DNA of 55,105 nt from Pirellulales bacterium (lineage in GTDB: Bacteria > Planctomycetota > Planctomycetia > Pirellulales > Lacipirellulaceae): positions 1 to 55,105 of the forward strand of contig JAKVCB010000008.1 in assembly GCA_022448345.1 (NCBI GenBank). The letters are read 5' to 3'. The translations under genes were made by a program, and so were the position numbers. The notes beneath the pieces were generated by a model, which had not been told where the DNA came from, did no database searches, and saw only the letters and a list, made by a program, of their open reading frames with translations. Below are positions 1 through 55,105 of the stretch, piece after piece; the first letter of the stretch is position 1; the number at the start of each line of letters is the position of its first letter.

Positions 1-635
1 ATATGGCCTTTGCCTTAATGCTGGGAGTGGCTCGAACCATTGCTCACCATCATGCTGCAATGATAGAGGGGCGGAAAACCCGCGGCATGGGGACCACCCT
101 GTGGAAAAAAACGCTGGGTATTGTTGGGCTTGGTAATATTGGTCGTGCGGTGGCACGACGGGCGGCCGGGTTTCAGATGCGCCTGCTCGCCACCGACCCC
201 TTCCCGGACAAGCAGTTTGTAGAGCAGTACGACGTGCAAATGTTAACCCTCGACGAGTTGCTCGCGGAAAGTGATTTTGTTTCGCTCCATGTGCGGATCT
301 GTCCTGAAACCACCGATATGATTGGAAAGCGGGAATTGGGCCTGATGAAAACTACGGCGGTCATCATTAATACCGCCCGACACGATCTCATCCAACAAGG
401 TGCCATCGCTGACGCGATCGAGCAGGGGGAAATTCGGGGGGCTGGCCTGGACGACCCCCCCAGGGAAGGCGATGCGAACTTATTCAATTCCCCGCATGTC
501 ATCTTTACGCCGCACCTGGGAAATCGGGCTTCAGAAACGTGTGACGCTGTATTCAGACAGGCGGTCGTTAATGCGCTCGATAGTTTGGCTGGTCGCAAGT
601 CAAGCTACCTCCTCAATCCGGAGGTCTTGCAGTAA
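1..635 (+). CDS. D-isomer-specific 2-hydroxyacid dehydrogenase, 5'-truncated by the window edge
   Basis: The visible 210 codons are the NAD-binding domain and C-terminus of the family that includes SerA, D-lactate dehydrogenase and hydroxypyruvate reductase: cytoplasmic, NAD(H)-dependent interconversion of 2-oxoacids and D-2-hydroxyacids. Seen in the sequence: the Rossmann motif GLGNIG (visible residues 42-47) followed by an acidic residue suited to NAD (Asp65), and a plausible catalytic triad of Arg126 (NTAR), Glu155 and His171 (TPHLG). The Arg-Glu spacing of 29 equals that in SerA. Oddities: His replaces the usual Gly after the catalytic Arg, and the Glu-His interval is short. The protein stops about 40 residues after the catalytic His, so there is no ACT regulatory domain, which argues against a long-form SerA. 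The true start is outside the window. The family is secure; the substrate is not. Confidence 0.85.
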   Translation, partial: MAFALMLGVARTIAHHHAAMIEGRKTRGMGTTLWKKTLGIVGLGNIGRAVARRAAGFQMRLLATDPFPDKQFVEQYDVQMLTLDELLAESDFVSLHVRICPETTDMIGKRELGLMKTTAVIINTARHDLIQQGAIADAIEQGEIRGAGLDDPPREGDANLFNSPHVIFTPHLGNRASETCDAVFRQAVVNALDSLAGRKSSYLLNPEVLQ

Positions 636-730
636 AGGCGAGGTAAAAATAGTTGCCGATCCTGGAGGTTCACCGCGTTGTGCCAGGCCAAAGAGCCGCA
701 CACATTTATCGAACGCGTTTACACTTTGCG

Positions 731-1771
731 CTAATTGAGTTCGGGCAGCCCGATGGATTGGGCATTTGCGACCTTGGCAAGTAGCTTCCAGGTCGACTCG
801 TCGATTGGAATGGTGTTTGTATTTTTGCGTCGTTGGGCCTGTTCGGGTTCTCCGGGTATGAGGACTTCGTTATGGCCCTCTGCCGGGGGGGTTGATTTGA
901 CGATATCGCAGAACTGATCGACGTCGCGCAGAAAATCCTCCGGCAGTCGAAAGCAGGCCGGGTCCAGCAGGATCAACAGGATGGGGTTGCCACCGATGGA
1001 GTTCGGTATGCAGGGGGATCCCGACCCCGTTAAAAGACCCGCCAGCAAGTCGCATGCAATGCTAAGTCCGTAGCCTTTGTGTTCCCCGGCGGTGAGCAGA
1101 GCCCCCCCTTCGTACAGCGCATTCGGGTCAGTGGTTGCTTCTCCCTGGTTGTCCAGCAGGACCCCTTCAGGAACAGTATCGCCCCGGTTACGTCGCAACC
1201 GTATTTTTCCTTCTGCAAGGCGAGCGGTGGCAAAATCGACGACGATCGGATCTTGCCCGTCCGAACGCGGTATGGCGGCTGCAAACGGATTGGTTCCGTG
1301 GGCTGCTTTCGCCCCTCCGAAAGGGGCAACCGAAGGTGGGGTTCGGACCCCGTTGGCCCAGGCCAGTCCGATCCACCCCTGCCGGGCAGCTCGCTCCGGG
1401 TAGTCGCCAAGGCGGCCAATATGGAATCCACCTTTGGTGGTGACAGCTGCCAGTCCATGTTGTGCAACGATTTCCAGTCCACGGTCAACTGCATAACTGG
1501 CTGCAAGCTGGCCAAAGCCTCCGCCACCATCGACAAACGCGGTGACCGATGTCTGCTTAACGATGGTTGGTTTTGCCTTCGGGTCGATTGTTCCTGCACC
1601 AATTGCCTTGATGTATTGAGGCAGCCGTATCAAACCGTGGGATGCATGGCCGGAGCGGTCTCCCTCAATGAGCATGCCTGCCACCAGGTTGGCGGACTCC
1701 GGGGGTGTCCCGGCTGCCTGGAGCAAGCGGCTGGAAAAATCAAGCAATACGGAGGGGGCCAACTCAATCAC
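731..1771 (-). CDS. Ldh-family (malate/L-lactate/ureidoglycolate) NAD(P)-dependent dehydrogenase
   Basis: A 346-residue protein of the Ldh_2 family, whose fold differs from the classical malate and lactate dehydrogenases. Members oxidise malate, L-lactate, sulfolactate or ureidoglycolate, or reduce cyclic imines. Seen: the N-terminal signature DRSGHASHG (about residues 38-46), the HIGRLGDY segment that normally carries a conserved His, the conserved GTNPFAAAIP stretch, and the late EHKGYGL motif. The length is typical. The start is a GTG at 1771 with an AGGA ribosome-binding sequence about 7 nt upstream. The gene converges with the hydroxyacid dehydrogenase at 1-635, leaving about 95 nt between the stops. 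Both neighbours act on 2-hydroxy/2-oxo acids, which hints at related substrates but is only inference. The substrate cannot be named. Confidence 0.85.
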   Translation of the reverse strand: MIELAPSVLLDFSSRLLQAAGTPPESANLVAGMLIEGDRSGHASHGLIRLPQYIKAIGAGTIDPKAKPTIVKQTSVTAFVDGGGGFGQLAASYAVDRGLEIVAQHGLAAVTTKGGFHIGRLGDYPERAARQGWIGLAWANGVRTPPSVAPFGGAKAAHGTNPFAAAIPRSDGQDPIVVDFATARLAEGKIRLRRNRGDTVPEGVLLDNQGEATTDPNALYEGGALLTAGEHKGYGLSIACDLLAGLLTGSGSPCIPNSIGGNPILLILLDPACFRLPEDFLRDVDQFCDIVKSTPPAEGHNEVLIPGEPEQAQRRKNTNTIPIDESTWKLLAKVANAQSIGLPELN

Positions 1772-2630
1772 GTGATATCCTCATTCGAAAAGTGCTAATA
1801 ACTTGGAATGGCCTCATTTTGCCCGCTGTGAGCAAAGTTGTCTTGGGGGAAAACTTGCGGTGCATTGTGGCATCGGACAGAGGTTACGCACCATTTGGAA
1901 ATTTTCGGGTGCTGCCCAGTGCCGGTCTTCGCTTATCTTGTCTGCGGCCGGTTCTTTTTCCTATGAGTTTTCCACCTTAAAGAGCAGATAGGTCTACCAG
2001 GTAACCAGCGGGCGTTTCGTCGCTGAGCGAAAAGAGAACGAAGGTTCGCGTTTTCCTCAGGCCGGGCAATTTACTCCGTTGGTGGATGCCTCCGGTGGCA
2101 CTCGTGCGGCAGAGAAAATTTTACCATGGCATTGGGCCCGCACGGGAGTATCGACCGACCTATGCGGTGGCCTCTCGGACAACCTCGGGGCCACCGAGGG
2201 CGTCAAACAGCGCTTGGCTACGGAGTGGGCGAGCGGTGCGGCATGCAAGGTCTTGCCAGAACCCGAAAACATTTGGGAAGGTGGATCACGGTAAAACTTC
2301 ATTTAGTGAATAGACGTTTGGCCTTCCCCTTGGGTGTTTGTGTTGGTTGTTAAGGAATCCTGGATTTTTTACGGTAGATTCAACTTGCGTGGACCAAGAT
2401 TTTATTAACAGATAGATAGACTCCAAAGTCGATGGTTCCTTTTCGAAACTGAATCCATTCCAGCGGATCGATATCCAGAAGTAAACTTTCAGACCGCAAA
2501 GTCGCTTTTTGTCAGACAATCAGATAGTAAGTAACGTAGCCTGCTAATTTCACAAATTTGGATCGAATCACAATTCGCCTGTTGTTGCACGTCAATAGCG
2601 GCAGTAAACTTCTGGACAGACCGGTCAGTT

Positions 2631-2676
2631 GCCCGGCGCCGTTGTTCACCTCCCAGCATGGCGTCGGGCTTTTTTT
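2631..2676 (+). terminator. Terminator-like hairpin with T7 tract
   Basis: A 10-bp stem (GCCCGGCGCC at 2631-2640 against GGCGTCGGGC at 2660-2669, with one G-U pair) has a 19-nt loop and is followed directly by seven T residues. It has the form of an intrinsic terminator reading on the plus strand. No plus-strand gene precedes it within about 2 kb: the only upstream plus-strand CDS ends at 635. It would therefore end either an unannotated transcript or nothing. The large loop lowers confidence. Confidence 0.45.
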
Positions 2677-2895
2677 ATGCGCCGCATGCTGGATGCGTTG
2701 GATTTTTGAGTGGATGAACAATTCGTCAAACGGTTGTTTGCCATGGTTGGCAGGACAGGTCTTTCTTCGTAGTGCTCCTGTGGCGGTGGGCATCTGAAAG
2801 TTCTGAGTTGTGAAACGCGCCCCGGTTGGAGACGGTTCGCTGATACCGAATCGACGCGGCTCTACAGGTTCGAAAGACCATTTTTCTACGTGGCT

Positions 2896-2915
2896 GCAAC
2901 GGTTGTGGCCGTTGC
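2896..2915. repeat. 7-bp perfect inverted repeat
   Basis: GCAACGG (2896-2902) and CCGTTGC (2909-2915) flank a 6-nt loop. No T-tract follows. It lies 12 nt before a second, larger hairpin, so the two could be adjacent stems of one structured RNA. Confidence 0.5.
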
Positions 2916-2927
2916 GATAGAACCAAC

Positions 2928-2957
2928 AAGGAACACCCTGTTTTGATCAGGTTCCTT
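2928..2957. repeat. Bulged 10-bp hairpin
   Basis: AAGGAAC and CTG (2928-2934 and 2938-2940, separated by a 3-nt bulge) pair with CAGGTTCCTT (2948-2957) across a 7-nt loop, TTTTGAT. The stem is long enough to be stable as RNA on either strand. It is not followed by T residues. Confidence 0.5.
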
Positions 2958-3010
2958 CGCGACGACAGCCAATCGTGGTCCACAAAGGAGGCCAAACTGC
3001 AATACTGGCG

Positions 3011-3042
3011 ACGGCCTGTCGGTTCGGGCGAGGGCCGTTTTT
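3011..3042 (+). terminator. Weak terminator-like hairpin with T5 tract
   Basis: ACGGCC (3011-3016) pairs with GGCCGT (3033-3038) across a 16-nt loop, and the T run covers 3038-3042. A stem of six base pairs with a large loop is marginal for an intrinsic terminator. It is noted because it closes the cluster of hairpins that begins near 2.9 kb. Confidence 0.3.
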
Positions 3043-3411
3043 GGCGGAGACCTACCGTTTACGCATAAAGAATTGGTGACCGATGTCGGATCGGAGGCAG
3101 CAATTCTGATAACCCTATTGTCACGCAATCGCGGGCCTCCCGAGAGGATAAGGAGGGTGCCCGTTGGATAGGAGGACATCATCGTACGGCCAACACGGGA
3201 CAGGTGAAGGGCCAGAGGGCGATATCAGGGTAGTTTTCCCTGCAAAAGTGGGCCAAAGCAGCCCATTGGGGACGCAAAACGCGTTGGGGATGAGGCGGGC
3301 AGCAACCAGGCCTAAGTCTCCGTTGTTTTGGTCGAGTCCCATGGGTCACACAGATTTGAAAGGAAAATCTCCATGCATCAGGTACGTTTTTCAGGACTTT
3401 TGTCTTTTTTC

Positions 3412-3440
3412 TTGACGACCCCGTCGGTTGTAGATAGATT
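3412..3440 (+). promoter_or_regulatory. Sigma70-type promoter for the PEP-CTERM gene
   Basis: TTGACG (3412-3417; five of six consensus) and TAGATT (3435-3440; four of six) are separated by exactly 17 nt. A start of transcription near 3447 would give a leader of about 73 nt to the GTG at 3520. This also supports that start over the upstream in-frame ATG at 3373, which lies before the promoter. Confidence 0.55.
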
Positions 3441-3519
3441 GGATTTCGTGGGGCGGTTATCGAGGGTTTCGGCAGCGGACGCTGCTCCGGTGGCCCCTGA
3501 CGCAATAAGGAGTTTGCCT

Positions 3520-3915
3520 GTGTTGAGACAAAGTAAAATTAGCTTCTGCTCTCTGGTAGCGTGTGTGATTTGCGCCGCCAGTTGTTTTTTGGCGGGTCCA
3601 TCTTGGGCGGCGCCAACGGCTATCAGTCAACAGATCGCCGAAGAGTTCGATCGTCATCTGATAACTTCCCAGATTACCGAAGATTCTCATGGAATGGCCG
3701 AGGACGCCCCTTTGTTGATCGGTCCAGTCGACGATTCGATCTCCCAAACTCCAGCGGCCCAAGTTCCGGTCGATTTGCTGGTCGAGCCAGAGGAATCAGA
3801 ACGCAAGTTCCAGCCAATCCCTGAGCCATCGTCGTTGGCGTTGTTGGGCGGTTTGGGTGGCCTCATGTTTTTCATTCACCGCCTGCGGGCATATTTTGAT
3901 CGCTCTGCAGCTTGA
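3520..3915 (+). CDS. Small PEP-CTERM sorting-signal protein
   Basis: A 131-residue secreted protein. The N-terminus is a signal peptide of about 30 residues (charged start, hydrophobic Ala/Cys-rich core, ending near SWAAP). The middle is about 65 residues of Asp/Glu/Ser-rich sequence without a recognised fold. The C-terminus from about residue 101 has the tripartite PEP-CTERM signal: PEPSSLALL, a hydrophobic helix, then basic HRLR. In organisms with exosortase this tail is cleaved or anchored during export to the envelope or matrix; no exosortase gene is in this window. The GTG start is chosen because AAGGAG lies 7 nt upstream (3507-3512) and because it begins directly with the signal peptide. 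The reading frame is open upstream to 3328, but that extension has no ribosome-binding site. The function of the mature part is unknown. Confidence 0.75.
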   Translation: MLRQSKISFCSLVACVICAASCFLAGPSWAAPTAISQQIAEEFDRHLITSQITEDSHGMAEDAPLLIGPVDDSISQTPAAQVPVDLLVEPEESERKFQPIPEPSSLALLGGLGGLMFFIHRLRAYFDRSAA

Positions 3916-4063
3916 TAACGCAGTTCTGTAACGCAACTGGGTAGCTTTGGGTGTTCAATCTTTGCTGACCGTTTTCTACGGGTGCTTTGCACTCCGGCGG
4001 GGCTCCTGGAAATCTTCCGCTAGGAATCAGGTTCACTTTTCGAGATAATGTCACTCCCGGTGA

Positions 4064-4966
4064 ATGTCGGTCAGGTTGGCTGCCGTGGGCAACCAATATC
4101 AACCGGCGCCGTGGTGCATGAAAGAACCTCCCCCCCTTGTTTTGGGGCGACTCGCTACCTTGACCAATTCACCACCCCTTATCGAACTGGATGACGTCGC
4201 GTTTCATGTCGACGGGCATCCCGTCGTTGCCGGACTCCATTGGCGGCTTGAGGCAGGAGAGCGCTGGGCCGTGTTGGGGCCCAACGGCTCAGGGAAGACG
4301 ACCTTGCTGCGCATTGCCACCGGTTATTTGTGGCCAACTTCCGGAGTGGTCCGCCGGCTTGGCAGGCAGCGCATCGATCTAGGAGTTTTGCGTCGGAGCA
4401 TTGGTTGGATTTCTGCTGGACTGCTGGCCCAGATACCAAACGACGAACCTGCGCGAGATACGGTGGTTTCCGGGCGATTCGCACAAATTGGCCTGAAGAA
4501 TCTCGAGTGGTTGCGACCAACTGCAGACGACCGCGCGCAGGCTGACTATCGGCTTGAGCAACTTGGCTGTCAGGATCTGGCCAACCGACCATTTGGAGTG
4601 CTTTCGCAAGGTGAAAAGCAGAAGGTCTTGATTGCCCGGGCTCGGATGGCCGAACCGGTCTTATTGATTCTCGACGAACCGTGTGCGGGAATGGACCCGG
4701 GAGGCCGGGAGCGGATGCTGGCTGCGGTGCAGGCTGTGGCAGAGGACGACCCCCGACTGGCGATTGTTTTGGTGACACATCATGTGGAGGAGATCATGCC
4801 GGCATTCTCGCATACCATGGTCATGAGTGGCGGGCGGATCGTCACCATGGGGGCCACGACCGATGTGGTCACGCCGGAGAAGCTGAGCGAAATTTATGGG
4901 GTCTCGGTTGCTGAGATGGTGGAGTCGGCCGGACGACATTGGCCTATTTGGAACCTGCGGCTCTGA
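4064..4966 (+). CDS. ABC transporter ATP-binding protein (ModF/YlmA-like)
   Basis: A cytoplasmic ATPase subunit of about 280-300 residues with a single nucleotide-binding domain. In order: Walker A GPNGSGKTT, signature LSQGEKQKV, Walker B LLILDEP, and H-loop THHVEE. All key residues are intact. The closest type I can name is the YlmA/ModF group of stand-alone ATPases with a THHxEE loop, often annotated as iron-complex or molybdenum import ATPases. No permease or binding protein lies nearby, so the transporter partner and substrate are unknown, and a non-transport role is possible. Start uncertain: ATG at 4064 is used, but ATG at 4118 or TTG at 4160 would also keep the whole domain, which begins around PPLIELDDV. 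No clear ribosome-binding site decides it. Confidence 0.85.
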   Translation: MSVRLAAVGNQYQPAPWCMKEPPPLVLGRLATLTNSPPLIELDDVAFHVDGHPVVAGLHWRLEAGERWAVLGPNGSGKTTLLRIATGYLWPTSGVVRRLGRQRIDLGVLRRSIGWISAGLLAQIPNDEPARDTVVSGRFAQIGLKNLEWLRPTADDRAQADYRLEQLGCQDLANRPFGVLSQGEKQKVLIARARMAEPVLLILDEPCAGMDPGGRERMLAAVQAVAEDDPRLAIVLVTHHVEEIMPAFSHTMVMSGGRIVTMGATTDVVTPEKLSEIYGVSVAEMVESAGRHWPIWNLRL

Positions 4967-5154
4967 AAATTCACATCCGGCGGCGTTTTGACCAACCATC
5001 CGAATCGTGCGAGCATATGGGTGATTGGCTGTGGTGTGTGGTGTAGAATAAGAGTCGTCGGCAGCAAAAACGGTATTTCTCGCGCGCCAAGCCCTGTCGC
5101 TGCCCCGGTGGGCGCGGTTGGCGTCAATCGATAGCTTCTTCCTTCTGCAATTCG

Positions 5155-6258
5155 ATGGCTCACTCCAAGTTGCGGCGACAGATTGCCTGGGAAGCGGCCC
5201 GGCTCATGTACGACCGCCAGGAGTCGGAGTACTATCGGGCCAAAATGAAGGCCGCCCGTCGAGTTTGCCTTGGTTGGGTCAAGCCGGCCGATCTTCCCAG
5301 CAATGTTGAGATTCGAGACGAGATTCAGACGTATGCCCGGATGATGGAAGGAGACCGGCGGACAACCAATTTAGAGGCCATGCGGATTACGGCGCTGCGC
5401 TTGATGCGCTTGTTGGCACCCTTTCGGCCCCGGCTCATCGGAAGCGTGCTGACCGGCCACATTCGGCAAGGTTCTGACATCGACCTGCATCTTTTCTCCG
5501 ATACCACCGAAGCGGTTACCCATTTGCTCGACCATGAATGGATCCCTTACAGCCTTGAGCAAAAACGGGTTCGCAAGCAGGGGGCAGAGACGCTCTACAC
5601 TCACCTGCACCTGACAGATGAATTTCCCGTGGAACTGACAATTTATGCCCGTGACCAGGCACACTTCGTGTTCAAGAGTTCCATCACCGGCAAAGCCATT
5701 GAACGGGCCAGTATTGCTCAGCTGGAGCAGCTGCTGGGCCGGGAATATCCCGATTTGAATATCGATGAGGCGGTACTCCAGGAGAGTGAGCGGGTTGACC
5801 GGTTTCAACTTTATGAATCGCTGCTGCTCCCGCTGGAAAATGTGGAGCAGGATCGACATTATCATCCTGAGGGCGATGCGCTTTACCACAGCTTGCAGGT
5901 TTTTGATCGTGCTTGCGACGTGCTTTCCTATGACGAAGAATTTCTGACTGCAGCCCTCCTGCACGACGTTGGCAAAGCGATTGACCCCAAGGACCATGTG
6001 GCCTCAGGGCTTGAGGCGATTGCAGGCTTTATCACCCCCCGGACTTCCTGGCTGATCGAAAACCACATGTTGGCACATAAGGTTCGTGACGGGACGTTGG
6101 GGGCCCGGGCGAAGCGCAGGCTTCAGCGCAATGAGTCGTATGGCGAGTTGATCCTGCTGGCCGAGTGTGATCGGGCGGGACGGCAGCCCGGAGTTGAGGC
6201 ACCCGAGTTGGAAGAGGCGCTGGATTACCTGCGCGAGCTCAAAACGATGTTTGGCTAG
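5155..6258 (+). CDS. Nucleotidyltransferase-HD domain fusion protein
   Basis: A 367-residue soluble protein joining two catalytic modules. Residues about 75-175 look like a MNT/pol-beta nucleotidyltransferase: GS at 96-97, DID at 108-110 as the metal pair, and a probable third carboxylate in PVELTIY near 160. Residues about 235-345 form an HD phosphohydrolase domain: His237/His245, HD at 270-271 (LLHDVGK), His281 and a late Asp in AECDRAG. An N-terminal helical region of about 60 residues precedes them. The order nucleotidyltransferase then HD recalls CCA-adding enzymes and GlnD, but the tRNA-binding and ACT regions of those families are absent. It probably adds a nucleotide to, or hydrolyses one from, an RNA, protein or small molecule. 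The substrate is unknown. No strong ribosome-binding site is seen before the ATG. Confidence 0.8.
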   Translation: MAHSKLRRQIAWEAARLMYDRQESEYYRAKMKAARRVCLGWVKPADLPSNVEIRDEIQTYARMMEGDRRTTNLEAMRITALRLMRLLAPFRPRLIGSVLTGHIRQGSDIDLHLFSDTTEAVTHLLDHEWIPYSLEQKRVRKQGAETLYTHLHLTDEFPVELTIYARDQAHFVFKSSITGKAIERASIAQLEQLLGREYPDLNIDEAVLQESERVDRFQLYESLLLPLENVEQDRHYHPEGDALYHSLQVFDRACDVLSYDEEFLTAALLHDVGKAIDPKDHVASGLEAIAGFITPRTSWLIENHMLAHKVRDGTLGARAKRRLQRNESYGELILLAECDRAGRQPGVEAPELEEALDYLRELKTMFG

Positions 6259-6293
6259 TTCGTTTTCCGTGGTGGGCACGATGCAACGGCGGT

Positions 6294-6683
6294 CTACTTG
6301 CCCTTGGGATTGTCGACAAAATAGGTGTCCCTCTCGGGACGGCAACCGGGAACATGGATGTCCAGCATTTCCAGTGGTTCATTGTCCGTGATGAATGCGT
6401 GCCGGGTGCCTGGCGGTAGTCGCAGAAAATCTCCCGGTTTTAGTGTCTGGGGCGCACCATCCAGGACAGCGGTTCCGGTGCCGGCCAAGATGAAATAAAA
6501 TTCCTCGGCCACTCGATGGTAGCTGGGTGTGGTTTGCTGATGGGGTTCGACCCTTACACGGTACGCGGTAGCGGCAGCCTCCTGGTCCTCGGTCAATAAG
6601 GGCTCTATTTGGTAGGGGCCCAGCTGCTGGACGGGTTCTGTGGTACCACTGGAACGATGGACCAGTTGTTTGCGTGCACTCAT
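6294..6683 (-). CDS. Single-domain cupin protein
   Basis: A 129-residue protein with one conserved beta-barrel cupin. Motif 1 is read as YHRVAEEFYFILAG and motif 2 as GDFLRLPPGTRHAF. Metal ligands would be His in motif 1, Glu in EEFYF and His in TRHAF; the first motif has YH where many cupins have HxH, so the metal site may be three-ligand or modified. Such small cupins serve as dioxygenases, isomerases or sugar/ligand sensors, and no specific role can be given. The ATG at 6683 is preferred over an in-frame TTG at 6713. It is divergent from the GNAT gene and convergent with the nucleotidyltransferase-HD gene. Confidence 0.8.
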   Translation of the reverse strand: MSARKQLVHRSSGTTEPVQQLGPYQIEPLLTEDQEAAATAYRVRVEPHQQTTPSYHRVAEEFYFILAGTGTAVLDGAPQTLKPGDFLRLPPGTRHAFITDNEPLEMLDIHVPGCRPERDTYFVDNPKGK

Positions 6684-6908
6684 GTTTGCTTTTAACTTGC
6701 TGGTGAAAGACAACGCTTATGAGGGAGCTTAACCGTATTTTAGCAATGAAAACCGGGTAGTTTGATTTTCGAGGTTTTTCCTTGGGCTGCAACCTGTAGT
6801 TAGGCGTTCCAGTCAGCATCCTATCGGGCTGCTCGTAACCATTTGACCGTGAGTGCCACGGCTTGTGTCCTTTATTGGGGTCAGTCATGTTCCGGGAGTT
6901 TACGTGAG

Positions 6909-7418
6909 ATGTCTGCCGCTGGTCGAAAAATGATTTGTCACTTAAGGAAGTTTCCCCTTAGTTGCGCGGCAGTCGAGGTGCCAGATGCCGTTTTGCTCAG
7001 ACCGTTTGAAGACCCGGTTGATGTGGCTGGCTGGTTGCAGTTACGGGAAGTTGTCTTTGAGGCCACCTCGCCCGGAGTCGGAAAATGGACTGAGCACGAT
7101 TTTGTCCGTGAAATGAGTGGCAAGGTCTGGTGGCGACCAGACCACACGTGGGTGGCGGTTGAGGGCAAGCAGCCGGAGTCCATGCTCGGTGCGGTCACCT
7201 CGATTTTGCGGAGCCGCAAGGGGGGGCTCGTCGCAGACGTGCATTGGCTGATGGTGCATCCCGCCTGGCAGAGGCGGGGGATTGGGCAGTGCCTGCTACA
7301 ACAGTTGGAACAGGTGATGTGGCACAAAGGGGCCACTCAATTATGCGTGGAAACCCATCGTGGATGGGAATCGGCAGTCCGTCTTTACGAGCGCTTAGGC
7401 TACCGCGCGCGTTTATGA
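6909..7418 (+). CDS. GNAT-family N-acetyltransferase
   Basis: A 169-residue protein with the GNAT acetyl-CoA-binding signature: the beta4-alpha3 segment HWLMVHPAWQRRGIG, where QRRGIG is the pyrophosphate-binding loop, and a late AVRLYERLGY motif typical of the last strand-helix. It transfers an acyl group from CoA to an amine on a small molecule or protein; the acceptor is unknown. The ATG at 6909 has GGGAG about 9 nt upstream. An in-frame start at 6843 would add 22 residues of unlikely sequence. Its stop overlaps the purN stop by 6 nt, tail to tail. Confidence 0.85.
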   Translation: MSAAGRKMICHLRKFPLSCAAVEVPDAVLLRPFEDPVDVAGWLQLREVVFEATSPGVGKWTEHDFVREMSGKVWWRPDHTWVAVEGKQPESMLGAVTSILRSRKGGLVADVHWLMVHPAWQRRGIGQCLLQQLEQVMWHKGATQLCVETHRGWESAVRLYERLGYRARL

Positions 7419-8066
7419 ACGGGCGGTGCGGACGGGACGTCCTTCAATTTCGAGTTGGTTTGCCGCCAACAGGCGGAGGACTTTAGGGTAGGCTTCGAGT
7501 TCAGCCGTAAAGACCCGGTCAGCCAATGTTTCGGACGTATCGTCGTCGTGGACCGGTACGCTCTGTTGCCAAAGGATGGGACCGTGGTCATAAATGTTGT
7601 CAGCAAAATGAACCGTACAGCCGGTGACTTTGGCCCCTTGCTGAAGGACTGCTGTGTGGACATGGTGGCCGTACATACCGTGGCCACAAAATTCGGGAAT
7701 CAGGGATGGGTGGATGTTCAGCACCCGTTGCTCGAAGTCTTTGGGAATGGGGACGTACTTCAAAAAACCGGCCATGACGACGTAGTCGACTTGAGCTTCG
7801 CGACAGGCGGAAAAAATATCGGCACTGTAAGGTTCGTGGCCAGGATCACCAGCCGGATAGCTGGATCGCTGAAAAACAAGGGATGAAATCCCCGCTTTCC
7901 GGGCATGCTGCAGCCCGCCAGCTTCGGGAGCGCTGGAAATAACCAGGCAGATATCAACGGGAAGTTCGCCCGTGTTTTCCAAATCGATGAAGTTCTTAAG
8001 CGTTCTTCCGCTGCCGGAGATGAGAACAGCGATTCGCAGCGGTTGTGAGTTTTCGGGTTTTGTCAC
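7413..8066 (-). CDS. purN: Phosphoribosylglycinamide formyltransferase
   Basis: A 217-residue enzyme of de novo purine synthesis that transfers a formyl group from 10-formyl-tetrahydrofolate to GAR. Seen: an N-terminal phosphate-binding loop in the form GSGRTLKNF, the catalytic Asn-His pair in NIHPSLIP, the conserved VTGCTVHF segment and the Asp of DHGPIL. Length is typical. The start is a GTG whose last two bases form the ileS stop (GTGA overlap of 4 nt), so translation is probably coupled to ileS. The second purine gene of the window, purM, is about 29 kb away, so the pathway genes are dispersed here. Confidence 0.93.
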
Positions 8067-11000
8067 GGCACAACCTCAATAAAGACCGTCATCTCGTGTT
8101 TGGCGACGGAGACTTTACGGGAGGTACCTTGTGCGAGCGGTTCAAAGAGGATGCGTTCGGCAAGTGTTTCGTTTTGGATATAGGAAAGTGAGTCTTCAAT
8201 GGAAGTGCAAAGTTCTTCCGATTCGGTAACGATGCCGACGTGGATCCGATCGGTAAAGTCACAGTTCTGTTCCTTGCGGGCTTCCTGAATGGCCCGTACG
8301 ACTTCACGAGCGAGCCCTTCGGAAATCAATTCAGGAGAGAGTTCGGTTGCCAGCACGACGACAACTCCCTGGCCTTGTGCCGCAGCCCAGCCCTCTTTAG
8401 CCTGAAGCCGAACTTCAATATCTTCTTCATCCAACTCAAAGGTTGTGTCGTCAGGGAGGTCGACCTGAACTTTGCCAGTCGATTTCAATTCTTCCAGTAG
8501 AACTCCGCCGTCGGCACTACTGAGCAGTTTCTTGACGGCAGGCATGTTCTTGCCCAGTCGGGGGCCAAGCCGTTTGAAATTTGGCACGACCGAGTAGCTG
8601 ATGTAGCGATCGGCGTTTGCAGCGAATTGAACGGCCTTCACATTAAGTTCTTCGGCAATCAGGTCGACATGTTGTTCAAGCCACGCCTGGTGGGTGGAGT
8701 TAGCCAGGATCACTTCTACCTTGGCCAGCGGTTGGCGAACTTTGAGTGAAGCTGCACTGCGGGCATTTCGGCCAAGGGACGTGATTTCACGGAGGAGATG
8801 CATTTGGGCCGAGAGTGATTCATCGATTGCGTCGAGGGTGGGTTCAGGGTAGTCGCACAGGTGAACACTTTCGGCAGCATGGCCGTTATAGACACTGGTC
8901 AGGTTCTGCCAGATCGTTTCCGCCACGAAGGGTACAAAGGGAGCAATTAGTTTGCTTGTGGCAAGCAGGCATTCGTAGAGTGTCCAGTAGGCATCGAGTT
9001 TTGCAGAGGCTTGTTTCTCTTTTGCCCAAAAGCGATTGCGACTGCGACGAACATACCAGTTTGAGAGTGCATCGAGGAATTCAGTAATCCGCCGGCACGC
9101 GTTGAAGTTGTCGTACTGATCCATCTCGGCGATCACGGTAGCAATTGTTTGATTCAACTCGCTGAGGATCCAGCGGTCGAGTTCACTACGGTCTTTTGCG
9201 GGGCGATAGGTTGCTGCCGTGGCGAGTTGTGTGGCGGTGAGTTGGTCCACTTCGCCAGTCACGGCCTCTCCCGGGTCAAAACCGTCGATATTTGCATAGA
9301 TAACAAAGAAGCTGTAAACGTTCCACAGTCGCAACAGGAATTCGGGAATGCTGTCTTTGATGGCCTGTTCGCTGTACCGGATGGAGGTCCAGGGTGGCTG
9401 GTTGGCCAGGAAATACCAACGCAGTGTGTCGGCTCCGTAGCGGTCAAAGATCTCGCCCGGTTCGCGGTAGTTCCGTTTGCTCTTGGACATTTTGCCCACG
9501 CACCGTTTGCTGTTTTTTGGGCCCAGTGCATCGAGAGCCTCTTGTTCGGTGAGAAACAGTTGCTTGCCGTCCTTGCTTTCCCACCACTCCGAAAGCATCA
9601 ATCCGAGCACGATGCAATTTCGGAAGGGGTGAGGGTAGTCGGCCACTGGCTGTGATGGCAGGTCGCCCTGGTGGTTGCCATTGCTCGGTGTGGCACCGAA
9701 CAGCAGGGTGCTAATGGCAAGCTGGCTGTAAAACCAGCCCCGTGTTTGATCGATCGCCTCGCTGATGAAATCTGCAGGAAACTGGCTGTCAAACTGCTCC
9801 CGGGTGGGGCCGTTGGTTTGGCCGTGGTAACCCCACTGGGCAAATGGCATTGCCCCCGAGTCATACCAGCAGTCAATCACTTCGGGAACACGGCGCATCC
9901 GGGTTTCCGCTGCGTAGGGGGAGTCATAGGTGATGGCGTCGATATACGGCTTGTGAACTTTCAGGTCATCCGACAGGTCAGGGTTGGCTGCTTTTGCTTG
10001 TTCCCAAACTTCGGTGCCGGTAACTCCGGGCTTGGAAAGCAACTCGTCATAACTGGCTACGGCTTCCTTCTTGCCAGTTTCATCGCAGACCCAAATTGGC
10101 AGTGGGGTTCCCCAATAGCGTTCTCGTGAAAGGGCCCAATCGACATTGGACTCAAGAAATTTTCCAAACCGGCCATTTTGAATGTGCTGTGGCAGCCAAT
10201 CAATTTTTTGATTGTTGGCAAGCATTGCGTCTTTGAATGCGGTGGTGCGAATAAACCAACTCTGGCGGGGGTACTGGATGAGCGGATCTTGTTCGGCTCT
10301 CCAGCAAAAAGGATAGTCGTGAAGGTATTGCTCCCGGTGATAGAGACTCCCTTGTTGCTTGAGATCCCGAATAATGTCTTTATCGGCTTCTTTCACCCAA
10401 CGTCCCTGGTAGTCGGGGACCTCTGCGGTGAAGCGGCCATCGGGTCCTACGGCGCAAATGAGCTCAGGCCCCTGTTGATCGAGAAAACGTGCCTGTTCAG
10501 CCTGGAACACTTCGTAATCGACTTCACCGAATGCTGGAGCCTGGTGGACGATACCAGAACCGCTGTCGGTGGTGACAAAATCGGCGGCAAGGACCCGCCA
10601 CCCGACAACTTCCTGGTTGCCATCTTTGAGCGTACCCAGCTGGTTTCCCTGGGAGCGGTAGTAGTGCTCAAAGGGTGGCCGGTAGCGCCGACCAATCAGG
10701 TCGGTACCACGACAGGTCGATTCAATCACAAGTTCCCGCTGGGTCTTGCTGGCGATCGTTTCAACCAGATCGGCGGCGATAATCAGTGTTTCGCTATTTT
10801 TCAAACTGGCAGAAGGCAACGGTTCGTTTTCGGCCCCCGTTGGTGCTGGGCCCCGATCGCTCACGGTGGCGTACTCAAGATCAGGATGTACGGCAGCAAA
10901 TTGATTGCTCAGAAGGGTCCAGGGCGTGGTGGTCCAGACGAGAAGGCTGGTATTCGTGTCACTGCCATGTTGGTCGACAAGCGGAAACCGAACAAAGACA

Positions 11001-11614
11001 CTGGGATCGGATACTTCCCGATATCCCTGGCCAACTTCACCGGCCGAAAGGGCCGTACCTCCTTGGGACCACCACCACACGATTTTATGGCCCTGGTACA
11101 GCAGGTCCCGGTCAAAGAGGTTTTTGAGTGACCACCAGACCCCTTCCACATAGCTTTGGTGATAGGTGACGTACGCGTCTTCCAGGTCGACCCAAAATCC
11201 AATCCGCTCGGTCAGGGCCTGCCAATCCTGGATATACCGCCATACGCTTTGTTCACACTTGTGAATAAACGGTTCGACACCATAGTTTTCAATCTCTTCC
11301 TTAGAGTGGATGCCCAGTTCCTTGCACACCTCCACCTCGACCGGAAGGCCATGGGTATCCCAGCCTGCTTTTCGCTCGCAGAGGTACCCCCGCATGGTTC
11401 GATAGCGGGGAAACACATCCTTGATGGTTCGCGTCAGGCAGTGGCCCGGGTGAGGTTTGCCGTTCGCAGTGGGAGGGCCTTCATAAAACACAAAGGAAGG
11501 CGCATCGAGCCGCCGCTGAAGCGACTTTTCGTAAACGGAGTGCTCTTTCCAGAACTTTCCTGTGGCGATTTCTTGGGCGGGAAAGTCGACGTTGTTTTCA
11601 ACTGGATGAAACAT
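8063..11614 (-). CDS. ileS: Isoleucyl-tRNA synthetase, type 2-like
   Basis: A class I synthetase of 1183 residues that charges tRNA-Ile. The HIGH motif reads HPGH at residues 55-58 (context [10 protein letters not shown]) and the KMSKS loop reads [10 protein letters not shown] near residue 705. The editing domain lies between them, and the anticodon-binding domain with a C-terminal extension follows. The forms HPGH and MSKSKRNY, and the absence of a C-terminal zinc knuckle, fit the archaeal/eukaryotic-like type 2 IleRS, the type known for low mupirocin sensitivity. It is somewhat longer than most, with an insert before the KMSKS loop (around [11 protein letters not shown]). It overlaps purN by 4 nt. 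No T-box structure is evident upstream; three short imperfect repeats are found there instead. Confidence 0.95.
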
Positions 11615-11751
11615 GCTTCGAATAGAACACGGTACCGGACAGTTTGCAATCGCAAACGAAGGTTCGGCGCAAACCTACAGCAGCGATGGAAGGAGCAGTG
11701 GATGGGCGGACCCGTTTCCAAGGAAAATGCGATTTGGTAGGGCCGCTGGTG

Positions 11752-11820
11752 AAGTCCTTAGGCAAGCCCCGGTGAAACCATTAGGCAAGTCCTGGCAAAA
11801 CTCTTAGGAAAGCCAAACCC
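11752..11820. repeat. Three tandem imperfect 23-bp repeats upstream of ileS
   Basis: Copies run 11752-11774, 11775-11797 and 11798-11820, each with a TTAGGCAAG-like core (TTAGGCAAG, TTAGGCAAG, TTAGGAAAG) preceded by AAGTCC, AAACCA or AAACTC. They lie 138-206 nt before the ileS ATG, in the likely leader or promoter region. They could be protein-binding sites, RNA elements or a neutral duplication. Confidence 0.55.
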
Positions 11821-11876
11821 AGGTTCATTGGTCAAAGTCGGGATCGCCGTTTCCATTCTTGTGACGGGATTCGACC

Positions 11877-12104
11877 TCATTTGTCGTCATCCGTTGGGAG
11901 GTCCTCGTCCCAATCCTCTTCGAAGTCGTCGTCAAAATCGTCATCAAAATCATCATCGTCGAAATCGTCGAATGGATCCGAAGCACAACGGAGGCCATCC
12001 TCGGCCGGTTCCGACCACCCATGACTTGGCTGAACTAGGATTGGCTGAACTAGGATTGGCTGAACTTCAAACACCACTTGATCACTTTCCAATAGCAAAG
12101 TCAT
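11877..12104 (-). CDS. Small Asp/Phe-rich acidic protein (hypothetical)
   Basis: A 75-codon ORF ending in an extreme run of Asp with spaced Phe (DDFDDDDFDDDF, residues about 46-57) and a tail EEDWDEDLP. I know similar short FDDD-repeat proteins as anonymous planctomycete hypotheticals, from general memory and not from a search. The N-terminal half includes a PILVQPILVQPS repeat encoded by a 15-bp tandem repeat and may not be translated. The ATG at 12104 has AGGGGA about 10 nt upstream. It has the same orientation as ileS, about 260 nt ahead of it. Function unknown; such tails can chelate cations or mimic nucleic acid. Confidence 0.4.
   Translation of the reverse strand: MTLLLESDQVVFEVQPILVQPILVQPSHGWSEPAEDGLRCASDPFDDFDDDDFDDDFDDDFEEDWDEDLPTDDDK
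12026..12070. repeat. 15-bp tandem repeat, three copies
   Basis: The unit TTGGCTGAACTAGGA occurs exactly at 12026-12040 and 12041-12055. A third copy at 12056-12070 diverges in its last 5 bases. The length is a multiple of three, so it leaves the minus-strand acidic ORF open, adding ILVQP units. Confidence 0.85.
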
Positions 12105-12411
12105 TGCTTTTTGGTCCCCTATTTAATTGGAAAGAAAAACAAGAATCTTCACAAACTCGTCTTCGGCATAGACCAACGGGCTCTCTGGCTTTGGCAGGTC
12201 TTTTGCCGCCGGCGGTTTCTCACGACAACTGGGAATTCTCTATTACATGCCCGAAGTTTGTCAAGAATTGATCTCTTCGATTGGTCATTTGGGGGTGCGG
12301 GATGGCCCAGGTTTCCGATTTCCGTGAAAAAACTGGCTTGCGTTGGGCTTCACGGCCGCTTAAGTTCTGTGACTCTGGAAATTCTGGGATATTTTGGAAA
12401 AGAGTCCTGTC
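12105..12411. other. Intergenic region ahead of the BshB1-like gene
   Basis: About 307 nt between the divergent acidic ORF and the deacetylase. Short open frames here have no coding character. No clear promoter pair or hairpin with a T-run was seen. Confidence 0.5.
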
Positions 12412-13131
12412 ATGAGTTTGCCTCCACAACTCGATATTATTGCGGTTGGTGCCCATCCGGATGACGTGGAAATCGCTTGCGGGGGGATTCTGGCCCGATT
12501 GGCTCGTCAGGGGCATTCTGTCGGAATCATTGATTTGACCGACGGAGAACCAACCCCCCTGTCTCCAGGTCCTGAGGTGCGGCTGGCCGAAGCCAAAGAC
12601 GCCGCAGCCGTGTTGGGGGTTCAGCACCGTGTGACCCTTGAGCTTCCCAATCGGAGACTTTTCGATTCGTTTGAAGCACGAACGTTGCTTGCCACCGAAT
12701 TCCGCCGCTATCGGCCCAAATTGGTGATCGGGTTGGGGGCCAGCACGCCAACCGCTTCACCCGACCACTGGCAGGCAATGCAGATCACCGATGCTGCTGT
12801 TTTCTATGCAAAACTGACCAAGTGGGATGAACACTTTGATGGTTTGCCCCCGTTGGTGATCCCTGCCTTGTTGCATTGCTACCTCATCGATCAAGAAGAG
12901 GCCTTATCACGACCTGGGCGGATCATCGCCGACATCAGCGACACGCTCCAGCTCAAGTTGGCGGCAATACGGTGCTATAAAACTCAATTTCCTCCTGAGA
13001 AAGAGTATGTCTTCCAACGGGTCGAAGCGGCAGCCCAATTTTTGGGGCAGGCATCGAGAGTGGAAGCTGCCGAGTTACTGACCAGTCCCCGCCCAGTCTC
13101 GGTTCCTGACTTGATGGGATTTCTTTTTTAA
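12412..13131 (+). CDS. PIG-L/LmbE-family deacetylase, BshB1-like
   Basis: A 239-residue zinc-dependent N-deacetylase. Metal ligands are read as His15 and Asp18 in AHPDDVE (residues 14-20) and His119 in SPDHWQA. The order of blocks (AVGAHPDDVEI, IIDLTDGE, EVRLAEAKDAAAVLG, LELPNR) closely follows BshB1, which deacetylates GlcNAc-malate in bacillithiol synthesis; several LmbE relatives act on other GlcNAc conjugates. No other bacillithiol gene (bshA, bshC) is in the window, so the pathway is inferred from similarity only. The ATG at 12412 follows a GGAAAAGAG stretch. The stop overlaps the pseudouridine synthase stop by 4 nt, tail to tail. Confidence 0.8.
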   Translation: MSLPPQLDIIAVGAHPDDVEIACGGILARLARQGHSVGIIDLTDGEPTPLSPGPEVRLAEAKDAAAVLGVQHRVTLELPNRRLFDSFEARTLLATEFRRYRPKLVIGLGASTPTASPDHWQAMQITDAAVFYAKLTKWDEHFDGLPPLVIPALLHCYLIDQEEALSRPGRIIADISDTLQLKLAAIRCYKTQFPPEKEYVFQRVEAAAQFLGQASRVEAAELLTSPRPVSVPDLMGFLF

Positions 13132-14084
13132 AGCCGCCAGGCTCGCAGCAGTTGGAGTACCTTTGTCAGGTCTTTGGGAATTGGGGCCTGGAAGTCGACT
13201 CGTTCCTGAGTCATGGGGTGCGTCACCGTGAGACGGTGCGCATGCAAAGCCTGGCGCTCCAGTAAAACGATGTCGTTCTCGGAATCGGGATTGATTTGTC
13301 GGGCCGTCAAAACAGATCGACTACCGTAAAGCCGGTCGCACAGCACCGGGTAGCCAAGGTGGGCGAGATGCAACCGGATTTGGTGTGTGCGACCTGTTTT
13401 CGGCTGGGCACAAATCAGGGCGAACCGGTGGAATCGTTCTTCGACCTTGTAAAATGTGGTTGCCTCGCGACTCGACGGGTGCCCGGCCCGAATGGCTTTT
13501 TTTTCTCGTTGCGTCGGGTGATTTCCGATCGGGGCCTCGATGATGTCGCTGTCGCGATCTGGAACGCCAGCCACGATCGCAACGTATTCTTTCTTGACGG
13601 TTCTTGATTTGAATTGGTTGGCCAATGCTTCGTGGGCCTGGTCGTGCTTGGCGATAATAATGACGCCACTGGTGTCACGGTCAAGCCGGTGGACAATGCC
13701 TGGGCGGGTAGGGCCACCCGTTTGGCTTAGTTTGTCAAAATGATAGGCCAGGGCGCTGGCCAAGGTGCCGTCCCAATGTCCGCGGGCCGGATGCACAATC
13801 ATGCCTGCCGGTTTATTGACGACAGCAATCGCTTCGTCTTCGAACAGAATATCGAGTGGAATTGGCTGTGGTTGGGGGCCTTCACGAGGCACCTCAAGTT
13901 GCTCGACCAGAACAATGTCGCCCTGCTTGAGCTTTTGGGAAGACTTGCAGGTTTGACGGTTGACCCGAATGCCACCCGCTTCGATTGCCCGTTGTAGATG
14001 GGCCCGACTCAAATGAGGCAGTTGTTGAGTCAGGAAGTGATCGAGACGCGATCCTGCCTCCGAAGAGACGGTCAGTTCGGTCAC
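13128..14084 (-). CDS. RluA-family 23S rRNA pseudouridine synthase (RluD-like)
   Basis: A 318-residue enzyme that isomerises uridine to pseudouridine in RNA. An N-terminal S4 RNA-binding domain covers about residues 11-60 (SRLDHFL to VNRQTCK). The catalytic domain has the family signature HRLDRDTSG at 132-140, with the nucleophile Asp135, and downstream conserved blocks ending in TGRTHQIRLHL. The domain order and length match RluD, which modifies helix 69 of 23S rRNA, but RluA/B-type targets cannot be excluded. Start: the frame is open far upstream through the acidic repeat tail of the previous gene, in a different frame. The GTG at 14084 begins just before the S4 domain and 23 nt after that gene's stop, so it is preferred; its ribosome-binding site is weak. 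Confidence 0.88.
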   Translation of the reverse strand: MTELTVSSEAGSRLDHFLTQQLPHLSRAHLQRAIEAGGIRVNRQTCKSSQKLKQGDIVLVEQLEVPREGPQPQPIPLDILFEDEAIAVVNKPAGMIVHPARGHWDGTLASALAYHFDKLSQTGGPTRPGIVHRLDRDTSGVIIIAKHDQAHEALANQFKSRTVKKEYVAIVAGVPDRDSDIIEAPIGNHPTQREKKAIRAGHPSSREATTFYKVEERFHRFALICAQPKTGRTHQIRLHLAHLGYPVLCDRLYGSRSVLTARQINPDSENDIVLLERQALHAHRLTVTHPMTQERVDFQAPIPKDLTKVLQLLRAWRL

Positions 14085-14106
14085 CGATTCAGGAGCCAGC
14101 CTGCTC

Positions 14107-15021
14107 TCATTGGTTGGGAGGGGTTTCACCCGCTTTTGCCTCAGCGGCTGTGTCAGACGGTGGGTTCGCCTCCGTGCCCGTGGTTGCCTCAGTGCCTGTT
14201 GTTGGCTCGGCGTCTGTTGTTGGCTCGGCGTCTGTGTCCGGTGTTGCCTCGCTATTGGCGTCATAGCGATCACTTTGGTCGCCCTCCTCACTCTCCCCAA
14301 ATCTCTTGATGATGTCGCCCAAGAGAGCGTCATCATCGGTAGCATCGAACTCGTCGACCTCAAACGGGAGAGTTTGCTCACCAGCACTGGGAGTGCTTTC
14401 CCCCAACGCAGGTAGCGGTGGCGGTTCGGCTTTTGCCAACCAATCTATCGCCTCAAGCGTGTGGGCTTGTTCAAGGGCCTCGGCCCGTTTCTTGGCCAAC
14501 TCGGAAAAGCCACCCTCGACTTTATTGTAGTGGTCGAGGGCAGCATCAATCTCGTTGCGCATTTCGTAAAGACGTCCCAGGCCAAAATTGGCCCGGTTCG
14601 TGACCAACGGATCATCGCTGGAATTGAGCAGGTTCAGATAAGCGTCTTCGGCTTTTTGCAGACTTTTGTCTGCGGTACCACGGAACTGAAAAAAGGCCCG
14701 GGTTGCCCGAAAAAGTTGTCCATCGGCCCAGGTGATATCTGCCCAATTCGCCATTGGATTCCCGGCATTTTCTTCAGCAGCCTGCTTGATAACCTCCAGG
14801 TCGGGCCGAGGTTGTTCGATGGCTCGGTTATAGGCGTTCCAGGCTTCGTTCTGTTGAGCGGCCCTGGACTTTTGCCAGTAGGAGAAAGTCACGAACAGTC
14901 CCATGGCCACAACTGCAGCGACCAGCAGCATGGTTGAGTAAGGCCTGACCCGTTCAATGAACTTGGTCAGATATCCGGCCAGGGCATTGGTTTCCAGATC
15001 GTGGCGACGTTCCGTTTTCAT
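14107..15021 (-). CDS. Single-pass membrane protein with TPR-like region and repetitive acidic tail
   Basis: A 304-residue protein. Residues 1-30 are charged, residues about 31-49 form one transmembrane helix (MLLVAAVVAMGLFVTF), and residues about 55-200 form helical repeats of tetratricopeptide type (for example NRANFGLGRLYEMRNEIDAA). The architecture resembles YfgM, an ancillary translocon and envelope-chaperone partner in proteobacteria, but identity is not claimed. The last 80 residues are low complexity (TTDAEPTTGTEATTGTEA), encoded by 18-bp repeats, and lie in the compartment beyond the membrane with the TPR region. The ATG at 15021 begins the conserved-looking MKTERRHDLETN. It precedes the RluD-like gene by 22 nt, a likely two-gene operon. 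Confidence 0.65.
   Translation of the reverse strand: MKTERRHDLETNALAGYLTKFIERVRPYSTMLLVAAVVAMGLFVTFSYWQKSRAAQQNEAWNAYNRAIEQPRPDLEVIKQAAEENAGNPMANWADITWADGQLFRATRAFFQFRGTADKSLQKAEDAYLNLLNSSDDPLVTNRANFGLGRLYEMRNEIDAALDHYNKVEGGFSELAKKRAEALEQAHTLEAIDWLAKAEPPPLPALGESTPSAGEQTLPFEVDEFDATDDDALLGDIIKRFGESEEGDQSDRYDANSEATPDTDAEPTTDAEPTTGTEATTGTEANPPSDTAAEAKAGETPPNQ
14196..14231. repeat. 18-bp perfect tandem duplication
   Basis: CTGTTGTTGGCTCGGCGT occurs at 14196-14213 and 14214-14231, with degenerate copies on both sides. It lies inside the minus-strand gene at 14107-15021 and encodes its Thr/Glu/Ala repeat tail. The unit length preserves the frame. Confidence 0.9.
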
Positions 15022-15222
15022 GATGGATTGATCCAGTGTGATGACTGGCCAGGGGATACGACGCGATGCCGCACCAACGGCACGTTTCGTCAGGGTAGCT
15101 GGCTGCCGACAATGGCGGTCTGATGTCAGCCTCCACAAGTGTAGGCCTGTGCAACGTTTAACGTCAAGGGTGAGTTACTCCTGGTAGATTGGAACAGACC
15201 GTGGCAAAATGTCCCGCTTGCC

Positions 15223-17265
15223 ATGCCCGACCTCAATCCCCCACAAGATGATGCCGTTCACACGCTCAGCGGCCCGCTCCTGGTGCTTGCTGGGGCGGGT
15301 ACTGGTAAGACCCGCGTGGTCACCTATCGCGTGGCAGAGTTGATTCGCACCGGGACAGCCCCCGAGCGAATTCTGGCTGTAACGTTCACCAAGAAGGCGG
15401 CAGCTGAAATGCGGGAACGTACGGCCAAACTTTTGTCCGGCGGCAGGAGGCGATCCAAGCGGGATAAGCGTCGTCCCGAAATCTCTACGTTTCACTCGCT
15501 TTGTGTGCGCATTTTACGCCGGCACATTGGCCGGTTGGGATATCCCGACTCGTTTACGATTTGTGACCGTGGCGAACAGGAAAGTGTTGCCAGGGCGACA
15601 TTGCGAACGTTGAAAACCCCTACCGACTCGCTCCGGCCGGCAGATCTGCTTGCCATCATCGGCCGTTGGAAAATGAGGTCGGTATGGCCCCCGGAAGCGA
15701 TCGGTCTGGCAGAGACCGATCGCGAGCACGTGGCAGCTATTGCCTATCGGCGTTACCAGGACAGCTTGAAGTCCATTGGCTCGGTCGACTTTGATGATTT
15801 GTTGCTGTTGACCGAGGAAGTCTTTACAAAATGGCCAAGTGTTCGTCGTGAAGAGGCAGCCCGTTTCGACCACGTGTTGATCGACGAGTATCAGGATACC
15901 AACCAAAGTCAGTATCAGATTGTGCGTGGTTTGGCGATGGGGCATCGCAACCTATGTGTGGTTGGTGATGACGACCAATCGATCTATGCCTGGCGGGGAG
16001 CGGAAGTTACCCATATTTTGCGATTTCAGCAGGACTGGCCCGATGCCAAGATTGTTCGGCTCGTTGACAATTACCGTTCCACTGCAGCCATTTTGCACTT
16101 TGCCAATACACTCATTGAGTTCAATCAGACACGGCATGAAAAACAACTCGTGGCAGTTCGCCCAGGTGGTCAGCGGCCACGGATTTTACAATGCAGCCAT
16201 GAAACCGAAGAAGCCCAACAGGTCGTCGCTGATATCAAAGCCCGTCTGCTCGAGACCAAGACCGAGCCCAAGGATATCGCGATCCTTTTTCGCACCAATG
16301 AGCAACCGCGGGCCTTTGAAGCAGAACTCAGACAGGCGGATGTTCCGTATGTTTTGATTGGGGGAATGTCGTTTTTCGATCGCCGCGAGGTCCGCGACAT
16401 TTTTGCCTATTTGCGAGTCATTCAGAACCCGCTTGATGAGCCTTCGCTGCGCCGCATTCTCAATCAGCCACCGCGCGGAATTAGTGATGCAGTGCGAAAA
16501 AAGCTGGTTGATGGTGCCGTTGCCGAGGCAAAGTCGTTCTGGGATTTTTTGCCATCAGCTGGTTCCGTGGATGGCCTCAGCACCAAGGCGGCTGAGGCGG
16601 TTGCCAGGTTCTATCAAACTATGGTCGAGTTGCGGCAGCGCAGCGAAGAGTGTCCGGTCCACATTCTCATTTCAGAGCTGATTGAGCGCATTGGGTATCG
16701 CGACGAACTGGTGCGACAATATCCCAATCCGGAAGAACGAGATTCGCGACTGGCAGCGGTAGAAGAAATTGTCAACGCCGCAGCCAACTGGCAAGGAAAC
16801 CAGGGTAAGGTAGGGAAGCATTCTCGGGCTCGAGCCTCAAAGTCAACGCCAGGCCAATCTCTCCTCGGCGCATTCCTGGACGACATTATCCTCTCGCAAC
16901 AGGAGGAGAGCGATGACAAGGATGCCCAGCTTTCCCGCAATGCGGTTGCCTTGATGACGCTCCATAGCGCCAAGGGCCTGGAATTCCCAGAGGTTTATCT
17001 GGTTGGAATGGAGGAGGGGATCTTGCCTCACAAGCGGTCCTTGGAAGTCGATGGCCAGGCGGTCGACGAGGAACGCAGGCTTTGCTACGTGGGAATCACT
17101 CGAGCCCAGACACGGCTCACCATGACGCTGGCGCTGACGCGACGGAAATGGGGGAAGCCCCGCGAGTCGTTTCCAAGTCGGTTTCTCTTTGAAATGACTG
17201 GCCAGGCGGACAATCCGCGTTCGCCTGGCCAGAAGTCCTCCTCCAAGAGGCAGCGGAAGGGGTAG
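15223..17265 (+). CDS. rep: ATP-dependent 3'-5' DNA helicase, Rep/UvrD/PcrA family
   Basis: A 680-residue superfamily 1A helicase that unwinds DNA at stalled forks or repair gaps. In order: Q motif LNPPQDDAV (residues 4-12), Walker A GAGTGKT (24-30), motif Ia LAVTFTKKAAAEM, motif II DEYQDT (221-226), motif III QSIYAWRGA, motif IV DNYRST, and motifs V/VI TLHSAKGLEFP and YVGITRAQTR. The C-terminal blocks (VGMEEGILPHKRS, RRLCYVGITRAQ, PSRFLFEM) follow E. coli Rep more than UvrD, and the long UvrD C-tail is missing, so rep is favoured. ATG at 15223. The gene is divergent from the TPR-like gene. Confidence 0.9.
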   Translation: MPDLNPPQDDAVHTLSGPLLVLAGAGTGKTRVVTYRVAELIRTGTAPERILAVTFTKKAAAEMRERTAKLLSGGRRRSKRDKRRPEISTFHSLCVRILRRHIGRLGYPDSFTICDRGEQESVARATLRTLKTPTDSLRPADLLAIIGRWKMRSVWPPEAIGLAETDREHVAAIAYRRYQDSLKSIGSVDFDDLLLLTEEVFTKWPSVRREEAARFDHVLIDEYQDTNQSQYQIVRGLAMGHRNLCVVGDDDQSIYAWRGAEVTHILRFQQDWPDAKIVRLVDNYRSTAAILHFANTLIEFNQTRHEKQLVAVRPGGQRPRILQCSHETEEAQQVVADIKARLLETKTEPKDIAILFRTNEQPRAFEAELRQADVPYVLIGGMSFFDRREVRDIFAYLRVIQNPLDEPSLRRILNQPPRGISDAVRKKLVDGAVAEAKSFWDFLPSAGSVDGLSTKAAEAVARFYQTMVELRQRSEECPVHILISELIERIGYRDELVRQYPNPEERDSRLAAVEEIVNAAANWQGNQGKVGKHSRARASKSTPGQSLLGAFLDDIILSQQEESDDKDAQLSRNAVALMTLHSAKGLEFPEVYLVGMEEGILPHKRSLEVDGQAVDEERRLCYVGITRAQTRLTMTLALTRRKWGKPRESFPSRFLFEMTGQADNPRSPGQKSSSKRQRKG

Positions 17266-17492
17266 TCGGCTGCTGGGTAAGTGGTTTTTCTGACAAACCA
17301 GTTTTGCGGGAGATATTCTTCTTTGCAGCTCAAATTAGCGGCGACTGCCTGCTAGCAGTGAGGGGGATGCTGAAGTTGGTGGAATCGACGCTGCACAGTA
17401 AACTGACGGTCCCATTCCCGTGTTTCTGTTCGGCCGCATGTGCCAAACCGACCTATCCCGTACCGAACATGGTTCCACGCAAGGAGGCGTTG

Positions 17493-18752
17493 ATGGCTCA
17501 GACTCCCTTACGTCTGGTGCATGCCAGTGATTTACACCTGGAGCGACCCCCGTTCGGATTGGACAAAGTCCCGCCAGCTCTGCGGGATATTTTTGTCGAA
17601 GCCCCTTACCAGGCGGCCGAGCAGGTTTTTGAAACAGTCCTCTCGGAAGGAGCCGATGCCCTGCTGTTGGCGGGCGATGTCGTTGACGTTGCCCGTGCCG
17701 GCCCGCCATCGATTGTCTTCCTGATTGAGCAGTTTTCCCGCCTTGCCGACCGTGGCATTCCTGTTTTTTGGGCAGGTGGTTCCATTGATCCTCCCCACAG
17801 TTGGCCTCCTAGTGCCACATTGCCCGAAAACGTTCACCTGTTTCCGGTGGGCCATGTCGAATCGTTTGAACTTCGGCGCAAGGGGCATGTTGTTGCGCGG
17901 ATTCAGGGGACGAGTGCCGGGCAATCGCAGGTTGTCGAAGCGGGCCAATTCCATCGTGATCGAGAAGGATTATTCACCGTTGGAGTGGCTTATGGCACTG
18001 ATGCTTTGCCTGGCCGTGAGGGAGATCGAGTCCATTACATGGCCCTTGGTGGCCGGCATCAGCCGGGGACCGTCGACTGTGAGCCGGGAATAGCACATTA
18101 CTCGGGAACGCCTCAGGGACGGGGGCCCCGTGAGATCGGGCCTCACGGTTGCACGTTGGTTCAGATCGACGAAACCGGGCACGTACAAAATCAATTTATC
18201 GCCACCGATACCGTTCGTTGGCTTGAAGAAACGGTCGAGATTACCGCTTCGACTCGCAGCGAAGAGCTTGAAAAACGTCTGGAAACGAGCCTCGAAAAAC
18301 TCCAGGCCAGGCATCCTGGGGTCGAACTATTGATTTGCTGGCGTGTTTGCGGAGTCGGGCCTCTGGTGCACCGCTTACGAGCGGGTGGGTTGGCTGACGA
18401 AATTATCGACCGCCTGCGACGCACCTACGGCGAGCGGTCGCCTGCTGCCTACACTGCCACGATCGAAAGTGATTCGCCGCTGAGTGTCCCTGCCGAATGG
18501 TACGACGAACAAACGGTGGTCGGCGATTTGTTGCGGGAATTTAACCAGTTTGAAAAAGATGAGTCTTTGGCTCTCGAACTGTCCCGTTTCCTGCCGGCGG
18601 GAATGGAAAAAGATCCCCTGGCTGGAATTGCCGAAATTAGTTCGCCTGAGGTGCGGAATTGCCTCCTGCAGTCAGCTGTCAAACTCGGCGTGGACTTAAT
18701 CGACGTTCCGGTGGACGAAGCCCTCCAGCAGCAGGCCGAAGAAGCCGCCTAG
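17493..18752 (+). CDS. YhaO/SbcD-like metallophosphoesterase with degraded metal ligands
   Basis: A 419-residue protein of the DNA-repair exonuclease-type phosphoesterase family, placed just before an SMC-like ATPase as SbcD and YhaO are. Motifs I and II are intact: SDLHLE (residues 12-17) and AGDVVD (60-65). Motif III, normally GNHD, reads GSID (96-99). The His that normally follows in a VxxxH strand is Tyr167 (VGVAYG). The last motif, normally GHxH, reads GGRH (186-189). Three of five ligand motifs have therefore lost a residue, so nuclease activity as known for the family is doubtful; the protein may be structural or use a different site. The start ATG at 17493 has AAGGAGG 5-11 nt upstream; an in-frame ATG at 17304 adds 63 residues of non-conserved sequence. 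Confidence 0.8.
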   Translation: MAQTPLRLVHASDLHLERPPFGLDKVPPALRDIFVEAPYQAAEQVFETVLSEGADALLLAGDVVDVARAGPPSIVFLIEQFSRLADRGIPVFWAGGSIDPPHSWPPSATLPENVHLFPVGHVESFELRRKGHVVARIQGTSAGQSQVVEAGQFHRDREGLFTVGVAYGTDALPGREGDRVHYMALGGRHQPGTVDCEPGIAHYSGTPQGRGPREIGPHGCTLVQIDETGHVQNQFIATDTVRWLEETVEITASTRSEELEKRLETSLEKLQARHPGVELLICWRVCGVGPLVHRLRAGGLADEIIDRLRRTYGERSPAAYTATIESDSPLSVPAEWYDEQTVVGDLLREFNQFEKDESLALELSRFLPAGMEKDPLAGIAEISSPEVRNCLLQSAVKLGVDLIDVPVDEALQQQAEEAA

Positions 18753-18829
18753 CAGACCGGTTGCTTTTGCTCGATTGCCAAACTTTTGTCACCACACACG
18801 CCCATCGCTTGCCAATCCAGGAAATGACC

Positions 18830-21800
18830 ATGCGTATTACCGACCTTCATATTGATGGCTTTGGTGTCTGGCACGACCTGACGCTTCGCGCCTTATCGCC
18901 CGGGATGACCGTCTTTTATGGCCCCAACGAAGCAGGCAAGACCACCCTCCTGCAGTTTTTGCGGTCGGTGTTGTATGGGATTTCCCCAGAGCGGCGCAAG
19001 CAGTACCTCCCCCCTCTGGCGGGTGGCCTTCCAGGGGGATGGCTCAACGTGGACGGTGAACTGGGGGAGGTCAAAATCCAGCGGATTGCTGACCGGGGTC
19101 CAAAAGATGTGGGAAAGGTCACGATTTTTGCCTCCGACGGTATTGAGCACGGCGATCGGCAACTTCTGGAGGCGCTCGAGCACGTTGACGAGATGACGTA
19201 CAACAACGTCTTTGCAGTCGGTTTGCGCGAAATTCAAGAGCTGGGAACCTTGAGTGGGACGGCCGCAGCGCAGTGGCTTTACCGGCTTGCGTCGGGCGTG
19301 GATCGCGTTTCGCTGTACGACGTGATTCATCTTTTGCGAGGGTCTTTATCGCGATTGCTTAACGTGACGGATACCAAATCCACGATTCGGGAATTAGTGG
19401 AACGTCGTGAAGTGCTGCAGGGAGAACTCCACGAATTGATTGAGAAAGGGCGACGTTGGGCTCAGTCGGCGGTCAAGTTGCGCGAACTGGCAGATGAGAT
19501 TCAAGCAATGCAGGACGAGTCGAAGCAGCTTGGGAAGCAGGGACGCCATCTGGAAACTGCGATCAACCTCAAGCCACTTTGGATTCGACGAGACCAATTG
19601 GACAAACAGATTGCCTCGTACGATCATCTGGTTCCACTTTCCGATTCCGCCATTTCGGAACTTGAAGAATTGAATGAACGGATTGCCGCTCACCAGCGGG
19701 ATCGTGACCTTTGCAAGGCACAGCGGAAGCAACTCCGTAGCGAGGTTAAATCCCTTAATATCAACCAAATGCTCGAGGTAAATACTTCTCGGCTCCTGGG
19801 TCTCGAAGAACAGCAGGAATGGATCGGGGGACTCGAGCGGCAAATGGAAGAACTGGACGAAGAAATCGTTGCATTGGAAAATCGATGCGAAGCTGAACAG
19901 ACCCAGCTGGTGAACCGTTGGCTGGGAGACGGTGTTCACGCGGGACCTGTTTCACCCGACTTGTTAGACCAGTTGCAGCCCCAGGCGCGGGCGATTGAGG
20001 CAGCCAAGACGCTTGTCGATCAGGCTGAAGCGGAATTGGCGGCACGCCATCACAGCGAACGCAACTATCGTGACCAGTTAACGACGGCTGTGGCTAACAG
20101 CGACAAAAGGGGCTTGCCTGGCGATATTGAGGCGACCACCAACCTGGTGGCTACTTTGCGTCACCGGCTGGAAGTAGAGCAGCGCGTTGGGCAGGCGCGG
20201 AGCAAGCTTCGTAACTTGGAGCAGAAGAATTATGAATTTGCCGAAAGTCAGCTTTTGTCACTCAACTGGTTTTCGTTTCTGTTGATTGCGTTTGTTGTCA
20301 GTTGTGTCCTGGCTGGTTCACGGTTGATTGGATGGCTTCCGGAGGGCTCGATGCTTCATCTGCTCGCTGGCTGGGTTGGGCCGTTGGGCATTGTTGGTTG
20401 CATTGCTGCCGTTGTAGGGAAGTTTGTCCGTGAGTGGATGGCGGGGGATCGATTTGATGCTTGGGAGTTGGAACGGGAGCACGCAGAAGAGAGCCTCAAG
20501 CAGGCCGAGGAAGAACAGGAAAAGCTGGCCCAGGAGGTTCCTCTTGCCAAGGGGTCCGCAGCCTTGAAGTTGGAGCAGGCGGAACACCACTTGAGCGAAC
20601 TCGAAAAGACCCTGCCGGTTGAAAATGAACGTCGAGTGGCCCAGCAAGAGATTGTGACCGCCGAGTCGCGGCTTGAACAAGCTCGAAAGAAACATGAAGT
20701 GGCTCTCAGTAACTGGCAAAACAAAGTGCGGTCTCTGGGGTTGGCCGAGACGGTCAAGCCGGTGGACATTGATGGGATTAACCGCAATTCGCGGCAGTTG
20801 GAAGATTTTCAAGAGCGGAAAGCCGGTCGTTGTGAAGAGCGCGACCGGCGCCATCGCGAGTTCGAGGCCGTTGTCAAACGAATCCGCAACCTGGCCATTG
20901 AGGCAAGCCTGGTCGAAGAAGCAATGACGCCGCTGGAGCAACTGGAACACATGCTGGAAGTTCACCGGGTCCAGCAAGACCAGCTCAAGCGACGCGATAC
21001 CTTAAAAGTAAGAGCTAGAAAACTCAAAGCGGAGGAAACGCGACACGCCCGAGTAGTCCAGCAACTGACAGGACGTCGTGAGGCCATGTTTCAGCAGTGG
21101 GGTGTGGAGGATGAGCCTGAGTTGCGTCAATTGGCTGATAAGCATGCCAAGGGTGATAAGCTCCGTGAAAAACGCAAAGGTCTTTGTCGAGAAATCGTGG
21201 CCGCCATTGGACGGCGGGGTTCGGAAAAAGACTTTGCTGCTTTTATGGTCCCGGAAAAGATCGAGTCTCTGCAGGAAGAGTTGCAGGCCATTACCGCCCG
21301 CGATGAGCAGCTCGTCGCTGAACTTAAAGAGCTCTTGGAACGGAGGGGGCAACTGGTTGAACAGCAACGTCACCGCGCCGAAGATCGTTCCCTGGCCTAT
21401 AAGCAGTTGGAGATCGACGAAATAGATCAACAGATATACAGGGCCCGGAAAGCGTGGCGCGAGCGGGCAGTCGTTTACTGTATGCTGGAGCGAATTCAGA
21501 AAGAATACGAAAAGAACAGGCAGCCCGAAACGCTACTGGAAGCCTCCGGTTACCTGCGAAAGCTTACCGATGGGCGCTACACGCGTGTGTGGACCCCCTT
21601 GGCCATGGACGTGTTGTTTGTCGAAACGGCCGATGGCGAGTCGCTGCCTGTGGAAGTGCTCAGTACCGGTACACGCGAGCAATTGTTTGTGAGTCTAAGA
21701 ATGGCGATGGTGGCTATGTATGGACGGCGTGGTATTCAACTACCCATGATTCTGGACGATGTCCTGGTGAATTTTGATGCCGATCGTACCAGGACGGCTG

Positions 21801-22384
21801 TGCAAGTTTTGCATGATTTTTCCAAGCAAGGGCACCAGCTGTTATTTTTTACATGCCACAAACATGTATGGAGAATGTTTCAGGAAATCAAAGCCGATGC
21901 GCGTAACTTGCCGGACCGGTTTGAACCCGGTACTTCGTTAGAACCAGTGCAAGCCAGCGTGATTCAACCCCAGGATATCGATTCGGAACCCTGGGAAGTG
22001 GACAAGGAGGGAAAAGAGGTTGGGGAGTCGCGATTTGATCGCGTTCCTGAACACGCCCAGGAGCGGAAAATCAAGCAGATTGAAATCGTCCAATCGTCCG
22101 AGCCGCTGCCTGATTATTCGTACGAGGAAACGCTCGATCTTGAGCCTCCTCCGGTCACAGAGTTCGAGTACGAATTTGAAGATCCCAACCAACCCGACAG
22201 TCAGCCGGTCGAAGTGGAGTATACGTGGGCCACTCGGATGGAAGTCGCGTCGACAGGGGGCTCGCCGACACCTCAAGAGGAGCATGCGGTGGGACAAAAT
22301 GTCGATCCAATGGTCCAGCCACTCGCAGGCGTTGGTGGATCGGTTGGCAGAGACCAGCAGGGGAGTCCCGATTCGGGTCGCTAG
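18830..22384 (+). CDS. YhaN-like AAA/SMC-type ATPase with membrane hairpin in the coiled coil
   Basis: A 1184-residue ATPase of the Rad50/SbcC/YhaN type. Walker A GPNEAGKTT is at residues 31-39; long coiled coils follow on both sides of a central hydrophobic region. The ABC signature equivalent LSTGTREQLF lies near 943 and Walker B MILDDVLVNFD near 972. Two predicted transmembrane helices (about 478-500 and 515-538) replace the Rad50 zinc hook, as in B. subtilis YhaN, so the coiled-coil apex would be inserted in the membrane. A tail of about 170 residues, rich in Glu, Pro and Gln, follows the head. It starts 78 nt after the phosphoesterase gene; ATG at 18830 with AGGA 7 nt upstream is preferred over ATG at 18824. 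The two proteins probably form one complex acting on DNA ends near the membrane, by analogy only. Confidence 0.82.
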   Translation: MRITDLHIDGFGVWHDLTLRALSPGMTVFYGPNEAGKTTLLQFLRSVLYGISPERRKQYLPPLAGGLPGGWLNVDGELGEVKIQRIADRGPKDVGKVTIFASDGIEHGDRQLLEALEHVDEMTYNNVFAVGLREIQELGTLSGTAAAQWLYRLASGVDRVSLYDVIHLLRGSLSRLLNVTDTKSTIRELVERREVLQGELHELIEKGRRWAQSAVKLRELADEIQAMQDESKQLGKQGRHLETAINLKPLWIRRDQLDKQIASYDHLVPLSDSAISELEELNERIAAHQRDRDLCKAQRKQLRSEVKSLNINQMLEVNTSRLLGLEEQQEWIGGLERQMEELDEEIVALENRCEAEQTQLVNRWLGDGVHAGPVSPDLLDQLQPQARAIEAAKTLVDQAEAELAARHHSERNYRDQLTTAVANSDKRGLPGDIEATTNLVATLRHRLEVEQRVGQARSKLRNLEQKNYEFAESQLLSLNWFSFLLIAFVVSCVLAGSRLIGWLPEGSMLHLLAGWVGPLGIVGCIAAVVGKFVREWMAGDRFDAWELEREHAEESLKQAEEEQEKLAQEVPLAKGSAALKLEQAEHHLSELEKTLPVENERRVAQQEIVTAESRLEQARKKHEVALSNWQNKVRSLGLAETVKPVDIDGINRNSRQLEDFQERKAGRCEERDRRHREFEAVVKRIRNLAIEASLVEEAMTPLEQLEHMLEVHRVQQDQLKRRDTLKVRARKLKAEETRHARVVQQLTGRREAMFQQWGVEDEPELRQLADKHAKGDKLREKRKGLCREIVAAIGRRGSEKDFAAFMVPEKIESLQEELQAITARDEQLVAELKELLERRGQLVEQQRHRAEDRSLAYKQLEIDEIDQQIYRARKAWRERAVVYCMLERIQKEYEKNRQPETLLEASGYLRKLTDGRYTRVWTPLAMDVLFVETADGESLPVEVLSTGTREQLFVSLRMAMVAMYGRRGIQLPMILDDVLVNFDADRTRTAVQVLHDFSKQGHQLLFFTCHKHVWRMFQEIKADARNLPDRFEPGTSLEPVQASVIQPQDIDSEPWEVDKEGKEVGESRFDRVPEHAQERKIKQIEIVQSSEPLPDYSYEETLDLEPPPVTEFEYEFEDPNQPDSQPVEVEYTWATRMEVASTGGSPTPQEEHAVGQNVDPMVQPLAGVGGSVGRDQQGSPDSGR

Positions 22385-22441
22385 GTTACTCGAGTTCGCC
22401 GGAGACTTTCAAGGCGTGCCACTGACGTCGCACAGGTGAAG

Positions 22442-22573
22442 ATGGTTCTGAAGCCGATCAGTAGACTGTTTGGTTTTTTCAGCAGGATTCCGACCGTCTT
22501 TGTGAAGCGTCGCACGGATGGCCAGGATCCCTCGAGGTCACCTCGCTCGGTGTCGACGGGTGAGGGGTGGTAA
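22442..22573 (+). CDS. Possible 43-residue basic peptide
   Basis: A short ORF fills the gap between the YhaN-like gene and the convergent proline-rich gene. It starts at an ATG preceded by CAGGTGAAG and ends exactly one base before the opposite stop. The product is basic with a hydrophobic, amphipathic beginning (MVLKPISRLFGFFSRIP) and a polar Arg/Ser end. No family is recognised. It could be a small protein co-transcribed with the ATPase, a displaced piece of it, or chance. Confidence 0.25.
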   Translation: MVLKPISRLFGFFSRIPTVFVKRRTDGQDPSRSPRSVSTGEGW

Positions 22574-23857
22574 TCAGCCCTCGCCCTTCTCGGTTCGCCT
22601 TAAGGGCCGTGTTCCCCGGCGGATGGCCGACAGGTACTTGTACCGGACGTCAAGATAACTGAAGCCTAGAAAGAGATTGGCTCCCAGCGACCCCATTAGG
22701 CCGATGCCCGTCATAATCAGTGGAATCCAGTGTTGCTGTGGGAGGGGAGGTGGTCCGGTGGGATTTAAACCTGCTGGCTGAAACAGTGAGGCATCCCGGT
22801 ATGGGCCCGGATTAGGGATGGGAGTAAGGGGTGGTTGGCCGCTGCCATAATTTCGCGAACCGTTATTAAAACTGGTCAGCGGGGGAGCATTGTTGAATGC
22901 CGTCGCAGAGGGTGTTTGTGCTGCGATGGAGGGGGCCGGTTGTGGTTGGCCAGCAGGAGAAGGCCAGCGGCTACTATTCGTGAAGGAATTGCTACCCGCG
23001 ACTGTTTTGTTTTGTCGATCCACAGGCGTGACATTGACCAGGCCAACAGGGGCCAGTTGCGGAGCGGTAGGGGTTACGACCGGTGGCGGGGTGGCGACGG
23101 TGGGAAGTTCACCTGCTTGATGGAGGTTGCTTGGCGGTCCGTTGGCTGGGAAAGCGACTCCGCCGGTGCCCCCGGAACCCATATTCCATTTTGTCGCAGG
23201 TATTTGCGAGTTGGTTGCCGGGCGCCGATTGGCAAATGGGTTGAAGCCCGCATCGCCAAGGCCGCTGGTAGATAGAGTTGGCTGGGTGTTCAGCGGGGGG
23301 GCGGCAAGCTGGTCGGTGGTCGTCGCAGGTGGGGCTGCCAACGGTTGTCTGGCGGCTGTTGCCTGGGGAGTTTGTGGCGGATGCGGAGGAGGATTCACCA
23401 AGCGTTCGGTAGTTTTGGTAACCGCTGCGCCTGCACTCTGGAGTTGCTTGCTGGTATCGCCGATGAAGTCGGCGGTCACTTGTTGAACCGTTTTGAGAGG
23501 GCCGGGCGATGAAGTGCTAAACGTTCGATCGTATGCCCGCGCTAACTCGTTGCCTGTTTTTCGAGCGGCCTGGTTCAAGGTATTCCCCAGGCCAGACCCT
23601 CCGCCGGTAGTGAGATTGGCTGGCGCTGCTGGGGGGCTGGGGCTTGCCCCGCCGGTGGGTTCGTATCGACCGGCGGAGGTAGTATTCCCGTTCCAGCCTC
23701 CGGTAAGTTGCTGATACGTTGTCCGGTGAAGCGGTGCCTGTTGAACGGGCTTTACGGGGACCAACTCTGGCGAGTGTGGGGGAACTTCTGCAGCCAGAGT
23801 GGGACAGTAAGCGACGGCTAAAACGACAAAGAGCGGGGAAAATTTGAAAGGATGCAT
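22574..23857 (-). CDS. Proline-rich secreted or membrane-anchored protein of unknown function
   Basis: A 427-residue protein. Residues 1-23 form a signal peptide (MHPFKFSPLFVVLAVAYCPTLAAE). Residues about 25-375 are low complexity, rich in Pro, Ala, Thr, Asn and Gln, with no folded domain seen except a short helical patch near NTLNQAARKTGNELARAYDRTF. Near residue 385 there is one transmembrane helix (IPLIMTGIGLMGSLGANLFLG) followed by a basic tail (RYKYLSAIRRGTRPLRR). The topology suggests an exported disordered domain tethered to the membrane, with the basic tail in the cytoplasm. I know of similar Pro-rich proteins in planctomycetes only as hypotheticals. ATG at 23857; GGAA lies 8 nt upstream. 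Confidence 0.7.
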   Translation of the reverse strand: MHPFKFSPLFVVLAVAYCPTLAAEVPPHSPELVPVKPVQQAPLHRTTYQQLTGGWNGNTTSAGRYEPTGGASPSPPAAPANLTTGGGSGLGNTLNQAARKTGNELARAYDRTFSTSSPGPLKTVQQVTADFIGDTSKQLQSAGAAVTKTTERLVNPPPHPPQTPQATAARQPLAAPPATTTDQLAAPPLNTQPTLSTSGLGDAGFNPFANRRPATNSQIPATKWNMGSGGTGGVAFPANGPPSNLHQAGELPTVATPPPVVTPTAPQLAPVGLVNVTPVDRQNKTVAGSNSFTNSSRWPSPAGQPQPAPSIAAQTPSATAFNNAPPLTSFNNGSRNYGSGQPPLTPIPNPGPYRDASLFQPAGLNPTGPPPLPQQHWIPLIMTGIGLMGSLGANLFLGFSYLDVRYKYLSAIRRGTRPLRRTEKGEG

Positions 23858-24079
23858 CTTGACGATTCCATTCGAAAAAAGTTCGACGCGGGAAGGTGCA
23901 CAGTCGATCTCTCGCCCACGAATTGTTGAAGACCAGCCGCACCGCCCGCATTCTATCGCTGCGGAGAGGATCCACCTAGAGAAATCGTAAACAGTCCTTA
24001 CCCGTTGGTAGCGTCAGAGAATGGAGTCGTGCAACGGTCTTGCCGTGGCCTCCCCCAGCGGTGCATACTGGATTCTCAG

Positions 24080-24153
24080 TGGTATTTTAGCCTCTCACGG
24101 TGGTATTTCAGTTGCTAGCTTCTCTAAGGACGAGCTTTCCATGGTATTCTGGA
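24080..24153. repeat. Three phased direct repeats (TGGTATTYNRG) before the GT2 gene
   Basis: TGGTATTTTAG (24080-24090), TGGTATTTCAG (24101-24111) and TGGTATTCTGG (24143-24153) start 21 and 42 bp apart, whole multiples of about two helical turns, on one face of the DNA. The last copy ends 41 nt before the GT2 ATG. The arrangement fits binding sites of a transcription factor. No clear -35/-10 pair was recognised nearby. The rest of the 337-nt gap 23858-24194 shows nothing else. Confidence 0.4.
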
Positions 24154-24194
24154 GATAAGGCAGTCAAGCATTCCTGGCATTTTCGGACGTTTCC

Positions 24195-25193
24195 ATGATT
24201 TCGGTCATTATTTCTGTTTACGACGAGGCAGAGAGCATTGAGGAGCTTCATGATCAGCTTCATGAGCTTGCTTCGTCGTTTGAGGATACGTTGGAAATCA
24301 TTTTTGTGGATGATGGCTCACGAGACGGGAGTTGGTCGCTGATTTCTCAACTGGCAAGCCAGGATCCTCGGGTGCTTGGGATTCGTTTTCGGCGAAATTT
24401 TGGCAAGGCGGCTGCCCTCGCCGCTGGTTTTGATGCTGCCCGGGGAGAACGGATCGTTACGCTCGATGGCGATTTGCAGGATGATCCGGCGGAAATCCCC
24501 AAGTTGCTGGCTCGCCTCGGGTCGGATTGTGATGTGGCCTGTGGTTGGAAGCAGCCGCGCCATGACCCCTGGCATAAGGTGATTCCTTCCTGGGTATTCA
24601 ACCGGTTGGTTGGTTGGCTGACGGGGGTATTGCTCCACGACCACAATTGCGGGCTAAAGGCTTTTCGGCGGGATGTTGTTCATGAGATCCGTCTCTACGG
24701 AGAATTGCATCGGTTTATTCCGGTTCTCGCCGCGTCGCGCGGATTTCGTGTTGCGGAAGTTGTGATCAACCATCGACCTCGTAAGCATGGGAAATCGAAA
24801 TATGGCGTGGAGCGTTTTACCAAAGGTTTTCTCGACTTGCTGTCGGTTAAATTCATTACGGGCTACGGAGACCGTCCCCAACATCTTCTTGGTACTGTAG
24901 GGCTCTTGTCGTTTCTCTTGGGAGGGCTGGGGATGCTCATTCTGGCGACACAGTGGTGTGGCAGTCGCCTGATCGATGGAGTGCAGCCTGTGCATTTACA
25001 CCAAACTGCAGCCCTTTATTATTCCCTGGCGTTATGTATCTTAGGGGCTCAGTTTCTATCGATCGGGTTGCTTGGCGAAATGATTGCTGCATTCCTGGCG
25101 CGAGATATGGATACGTATTCTATTGCCGAACATACTGAGCCGGCGGTTGATTCCAAGGCAGACCATGCCGAGCCGCGAACCAAAACACAATAA
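24195..25193 (+). CDS. GT2 glycosyltransferase, polyprenyl-phosphate type (DPM1/GtrB-like)
   Basis: A 332-residue membrane-bound transferase. The N-terminal 215 residues are a GT-A fold: IISVYDEAESI, VDDGSRDGS (38-46) and the metal-binding DGDLQDDP (91-98), then the HRPRKHGKSKYG motif near 195 typical of enzymes that put a sugar onto undecaprenyl or dolichyl phosphate. Two transmembrane helices follow (about 236-258 and 275-300), then a polar tail. Such enzymes make the lipid-linked sugar used by GT-C or flippase systems for envelope glycosylation. The downstream gene, 15 nt away, encodes a polytopic membrane protein that may be the consumer. The sugar is unknown. Confidence 0.88.
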   Translation: MISVIISVYDEAESIEELHDQLHELASSFEDTLEIIFVDDGSRDGSWSLISQLASQDPRVLGIRFRRNFGKAAALAAGFDAARGERIVTLDGDLQDDPAEIPKLLARLGSDCDVACGWKQPRHDPWHKVIPSWVFNRLVGWLTGVLLHDHNCGLKAFRRDVVHEIRLYGELHRFIPVLAASRGFRVAEVVINHRPRKHGKSKYGVERFTKGFLDLLSVKFITGYGDRPQHLLGTVGLLSFLLGGLGMLILATQWCGSRLIDGVQPVHLHQTAALYYSLALCILGAQFLSIGLLGEMIAAFLARDMDTYSIAEHTEPAVDSKADHAEPRTKTQ

Positions 25194-25208
25194 CCGCAGT
25201 CATTTTTC

Positions 25209-26735
25209 ATGCCGACTCACGACAAGACCGGGCGCGAAAAACTTCGCTGGGGTGTCTACGTATTGTTGATTGCTCTGGCCATTGGCAATTTGTCGGGTCG
25301 TTTGCTTTCGGTCAATTCGGTTGATGGCGCTCGTCTGGAGGCCTACCGTATTGCGCGGCGATTAAAGGAAGAGCGTCTCCGATTCGAGGCGAAAGGTTTG
25401 GCTGGCGCGCAGCTGGAGCAGCAGTTGGCCGATCGCAAGGCCCAACTCGAGGAAAAGCTGAAAATCCAGCGGCCTTTTCTCAGTAGCAATGATCGGAGCC
25501 GCTGGTTGACAGTTCGCGCCCTGGTGGAACAAGGGACTTATGAAATTGATGCTTTGATTGGCCTGCCGAACTGGGATTCAATCGACAAAGTCCAGCATCG
25601 TGGCCGTGACGATCAGTTGCATCTGTATTCCAGCAAGCCACCCCTCCTGTCAACGTTGGTGGCGGTTCCATATTGGTGCATCCATCGCCTGACGGGAGCG
25701 ACGCTGGGAACCCATCCCTATGAGATCGGGCGGTTTTTGCTGCTGTTTGTTAACATCCTGCCGTTGGTGTGCATGTTTGTACTGATAGCCCGACTGGTGG
25801 ACCAATTTGGCCAGACTGACTGGGGACGAATTTTCGTCGTTGCGGTTGCTACCCTGGGGACTTTTCTGTCGACGTTTGCGACGGTTCTTAACAACCACAT
25901 CGTGGCAGCTGTCTGTGCGACAGTGGCTCTCTATGCGGTTGTGCAGATTCGATGTGCGGGGAAACGGCACCTCGGATGGTTTGCCCTTGCTGGCCTGATG
26001 GCGGCCTTGACCGCAGCAACCGAATTGCCAGCGCTGTTACTGTTGGTGGTCCTGGGACTCTACCTATTCATCAAAGCTCCCGGCAAAACGACCTGTGGGT
26101 TCTTGCCCGCAGTACTATTGGTCGTTGCCGCTTTTTTTGTAACGAATTACGTGGCTCACAACAGTTGGCGCCCACCTTATGCGCATCGTAGCGTCACGGA
26201 TCCAGAGGACAACTGGTACCAATACACCTATGAAGTGAATGGTAAGCAGCGGCAGAGTTACTGGTTGGCACCGCGAGGGATCGACAAAGGGGAGTCTTGT
26301 CGTGGAACCTATGCGATGCATGTGCTTGTGGGGCACCACGGTATTTTTTCACTCACACCGGTTTGGTTGTTGAGCGTTGTTGGGGCGTGCTTATGGCTCT
26401 GGCGGGGTCCCGGGCCAACCAGGGAACTGGCAATTCTCGTCGTTTTCTTGACCGTCATTTGCCTCGCCTTTTACATCGGCTTTCGCCCCCAGCAGGATCG
26501 TAACTACGGCGGTATGACGAGTGGTTTTCGGTGGATGTTTTGGTTTGCCCCGTTGTGGATTTTGGTGATGCTGCCAGCTGCCGACGAACTTGACAAATCG
26601 AGCATCGGAAAAGCTTTGGGCCTGGCGCTGCTCGCTTTGTCGGTAGTATCGGTGTCGTACCCGACCTGGAACCCTTGGACCCACCCCTGGATTTACCATT
26701 GGATGGAGTATTGGGGATGGGTTGGATTGACGTAG
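25209..26735 (+). CDS. Polytopic membrane protein, possible GT-C-like partner of the GT2 enzyme
   Basis: A 508-residue protein with about ten predicted transmembrane segments. One helix (about 15-37) is followed by a charged, Glu/Arg/Lys/Gln-rich stretch (about 45-90), then a loop with DRSRWLTVRALVEQGTYEID (about 98-117), then clustered helices. The loop recalls the first periplasmic loop of dolichol-phosphate-mannose-type glycosyltransferases (RSRWATV-like), and the pairing with a polyprenyl-phosphate GT2 suggests a GT-C enzyme of the ArnT/Pmt/Alg class. No exact catalytic motif can be assigned, so this is inference; it could also be a flippase or uncharacterised membrane protein. Same operon as the GT2 gene. 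Confidence 0.6.
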   Translation: MPTHDKTGREKLRWGVYVLLIALAIGNLSGRLLSVNSVDGARLEAYRIARRLKEERLRFEAKGLAGAQLEQQLADRKAQLEEKLKIQRPFLSSNDRSRWLTVRALVEQGTYEIDALIGLPNWDSIDKVQHRGRDDQLHLYSSKPPLLSTLVAVPYWCIHRLTGATLGTHPYEIGRFLLLFVNILPLVCMFVLIARLVDQFGQTDWGRIFVVAVATLGTFLSTFATVLNNHIVAAVCATVALYAVVQIRCAGKRHLGWFALAGLMAALTAATELPALLLLVVLGLYLFIKAPGKTTCGFLPAVLLVVAAFFVTNYVAHNSWRPPYAHRSVTDPEDNWYQYTYEVNGKQRQSYWLAPRGIDKGESCRGTYAMHVLVGHHGIFSLTPVWLLSVVGACLWLWRGPGPTRELAILVVFLTVICLAFYIGFRPQQDRNYGGMTSGFRWMFWFAPLWILVMLPAADELDKSSIGKALGLALLALSVVSVSYPTWNPWTHPWIYHWMEYWGWVGLT

Positions 26736-27042
26736 CGCTGAGGAGTACTTTCGTTGGCCTCTCGATGAAATAGGGAGAAGTCGGTAAATCGGGGCAAAGT
26801 TTCCATGATTCCCGGCAGCACGGCGATTTCGGGGAGTGTGGCTGGGGTTGCTCAAATCGATCATTGGAGCCGCTGAGTCGGCTGGTCGCAGGGTTATTTG
26901 GCGTTGGTTTGGGCCAAAACGGCAATTGAAAATCGGGATTCCCCCAAAAAAGTCTCGAGGGGACCGTTTTACGCGGCCCGACAACTTCTGGTTTGTCAGG
27001 TCCCGTTGCTAATCCCGGCGAAACGAAGATAATGAGTCCGTT
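26736..27042. other. Intergenic region ahead of yacG
   Basis: About 307 nt with no convincing ORF. The minus strand is open for long distances here and into the previous gene, but this looks like a shadow of that gene's composition. No hairpin with a T-run and no clear promoter pair were seen. Confidence 0.5.
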
Positions 27043-27243
27043 ATGCTTTGTCCGATTTGCGATAAAAAATTTGAAGCCACCAGTCCGACTGCTGCGATGC
27101 CTTTTTGCAGTGAGCGGTGTCGAACCATTGATCTTTCTCGATGGCTAGGCGAGAGGTATTCTTTGCCGAGGCTTCCCGATCCAGAAGACGAAGAGTTACC
27201 ACCTGAGGTGGTGGGTGATACCGCTCCACGGGCTGGCCCATAG
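27043..27243 (+). CDS. yacG: DNA gyrase inhibitor / zinc-finger protein YacG
   Basis: A 66-residue protein with the YacG zinc finger: Cys3 and Cys6 (CPIC), Cys22 and Cys26 (CSERC), followed directly by the conserved IDLSRWLGERYSLP. In E. coli YacG binds GyrB and blocks gyrase from engaging DNA; in most bacteria its role is unproved. The tail after residue 45 is acidic and variable, as usual. In proteobacteria it sits next to coaE; here its neighbours are membrane proteins, so the linkage is lost. No clear ribosome-binding site. Confidence 0.85.
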   Translation: MLCPICDKKFEATSPTAAMPFCSERCRTIDLSRWLGERYSLPRLPDPEDEELPPEVVGDTAPRAGP

Positions 27244-27266
27244 TTTGGGGCAGGGTTTTTGGGTTT

Positions 27267-27292
27267 GGTTTTTGCATTTGGTTTTTGCATTT
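27267..27292. repeat. 13-bp tandem duplication
   Basis: GGTTTTTGCATTT is repeated without a gap (27267-27279, 27280-27292) in the 140-nt space between yacG and the next membrane protein gene. Probably a slippage product. Confidence 0.8.
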
Positions 27293-27383
27293 AGTGGCTT
27301 AGATTTCCGCGCAGCGAGGCTTGACGTTTCTGAAGCCCGACTGCGGCACGACGCGCAACGGTTTATAAACAAGACAGATATCT

Positions 27384-28673
27384 ATGCCCGATCAGCAAGG
27401 TAAACTTCGCGAGATTGCTTGGAACGAGATTTGCCCGTGGTTGATACTTACACGTTGTGTTCGAATCGCGTTGTTGATTCGGGTGCTGATGTTAGGCACT
27501 GTGGGTCTGATCGTAGTTACCGCAGGTTGGACTGTGATTACGTTTTTCGTTTTTGACGGGATCGACGACCCGGTACTTAACAAATGGCGAACTACCGGTT
27601 GCCAGTGGGTTTGGCAAAATTCCACGGATTTCACGGTATCTGCTTCCCAGACTCCAGAAAGTGCTGGTGAGCTGTTCAAAACAGCGATGGCGGGATTGAC
27701 TGAGGCCCCGATTGAACTCTGGAACCATTTGACGCGTCCTTTTGTCGACCTGTTCGACAAGGATTTAACCTTACCCGGTTTTTTTTGCCTGCTTCTTTGT
27801 GGAGTATGGGAAATCATTGTTTGGGGGTTAGTGGGTGGAGCGATCACCCGTATTGCAGCATTGTCTTTGACCCGGAGTGAGATTCCCGACCTGCGGCAGG
27901 TGATTCGTTTTGCCTGGGGATCCCTTGTCTCCTACAGCCTGGCTCCGCTTATGGTCATGGCGGCTGCGGCTTTGTTTGCAATTCAGTTAGTCGTTTTGGG
28001 TCTGGGAATGCAATGGGATTGGTTGGCGTTGATCGCTGCTGTCCTGTGGCCATTGGTGCTGGTGTACGGACTCTTTATGGCCTTGATTCTGCTCGGCCTG
28101 CTGGTTGGCTGGCCGTTAATGTGGGCCACCATCAGCGTTGAGGGAACCGATGCGTTTGATGCGGTGAGTCGCTCCTACGCTTACACCTATCAACGCCCTT
28201 TACGACTCATTTGGTATGTTTTCTTTGCTGGCCTCATAGGGACATTTGGAATGTTCGTGGTCAAAGCGTTTGCCCTTGCAACCATTGGCTTGGGGGATTG
28301 GGCAGTCAGTTTTGGCCTGGATCAAGAGACGATGGCCCAGGTGGTTGTTCAACGCGACTTTCCAGTCGGGGATGGAGACCAGGCGGCTGGCCCGAAGGGG
28401 GTGTTGCAAACTGCGCATCAAGTGATTGGATTCTGGAAAAGCATGCTGACGGCCGTAGCAGCTGGTTACCAGGCAAGTTTCTTGTGGGTTTCTGCTGTTG
28501 GAATCTATCTCTTGTTGCGTCGCGATATCGATGCCGCTGAGGTGGACGAGGTCTTTGATGATGACGACGAGCCCGACTTTGGTATGCCGCCGCTGGAAGT
28601 CGACGAAATGAATATCCCCGAGGTTGTCGTTGACCGACCCGCCGAAGCTGGAGATACGAATCTGGATAACTAG
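27384..28673 (+). CDS. Multi-pass membrane protein of unknown function with acidic tail
   Basis: A 429-residue protein with about six to eight hydrophobic helices. The first is near residues 27-56, then clusters near 130-155, 185-210, 215-255, 275-300 and 350-375. A lumenal or periplasmic segment of about 70 residues separates the first two. After the last helix come RRDID and an acidic tail (EVFDDDDEPDFGMPP). The internal phrase ISVEGTDAFDAVSRSYAYTYQRP looks like a conserved cytoplasmic loop. I know this general pattern from planctomycete hypotheticals but can name no function. ATG at 27384; the ribosome-binding site is not obvious. It ends 2 nt before the convergent receiver-like gene. Confidence 0.7.
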   Translation: MPDQQGKLREIAWNEICPWLILTRCVRIALLIRVLMLGTVGLIVVTAGWTVITFFVFDGIDDPVLNKWRTTGCQWVWQNSTDFTVSASQTPESAGELFKTAMAGLTEAPIELWNHLTRPFVDLFDKDLTLPGFFCLLLCGVWEIIVWGLVGGAITRIAALSLTRSEIPDLRQVIRFAWGSLVSYSLAPLMVMAAAALFAIQLVVLGLGMQWDWLALIAAVLWPLVLVYGLFMALILLGLLVGWPLMWATISVEGTDAFDAVSRSYAYTYQRPLRLIWYVFFAGLIGTFGMFVVKAFALATIGLGDWAVSFGLDQETMAQVVVQRDFPVGDGDQAAGPKGVLQTAHQVIGFWKSMLTAVAAGYQASFLWVSAVGIYLLLRRDIDAAEVDEVFDDDDEPDFGMPPLEVDEMNIPEVVVDRPAEAGDTNLDN

Positions 28674-28675
28674 TG

Positions 28676-29071
28676 TTAGCTATCCAATCGATCTGGTTGT
28701 GGGCACTCAGCCTCACAAGAGGAGTGATGTTCCTCTAGAATCGCATCGATTTTCGCATGGAATTCTCCACGACTTAGCACGCAGTCGCAGCCTGCCGCAC
28801 GGGCTGCGGAAAGCTTTGCCCGGTGAACATGGGGACCGAACGCGACAATTCGCGGTTGCGGTTTGAGCGAGTGGATTTGCTGGACTACCAGGGCGATGTC
28901 AAACCCGGATGTGCCAAGATCGATGAACACGAGTTTCACCGGTTCTGCCTGGGCAGTCGCTAGAAGTTGGGTCGAATCGGATACTATCTGTAAGTCGACA
29001 TTACGCCGCCGAGCCGCCCCGGAGGTTTGGGAACCAACTAACAAATCGCAACTGAGTAAAAGTACTCTCAC
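28676..29071 (-). CDS. Stand-alone receiver-like protein with incomplete active site
   Basis: A 131-residue protein with the outline of a CheY-like receiver: VLLLSCDLL at the first strand, the candidate phosphoacceptor Asp51 in KLVFIDLGTSG, a fourth strand PRIVAFGPH, and an end region CDCVLSRGEF. Departures from the family: only one acidic residue (Asp9) in the acidic pocket, no Ser/Thr at the end of strand four, and Arg where the conserved Lys of the KP pair should be. It may be a pseudo-receiver that does not cycle through phosphorylation, or a divergent one. The start is a GTG at 29071. It lies just downstream of the PII gene on the same strand (47-nt gap), suggesting co-transcription. Confidence 0.6.
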   Translation of the reverse strand: MRVLLLSCDLLVGSQTSGAARRRNVDLQIVSDSTQLLATAQAEPVKLVFIDLGTSGFDIALVVQQIHSLKPQPRIVAFGPHVHRAKLSAARAAGCDCVLSRGEFHAKIDAILEEHHSSCEAECPQPDRLDS

Positions 29072-29118
29072 GCTGAATCTGGCTTTCTTGAGGTGAGCCT
29101 CGACGCTCGACCAGGCCG

Positions 29119-29466
29119 CTACAAAGCAATTTGGCCGCGCAATCCGTCGTTGATTTGCACTGCGTCGTCGATGGGAAGGACAAATATTTTTCCATCACCA
29201 ATGTTCCCTTTGGCACTGGTTCGGGCAACTTCTTCAAGGGAGGTAATGACAGCTTCGAGGTTGTCGTCGCTCACGGCAATTTCGAGGGCAACTTTGCGGA
29301 GCAGGTTTGTCTTGTATTCGTAGCCACGGTAAATCTCTTTGTGTCCGCGCTGTCGGGCATAGCCCATGGCATCGGTCACTGTCATGCCATGGATGCCAAT
29401 CTTTGCCAGAGTCTGCTGAATGGCATTCAATTTGGTCGGTTGTATAACGGCGATGACAAGCTTCAT
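29119..29466 (-). CDS. PII-family signal protein (GlnB/GlnK-like)
   Basis: A 115-residue trimeric sensor of nitrogen and energy state. Seen: MKLVIAVIQPTKL at the start, the T-loop RQRGHKEIYRGYEY with Tyr51 at exactly the position uridylylated in E. coli GlnB, and the B-loop KGNIGDGKIFV (86-96) that binds ATP phosphate. The C-loop is unusual: where GlnB has the arginines Arg101 and Arg103, this protein has AVQINDGLRG, with Gln and Asn. Nucleotide or 2-oxoglutarate handling may therefore differ. No amtB, glnA or glnD is adjacent. The ATG at 29466 is chosen because the first strand begins there; the frame is open 20 codons further upstream. Confidence 0.88.
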   Translation of the reverse strand: MKLVIAVIQPTKLNAIQQTLAKIGIHGMTVTDAMGYARQRGHKEIYRGYEYKTNLLRKVALEIAVSDDNLEAVITSLEEVARTSAKGNIGDGKIFVLPIDDAVQINDGLRGQIAL

Positions 29467-29565
29467 GGAAGTGATTCCACTTGCGTAAATTGGGGGCTGG
29501 GCCCTTGGATGAGAATCATCCTCCAAAATTTGGCATCAGATCCTACGGCTAACAGGTTCAGGTTA

Positions 29566-29592
29566 CTTTCTCCGGGACCCTGCCCGGGAAAG
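29566..29592 (-). promoter_or_regulatory. GC-rich hairpin between the protease and PII genes
   Basis: CTTTC and CCGGG pair with CCCGG and GAAAG through ten base pairs with one bulged base and a 6-nt loop. On the minus strand it lies 74 nt after the metalloprotease stop and 100 nt before the PII start. No T-run follows it in that direction, so it is not a classical intrinsic terminator. It could be a 3'-end stabiliser of the protease mRNA or a leader structure of the PII transcript. Confidence 0.45.
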
Positions 29593-29665
29593 GTAGCAAA
29601 AACCAACCGACCTTAGGTTAACGTGCCGATGGCCTCGGACCAAGTGCTGAATTTAATAAGCGATC

Positions 29666-32443
29666 TCAGAGAGAGATCATCATCGTGGCGTCGAGCACTT
29701 TGGTGATTCGGGACGAGGTTTCCTGCAGGTGTGCGCGGCTGTAGCCATCCAGTTTCAGGTCACTTGCCAGGATCTGATCGATTCGGGTTTTGAGCCGCGT
29801 AATTTCCATGAATGAAACCGTTTGGCAGTCCTCGGGGGCCGTGGTCTGTCCCAAACTCAGTTTTGAGAGGCGGCGCAGGTAGGCCCGTTGCAGGTTTCGC
29901 CGCAGGCTGGAGATGGCCGGTTTGCGATTCGTGTATTCCACTTCGTCCTTTTCTTTGCCGAGCAATTCGGTTTCTGAAAAGACCGAGTTGGTCAGGCGCT
30001 GAAGCAGTTCAGCCGTTGTTAACGCATCTTCGCTTTCGGGAACTTTTAGTTCGGAGTCATGGAGTCGTGTGAGTGTAAGTGAGGACATAACCTGCTGGAG
30101 AATCCTATCCTGCCACATTAAAATAACTTCGTGGGCAGGGTAGTCTGCACGTTTGGGAAGGTTGGTTCCCCAGTGAGACCAATGGGATGCGGCAAGGTGG
30201 TTGTAGATTTCCGGTGGGAAGTTGAACGGAGCATCGCTAAAGACCTGTTCTTCAAGCAGTTGCAGGGCATCCCGTTGTTGATCGGCGGTGACAACTTTAA
30301 GCGGCGGTGATGCGTTGTCGTCACCTTTGTGGCTGCGGCTTACGTGCAACCCCCCGATGTAGCGGGCGGCCATGTACATTGCTCGGCCATGCGTTGCCAT
30401 CAGCACACCAAACGCCCGACGGGTTCGTTCGTAGCTTTCCCCTTCATCGGTCATTTCCTCGATGACGCCAGGCCATGCCTCAGCGACAAGTTGTGCCTGT
30501 CGTTGGGCATACTCGACGAGATTCTGGCCAAAATCGTAACGAGAAGTGTGTGGGTCCGGATCAATGCTGCGGGCATCTTCGTCGGTACCGTAGGCGAGTT
30601 CCGGTTCGCCGCTGCGCGAGGCGATTTTTTCCAATTCATCAATTTCGGTCACTGGTGATTTTCCTGGGAGTGATTTGTAGCCGTACTCGATTGCCCAGTA
30701 GTCGTAAGGACCGATGGTGGTGGAAAAATAGTCGCCTTGCGTAGCGCCTTCGGGTACCAGGTTAACCGGATTGTAATCCATGACCGAAGAAGAGAGACCG
30801 GTCTCGCTCGTTTTGGTAACGTCATTCGCGTCGGCTAGCGAGTAGAGAGTGCTTGCTTTGAAGTTGTGCCGCAGGCCTAGCGTATGTCCCACTTCATGCA
30901 TGGTAACTTCCTTAAGTCCCTGCACGATCAGTTTGTTTATGTCTTTGGGACTCCTCTTGCGGGAAGCGGCCATCGTGGCGCCGAATGCAAATTGGTGCGA
31001 TATGCCTCCGAGTAGGTTGCAAGCACATCGCGAGCTGTGGAAGTGTTGCAGGCGGGGAGGGAGTGTTTGCTGCTGTGTCTCGTAGCTTTCCAAATCAAGA
31101 GGCCCACCACAAAAAATTTCGATGCCTTCTGGAGTAAAGGTCTCGTACTTTTGTTTCCAGTATTGCAGGAAGCTGGAGTCAAAAATAATGTCGGCGTCGA
31201 GGATTTGTCCGGTTGTGGGATTGACGCGTGAAGGTCCCATGGCAAAGCCCGTTCCTGAGGTTATCCACCGGAAGGTGTTGTAACGAATGTCACCAGGTTC
31301 CCACTTGTCGTGGTCGCGTTGTTGAATCACGTTAATGGCATCGTAGTACCCCGCTTTTTCCAGGGCCTTATTCCATTCCAGGATGCCATCGCGAATCGGT
31401 TTGCGGTACTTGAAGGGAATTGTCTTTTCCAGGTAAAACGTGATCGGTTCGCGGGGTGGTGAGACCTCTGCAGTTGGGTCCGACTTTTCCAAATGCCACC
31501 GATTGATGTAGCGGTTGAATCGATCTTCTGGATCTTTTTTGGAGAAGTCTTTGATGACCGTTAGGAAGTAACCCACCCGGTCGTCTGCGAGTCGGGGCTG
31601 GTACGAGGTTTTTGGAAGCTCGCTAATGGAGTAGTGCACGTTGATGGTAACACCGCGACTGTCCGGAACCGAGTCGATTTCAGCTTCTCCCCCGGAGGCG
31701 TAGGTCGCTGCGACCTGGATTTCGAGATTTTTTTGGAAGCCGTTGATTTCCGCCCAGGTCGACTTGGTGGGCGAGAAGCGGTATCCCGATAGGATCATGG
31801 AAATCTGCGGAAGGTCGCTCATGAAGATAGGAGAAACGTCGACGACGTAATTGCCGCCGGAGCTTTTGGTCACGATCGGCAAACTGAACAGCACACTGTC
31901 GGTGTAAGCCAGTTGGACTGCCTTGGAAGTGGGGCTACCAGCATCGGCCGTGAATCGCACATTTCTTCGCACCAGGTGCAGGCGTTCTCCTGCCTTGCGG
32001 AATTGCCACACCCAGTCGTCGCCGAATCCCCAGCTGAATCCGCCAACGAGAGGTTGTTGGCCAATTCCTCGCGCGATTGTAATCAGTACGATGTAGTCCT
32101 TGTTCAGTTGATTGGGACGCAACTCGGCGTACAGCCGGTCGTCTTTGCGGTGGAGGGTAACCAGCCCGTCAATTTTTTGGGCATCCTTGAGGACTTCCGA
32201 GTAGGGTTTGTATTTGGGCTTTGCGGTTGCTTTTTTTTGTGGCGAGGGTGACGGGGCAGTGCCACCAGTTGCTTTCGCAACCGCCGCTGCTGGAGTCTTG
32301 GAAGGATCGGGTGTTTTTTCTGCGGCGGTTTCGGGAGAATCGGGTTGTACCGATTCTTCTGAGGTGGCCGACGAAACCAACAGTGTTGCGAAAACAAGGG
32401 ATGCAGCGATAATCATGGGTCGCGAAGCTGGGAGGCGAAGCAT
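29666..32443 (-). CDS. Secreted zinc-dependent metzincin-type metalloprotease (DUF5117/DUF4953-like)
   Basis: A 925-residue exported protein. Residues 1-28 are a signal peptide, about 29-80 a Pro/Ala/Lys/Thr-rich linker, then a large beta-rich region. Near residue 516 comes the zinc-binding HEVGHTLGLRH (extended metzincin form HExxHxxGxxH), followed about 30 residues later by a Met-turn candidate SSVMDY. The overall plan and phrases such as NPTTGQILDADIIFD match the large DUF5117-DUF4953 zinc protease family known from Bacteroidetes and planctomycetes, whose substrates are not defined. It acts outside the cytoplasm. The ATG at 32443 has AAGGA about 8 nt upstream; ATG at 32464 is an alternative. 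It is divergent from the phosphotransferase gene. Confidence 0.85.
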   Translation of the reverse strand: MLRLPASRPMIIAASLVFATLLVSSATSEESVQPDSPETAAEKTPDPSKTPAAAVAKATGGTAPSPSPQKKATAKPKYKPYSEVLKDAQKIDGLVTLHRKDDRLYAELRPNQLNKDYIVLITIARGIGQQPLVGGFSWGFGDDWVWQFRKAGERLHLVRRNVRFTADAGSPTSKAVQLAYTDSVLFSLPIVTKSSGGNYVVDVSPIFMSDLPQISMILSGYRFSPTKSTWAEINGFQKNLEIQVAATYASGGEAEIDSVPDSRGVTINVHYSISELPKTSYQPRLADDRVGYFLTVIKDFSKKDPEDRFNRYINRWHLEKSDPTAEVSPPREPITFYLEKTIPFKYRKPIRDGILEWNKALEKAGYYDAINVIQQRDHDKWEPGDIRYNTFRWITSGTGFAMGPSRVNPTTGQILDADIIFDSSFLQYWKQKYETFTPEGIEIFCGGPLDLESYETQQQTLPPRLQHFHSSRCACNLLGGISHQFAFGATMAASRKRSPKDINKLIVQGLKEVTMHEVGHTLGLRHNFKASTLYSLADANDVTKTSETGLSSSVMDYNPVNLVPEGATQGDYFSTTIGPYDYWAIEYGYKSLPGKSPVTEIDELEKIASRSGEPELAYGTDEDARSIDPDPHTSRYDFGQNLVEYAQRQAQLVAEAWPGVIEEMTDEGESYERTRRAFGVLMATHGRAMYMAARYIGGLHVSRSHKGDDNASPPLKVVTADQQRDALQLLEEQVFSDAPFNFPPEIYNHLAASHWSHWGTNLPKRADYPAHEVILMWQDRILQQVMSSLTLTRLHDSELKVPESEDALTTAELLQRLTNSVFSETELLGKEKDEVEYTNRKPAISSLRRNLQRAYLRRLSKLSLGQTTAPEDCQTVSFMEITRLKTRIDQILASDLKLDGYSRAHLQETSSRITKVLDATMMISL

Positions 32444-32609
32444 AATAACGTCCTTGGATACCAAAAGTCACAATTCACCCTGGCTGCAGGGTGTGGACGA
32501 AACCGGCCAACCCGCACATTTTGCCAGATAACTATACCCTATTTTTCGCACTTTGACTGACCCCTAAAGTGAATTCGGTGGTGTTGGCCTCGTAATTGGG
32601 CGTAACGGC

Positions 32610-33656
32610 ATGGAGTACAACCTCGTTGATTTGCTGGCCCTCTACCCGGCACCCTTTCAGCCGTTGCAGGTTGAATCGCTAGGTGGGGCAGGAGGATTTA
32701 GCGGAGCCCAGTTTTGGCGAATTTCTACAACCGAAGGCGAATTTGTTGTTCGGCGGTGGCCACCGGAGCACCCGTCGCACGAGCGACTTGCCTTGATCCA
32801 CGCCGTGCTTCAGTTCGCTGGTCAGCGGGGAGTGCAGATTTTGCCGATCCCGGTTCAGGGACGCGAAGGAAACTCCTTCGTTTCTTACGCAGGTTCCCTG
32901 TGGGAAGTTTGCCCCTGGCTGAAAGGAGAAGCAAATTTTCACCATCAGCCTAGCAACCAGAAACTGGTTGCGGCGATGAAGAGCCTGGCGACATTTCATC
33001 AAGCGACCCACGATTTTTTGCCCCAGTGGTCAAAAGTCCAGACAATTCCGCGGTCCTGGAAGCCCCGAACCCAGTCGGCCGTTGCGGACCGACTGGGCCG
33101 ATTGACAGCCCTGACTCCGGGGGAGATAGGGCGCCTGTCAGAGCAAGTGACTGCCGACACGTTCCCGGGGCTTGCCCCACTGGCCCGCAAATTCCTGACG
33201 CTCGTTTCGAAAGTGATTCCGGCGGCAAAGGCTGGTCTGGCTCCGTTGGCGGACCTGCGATTTCCACGGCAACCTTGTATTGGCGACATTTGGCACGACC
33301 ACGTTCTATTTGTCGGAAACGAGGTCACCGGATTGGTCGATTTTGGGGCCTTGCGGATCGACATGCCGGCAGTTGACGTGACGCGATTGTTGGACAGTTT
33401 GGTGGATGGTGATTTGCAGAAATGGCAGTTTGGGCTGGATGCTTATCAGGCAGTCCGCCCACTTGAACCCTCTGAGCGGCAAGCAATTTCGGCGCTGGTC
33501 CCGGTCGGAATAATCCTGGCAGGTTGCAACTGGATCCGGTGGATTTACGTGGAACATCGCACGTTTGAGCCACAGCCTGCGGTTTTGGGCCGGTTCGAGC
33601 AGCTTGTGGACCGAATTTTCCAACTTGCCACCGGGAGTTCTGCTGGATTGCCATAA
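32610..33656 (+). CDS. Aminoglycoside/choline kinase-like phosphotransferase (APH family)
   Basis: A 348-residue protein with the bilobal kinase-like fold of the APH/choline-kinase family. Seen: an N-lobe with VVRRWP as the candidate ATP-lysine strand (Arg in place of Lys), LWEVCPWLKGE as the hinge, the catalytic loop CIGDIWHDHVLF near residue 222 (family form HGDLHxxN), and GLVDFGA near 245 as the metal-binding Asp. The first His of HGD is Ile and the usual Asn is His, so the catalytic loop is atypical although the base Asp is kept. The phosphoryl acceptor is unknown; a resistance role should not be assumed. ATG at 32610, with no strong ribosome-binding site. Confidence 0.75.
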   Translation: MEYNLVDLLALYPAPFQPLQVESLGGAGGFSGAQFWRISTTEGEFVVRRWPPEHPSHERLALIHAVLQFAGQRGVQILPIPVQGREGNSFVSYAGSLWEVCPWLKGEANFHHQPSNQKLVAAMKSLATFHQATHDFLPQWSKVQTIPRSWKPRTQSAVADRLGRLTALTPGEIGRLSEQVTADTFPGLAPLARKFLTLVSKVIPAAKAGLAPLADLRFPRQPCIGDIWHDHVLFVGNEVTGLVDFGALRIDMPAVDVTRLLDSLVDGDLQKWQFGLDAYQAVRPLEPSERQAISALVPVGIILAGCNWIRWIYVEHRTFEPQPAVLGRFEQLVDRIFQLATGSSAGLP

Positions 33657-33662
33657 TTGTCA

Positions 33663-33678
33663 CTGGATGATCGTCCAG
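33663..33678. repeat. 16-bp near-palindrome
   Basis: CTGGATGATCGTCCAG reads the same on both strands except for one mismatched pair. It lies 6 nt after the phosphotransferase stop and about 190 nt before the DsbD-like start. Without a T-run it is unlikely to be an intrinsic terminator. It could be an operator. Confidence 0.4.
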
Positions 33679-33865
33679 CCATCATTGTCGGATACAATTG
33701 ACCCATCAGGCGATTTTTGGGAACCTTCGCAGGCTGAGAGCCAAGTGGAGGTTACTGCTGCGACCCTTGGTTGGCCCAGAGGCGGTCACGCCTTAAAATT
33801 ACCGCATGTTTTCACCGGTAACGGCTTGTTTGCGAAGGGACATCCTGCAAAGGGACACACAACCT

Positions 33866-36394
33866 ATGACCAACCAACGGTTACGCTTGGCGACCACTTG
33901 TTGCCTGGTGGGGATTTTGGCCATGCTGGTCACCAGGCCAGGTTTTAGCCAGTTCAAATTGCCTGGAAACCTGGGCGGTGGATTTGGGGCGGGTGATGGT
34001 ACGGATACCAATCCGATTTCGGTGATGGCAGAGTTCACGGCTGCCGATGACGACCGGCCTGCGGTACTCATGATCACTGCAGACATTGCCACAGACTGGC
34101 ATCTCTATTCCATTACCCAGCCGTCAGGGGGCCCCCTAAAGACCGAAATTGACCTTGAGCCCTCCTCTTCCTACCAACTCCTGGGGCCATTTGTCGCCAA
34201 TCCTCATTACCATTCCTATATCGACGATGTTGCGTGGGTCGGTTTGGAGATTCAAGAACATACGGGCATCGTCACCTGGTATGCCCCGATCAAAATTGCC
34301 GAGGGAGTCGATGCCAAGCAGTTGCAGATCGAAGGCGTGCTTCACGGGCAGGTATGCAAAGAATCCTGTATTCCGATCCGTTTACCGTTTAATGCGACAC
34401 TCGGTTCTGGCGTTCCAATTGGCCCCTTAACGTATGATCAGGCGGGCAGTCCTGCCAAGCCAACTGCGGGTGTGGATGATGCATCAATCGATATGCAAAA
34501 TGCAGGGACATATCAGCCGCAGGATTCTTCGGTGGTGGTTGCAGGAGCCTTATCCGCCAAAGAAGTCGAGCCAGGGGGCTCGGTGACCTTGTCGCTAAGT
34601 TTGCGACCAGCAGCCCAATATCACGTATACGCCTGGGCAGATCGGGCCAGCGAGGTTGGTCCCAAGCCAACGCTGATTGCCTTTGAAACCACCTCCGGGC
34701 TGAGGGCAGAGCCACCTACGACCACGGCTCGCGAGATCCTCCAGGATCAATCGGATATTGGTTGGGGTTTGGCTCGGATTCATTCGGGTGAGGTGACCTG
34801 GACCATGCGCCTTGATGTTCCATCTACTGCAAAACCAGGGTCTCACCAGATTTCAGGGTTGATCGGTTTTCAGGCATGCGAGGGGGAAGCCGGAAGCGGG
34901 AGTTGTGAAGTTCCGACAGCCGCCCAATTCCAGGTCACCGTTGACGTTGGCAACAAGCGCAACGGATCCTCGATTCCGGTGCAGTTTACTTCTGCCAAGT
35001 ATTCTGCCGCTGAAAAACTGGCAAATCAACATTCAGAACCGGTTGCGGTCGGGAAGACTTATGACCTCAGGCAGATGAAGATTATGGAGCCCGAGGGGTC
35101 GATTCTGCACTACCTGATATTTGCTTTTGTGGGTGGTGTGGTACTCAATTTGATGCCATGTGTTTTGCCAGTCATCGGGTTGAAGGTGATGAGCTTTGTG
35201 GAGCAGTCTGGTCGCAGTCGGTCCCATGCACTGGTGCTGAACATCTGGTATTCGTTGGGAATCGTGACCGTCTTTCTGGTCCTCGCCGGCCTCGCGGTCA
35301 CGGCTGGTTTGACATGGGGAGGTCAATTCGGCAGCACCGCATTTAACGTCATGCTGGCCGGCCTGGTGTTTGCGATGGCGTTAAGTCTGCTAGGAGTATG
35401 GGAGATCCCAATTCCAGGATTCTTTGGGAGTGGCAGTACGCAGGAAATGGCTACGAAAGAAGGCCCGCTGGGTGCGTTCCTCAAGGGAGTGGTGACGACG
35501 ATTCTCGCGACTCCTTGCACGGGACCGTTTATGGCCTCGGCGATTGGTTGGGCTGTGCGACAAACACCTGGTACTACGCTACTGGTTTTTGGCAGTGTGG
35601 GTGTTGGAATGGCGAGTCCCTATTTGCTGATAGGTGCGTTTCCCCGCTTGATTGCTTTCCTGCCGAAACCGGGAAACTGGATGGTGACTTTCAAGCAGCT
35701 GATGGGGTTTATTCTCTTGGGAACAGTGGTCTTTTTACTCTCCTTTATTGACGAACAAGCAGTGGTTCCTACCCTGATATTGCTTCTCGGTATTGGGCTG
35801 GCATGTTGGGCCGTCGCAAAAACGCCACTCACTGCAGGCCTGAGGGACCGTTTAGAAGCATGGGGCACGGCTGCGGCGATTGTTTTGCTGGCCGGTCTGA
35901 TCGGTTTTGGAAACCTGGTTTCGGTGTTGACGAATGTGGTGGAGTTGGGAGGGGGGGCGGAATCGGTCGAAGTGGAACCATGGCCACCGTTCAGTCTAAC
36001 CGAACTTCAGCAGGCCGCGGTGATCGATGGCCGCACCGTGCTGGTCGATTTTTCGGCAGAATGGTGTATGAATTGCAAAGTGTTGGAAGATACCGTGTTG
36101 CATACCGAGCCGGTGATGAGTGCCATCAAGAAGGCCGGTGTGGTGACGCTCTACGGCGATTTCACTAAACAACCAACTGAACTTGCAGAGACGATCAAGG
36201 CACTCGGCAGCGATGGTGTGCCGGTCATCGCAATTTTTCCGGGTGGTGATCCCTATCATCCGATTGTATTTCGCGATGGCTATACGGTCGGCGGAATCGT
36301 GGATGCAATTCGTGATGCGGTTGCCAGATCTTCCTCGGCTAGCGGGCTTCCCGCCGCGCAGGTTAGTGCGACAACATTTCCTGCTCTGGATTGA
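33866..36394 (+). CDS. DsbD/ScsB-type thiol:disulfide interchange protein with two N-terminal domains
   Basis: An 842-residue membrane protein that carries electrons from cytoplasmic thioredoxin to envelope thiol proteins. Layout: signal peptide (1-29); a first DsbD-alpha-like domain (about 48-180) with CKESC; a second related beta-domain (about 220-365) with a Cys pair in CEGEAGSGSC; about eight transmembrane helices (about 411-690) with the redox cysteines of LMPCVLPVIG and ATPCTGPFM; and a C-terminal thioredoxin domain (about 715-830) with WCMNC. All expected cysteines of the relay are present. Two alpha-like domains instead of one is the unusual part, as in ScsB-type proteins. The ATG at 33866 opens the signal peptide; AAAGGG lies about 12 nt upstream. 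It stands alone, convergent with purM. Confidence 0.88.
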   Translation: MTNQRLRLATTCCLVGILAMLVTRPGFSQFKLPGNLGGGFGAGDGTDTNPISVMAEFTAADDDRPAVLMITADIATDWHLYSITQPSGGPLKTEIDLEPSSSYQLLGPFVANPHYHSYIDDVAWVGLEIQEHTGIVTWYAPIKIAEGVDAKQLQIEGVLHGQVCKESCIPIRLPFNATLGSGVPIGPLTYDQAGSPAKPTAGVDDASIDMQNAGTYQPQDSSVVVAGALSAKEVEPGGSVTLSLSLRPAAQYHVYAWADRASEVGPKPTLIAFETTSGLRAEPPTTTAREILQDQSDIGWGLARIHSGEVTWTMRLDVPSTAKPGSHQISGLIGFQACEGEAGSGSCEVPTAAQFQVTVDVGNKRNGSSIPVQFTSAKYSAAEKLANQHSEPVAVGKTYDLRQMKIMEPEGSILHYLIFAFVGGVVLNLMPCVLPVIGLKVMSFVEQSGRSRSHALVLNIWYSLGIVTVFLVLAGLAVTAGLTWGGQFGSTAFNVMLAGLVFAMALSLLGVWEIPIPGFFGSGSTQEMATKEGPLGAFLKGVVTTILATPCTGPFMASAIGWAVRQTPGTTLLVFGSVGVGMASPYLLIGAFPRLIAFLPKPGNWMVTFKQLMGFILLGTVVFLLSFIDEQAVVPTLILLLGIGLACWAVAKTPLTAGLRDRLEAWGTAAAIVLLAGLIGFGNLVSVLTNVVELGGGAESVEVEPWPPFSLTELQQAAVIDGRTVLVDFSAEWCMNCKVLEDTVLHTEPVMSAIKKAGVVTLYGDFTKQPTELAETIKALGSDGVPVIAIFPGGDPYHPIVFRDGYTVGGIVDAIRDAVARSSSASGLPAAQVSATTFPALD

Positions 36395-36434
36395 CCAGGC
36401 TACGTGGGCCGTTGGTTGCGTTGCCAGTTCGTTG

Positions 36435-37496
36435 CTAGGCCCAGCCTGACGTGCCGGTGCCTTCGACGACCGATCCCAGAATCCAATTTTTATGGCCGGA
36501 ATTGGTGAGCTGTTGTTGAATACTTTCTGCAAAGTAGGGGCTTACCACCAAGACCAGCCCGATCCCCATATTAAAGACCCGTTCCATTTCTTGCTGGTCG
36601 ATATTGCCAATTTCTTGCAACCAATCGAACAAGGGAGGGATGTCCCAGCTGCCGGCTTGAATTTGTGCATCGACACGCGGGTTGAGCGAGCGGGCAAGAT
36701 TTTCGTGAAGTCCTCCGCCGGTGATATGGGCAATTCCGTGGACCACACCTTTGACCTTGTAGTGGTTCAGTACGCTGCGGACAGCTTGCACGTAAATAGT
36801 GGTTGGCTCAAGAAGTAACTCACCGACGGTTGCCTGGCAGGACTCAACCCAATGGTCCATTTGCAGGCCTGCTAATTCGAAGACAGCTTTTCTCACCAGG
36901 CTGTAGCCATTCGAGTGAAGGCCACTGGAAGCTAAACCGATGATGGTATCTCCAGCGGTGACGGCAGAACCGTCCAGGATTTTTTCCCGCTCTACCACTC
37001 CGACACAAAAACCGGCCAGGTCATAATCATCGACCTGATATAAATCAGGCATGATTGCCGTTTCTCCTCCTACAAGGGCCATATGGCCCTGTAGACACCC
37101 GGTGGTAATGCCTTCGACGATCTCTTTGAGTCGCGGCGGATCGTCTTTCGACATGGCCACGTAGTCGAGGAAAAACAAAGGTTCCGCCCCGGTGCAGAGG
37201 GCGTCGTTAACGCACATTGCGACCAGATCGATGCCGATGGTGTTGTGGATACCAGCCTTCTGGGCGACTTTGAGCTTTGTGCCAACTCCATCAGTTGCCG
37301 AGACAAGGACCGGGTTCACATAGTTGCGCGAGAAGAGTTGGCCGGAAAAATCGAGTTGGAAAAGGCCAGCGAATCCTCCTTCTGAGGGCAGAACCCGGGG
37401 TGAATGGGTCCGCTTCAGCAGGGAGGGTAGCTGGGCCATCGCCTTGCCGTACAGTTCAAGGTCAACTCCCGAATCTTTATAAGTTGTTTTAGTCAT
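36435..37496 (-). CDS. purM: Phosphoribosylformylglycinamidine cyclo-ligase (AIR synthetase)
   Basis: A 353-residue cytoplasmic enzyme that closes the imidazole ring of purines using ATP. Seen: the N-terminal YKDSGVDLE, the ATP/Mg segment SATDGVGTKLK, IGIDLVAMCVND, the VGGETAIMP block and ASSGLHSNGYSL, all in the family order. Length is typical. It follows the DsbD-like gene tail to tail (40 nt between stops) and is divergent from glgX. No clear ribosome-binding site lies before the ATG. Confidence 0.95.
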   Translation of the reverse strand: MTKTTYKDSGVDLELYGKAMAQLPSLLKRTHSPRVLPSEGGFAGLFQLDFSGQLFSRNYVNPVLVSATDGVGTKLKVAQKAGIHNTIGIDLVAMCVNDALCTGAEPLFFLDYVAMSKDDPPRLKEIVEGITTGCLQGHMALVGGETAIMPDLYQVDDYDLAGFCVGVVEREKILDGSAVTAGDTIIGLASSGLHSNGYSLVRKAVFELAGLQMDHWVESCQATVGELLLEPTTIYVQAVRSVLNHYKVKGVVHGIAHITGGGLHENLARSLNPRVDAQIQAGSWDIPPLFDWLQEIGNIDQQEMERVFNMGIGLVLVVSPYFAESIQQQLTNSGHKNWILGSVVEGTGTSGWA

Positions 37497-37845
37497 TAGA
37501 GATAGGAGGGGAAGGGGGATTCAAGCTGAGCCCTCGATTCTACGAGCGGCATGCCCTGACTGGCAAGTGGTAGGTAGGCAGTTGGTGACTTGATTCGATT
37601 TGGTTCACTCTGCCGCCGGTGCGTCCTCTAAGGGGGGAAGGGTTCGGGGCGAGGATTCTGAGGATGCTGACCGCCCAAGGTCTAAGGTACGATACCTTCT
37701 TGAGTAAAGTGTTTCCTTGCGAGATGTCGAAGGTAAAAGGACGTCTTTAGCCATTGTGACCGCTTCGCAGAATCGGCACGTTCGCTATTGCTTCCCGAGA
37801 TGGTCGGGTCCTCACCTGATTGTCATTTTGTACCCGACCCTCCCA
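37497..37845. other. Divergent intergenic region purM-glgX
   Basis: About 350 nt that must hold the start signals of both genes. It contains the inverted repeat at 37684-37698. A reading frame in phase with glgX is open from a TTG at 37717, but the sequence before 37846 does not look conserved. No convincing -35/-10 pair was identified. Confidence 0.5.
37684..37698. promoter_or_regulatory. 15-bp inverted repeat upstream of glgX, candidate operator
   Basis: AAGGTA (37684-37689) and TACCTT (37693-37698) are exact inverted copies around a 3-nt centre. It lies about 150 nt before the glgX start and about 190 nt before purM, in a divergent promoter region, a usual place for an operator. No regulator gene is adjacent. 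Confidence 0.4.
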
Positions 37846-39966
37846 ATGGCTCCGATGCTCACACAAACAACCAATTTCCTGACCCGTCAAGCGAGCGTGG
37901 TCATGCCCAAAGCCATTCCACCGATGCAGTTCAACTACCCGATTCCCTACGGGGCAATCGTCCGCGAGGACGGTGTGCAGTTTGTTGTTTTCAGCAAGTC
38001 GGCAACCGCCATGCGGGTGCTCTTGTATCGTCGCGTCAGCGACCGTGAACCAACTCGCCTGATTGAGTTCAATCCTGCAACGGATCGATGGGGTGATGTT
38101 TGGAGCGTATTTGTTCCCGGGCTCCGTGCGGGACAACTGTATCACTTGCAGGCCGACGGTCCATACGATCCCGCGTCAGGTCACCGTTTTAATTTGCAAG
38201 CGAGGCTGATAGATCCTTATGCCAAGGCGCTGGCTGGTCGGTTTCAATCATCGGACGACGGTGTTGTACGTCCACCGAAGTGTGTGGTTGTAGAGGATGC
38301 ATTCGACTGGAAGGGAGATCGGCATCTACGACGCCCTTTCTCCGAGACCATCATCTACGAAATGCATGTTCGTGGTTTCACGCGGAGCAGCACCAGCGGT
38401 GTTCAACACCCGGGAACTTATCTTGGCGTGATCGAGAAAATTCCTTATCTCAAATCGTTAGGGGTGACTGCCGTTGAATTAATGCCGGTCCATGAATTTC
38501 CGATGATGGAGTCGGACGGGTCAAGGTCGGATCGCCCCAATTATTGGGGGTATGACCCGATTGCATTCTTTGCACCACACCGCGGATACATGCACGGCAA
38601 CAAGCCGGGCAATCAAGTTTACCAGTTCAAAGAGATGGTGCGGGCTTTGCACGCCGCAGGTATCGAGGTCATTCTCGATGTTGTTTTCAATCACACCGCC
38701 GAAGGAAATGATCGGGGCCCGACATTGTCCTTCAAAGGTTTGGAAAACAGTGTCTATTACATGCTCAATGACGATGGAACCTACAAAAACTTTTCCGGTT
38801 GCGGCAATACGGTCAATGGGAATCATCCTACGGTCCGCGAAATGATTTTCCATTGCTTGCGACATTGGGTTTACAACTACCACGTCGATGGATTTCGTTT
38901 TGATTTGGCGTCGATTTTGAGCCGCAATCGGGATGGTGAATTAGTCCCGAATCCCCCGATGGTAGAGATCATTGCCGAGGATCCTATGCTCGCTGACACA
39001 AAGATTATCGCCGAGGCTTGGGATGCCGCCGGGGCGTTTCAGGTTGGCTGCTTTGCGACCTCCCGCTGGGCCGAGTGGAATGGATTGTACCGAGACGATA
39101 TTCGCCGCTACTGGCGGGGCGACGCTGAAATGACTGGAAAGATAGCAACACGTTTGTCCGGTTCCAGTGATCTCTATCAACCCAGTGGTCGGCAGCCATA
39201 CCATAGTATTAACTTCGTCACTTCGCACGACGGCTATACGCTGAATGATCTGGTTAGTTACGAACAGAAGCATAACCAGGAGAACGGCGAGGAAAATCAC
39301 GACGGAGACAACAATAATTACAGTTCGAATTACGGTGTCGAAGGCCCCACCAGGCGTCGCTCCATCACGAAGTTGCGAATCCGGCAGGCCAAAAATTTTG
39401 CGGCCTCGCTATTACTCAGCCAGGGAGTCCCTATGATTCTCTCCGGTGATGAAGTGCTAAGAACCCAGCGAGGCAATAACAATGCCTACTGCCAGGACAA
39501 TGCCACCACCTGGTTCGATTGGCGATTGTTGGAGCGAAATGCGGAACTGCTCCGTTTCTTCAAGGGCCTGGTGACCTTCCGGCTCCACCAGCCGAACGTC
39601 CGCCGCGCGTCATTCCTGACCGGTACCGCCAGCGGTCCACACGGTTTACCCGATGTGAGCTGGTATGGTGCTGCCGGGGAGCCAGTTGACTGGCAAGCGA
39701 CCTACCACAGCCTTGTCTGCCTTTTTGGCACCAGTGGGATTGATGACCCGGCCGCCAGGGAGGTGATGATATTGATGCATGCTGGACAAAGTCCCCAGGC
39801 GTTTAACATTCCCTCACCAGCGGGCCAGCTCCGCTGGCGATTGCTACTCGATACGGAGGCTCAGTCCCCTAACGATATCTATCCGGAAGCCGATGGGCCG
39901 CTGCTCAAAACGGGTAGTGTAGTGACGCTCGACCATCACGCGATGCGTTGTTTTGTGGCGGAATGA
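37846..39966 (+). CDS. glgX: Glycogen debranching enzyme / isoamylase-type GH13
   Basis: A 706-residue cytoplasmic glycoside hydrolase that cleaves alpha-1,6 branch links of glycogen. An N-terminal CBM48 domain (about residues 20-130; YPIPYGAIVREDGVQFVVFS) precedes the GH13 barrel. Catalytic residues are visible: nucleophile Asp in DGFRFDLAS (near 352), acid Glu in IIAEAWD (near 389), and stabilising Asp in TSHDGYTL (near 461). The phrases HVRGFTR, VVFNHTAEGN and DNATTWFDW are typical of GlgX/TreX. It shortens glycogen left by phosphorylase; no other glycogen gene is in the window. ATG at 37846 is used; 37855 and 37903 are alternatives. Confidence 0.92.
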   Translation: MAPMLTQTTNFLTRQASVVMPKAIPPMQFNYPIPYGAIVREDGVQFVVFSKSATAMRVLLYRRVSDREPTRLIEFNPATDRWGDVWSVFVPGLRAGQLYHLQADGPYDPASGHRFNLQARLIDPYAKALAGRFQSSDDGVVRPPKCVVVEDAFDWKGDRHLRRPFSETIIYEMHVRGFTRSSTSGVQHPGTYLGVIEKIPYLKSLGVTAVELMPVHEFPMMESDGSRSDRPNYWGYDPIAFFAPHRGYMHGNKPGNQVYQFKEMVRALHAAGIEVILDVVFNHTAEGNDRGPTLSFKGLENSVYYMLNDDGTYKNFSGCGNTVNGNHPTVREMIFHCLRHWVYNYHVDGFRFDLASILSRNRDGELVPNPPMVEIIAEDPMLADTKIIAEAWDAAGAFQVGCFATSRWAEWNGLYRDDIRRYWRGDAEMTGKIATRLSGSSDLYQPSGRQPYHSINFVTSHDGYTLNDLVSYEQKHNQENGEENHDGDNNNYSSNYGVEGPTRRRSITKLRIRQAKNFAASLLLSQGVPMILSGDEVLRTQRGNNNAYCQDNATTWFDWRLLERNAELLRFFKGLVTFRLHQPNVRRASFLTGTASGPHGLPDVSWYGAAGEPVDWQATYHSLVCLFGTSGIDDPAAREVMILMHAGQSPQAFNIPSPAGQLRWRLLLDTEAQSPNDIYPEADGPLLKTGSVVTLDHHAMRCFVAE

Positions 39967-40012
39967 CCGATGGGTGGAAATCTTTGGTTGATTTAAGCTG
40001 ATTCCCAGGTGG

Positions 40013-40041
40013 TTTTCCTGTAGCGACTCCTGTCGTAGAAT
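40013..40041 (+). promoter_or_regulatory. Possible promoter for cobL
   Basis: TAGAAT at 40036-40041 resembles a -10 box, with TTTTCC at 40013-40018 at a 17-nt spacing as a poor -35. Transcription would start near 40048, about 18 nt before the ATG. No cobalamin riboswitch could fit in so short a leader. Confidence 0.3.
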
Positions 40042-40065
40042 CAGCGGCAAGGCGACGGTGCAAAC

Positions 40066-41304
40066 ATGCTTCCCAAAATCCATATCATCGGTATTGGCGA
40101 CGACGGGCTCGATGCGGTTTCTGCGTCGGTTCGAGAGTTGATCGAACGCGCTGAACTACTCTTGGGGACCGAGCGGGTACTGGACCTGTTGCCCGACTTG
40201 CCTTCTGACCGCAAGGTAATCGGTGGCGATCTCGACGACCTGCTGAAGCAAATTGAGGTGGCTGGCCAGCGCCGTACTGTGCTGGTGGTTTATGGCGATC
40301 CGATGTTCTACGGGTTGGCACGCTACATTTGCGAAACCCTTGGAAAGGAACGATTCGAAGTTGTTCCCCACGTAAGCAGTATGCAGTTGGCTTTCGCCCG
40401 CGTCATGGAAAGCTGGGAAGAGGCCTACCTCACCAATCTTGCCAACCATCCACTGGATGCGGTGTTGGAGAAAATTCGCACCTCTCAGCGGGTTGGGTTA
40501 TTCACGACCGATTTGCATGGCCCACCGGAAATTGCCAAAGCGCTACTGGAACGGCACATCGACTACTTTACCGCCTATGTTTGTGAAAATCTTGGGTCAC
40601 GTGACGAACGGGTAACTCGGGGTACGTTGGCCGAGATGACCAACATGCGGTTCGATTCTCTCAATGTGATGGTACTGATTCGTCAGCCCGATGCGCCTGA
40701 TCGCCCACGCGAAGCAATCGGCCAAAGACTTTTTGGAAATCCTGATGAAGCATTCCTTCAGTCACAGCCCAAGCAGGGGTTGCTGACACCGGCCGAAGTG
40801 AGGTCTCTGGCGCTGGCTCTGCTTGATATTGCACCCTCAAGTATTATTTGGGATGTGGGAGCCGGAAGTGGTTCGGTCAGCATCGAGGCAGCCCAGTTGG
40901 CGAGTGAAGGCACTGTCTATGCCATTGAAATGGATGCCCAGGATTATGGTCTGATTATTGAAAATGCTGCCCGTTTTAAGGTGGCCAACGTGGTTCCCGT
41001 ACTAGGCAAGGCTCCCGAGGCCTGGGAAAAAATCTCAGATCCCGATGCCGTGTTTGTCGCAGGTAGCGGTCGCGAAGTAACACGTATTTCGGCCGCTGCC
41101 TATCAACGATTACGTGCCGGGGGACGTCTCGTGGTGAGTCTTGTTTCGATCGACAATCTGGCAGAGCTGCGACGGGCGATGGGAGAACATACTTCCGATG
41201 TGAAGGTGTGGATGGTGAACGTTGCCCGGGGAACCGATCAGCTGGAAAGATTGACCTTCGAGTCGCTCAATCCAAATTTCTTGTTGGCGATGACCAAAGT
41301 GTAA
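40066..41304 (+). CDS. cobL: Precorrin-6Y C5,15-methyltransferase (decarboxylating), CbiE-CbiT fusion
   Basis: A 412-residue bifunctional enzyme of corrin synthesis. It methylates C5 and C15 of precorrin-6B and removes the acetate carboxyl at C12, using S-adenosylmethionine. The CbiE half (about 1-205) shows IIGIGDDGLDAV and VVYGDPMFYGLARYI. The CbiT half (about 235-412) has the Rossmann SAM motif IWDVGAGSGSVSIE near 264-277. The fusion order matches CobL. It is the only cobalamin gene in the window, so the rest of the pathway, if present, is elsewhere. ATG at 40066. Confidence 0.9.
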   Translation: MLPKIHIIGIGDDGLDAVSASVRELIERAELLLGTERVLDLLPDLPSDRKVIGGDLDDLLKQIEVAGQRRTVLVVYGDPMFYGLARYICETLGKERFEVVPHVSSMQLAFARVMESWEEAYLTNLANHPLDAVLEKIRTSQRVGLFTTDLHGPPEIAKALLERHIDYFTAYVCENLGSRDERVTRGTLAEMTNMRFDSLNVMVLIRQPDAPDRPREAIGQRLFGNPDEAFLQSQPKQGLLTPAEVRSLALALLDIAPSSIIWDVGAGSGSVSIEAAQLASEGTVYAIEMDAQDYGLIIENAARFKVANVVPVLGKAPEAWEKISDPDAVFVAGSGREVTRISAAAYQRLRAGGRLVVSLVSIDNLAELRRAMGEHTSDVKVWMVNVARGTDQLERLTFESLNPNFLLAMTKV

Positions 41305-41463
41305 ATAGCCATCTTGGTTTCTGAAACCGTGGTAACACGCATCGGTTCTGTGAGGCCCTTGATGGGAGGCAACTCGCGAATACGCCAGCGGGCGGTTGCG
41401 ACAATGCGAGTTGGCGAGAAAGTCTGTCATACGTAATTCGTGTTTTATCTTTGGGTGAATGCG

Positions 41464-42045
41464 ATGATGGGACAGTTCCAGGAGAACCCGTTTGCTGCCC
41501 CGGAGGTTGCCGAGGCTTTGGTCGACCCTGCGATCGAAGACCTGGCGCAGGCTGAGGAGATTCGCCGCCAACACATCAGGCGCGAGGCCAGTATTCGCGG
41601 CATCGGCAGCTTGTTTTACTTGAGTGTTCTCGGTTGGGTTCTGATCGCAATCTTTAGCATATGGTCCGGTTTTCAGCTCCCGAAGGGTGGTCAGCCAGTC
41701 CTTCTAAGGCTCGAAAATTTTGGCGTGACGGGGTTGATCGTTTTGTTTGCCATCGTTCAGGGATGGGTTGGTCACGGGTTGCGCACCCTTAATGGTTCGG
41801 TCCGTCTGTGGGCAGTTGCCCTCAGTGTGTTGGGATTGTTCAACATTCCAATCGGCACTGTGATCAGCATTTATTTCATCTATATATTAGTCAGTGCGAA
41901 AGGCCGATTTGTGATGACACCTGAATACGCGGCAATTCGCGCTGCCACACCGCACATTCGTTACAAAACGCCAATTTGGCTCTGGGGTGTGCTGGGGCTG
42001 TTGGTTTTGTTGTTATTACTGCTGGTGGTAAACGTATTTTTGTAG
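41464..42045 (+). CDS. Small four-helix membrane protein of unknown function
   Basis: A 193-residue protein that starts with MGQFQENPFAAP, an NPFAAP-type beginning I know from planctomycete membrane hypotheticals. Residues about 20-45 are charged and helical (AIEDLAQAEEIRRQHIRREA). Four to five hydrophobic segments follow, near 50-72, 88-108, 116-148 and 172-193, the last ending at the C-terminus. No catalytic motif is visible. Paired ATGs at 41464 and 41467 are possible starts; a GTG at 41440 is in frame but less likely. It follows cobL by 160 nt and may or may not share its transcript. Confidence 0.6.
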   Translation: MMGQFQENPFAAPEVAEALVDPAIEDLAQAEEIRRQHIRREASIRGIGSLFYLSVLGWVLIAIFSIWSGFQLPKGGQPVLLRLENFGVTGLIVLFAIVQGWVGHGLRTLNGSVRLWAVALSVLGLFNIPIGTVISIYFIYILVSAKGRFVMTPEYAAIRAATPHIRYKTPIWLWGVLGLLVLLLLLLVVNVFL

Positions 42046-42157
42046 GGTCGTAACCGCTGGGATCTCAAGGCTTGCTCCGCCTGTAGAACTCGCCCTGCAG
42101 GCCACCATGTTGACTTATGGATTAAAGGTGTTGAGGCGCAGTCACTTCCCTGGCACG

Positions 42158-42216
42158 GGAGGTTACCTCCATTTGACGCATTGTCCTGCTGGTGACAAAG
42201 CCTGCTGATGACAAAG
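42158..42216. repeat. Inverted repeat and 16-bp tandem repeat in an intergenic space
   Basis: GGAGGT and ACCTCC (42158-42163, 42165-42170) form a palindrome with a one-base centre. Fifteen bases later CCTGCTGGTGACAAAG (42185-42200) is repeated directly with one change (42201-42216, GATG for GGTG). Both lie in the 266-nt gap between the stops of two convergent genes, the small membrane protein and argJ. The palindrome could act in transcription termination. Confidence 0.6.
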
Positions 42217-42311
42217 TTGGTGTAGCAAGCTTCCTTGCAATCATACCTGGCCAACGAACGACCTCTCGAAATCCAGATCGATTTCAGCAGGGATGCTGTA
42301 GAAAAATCCGG

Positions 42312-43505
42312 TCAGGTGTGATACTCGGCGTTTAATCGCACGTATTCTGAGGTCAGGTCGGTGGTCCAGAAGCGGGCGGCCGCCGAGCCTTCCTGAAAGA
42401 TCATCACGATATGGGTATCGCGGTTCGAGGAGATTGAATGGCTGACTGCAGCAGGATCGAATTGGACCGGGGTTCCATGTTCGTACAGCAGGATTCCGTT
42501 CAGGTGAAGCGACACATGTTCAGGATTGAACGGAACACCGGCATAACCAGCTGCCGAAACGATTCGTCCCCAGTTGGGGTCGGCACCCGCGACGGCTGTT
42601 TTTACCAACGGACTATCCGCGATGGTCTTTCCGATCTGCAAGGCGTCGTCACGCGATCGACAGCCGTGGACCTCAACCGTGATGAGATGGGTTGCTCCTT
42701 CGCCGTCAGCCGGAATGGATTGAGCGAGGTCTTCACACACCTCAACCAGCGTTGCACGGAACTCATTCAGGGCTTTTCCCGCAAGCGGCGGAGTGCCTGC
42801 CGCACCGTTGGCTAGTAATAACACGGTGTCATTCGTGCTCATGTGGCCGTCGACACTGATGCAATTGAAGGACTCGGCGATTGCTTCCACAAGGGAAGCT
42901 TGGGCATCGTCGACGGTGAGCACCGCGTCAGTTATGACCACCGCTAACATGGTGGCCATGTTTGGTCCAATCATGGCAGCACCTTTGGCGAGGCCGGTGA
43001 TGCGGGTTGTTTTTTGGGCAATGTTTACTTCCCGGCCACAAATCTTGTGGATCGTATCGGTGGTCATCATCCCGCGGGCCGCTCGAATGAGTGACGGTTC
43101 ATCGTCGGATAGTTGTTCGGCTGCCGAGCGAATCCCCTGCTCAATGTTTGCCATCGGGAGTTGTTCCCCAATAATTCCCGTCGAAAGAACCAGCGTTTGT
43201 TCTTCGTGAATGTTGCATTGCTGGGACACCCAGTTGGCCGTCTGGCGGGCATTTTGTAAGCCCTCTTCTCCAGTGCAGGCATTGGCGCATCCGGAGTTGA
43301 TTACGACTGCACGAATCGAATCGCTGGGTGTTCTTTCGCGATCAAGTTCAACGGGTGCAGCTACGACGAGATTTTGGGTGTACACACCTACTCCGACGGC
43401 TGGGCGGTCCGTGATGATCAGCGCAAGGTCTTCCTTGTCTGCGTCACTTTTGATTCCGCAGTGAACGCCAGCGACAGAAAATCCTTGGGGAACAGGTGGA
43501 GTCAT
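42312..43505 (-). CDS. argJ: Bifunctional glutamate N-acetyltransferase / amino-acid N-acetyltransferase
   Basis: A 397-residue self-cleaving enzyme of arginine synthesis. It moves the acetyl group from N-acetylornithine to glutamate and, in bifunctional forms, also acetylates glutamate from acetyl-CoA. The autocleavage site is the conserved PNMATML, which would split between Ala184 and the nucleophile Thr185 into alpha and beta chains; the preceding KGAAMIG is the usual KGxGMI block with small changes. INSGCANACTG and the late ADPNWGRI are further family blocks. It is the distal gene after argC (53-nt gap). With argJ present the pathway is the cyclic one. Confidence 0.95.
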   Translation of the reverse strand: MTPPVPQGFSVAGVHCGIKSDADKEDLALIITDRPAVGVGVYTQNLVVAAPVELDRERTPSDSIRAVVINSGCANACTGEEGLQNARQTANWVSQQCNIHEEQTLVLSTGIIGEQLPMANIEQGIRSAAEQLSDDEPSLIRAARGMMTTDTIHKICGREVNIAQKTTRITGLAKGAAMIGPNMATMLAVVITDAVLTVDDAQASLVEAIAESFNCISVDGHMSTNDTVLLLANGAAGTPPLAGKALNEFRATLVEVCEDLAQSIPADGEGATHLITVEVHGCRSRDDALQIGKTIADSPLVKTAVAGADPNWGRIVSAAGYAGVPFNPEHVSLHLNGILLYEHGTPVQFDPAAVSHSISSNRDTHIVMIFQEGSAAARFWTTDLTSEYVRLNAEYHT

Positions 43506-43558
43506 AGGTTTTCAGAATCGCAATTCGCAATCGGTCCGTTGTTTCGGCTGCCGAGAGT

Positions 43559-44587
43559 TCAGAGTAAGGCGGTTGTTTCTGGGAAGCCGTGCATTAAGTT
43601 GAAATTTTGGACCGCGGCTCCCGATGCACCTTTGAGCAGGTTGTCGATCACACTGACGACAACCACGCGGTCTCGTACTACCTGGGCCGTGAGGTCGCAA
43701 AAATTAGAGCCGACAACCTGTTTGGTCATGGGGAGTGACTCGGAGATCCGAATAAAAGGTTCATTTTGGTAGGCATCTCTCAGGGTGTCGAGTACGATCT
43801 CGCGCGATGTTTTGTCTTGGGGGACACCATAGCAGGTACTTAAGATGCCACGATCCATGGGAATCAAATGGGGCACAAAGAGTACTCGTACGGGATTTTT
43901 CGTCTGATTATCATGGTTGGCCATGTCGCATAATACTTGATCAATTTCAGGTGTATGACGGTGTGAGCCAACGCTATAGGCGGCGAGATTCTCATTGCAT
44001 TCGGGAAAATGCAGATTCGGTTTTGGCTGACGGCCTGCTCCGCTCGCACCGCTCTTACTGTCGACAATGATCGTATCAGCACTAATTAAATTGGTCCGGA
44101 GCAGCGGAGCCAGTGCCAGAATAGCCGCCGTCGGATAACAGCCAGGGTTGGCCACCAGGCGGGCAGACTTGATACGTTTCCGATAGAGTTCGGGCAAGCC
44201 ATAGACGGTTTGGGGAAGCCGCTCTGGATCGGGATGGGTGACCCCGTATGTTGCTTCATAAACCGAGACATCTCGAAGACGGTAGTCGGCACTGAAGTCA
44301 ATGACGGAGCAATCGGCGTCAAGCAAGGTAGCCACCGCTGAGGCACTGGCACCATGGGGCAGGCAGCTGAAGACACAGTCAGCCCGTTCAGCCACTTCTG
44401 CCGTCGTAAGTTGTTCCAGAGCCAGGTCAAGTCGACCTGCCAGGGCAGGGTGCACTTCTGCTAGCGACGGGCGACCTGGTTGACGCGTGGTCAGCGCGGT
44501 GATCTCGACTTCTGGATGGCGCAGCAACAACCGGCATAATTCGAGGGCCGTGTAGCCGGAGGCACCTAAAATTGCGACACGAATCAT
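43559..44587 (-). CDS. argC: N-acetyl-gamma-glutamyl-phosphate reductase
   Basis: A 342-residue NADPH-dependent enzyme that reduces N-acetylglutamyl phosphate to the semialdehyde. Seen: the N-terminal dinucleotide loop GASGYTA (8-14), the catalytic Cys150 in LVANPGCYPTA, SCLPHGAS, and the late His-containing VPHLIPMDRGI. Length is typical. It is transcribed before argJ. It lies 175 nt downstream of coaB, so it may have its own promoter. Confidence 0.95.
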   Translation of the reverse strand: MIRVAILGASGYTALELCRLLLRHPEVEITALTTRQPGRPSLAEVHPALAGRLDLALEQLTTAEVAERADCVFSCLPHGASASAVATLLDADCSVIDFSADYRLRDVSVYEATYGVTHPDPERLPQTVYGLPELYRKRIKSARLVANPGCYPTAAILALAPLLRTNLISADTIIVDSKSGASGAGRQPKPNLHFPECNENLAAYSVGSHRHTPEIDQVLCDMANHDNQTKNPVRVLFVPHLIPMDRGILSTCYGVPQDKTSREIVLDTLRDAYQNEPFIRISESLPMTKQVVGSNFCDLTAQVVRDRVVVVSVIDNLLKGASGAAVQNFNLMHGFPETTALL

Positions 44588-44762
44588 GGAAACGATAGGG
44601 GGTAAGCAGGGTCACGTTGAATTTGACAAGCACAGATTCTACCTGTCACTTGACTGGAACGCGAGACATAGCTGGGGGTGCAAAGGTTCGTTCTCAAATA
44701 GTAGCTGGGTGTCGTTGAACAGCCCTCCGCAAGCAGCGGCGGGCCGTTGGAGTGCGTGAAGT

Positions 44763-45404
44763 TCAGGTTTTTGCCCTTGGTTCAACGAGTTTTGATTGAA
44801 TCACGGCCAGGATTCCCTGGCCGACTTCCTGTTTGGGCCCCGAAAGGCGTGCCAATACCGTACCGTCCGGAGACAAGACTTCCACATGGTTGGTTTGCGA
44901 CCTCATCGCCGTGGCATGGTTGCTGACCATCAGGTCGCAGCATTTGCGTTCCAGCTTGGCCAGTGCCCTTAGGCGGACATCCTGGGTTTCCAGGGCAAAA
45001 CCGACCACCCAGCGGTCTTTTTTCTCGTTTGCGAGCGTTGCCACTACGTCGTCAGTTTCGACGAGTTGAAGGGCCAGCGGCTCACCCGTCTTGGCGATCT
45101 TTTGCGAGGCAATGCGTCGAGGACGGTAGTCACAGGGGGCAGCGGCGCCAATCAACCCATCGCAACTGGCAAAGACTTCGATTGCGGCCGCCAGCATTTC
45201 CTCGGTCGAGACAACCGGGATCACCGTGGCCTGACTTGGATAATCGACTTCGGCCGGTCCACTGACGATGACAACCTCGTGGTTGAGCCGGATCGCTGCC
45301 TCGGCCAGGCCACAGCCCATCAAGCCGCTGGAAGCATTGGTCAAATAACGTATCGGGTCGAGGTATTGTCGAGTTGGCCCGGAAGTGATGAGAATTTTTG
45401 CCAT
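44763..45404 (-). CDS. coaB: Phosphopantothenate-cysteine ligase, stand-alone CoaB
   Basis: A 213-residue protein equal to the C-terminal half of the usual bifunctional CoaBC. It joins cysteine to 4'-phosphopantothenate with CTP or ATP. Seen: the phosphate-binding ITSGPTRQYLDPIRYLTNASSG-type start (ITSGPT at 7-12, then NASSG), AAAPCDYRPR (family AAVADYRP, here with Cys), KIAKTG, and VGFALET. The start ATG at 45404 begins MAKILITSGPT. It follows coaC by 82 nt on the same strand. The separation of B and C into two genes is less common than the fusion but complete: each half has its own start and its motifs. Confidence 0.9.
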   Translation of the reverse strand: MAKILITSGPTRQYLDPIRYLTNASSGLMGCGLAEAAIRLNHEVVIVSGPAEVDYPSQATVIPVVSTEEMLAAAIEVFASCDGLIGAAAPCDYRPRRIASQKIAKTGEPLALQLVETDDVVATLANEKKDRWVVGFALETQDVRLRALAKLERKCCDLMVSNHATAMRSQTNHVEVLSPDGTVLARLSGPKQEVGQGILAVIQSKLVEPRAKT

Positions 45405-45486
45405 TGCAGCCACCCAAACGGTCCATCAGTCCGCTAATGTTTTGTCATTCGTTTCCGGGTTTTGGACAGCCTGTTCGAGGTTCCGA

Positions 45487-46017
45487 TTACAATTTCAGCA
45501 GGTGACCAATGGCCGTTTGAATTTCTGCGGGTTCGGCCATTCGTCCGACACCACTGCGGCGACAACTTTGCCAGCCTTCCATGGGGCCGACGAAGTGAAA
45601 GCCGTCATCACGTAGCGTCGCTACGTTACGTTGAACCGACGGTCGCTCCCACATATCGACATTCATTGCCGGAGCCAGCAGGACTGGACCCGCGAATGCA
45701 AGCAGTAGCGTGCTCAATAAATCGTCAGCCAACCCGTGGGCTGCCTTGGCAAGCACATCTGCAGAAGTTGGGGCAACACAGAGAATCTGGCGGTTTTGTG
45801 CCAATTCGATATGGGCCCCGAGTGGAAAACGCGTGTCAAACAATTCGGTGGTTACATGTCGCCCGCTCAGCGTTTGAAACGTGGTTGGGCCAACAAACTG
45901 GCACGCCGCCCGGGTCATAACAACATCGACCGAGTGGCCGTCTTGTACCAAGGTGCTGACGAGCCCCGCAGTTTTGTAGGCTGCGATACCACCACTTATG
46001 CCGATCAGGAGATTCAT
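45487..46017 (-). CDS. coaC: Phosphopantothenoylcysteine decarboxylase, stand-alone CoaC
   Basis: A 176-residue flavoprotein that decarboxylates phosphopantothenoylcysteine. Seen: the start LLIGISGGIAAYK (FMN-binding), the conserved His in PLGAHIELA, PTSADVLAKAAHGLADDLLS, and the substrate-recognition motif PAMNVDMW, followed by the clamp region GWQSCRRSGVGRM, where the usual reactive Cys is probably the one in QSC. The size fits the single-domain Dfp/PPC decarboxylase. ATG at 46017; ATG-free extension to 46050 is not needed. It lies between rpoZ (92 nt) and coaB in the classical order. Confidence 0.9.
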   Translation of the reverse strand: MNLLIGISGGIAAYKTAGLVSTLVQDGHSVDVVMTRAACQFVGPTTFQTLSGRHVTTELFDTRFPLGAHIELAQNRQILCVAPTSADVLAKAAHGLADDLLSTLLLAFAGPVLLAPAMNVDMWERPSVQRNVATLRDDGFHFVGPMEGWQSCRRSGVGRMAEPAEIQTAIGHLLKL

Positions 46018-46109
46018 GTGCCGGGTTGGTAGGTTGAGGATTGAACTCAACGTTTTGCCGAGTTTGACGGATGCTCCCCAATTTTGTTGTCGCAGGCGCT
46101 CAGAACCAA

Positions 46110-46376
46110 CTACAGATTCTCAAGATCGAGTTCAGGAGGACTATCGATCAAATCGCTTGATTCACCTACAGTCCCGAGTTGGTTGTTGGCGTCGAGATAA
46201 ATTTTGTCTTGCAGGATTTCTTGCACCACGATTTCGATTTTTTCATCCGTGACCAAATCGACCAGCGGGCGGGCACCACTATTCAGCGCGACTAAACGCT
46301 TCTGGATTAATGTGGAGAGTTTGAACCGACCACCAACCTTGTTGACAATTTCTTCCTCTTTCAATGCTTCGATCAT
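46110..46376 (-). CDS. rpoZ: RNA polymerase omega subunit
   Basis: An 88-residue protein that helps fold and assemble the beta' subunit. It shows the omega core: [32 protein letters not shown] (written in part: [22 protein letters not shown]), ending with an acidic tail. The start overlaps the gmk stop as ATGA, which signals coupled translation. The gmk-rpoZ pairing is conserved in many bacteria and supports the call. Confidence 0.9.
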
Positions 46377-47032
46377 GTTGGATTCAATCCTCGACTGGTG
46401 AGTATGTCACAGACTTCGTCGACGGCTTGTGGAACCGTCTCATTAATGACCTGGAAATTGTAGAGGTGACTCTGTTGTAGTTCGCGCCGTGCCACCTCAA
46501 GCCGACGGCGAATGGCCTCCTCCTGTTCGGTACCTCGTCCCCGTAATCGACGCTCAAGCTCCGCCACGCTGGCGGGGCGAATGAAGATGGTCAGAGCATC
46601 CGGGTAATATTGCAGGGCCTGCCTGGCACCAGCTACGTCAATTTCCAAAACAATCCACTTGCCCGTTGCCAGGCCAGAGCGTACGTCCTCTAACAGCGTA
46701 CCATACCAATGCCCCCGACCGTAGACCTCCATGCACTCGAGGAAATCATTTGCCTCTTGCCGCTCGGCAAATTCTTCGCGGCTGAGGAAATGGTAATCCT
46801 GGCCGTCGACTTCATTTGGCCTGGGGAGGCGGGTGGTGGCCGAAACGCTTAAATCGAGCCGATTTCCCATCCTTTCAAGGACTTCTTTCAAAACAGTCGA
46901 TTTTCCAGCGCCCGAGGGACCTGACAGTATGACAAGTTGTCCTGGAGCAGTATGAGTCACGAGGGGGGGAGGGGAGTGAATTGCGGGAAATGGGGTCTTC
47001 AAGGGATGAACCTGACACCTGAGGGGCAGCAT
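46373..47032 (-). CDS. gmk: Guanylate kinase
   Basis: A kinase that converts GMP and ATP to GDP and ADP. The P-loop is GPSGAGKST, followed by [19 protein letters not shown], the family's GMP-binding region, and [15 protein letters not shown]. The C-terminal helix region is normal. Start uncertain: ATG at 47032 gives 219 residues with a non-conserved, Pro-rich first 25; a GTG at 46960 gives 195 residues, nearer the usual length, but neither has a clear ribosome-binding site. It sits between yicC (36-nt gap from the 47032 start) and rpoZ (4-nt overlap). Confidence 0.93.
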
Positions 47033-47068
47033 CGGTTTATTTGTGGCAGATTTTGTCGGTTTTTTCGG

Positions 47069-47986
47069 TTACTCCACATTTTGAACCTGTTCGCGAATTC
47101 GTTCCAGGGCCGCCTTGATCTGGACAACGTGTTGCGAGATTTCAGTGTCGTTGGACTTCGACCCAATTGTGTTAATCTCTCGGCCCATTTCCTGAGTGAT
47201 GAATTCGAGTTTGCGGCCAGTACTTTCAGGTAAATTGATCGTCTTGGCAAATTGCTCCAGGTGACTTCGGAGTCGCACAATCTCTTCGGAAACGTCTCCT
47301 CGTTCGACAAAGAGGCTGACCTCTCGCACTAGATCAGCTGGACCAATAGAAACCCCAAACTCCTGGAGCACTTTGTTCACTCGGTCTGTGAGTCGCTGGC
47401 GGTAGCCCTCGGCGACCAGGGGGGCTCGCAGGGCAATTTGGTCCAGGTTTGTCGGAATAGACTCGCATTGGTGGTGCAGGTCGCTGGCCAGTGCTTGCCC
47501 TTCTTCTGCTCTCATGCTGGCCAGGTCGTCCACGGCGGCGCGGATGACCGGTTCGATGGCATTCCAATCTTCTTTGGGATCGAACTCAACGGATTGCTTT
47601 TCAGTGATGACTCCCGGCAGCGTGAGCAGTTTTTCCAGATCAAGAGCGGTAGTTTTTCCGGCTTGTTTTTGGAGGGTCTCTAACTGGCGTCGGTACGATT
47701 CAAGGACTTCGGTGTTAATACGATAGTCTTCTGACGACGTTTCGCGATCAATGCGTAAGTTGAGGTGAACGGTTCCGCGCCGAATGCAGTTTCGCACAAT
47801 CGACTCGACGTTCGATTCGAGGCTACCGTATCCGTCGCTGCAGCGGAAAGAGAGTTTGAAGTGCCGACTGTTGACCGAGCGAATTTCGACAGCGATTATC
47901 AACCCCCGACTCTGGGCGCGCGCCTCACCAAACCCGGTCATGCTCAGTAGTACGCCGCGACTTGTTGCTTTGCTTGTTCCAGACAT
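47069..47986 (-). CDS. YicC/YloC-family endoribonuclease
   Basis: A 305-residue protein. Family signature at the N-terminus: SMTGFGEA and EIRSVNSRHFKL; conserved C-terminal block: KLEFITQEMGREINTIGSKSND, shown here only by its ends KLEFITQEM and NTIGSKSND. E. coli YicC is an endoribonuclease that promotes decay of the RyhB small RNA, and B. subtilis YloC is related; the role here is inferred. The position immediately before gmk-rpoZ is the widespread arrangement. ATG at 47986. Confidence 0.92.
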   Translation of the reverse strand: MSGTSKATSRGVLLSMTGFGEARAQSRGLIIAVEIRSVNSRHFKLSFRCSDGYGSLESNVESIVRNCIRRGTVHLNLRIDRETSSEDYRINTEVLESYRRQLETLQKQAGKTTALDLEKLLTLPGVITEKQSVEFDPKEDWNAIEPVIRAAVDDLASMRAEEGQALASDLHHQCESIPTNLDQIALRAPLVAEGYRQRLTDRVNKVLQEFGVSIGPADLVREVSLFVERGDVSEEIVRLRSHLEQFAKTINLPESTGRKLEFITQEMGREINTIGSKSNDTEISQHVVQIKAALERIREQVQNVE

Positions 47987-48127
47987 CGGCAGGAGCAGGA
48001 GATTTTCCTGCCTCCTTGTTTTTTGTGGATTTGCGGTGTTTCGCAGCTGCGATGTGCCAGCCGGAGTGATTTGCTTCTCGGCCTGGGTGTGCCAGGTCGT
48101 GTGCGGCCAATAACTTTGCGAAAAGCG

Positions 48128-48550
48128 TTATTGGTCGGTACTGCTACTTTTTGCAGGGGGCTCGCTGGCGGGTGCATCTGTCTTTACAGCAGCAGGAGCA
48201 TCGCTGGCAGGTGCAGATGTGTTACCCTGGGAGTCATCCCCGCGTGGCTCGATAATTTCGTCCGTTTCACTTGATGGTTTGGTGGAACTGGTCGTGGGGG
48301 GGGCTGTCCCTAATGCGTCACCACGATGTTTCGACCAGTAGGCGGCGGAAACGCAAAGGACGATCCATAGCGCGGCAACCACGATCGTGATCTTGGTGAA
48401 TACGTCTCCCGCCTTGGCCCCGAATGCGCTGGAACCACCTGTGCCACCTAGTGCACCGGCCAGGCCACCGCCACGTCCCCGCTGAACGAGAACTAACAAG
48501 ACTAAGAATGTGGCCAGTAGAGACAGCATGATTGCGAGTAGAGAACCCAT
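48128..48550 (-). CDS. secG: SecG protein-export translocon subunit
   Basis: A 140-residue protein. Two transmembrane helices (residues about 2-22 and 52-71) flank the conserved glycine-rich loop [14 protein letters not shown] and [13 protein letters not shown], the SecG signature. It helps SecYE/SecA move proteins across the membrane. After residue 75 there is a 65-residue hydrophilic tail rich in Ala, Ser, Pro, Thr and Asp that many SecG proteins have in shorter form. tpiA-secG adjacency (80-nt gap) is common in bacteria. Confidence 0.92.
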
Positions 48551-48630
48551 GAAAAACGTGACTCCAGTTTGATGGATTTGCCAACGGTTGATTGGCTTTG
48601 GTGTTTTGAAATTGGTTTTACTGTATGTCG

Positions 48631-49404
48631 TCAGGAATTGTTTTCCAGGGCTGTTCCAATTTGGGCGATGCCCAGGAATTCATCGGCCTTGAGGCTAGCT
48701 CCACCAATCAACCCACCATCGACGTTGGGCTGCTGAAGCAGTTCCCCGGCGTTGCCCGGTTTCATACTCCCCCCGTAGAGGATTCGTACCTTATCCGCAA
48801 CAGCCTGATTGTACCGCTCGGCCAGCAGCCTGCGAAGGTCAGCGTGGACTTCTTCTGCCTGTTTTGGAGTCGCCACTTTCCCCGTGCCAATCGCCCAAAC
48901 CGGTTCATAGGCAATGACGATTTGCAAAATCTGCTCTGGGTCAAGTTCTGCCAGGGAACCTTCGATTTGGCCACGGTTGACCTCGCTTGTGCGGCCTGCC
49001 TCACGTTCGGAAAGCAGTTCCCCCACGCATACAATCGGGGTGAGGTTGACCTGAAGAGCTGCGATGACTTTGCGGTTTACGTCGGCATTGGTCTCGCCGA
49101 GGACATGACGCCGCTCACTGTGGCCCAAAATGACGGCTGTGGCCCCCGCATCGGCCAGCATCGCACCACTCACCTCACCGGTAAAAGCGCCTGACGGTTC
49201 GTGGTACATGTTTTGACCACCAACTGCCACAGGACTCCCGGCCACTGCCTGGGAAACCAGGTTCAGGTAAACGTGGGGTGGGCAGAGGAGTAGGTCAACC
49301 GCATTAAATTCTGGTGCGCGTTGGCAAACTGCCAAGGCGAGTTCCCTGGCTCCATTGCAATCCAGGTTCATTTTCCAATTGCCAGCAATTAGCAGACGAC
49401 GCAT
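48631..49404 (-). CDS. tpiA: Triosephosphate isomerase
   Basis: A 257-residue glycolytic enzyme that interconverts dihydroxyacetone phosphate and glyceraldehyde 3-phosphate. All catalytic residues are visible: Lys11 (NWKMN), His95 (ILGHSERR), Glu167 ([12 protein letters not shown], followed by loop 6), and the phosphate loop [10 protein letters not shown]. The ATG at 49404 has GAGGA about 5 nt upstream; an in-frame extension to 49473 is not conserved. Confidence 0.96.
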
Positions 49405-49495
49405 AGATTCCTCGGTCAGGTATTCGGTCAGGTATGAAGCATTGCTTGGATGGGTGTTCTTTCTCGCTTGCAAATCCCATGGTGAAACCTACACC

Positions 49496-50671
49496 TTACC
49501 CAATGGGTTCCACCTGCGCATAGGACCCGAGAACCTCCAGGCGGACCGATTTTTTTTCTATCGACGCAATTGCCTTGCGGCTGTGGAGGTCTTTCTGGTG
49601 ACCTACGAATTCGACAAAAAAGAGATACCGGCCCTGACTTCCGGGGATCGGAAACGATTCAATCCAGGTCATGTTCAGTTTGTTCCGTTTGAACACATTC
49701 ATCGTATCGGCCAAAGCGCCCGGTTGATGGGGGATTTCGAACATCAGGGCAGTTTTGTCAGCGCCGGTGCGAGCAGCCGGGACCATACCAATCACCGCAA
49801 AACGTGTGATATTATGGGGGTTATCTTCAATGTTGCGAGCCAGAATCGTTAAGTCGTAATGCACTGCAGCCCGCTCGCTGCCGACTGCCGCGATGCGCCG
49901 ATTGGCCTGTGCTGAAACGGCTGCTTCGGCAGTACTGCCGACAGCGCGTGGGGCGGCGCTGGGCAAGTGTTTGGCAAGCCAGTTTCGACATTGAGACAAA
50001 GCCTGTGGCTTGCTGTGGATAATTTCAAGCTCGTTTTGCCGGCCAATCCCCATCAGGCAGTGGTGAATTCGTAATGGTAATTCACCGCAGATTCGCAGGC
50101 TTGACCGCGAAAAGCAATCGAGCGTGTCTGTAACCCGACCATCTGTGGAGTTCTCCATCGGTACCACGCCGAACTCCGCTTGTCCCCGTTCCACCTGCTC
50201 AAATACCGTGCTGATTGTTGCCACCGGGATCAATTCGGTGCTCTCTCCAAACTGTTCCAAGGCTGCCAGGTGGCTGAATGTGAATTCAGGGCCCAGGTAA
50301 GCCACCTGCGTTGGGGCTTGGACTGCCCGCGAACCACTCACCACTTCTCGAAAAATGGCTCGGATTGATTGATCGTTCAGCGGACCGTCATTTTTCTTGA
50401 CGGCATGCTGGATTACCTTCGCTTCCCGTTTGGGATCATACACCGGTTGCGTGTTTTCTTGCTTGGCGTTGCCAATCGTCTGGGCGATTTTTGCCCGCCG
50501 ATTGAGCGCATCGAGAATCTCACCGTCAAGCCGGTCAAGCTCACGTCGCAATGCGGCGATCGGCTTGACCGATTTGGGAGTGGCCCCGGAATTGGCGTTT
50601 GCTTTGGTTCCGGTGGGGGGGGGCTTCTTCGCCAGGTTTTTTTTCTTGGCCGGTTTTTTTTTCTTCGCCAT
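49496..50671 (-). CDS. pheA: Chorismate mutase / prephenate dehydratase (P-protein)
   Basis: A 391-residue bifunctional enzyme of phenylalanine synthesis. Layout: a Lys-rich disordered N-tail (1-35), an AroQ chorismate mutase domain (about 45-125; RRELDRLDGEILDALNRRAKIA), a prephenate dehydratase domain (about 128-305; YLGPEFTFSHLAA, VVPMENSTDGRV, and NITRFAVIG), and a C-terminal ACT domain (about 312-385; FEIPHQPGALADTMNVF and WIESFP) that senses phenylalanine. The TRF motif essential for dehydratase activity is present. The ATG at 50671 has AGGAA 5-6 nt upstream. The Lys/Ala/Pro-rich N-tail is an unusual addition. Confidence 0.94.
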   Translation of the reverse strand: MAKKKKPAKKKNLAKKPPPTGTKANANSGATPKSVKPIAALRRELDRLDGEILDALNRRAKIAQTIGNAKQENTQPVYDPKREAKVIQHAVKKNDGPLNDQSIRAIFREVVSGSRAVQAPTQVAYLGPEFTFSHLAALEQFGESTELIPVATISTVFEQVERGQAEFGVVPMENSTDGRVTDTLDCFSRSSLRICGELPLRIHHCLMGIGRQNELEIIHSKPQALSQCRNWLAKHLPSAAPRAVGSTAEAAVSAQANRRIAAVGSERAAVHYDLTILARNIEDNPHNITRFAVIGMVPAARTGADKTALMFEIPHQPGALADTMNVFKRNKLNMTWIESFPIPGSQGRYLFFVEFVGHQKDLHSRKAIASIEKKSVRLEVLGSYAQVEPIG

Positions 50672-51097
50672 GGGATTCCTGAAACCGCAAAAGGTCAAGC
50701 TGTGAGTGGGATAACTTTATAGGACGTGCCTAAGCCATTATGACGCATCAACTTGCCCCTCCGGGCCTGTCAATTTGGCAGGGGGAGGTGCTTGGTTTGG
50801 GGGGCCCACCTGGGTAGGTGCGGCCAATCTGACAGAACGCCATTCGGTCCAGCCAGGACCCCACCGGTCGAGGTTAATAACCTAAGTCGTTGCCAATATA
50901 CAATTTGCAGTAATCCTCGTCGAGGGTGCCTGTTGTCGGCACGGGCTTTGCTGCGAAGCAGGTTATGGTCCTGCGCGCCGGTGGTGCGACAGGGTCCATC
51001 GGTTTGACCCCCCAATCAGTCTTTGACTGGACATTGAAAGACAAATAATCGTGGCGACTGCACGCCGCATTCCGACTGAAGAAAAGGAGCATCGATC
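50672..51097. other. Divergent intergenic region pheA-dnaK
   Basis: About 426 nt without a supported gene. It contains the palindrome at 50871-50883 and a short CAGTC-TTT-GACTG hairpin at 51017-51029. There is no CIRCE element (TTAGCACTC-N9-GAGTGCTAA), so HrcA control of dnaK is not indicated. A dnaK ribosome-binding site AAGGAG is at 51084-51089. Possible -10-like hexamers exist but no convincing promoter pair. Confidence 0.6.
50871..50883. promoter_or_regulatory. 13-bp palindrome upstream of dnaK, candidate operator
   Basis: AGGTTA and TAACCT (50871-50876, 50878-50883) are exact inverted copies around a single A. The site lies about 215 nt before dnaK and 200 nt before pheA, between divergent genes. 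It differs from the known CIRCE and HspR/HAIR heat-shock elements. Confidence 0.35.
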
Positions 51098-53014
51098 ATG
51101 GCAACTGGAGAAAAAATTATCGGTATCGATTTAGGCACAACCAATTCGGTTGTTGCGGTGATGGAAGGGAATGAAGCCAAGGTCATTCCGAATCCGGAAG
51201 GAAATCGATTGACCCCAAGCGTGGTAGCCTTTACCGACAAAGAAGAGGTGTTGGTCGGTGAACCGGCTCGTCGCCAGGCCGTCACCAATCCAAGCCGTAC
51301 GGTCTATTCGGTCAAGCGGTTTATGGGTCGACGGCATAGCGAAGTTGCCAACGAAGAAAAAATGGTGCCCTATGAAGTTGTGGGTGGTGCCGAGGACTAC
51401 GTAAAGGTCGGAGTTGATGGCGAGGAATTTACACCTCCAGAAATTTCAGCCAAGACGCTTCGAAAGCTGAAGGAGGCTGCGGAGGCCTATCTTGGCCACA
51501 CAGTCAACAAAGCGGTTATCACGGTACCTGCTTATTTCAACGATTCACAGCGTCAGGCGACGAAAGACGCAGGGCAAATCTCTGGCCTGGAAGTTGCCCG
51601 AATTATTAACGAGCCAACGGCTGCCTCGCTCGCTTACGGTTTGGACAAGAAGGGTGAAGAGACCATTTGTGTCTTCGACCTTGGTGGTGGAACGTTCGAC
51701 GTGTCTATTCTCGAAGTGGCCGATGGGGTCTTTCGAGTTATCTCCACCAATGGCGACACGCACCTTGGTGGCGACGACTTTGACGAGGCCTTAATCAATC
51801 ACGTTGCAGGCCAGTTCCAGAGTGAACAAGGCATTGACCTGCGGCAGGACCAAATGGCTTTGCAGCGACTGCAGGAAGCATGCGAAAAGGCGAAGAAGGA
51901 GCTGAGTTCGCTGCAGACGACTGACATTAACCTGCCATTTATCACGGCTGATGCGACCGGTCCCAAGCACTTGCAGACTACAATTTCTCGCGCCGAATTC
52001 GAGAAGCTGGTTGATGGTCTGGTTGAGCGCGTTGAGGGGCCGGTTAAACAGGCCTTGGCCGACGCCAAGCTTGATCCTCAGCAAATCGACGAGGTGGTAT
52101 TGGTTGGTGGTTCGACACGGATCCCCAAGGTTCAGGAAACCGTCAAGCAACTCTTTGGCAAAGAGCCTCATAAGGGAGTGGATCCTGACGAGGTCGTCGC
52201 GATTGGTGCGGCTATTCAGGGTGGCGTGCTGTCGGGAGACGTCCAGGATATTTTGCTGTTGGATGTAACCCCCCTTTCGCTCGGAATCGAAACGCTTGGT
52301 GGCGTGATGACCAAACTTGTCGAACGCAATACGACCATCCCGACCGAGCGGAAAAATGTTTTCAGCACCGCTGACGACAATCAAACTGCAGTTACGGTGC
52401 GAGTTTTCCAGGGAGAACGGGAAATGTGCGCTGATAACCGGTTGCTAGGCCAGTTTAACCTGGAAGGTATTCCGCCGGCGCCACGTGGTGTTCCGCAGAT
52501 CGAGGTCAAGTTTGATATGGATGCGAATGGCATTCTTAACGTGGCTGCCAAGGATTTAGGAACGGGCACGGAACAGACTGTGAAGATTGAGCAGTCCAGC
52601 GGGCTTGAGCCGGGCGAAATTGACCGGATGCAGAAAGATGCTCAAGAGCATGCAGCCGAGGACAAGAAAAAACGCGAACTTGTCGAAGCTCGCAATGAGG
52701 CGGATACGCGCTGTTACCAGCTTGAAAAACTGATCAAGGATCAGGGAGAGAAGCTTGGTGATTCGGATAAAACGTCCCTGGAAGCGGCTATGGAGAAAGT
52801 TCGCGCTGCTGCCAAAGAGGATGACGTTGAAGCCATTCGTGCCGCAATTCAGGAAATGGAAACTGCCAGCCATGCCATGAGTGAAGCTTTATATAAAGCG
52901 GCAGCGGATGCTGGTGATGCTGCTTCGGCCGCCGCCGGTGGCGATGCTGCTGACGGGGCCGCAGCCGAGGCTGATGACGATGCGATCGATGCAGAGTTTG
53001 AAGTCAAGAGCTAA
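51098..53014 (+). CDS. dnaK: Hsp70 chaperone DnaK
   Basis: A 638-residue cytoplasmic chaperone that binds exposed hydrophobic segments under ATP control, with DnaJ and GrpE. The ATPase domain shows [17 protein letters not shown]-type phosphate 1 ([11 protein letters not shown]), [15 protein letters not shown] and [14 protein letters not shown]; the hydrophobic linker [13 protein letters not shown]-type reads [15 protein letters not shown]; the substrate-binding and lid domains follow. The tail is Ala/Gly/Asp-rich and ends [12 protein letters not shown], the usual DnaK ending. ATG at 51098 with AAGGAG 8 nt upstream. dnaJ and grpE are not adjacent; clpB follows on the same strand after 182 nt. 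Confidence 0.97.
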
Positions 53015-53024
53015 GGCAATTTCA

Positions 53025-53039
53025 GGCTGTAGTACAGCC
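53025..53039. promoter_or_regulatory. 15-bp inverted repeat between dnaK and clpB
   Basis: GGCTGTAGTACAGCC is an exact inverted repeat, with 7-bp arms if the centre is one base. It starts 11 nt after the dnaK stop and ends about 157 nt before clpB. There is no T-run, so it is either a 3'-end stem of the dnaK mRNA or a candidate regulator site for clpB. Confidence 0.45.
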
Positions 53040-53196
53040 GACGTCGTGTGGTATAGGGCGTAGGGTCTGCCGTCGCCGATTTTGTGCTGCGGCGATTCCT
53101 GGTTTCAACAGGCGTTAGCAGTTAGTCGAGCCTCTGTGAGGAGTCTTTGCGCTGCCGCTTCGCCTGTCCCGAGAGTCTCTATCGGAAAAAAGAACT

Positions 53197-55105
53197 ATGG
53201 CTTTTCGATTTGATAAATTGACGATCAAAGCTCAGGAAGCGGTTCAGCACGCGCAAGAGTTAGCGGCTGATGCGGGAAATCCTCAAATTGAGCCACTGCA
53301 TCTGCTTGCTGCGCTGATTGTGCAGCAAGAAGGAATCGTGCTTCCGCTGCTCGACAAGATGGGTGTGAATGTAAGTCAACTTCAACAGATGGTTGAAGAC
53401 GAACGGAGTCATTTGCCCAAAGCAACCGGTGGTGCCCAACCACAGCTTGCCGGTTCGCTGACAAAAATTCTGGAAGGGGCACAGAGTGAAGCTGCAACGA
53501 TGAAAGATGAGTTTGTCTCAACCGAGCACCTGCTGCTGGCGTTGGTCAAGGTTCCATCTCCTGCCCAGGAGATGCTCAAGCTCAATGCGGTTACGGAGAA
53601 AGACGTTTTGGAGGCCCTGCAGCAGGTCCGCGGGAGTACCCGGGTTACCGACCCTTCCCCGGAGGGAAAGTTTCAGGCATTGGAGAAATATGGTATCGAT
53701 CTTGTCGAGCGTGCGCAGCAGGGCAAGCTTGACCCGGTCATTGGACGGGACGAGGAAATTCGCCGTGTGATACAGGTCCTCTCCCGCCGCACGAAGAACA
53801 ATCCGGTGCTGATTGGAGATCCAGGTGTTGGCAAAACGGCAATTGCCGAAGGGCTTGCCCTGCGAATTGTGCAGAGTGACGTCCCTGAGAGCCTCAAGAA
53901 TCGGCGAGTGGTAGCTCTCGATCTTGGAGCTTTGCTTGCTGGTACCAAGTACCGTGGCGAATTTGAAGAGCGCCTCAAGGCTTTGCTGAATGAAACCACC
54001 GATGCTGGAAACGTAGTTCTTTTTATTGATGAACTGCACACGGTTGTCGGTGCTGGAGCTGCCGAAGGTGGTAGCGATGCGGCCAACCTGCTCAAGCCTG
54101 CCTTGGCGCGGGGAGAACTCCGCTGCATTGGCGCAACGACGCTCGACGAATACCGGAAATACATCGAAAAAGATGCAGCTCTCGAACGGCGTTTTCAACC
54201 GGTCTACGTGGGAGAGCCTTCGGTTGAAGACACCATTGCCATCTTGCGAGGATTGAAGCCTCGCTACGAAGCGCATCATAAGGGAGTACGGATCAAGGAC
54301 TCGGCCCTTGTGGCAGCAACCGAGCTTTCCAGCCGGTATATTAGCGATCGCTACCTTCCCGATAAAGCGATTGATCTGATGGACGAGGCCACCAGTCGTT
54401 TGGCGATGGAACTCGAGAGCGTTCCGGAAGAAATCGACAAGGTTCAGCGCCGAGTCATGCAATTGGAGCTGGCGGCCCGCCAGCTGGCCGAGGAAACCGA
54501 GGAGCATGCGCGTCAGCGATTGGCCGATATCAACGAAGAAATGGACGAACTTCGCCGCGAGTTGGCAAGCTTGCGCGAGCAGTGGGAGGCGGAGAAAATT
54601 GGACTTGGGGATGTGGCTGAAGTCCAGCAGCAGCTGGAGCAAGCAAAGCTTGAATATCAGCAACAGGCCAACGCGATCAACGAAAAACAGTCAACCAGCC
54701 AGGTCGTAGGCGAAGCCGAGTACCAGAAGCTTTATGAGCTGGACACCCAGTTGAAAAAGCTTGCCGGGCACTTGCAGGAAGCCGAGGCCCATCAGAGTGC
54801 AGCAAAAACAGCGCCCCAACAAACTTCAAAACGCCTTCTGCGACAGGAAGTGGGGCCCGAAGAAATCGCAGAAGTCGTAAGTGCTTGGACCGGAATCCCC
54901 GTCACCCGTATGATGGAAACCGAGCGGGCCAAGTTGCTGGTACTCGAGGAACGGTTGCACCAACGGGTCGTCGGTCAGGATGAAGCGGTCACCGCGGTAG
55001 CCAATGCCGTACGACGTAGCCGCAGTGGGCTGCAAGACGCCAGCCGTCCTATTGGTTCTTTCGTTTTTTGTGGGCCAACCGGGGTGGGAAAGACCGAACT
55101 CTGTA
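53197..55105 (+). CDS. clpB: ClpB disaggregase, 3'-truncated by the window edge
   Basis: The first 636 codons of the Hsp100 chaperone that, with DnaK, pulls proteins out of aggregates. Visible layout: N-domain with two Clp repeats (about 1-150; [12 protein letters not shown] and [10 protein letters not shown]); first AAA module with Walker A GDPGVGKT (near 205), Walker [10 protein letters not shown] and an Arg-finger region [14 protein letters not shown]; then the middle coiled-coil domain (about 410-540; rich in Glu, Gln, Arg, Leu), which separates ClpB from ClpA and ClpC; then the start of the second AAA module, [11 protein letters not shown] and the Walker [10 protein letters not shown] at the window end. 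ATG at 53197, with only a weak GGA upstream. Its place after dnaK suggests joint control of the two chaperones. Confidence 0.95.

Follow-up and report, generated by a model that had tools for sequence, protein, structure and literature searches.

The gene pair at 17493 to 22384 of the window, by which we mean the whole 55,105-nucleotide stretch of Pirellulales DNA analyzed here, is best explained, at a probability of roughly 55%, as encoding an Mre11-Rad50-like complex of the YhaO/YhaN type that has lost its nuclease activity, is anchored in the membrane and would use ATP to clamp or tether DNA, the phosphoesterase serving as scaffold. The phosphoesterase-like protein P0001 (419 aa) is encoded on the forward strand at 17493..18752, starting from the ATG at 17493, and the ATPase P0002 (1184 aa) on the same strand at 18830..22384, starting from the ATG at 18830. 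The phosphoesterase gene lies directly upstream with 77 bases between the two. P0001 matched the phosphoesterase domain PF00149 over residues 6-104 with 28.4 bits (cut-off 21.5), and P0002, a Rad50/YhaN-like protein with a long coiled coil, matched PF13514 (AAA_27, the YhaN family) with 56.2 bits (cut-off 22). These matches bear out the SbcD/SbcC or YhaO/YhaN layout proposed in the initial annotation, in which a phosphoesterase gene adjoins the gene for a Rad50/YhaN-type ATPase. Against the curated SbcD model TIGR00619, P0001 scored 22.9 bits, under the cut-off of 77.65; this score decides little by itself because the ligand-intact relative in the same genome is also under the cut-off (57.2 bits). 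A PcrA/UvrD-type helicase gene (15223-17265) lies directly upstream of the pair on the same strand. L013, L047 and L048 have a helicase homologue near the pair, as in part do L071 and L073; the arrangement is not general, and an operon with the helicase was dropped as a candidate because it is not widely conserved. Farther upstream (12394-13131) is a gene for a bacillithiol BshB1-like deacetylase, which matched TIGR04001 with 142.9 bits, below the cut-off of 182.5.

P0001 has lost four of the eight metal-binding and acid residues of the active site (N, H, H and H to S97, I98, Y167 and G187), all read on the forward strand and compared with a family set of 25 degenerate proteins. Motif I is retained as D13-L14-H15 (17529..17537; D13 in 25/25 and H15 in 19/25 of the set), as is D62 of motif II (17676..17678; 22/25). 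GNHD is replaced by GSID (residues 96-99; 17778..17789), which removes the Asn and the acid His, each present in 0/25; the next conserved His is replaced by Y167 (17991..17993; His in 7/25); and GHxH is replaced by GGRH (residues 186-189; 18048..18059), with the first His changed to Gly (G187 in 25/25) and the second retained (H189 in 20/25). All three replacements had been described in the initial annotation. Its further statement that only motifs I and II are kept holds for those two motifs but overlooks H189 of GHxH and D99, the Asp of GNHD, which are also kept. By the usual superfamily assignment we take D13, H15, D62 and H189 to be the metal-1 set, and the lost residues to be the metal-2-specific set together with the acid His. 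The motifs DxH, GDxxD and GNHD/E, along with His173, His206 and His208 of P. furiosus Mre11, are given as conserved or nuclease residues in one account (PMC3175470), and another gives H85, the His of GNHD, as essential for nuclease activity (PMC4996933). Loss of two-metal nuclease chemistry in P0001, as had been proposed, is a well-supported prediction from these residues, whose loss is common to families rather than an accident of a single species, and P0001 is probably without nuclease activity. Because P0001 retains all four presumed metal-1 residues, with D13 invariant in the family set, some metal-dependent chemistry may be possible.

We compared the eight sites in sets of relatives from which L004, L017, L161, L162 and L168 were omitted. 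Among the 25 proteins of family f1, N97, H98 and H187 were kept in none, H167 in 7, D13 in 25, H15 in 19, D62 in 22 and H189 in 20; among 17 other Pirellulales proteins, N97, H98 and H187 were again kept in none, H167 in 6, D13 in 14, H15 in 14, D62 in 12 and H189 in 9, both sets consisting of degenerate proteins only, from groups in which intact pairs also exist. The family f4 set (n=22, including L050, L051 and L067) kept D13 in 5, H15 in 2, D62 in 3, N97 in 2, H98 in 3, H167 in 1, and H187 and H189 in none. N97, H98 and H187 were retained in 0/42 degenerate Pirellulales proteins. The initial annotation had asked if GSID and GGRH are conserved among homologues; as exact motifs they are not, since positions 97 and 98 vary freely and only G187 is fixed (42/42). 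The fewest changes required on the ATPase tree were 4 for N97, 4 for H98, 3 for H187 and 5 for D13, and 9 for H15, 11 for D62, 8 for H189 and 12 for H167. These data indicate that the acid residue and two metal-2 residues were lost first and that the rest eroded later, several times.

The same data bear on the question of whether P0001 is still an enzyme, either a one-metal or a rebuilt phosphoesterase that acts on DNA or another phosphoester through D13, H15, D62 and H189 together with new residues. All four of these residues are kept in 28/67 ligand-losing proteins readable at these sites, P0001 included, and the fates of H15, D62 and H189 tend to go together, with 29 proteins retaining all three, 20 lacking all three and 18 showing a mixture. 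A solved Mre11 structure with one manganese per site exists, and annotated pseudoenzymes can prove active according to one report (PMC12037411). Weighing on the other side, the conservation of H15 (0.76), H189 (0.80) and D62 (0.88) in the family set places them among mid to upper-third columns (mean 0.71), with 151, 134 and 108 of 334 columns, respectively, being better conserved; all three have been lost repeatedly over the tree, and the acid His and metal-2 ligands are gone. Because the remaining ligands were lost later and repeatedly, a rebuilt active site is less likely, and the pattern of loss fits a pseudoenzyme better than a rebuilt one-metal enzyme. We consider continued catalysis unlikely, if worth keeping in view. 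Degenerate proteins of family f4 (e.g. L062, L066 and L072) show a recurrent swap of D13/H15/D62 to N/R/N, and to account for Arg at position 15 the tree needs a minimum of 7 changes; here a positive charge perhaps replaces the metal. W104, found in 62/69 rows, was considered as a newly fixed residue of the degenerate clade and rejected; it was probably inherited, because three intact hairpin-type relatives (L076, L079 and L156) share GNHDPxxGW.

The ATPase partner retains its motifs, as read directly and from an alignment of the head. P0002 has a split ABC head, with Walker A (GPNEAGKT, residues 31-38; 18920..18943), the ABC signature (LSTGTRE, residues 944-950; 21659..21679) and Walker B (PMILDDVLV, residues 972-980, core ILDD; 21743..21769), all on the forward strand, arranged around the long coiled coil; TCH is present as well, in agreement with the intact motifs described earlier. 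Walker A, signature and Walker B are retained across the head alignment of relatives. A CxxC zinc hook is absent from the P0002 sequence. The middle of the coiled coil instead contains two 19-residue hydrophobic stretches, at residues 475-493 (20252..20308, forward strand; mean hydropathy 2.21) and 511-529 (20360..20416, forward strand; 2.16), called from hydropathy rather than by a topology predictor. The initial annotation had placed two membrane helices where Rad50 has its hook: the hydrophobic hairpin and the lack of CxxC are confirmed, and its insertion into the membrane is the probable interpretation of these stretches.

Structural models were made of both proteins. The P0001 model, built from 15 sequences, had a mean pLDDT of 68.6, with residues 169-180 and 182-206 (the GGRH loop) below 50. 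It matched Mre11/SbcD chains with Z-scores of 15.8-18.5 and at least 251 residues aligned, for instance 4tug_E (Z 18.5, rmsd 4.9, 267 residues) and 3dsd_A (Z 17.1, rmsd 3.5, 253 residues); Foldseek TM-scores of the matches were 0.38-0.54. From these comparisons P0001 is predicted to have the Mre11/SbcD calcineurin-like phosphoesterase fold with its capping domain. The P0002 model had a pLDDT of 64.1 and a pTM of 0.27, with poorly modeled heads, and no solved chain matching P0002 by sequence was found at 0.1. Its helices run from 185-262 onward to 473, then 478-499 and 508-569, and on to 896, the two middle ones corresponding to the hydrophobic stretches, which is consistent with a hairpin in the mid coiled coil. 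A long low-confidence tail follows after about residue 1030 (window 21920-22384).

To place the pair among its relatives, we drew upon several searches. A scan of genome contigs yielded 16 relatives; a single-protein search at 1e-5 found relatives in 53/294 genomes of the phylum, and profile A1 found them in 188/248 genomes of the class at 1e-10 and in 98/294 of the phylum at 1e-15, these three counts mixing intact and degenerate relatives. The comparison took in 40 + 60 + 20 regions, hand-picked by spread and score, together with four regions from plasmids and the second locus found in the same genome; after removal of two duplicate contigs, 140 phosphoesterases were compared. One or more of the eight residues had been lost in 69/140, including L004 and L017, which are cut at the contig start and are also changed at their readable sites; all eight were kept in 71/140. 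The 69 degenerate proteins lie beside a hairpin ATPase in 65 cases, beside a hairpin-less ATPase in 3 (L050, L051 and L067) and at a contig end in 1 (L010). The ATPase gene adjoins the phosphoesterase gene in 68/69, the exception being L010, and the partner carries the hairpin in 65/68 ligand-losing pairs with a readable partner. For the 71 ligand-intact proteins, 48 partners lack the hairpin, 15 exceed the hydropathy threshold of 1.6 (L099, a member of the non-hairpin clade with one borderline peak, was taken as lacking a hairpin in the kinship counts), and 8 have no partner frame above 600 aa, some due to contig ends and some to true absence or distance (L127, L130, L131 and L142). Strict pairing across the whole family was dropped as a claim: no ATPase head was detected beside intact L130/L202, L131 and L142/L203, and in L127/L204 about 3.4 kb separate the ATPase from the intact phosphoesterase. 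The ATPase beside the intact phosphoesterase of L074 is split between two frames (2875-5298 and 5387-6967), indicating a broken gene or an assembly error.

The counts were also broken down by kinship. All eight residues were kept in 27/30 relatives elsewhere in the phylum and in 4/4 on plasmids. Within the window's class, counted over the named planctomycete contigs, the same genome, and the same family, order and class, hairpin-type pairs lost ligands in 62/63 (the exception, L169, is a distant pair) and non-hairpin pairs kept all eight in 34/37 (the exceptions are the three hairpin-less degenerate pairs named above). Hairpin-type pairs outside the class were intact in 13/16. The degenerate pair was present in 13/13 sampled genomes of the window's family. 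Because relatives outside the class are mostly intact and the loss is common to whole families inside it, the ligand loss of P0001 goes beyond chance.

We also examined the ancestry of the pair. In a 57-row tree of the phosphoesterases, a branch with support 100/99 had the intact rows on one side and hence the degenerate rows on the other; the midpoint root, used for drawing only, splits the degenerate rows. In a tree of 54 ATPase heads the degenerate pairs formed one group (100/100). In a 124-row ATPase tree, 64/66 degenerate rows lay on one side of a branch with support 99, together with the intact, very-long-branch L169, and L161 and L168 of family f43 were placed apart; the 46 non-hairpin intact rows formed one clade with support 100. 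Family f43, from outside the class, has its own loss series of GNED (L161), GNAD (L162) and full loss (L168), all with hairpin partners. A third kind of pair is found in L050 (4542-7907), L051 (4825-7635) and L067 (4248-7601), in which the phosphoesterase is almost wholly degenerate and the ATPase has a hairpin-less coiled coil of much reduced length, with DE rather than DD in Walker B. The hairpin is older than the ligand loss because intact pairs elsewhere have it, such as the Deinococcus plasmid pair L171 with a hairpin and all ligands. The association of hairpin with ligand loss, tested over 2-3 independent contrasts, falls short of significance, and given these few contrasts and the existence of intact hairpin pairs we make no claim that the hairpin caused the loss. 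The distribution also makes an SMC-plus-effector defence system very improbable: the pair is present throughout the sampled genomes of its family, and the ATPase tree places families f1 and f4 in one group, although it scatters f3 and f98 at weak support. What speaks for defence are weak, partial matches of P0002 to defence ATPase models, the best being LeoBC at 1.9e-8 in the coiled coil; P0001 matched no PADLOC model at 0.1.

The degenerate pair is under purifying selection. Of 36 comparisons among degenerate members, 33 had usable dS, with dN/dS at 0.03-0.22 in 32 and at 0.40 in one (L069/L070, dS 0.06); of 12 intact comparisons, 11 were usable and gave 0.06-0.40. The comparisons were of sequences above 72% identity and not mutually independent, and with several dS values above 1 the ratios are rough. 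Decay of both genes into pseudogenes, or an artefact of assembly, would account for the many lost active-site residues but is contradicted by frames open in many genomes, low dN/dS, a fixed G187 and a conserved partner, and we give this explanation next to no credence.

A potential reason for the tolerated loss is a backup nuclease. The same genome (83% complete) has on contig C93 a second, ligand-intact phosphoesterase beside a hairpin-less ATPase, and 7/18 picked single-contig genomes (G439, G283, G291, G152, G363, G328 and G503) have a ligand-intact pair besides the degenerate one(s). In the other 11/18, searches with TIGR00619 at 0.001 and A1 at 1e-10, which could miss a more distant nuclease, found no ligand-intact SbcD-like protein; beyond the degenerate gene itself, these genomes yielded at most another kind of phosphoesterase, one with a hydrophobic N-terminal part. 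We accordingly rejected a backup nuclease as the general reason. A broader proposal, which we put forward tentatively and regard as doubtful, is that the nuclease was given up once, early in the window's class, and that the complex became a chromosome-clamping or tethering, membrane SMC-like machine, the only Mre11-Rad50-like complex in many species.

The hydrophobic hairpin and the loss of nuclease residues would also suit a membrane complex with a non-DNA job, for example envelope or membrane shaping, for which the arms and pseudo-phosphoesterase had been repurposed, and planctomycete cell biology is described as unusual (PMC10632474, in whose main text a term search gave no match on essentiality in Planctopirus limnophila). 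Two weak arguments point back to DNA: plasmid relatives are annotated, by homology, as DNA repair exonuclease and YhaN family or hypothetical protein, and the helicase gene lies just upstream, with homologues near the pair in a few relatives. We judge a non-DNA role rather improbable. Under the DNA clamp or tether that we favor, two P0002 chains would dimerize through ATP-sandwiched heads, with their coiled coils running to an inner-membrane hairpin in place of the zinc hook. P0001 would keep its fold and capping domain as a scaffold, providing a dimer interface, head attachment and DNA path without cutting, and DNA near the membrane would be clamped and released as ATP drives the heads to close and open. 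Formation of the complex, its binding of DNA and tethering by P0001-P0002 are the presumptive parts of this mechanism. There are precedents for its elements, in that MRN activation of ATM is reported to need neither the nuclease nor the hook connection (PMC3642328) and the Rad50 hook is described as a swappable dimerization module (PMC6969161).

The degenerate pair is a candidate for a chromosome-membrane link in planctomycetes. Structural and nuclease-dependent functions of Mre11-Rad50 have mostly been studied with engineered mutants; here entire bacterial families seem to offer a natural version of that experiment, in which the cutting site was given up and the ATPase and scaffold were retained. 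Because searches of the sensitivity given above found no ligand-intact SbcD-like protein in 11/18 genomes, the structural role could be studied without a nuclease paralogue. Among the matches listed from the openly licensed PubMed Central literature, none described a nuclease-dead or membrane-inserted YhaO/YhaN pair.

The window pair resembles known YhaO/YhaN-type pairs in gene order, phosphoesterase fold and ATPase head motifs; the hairpin is found in part of that family, and no CxxC hook was seen in their coiled coils either. It differs in its ligand loss, as relatives outside the window's class are mostly ligand-intact (27/30 in the phylum, 4/4 on plasmids). With SbcCD and Mre11-Rad50 it shares the fold of nuclease and capping domains and the paired Rad50-like ATPase, but it lacks the nuclease ligands and CxxC, has a hydrophobic hairpin instead, and falls under the SbcD cut-off. 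In eukaryotic DNA polymerases, the partner of the B-subunit is a polymerase rather than a Rad50-like ATPase, and no membrane part is known. These B-subunits offer a likeness to P0001 in that an inactive calcineurin-like phosphoesterase fold is reported to be kept in a non-catalytic subunit (PMC4996933).
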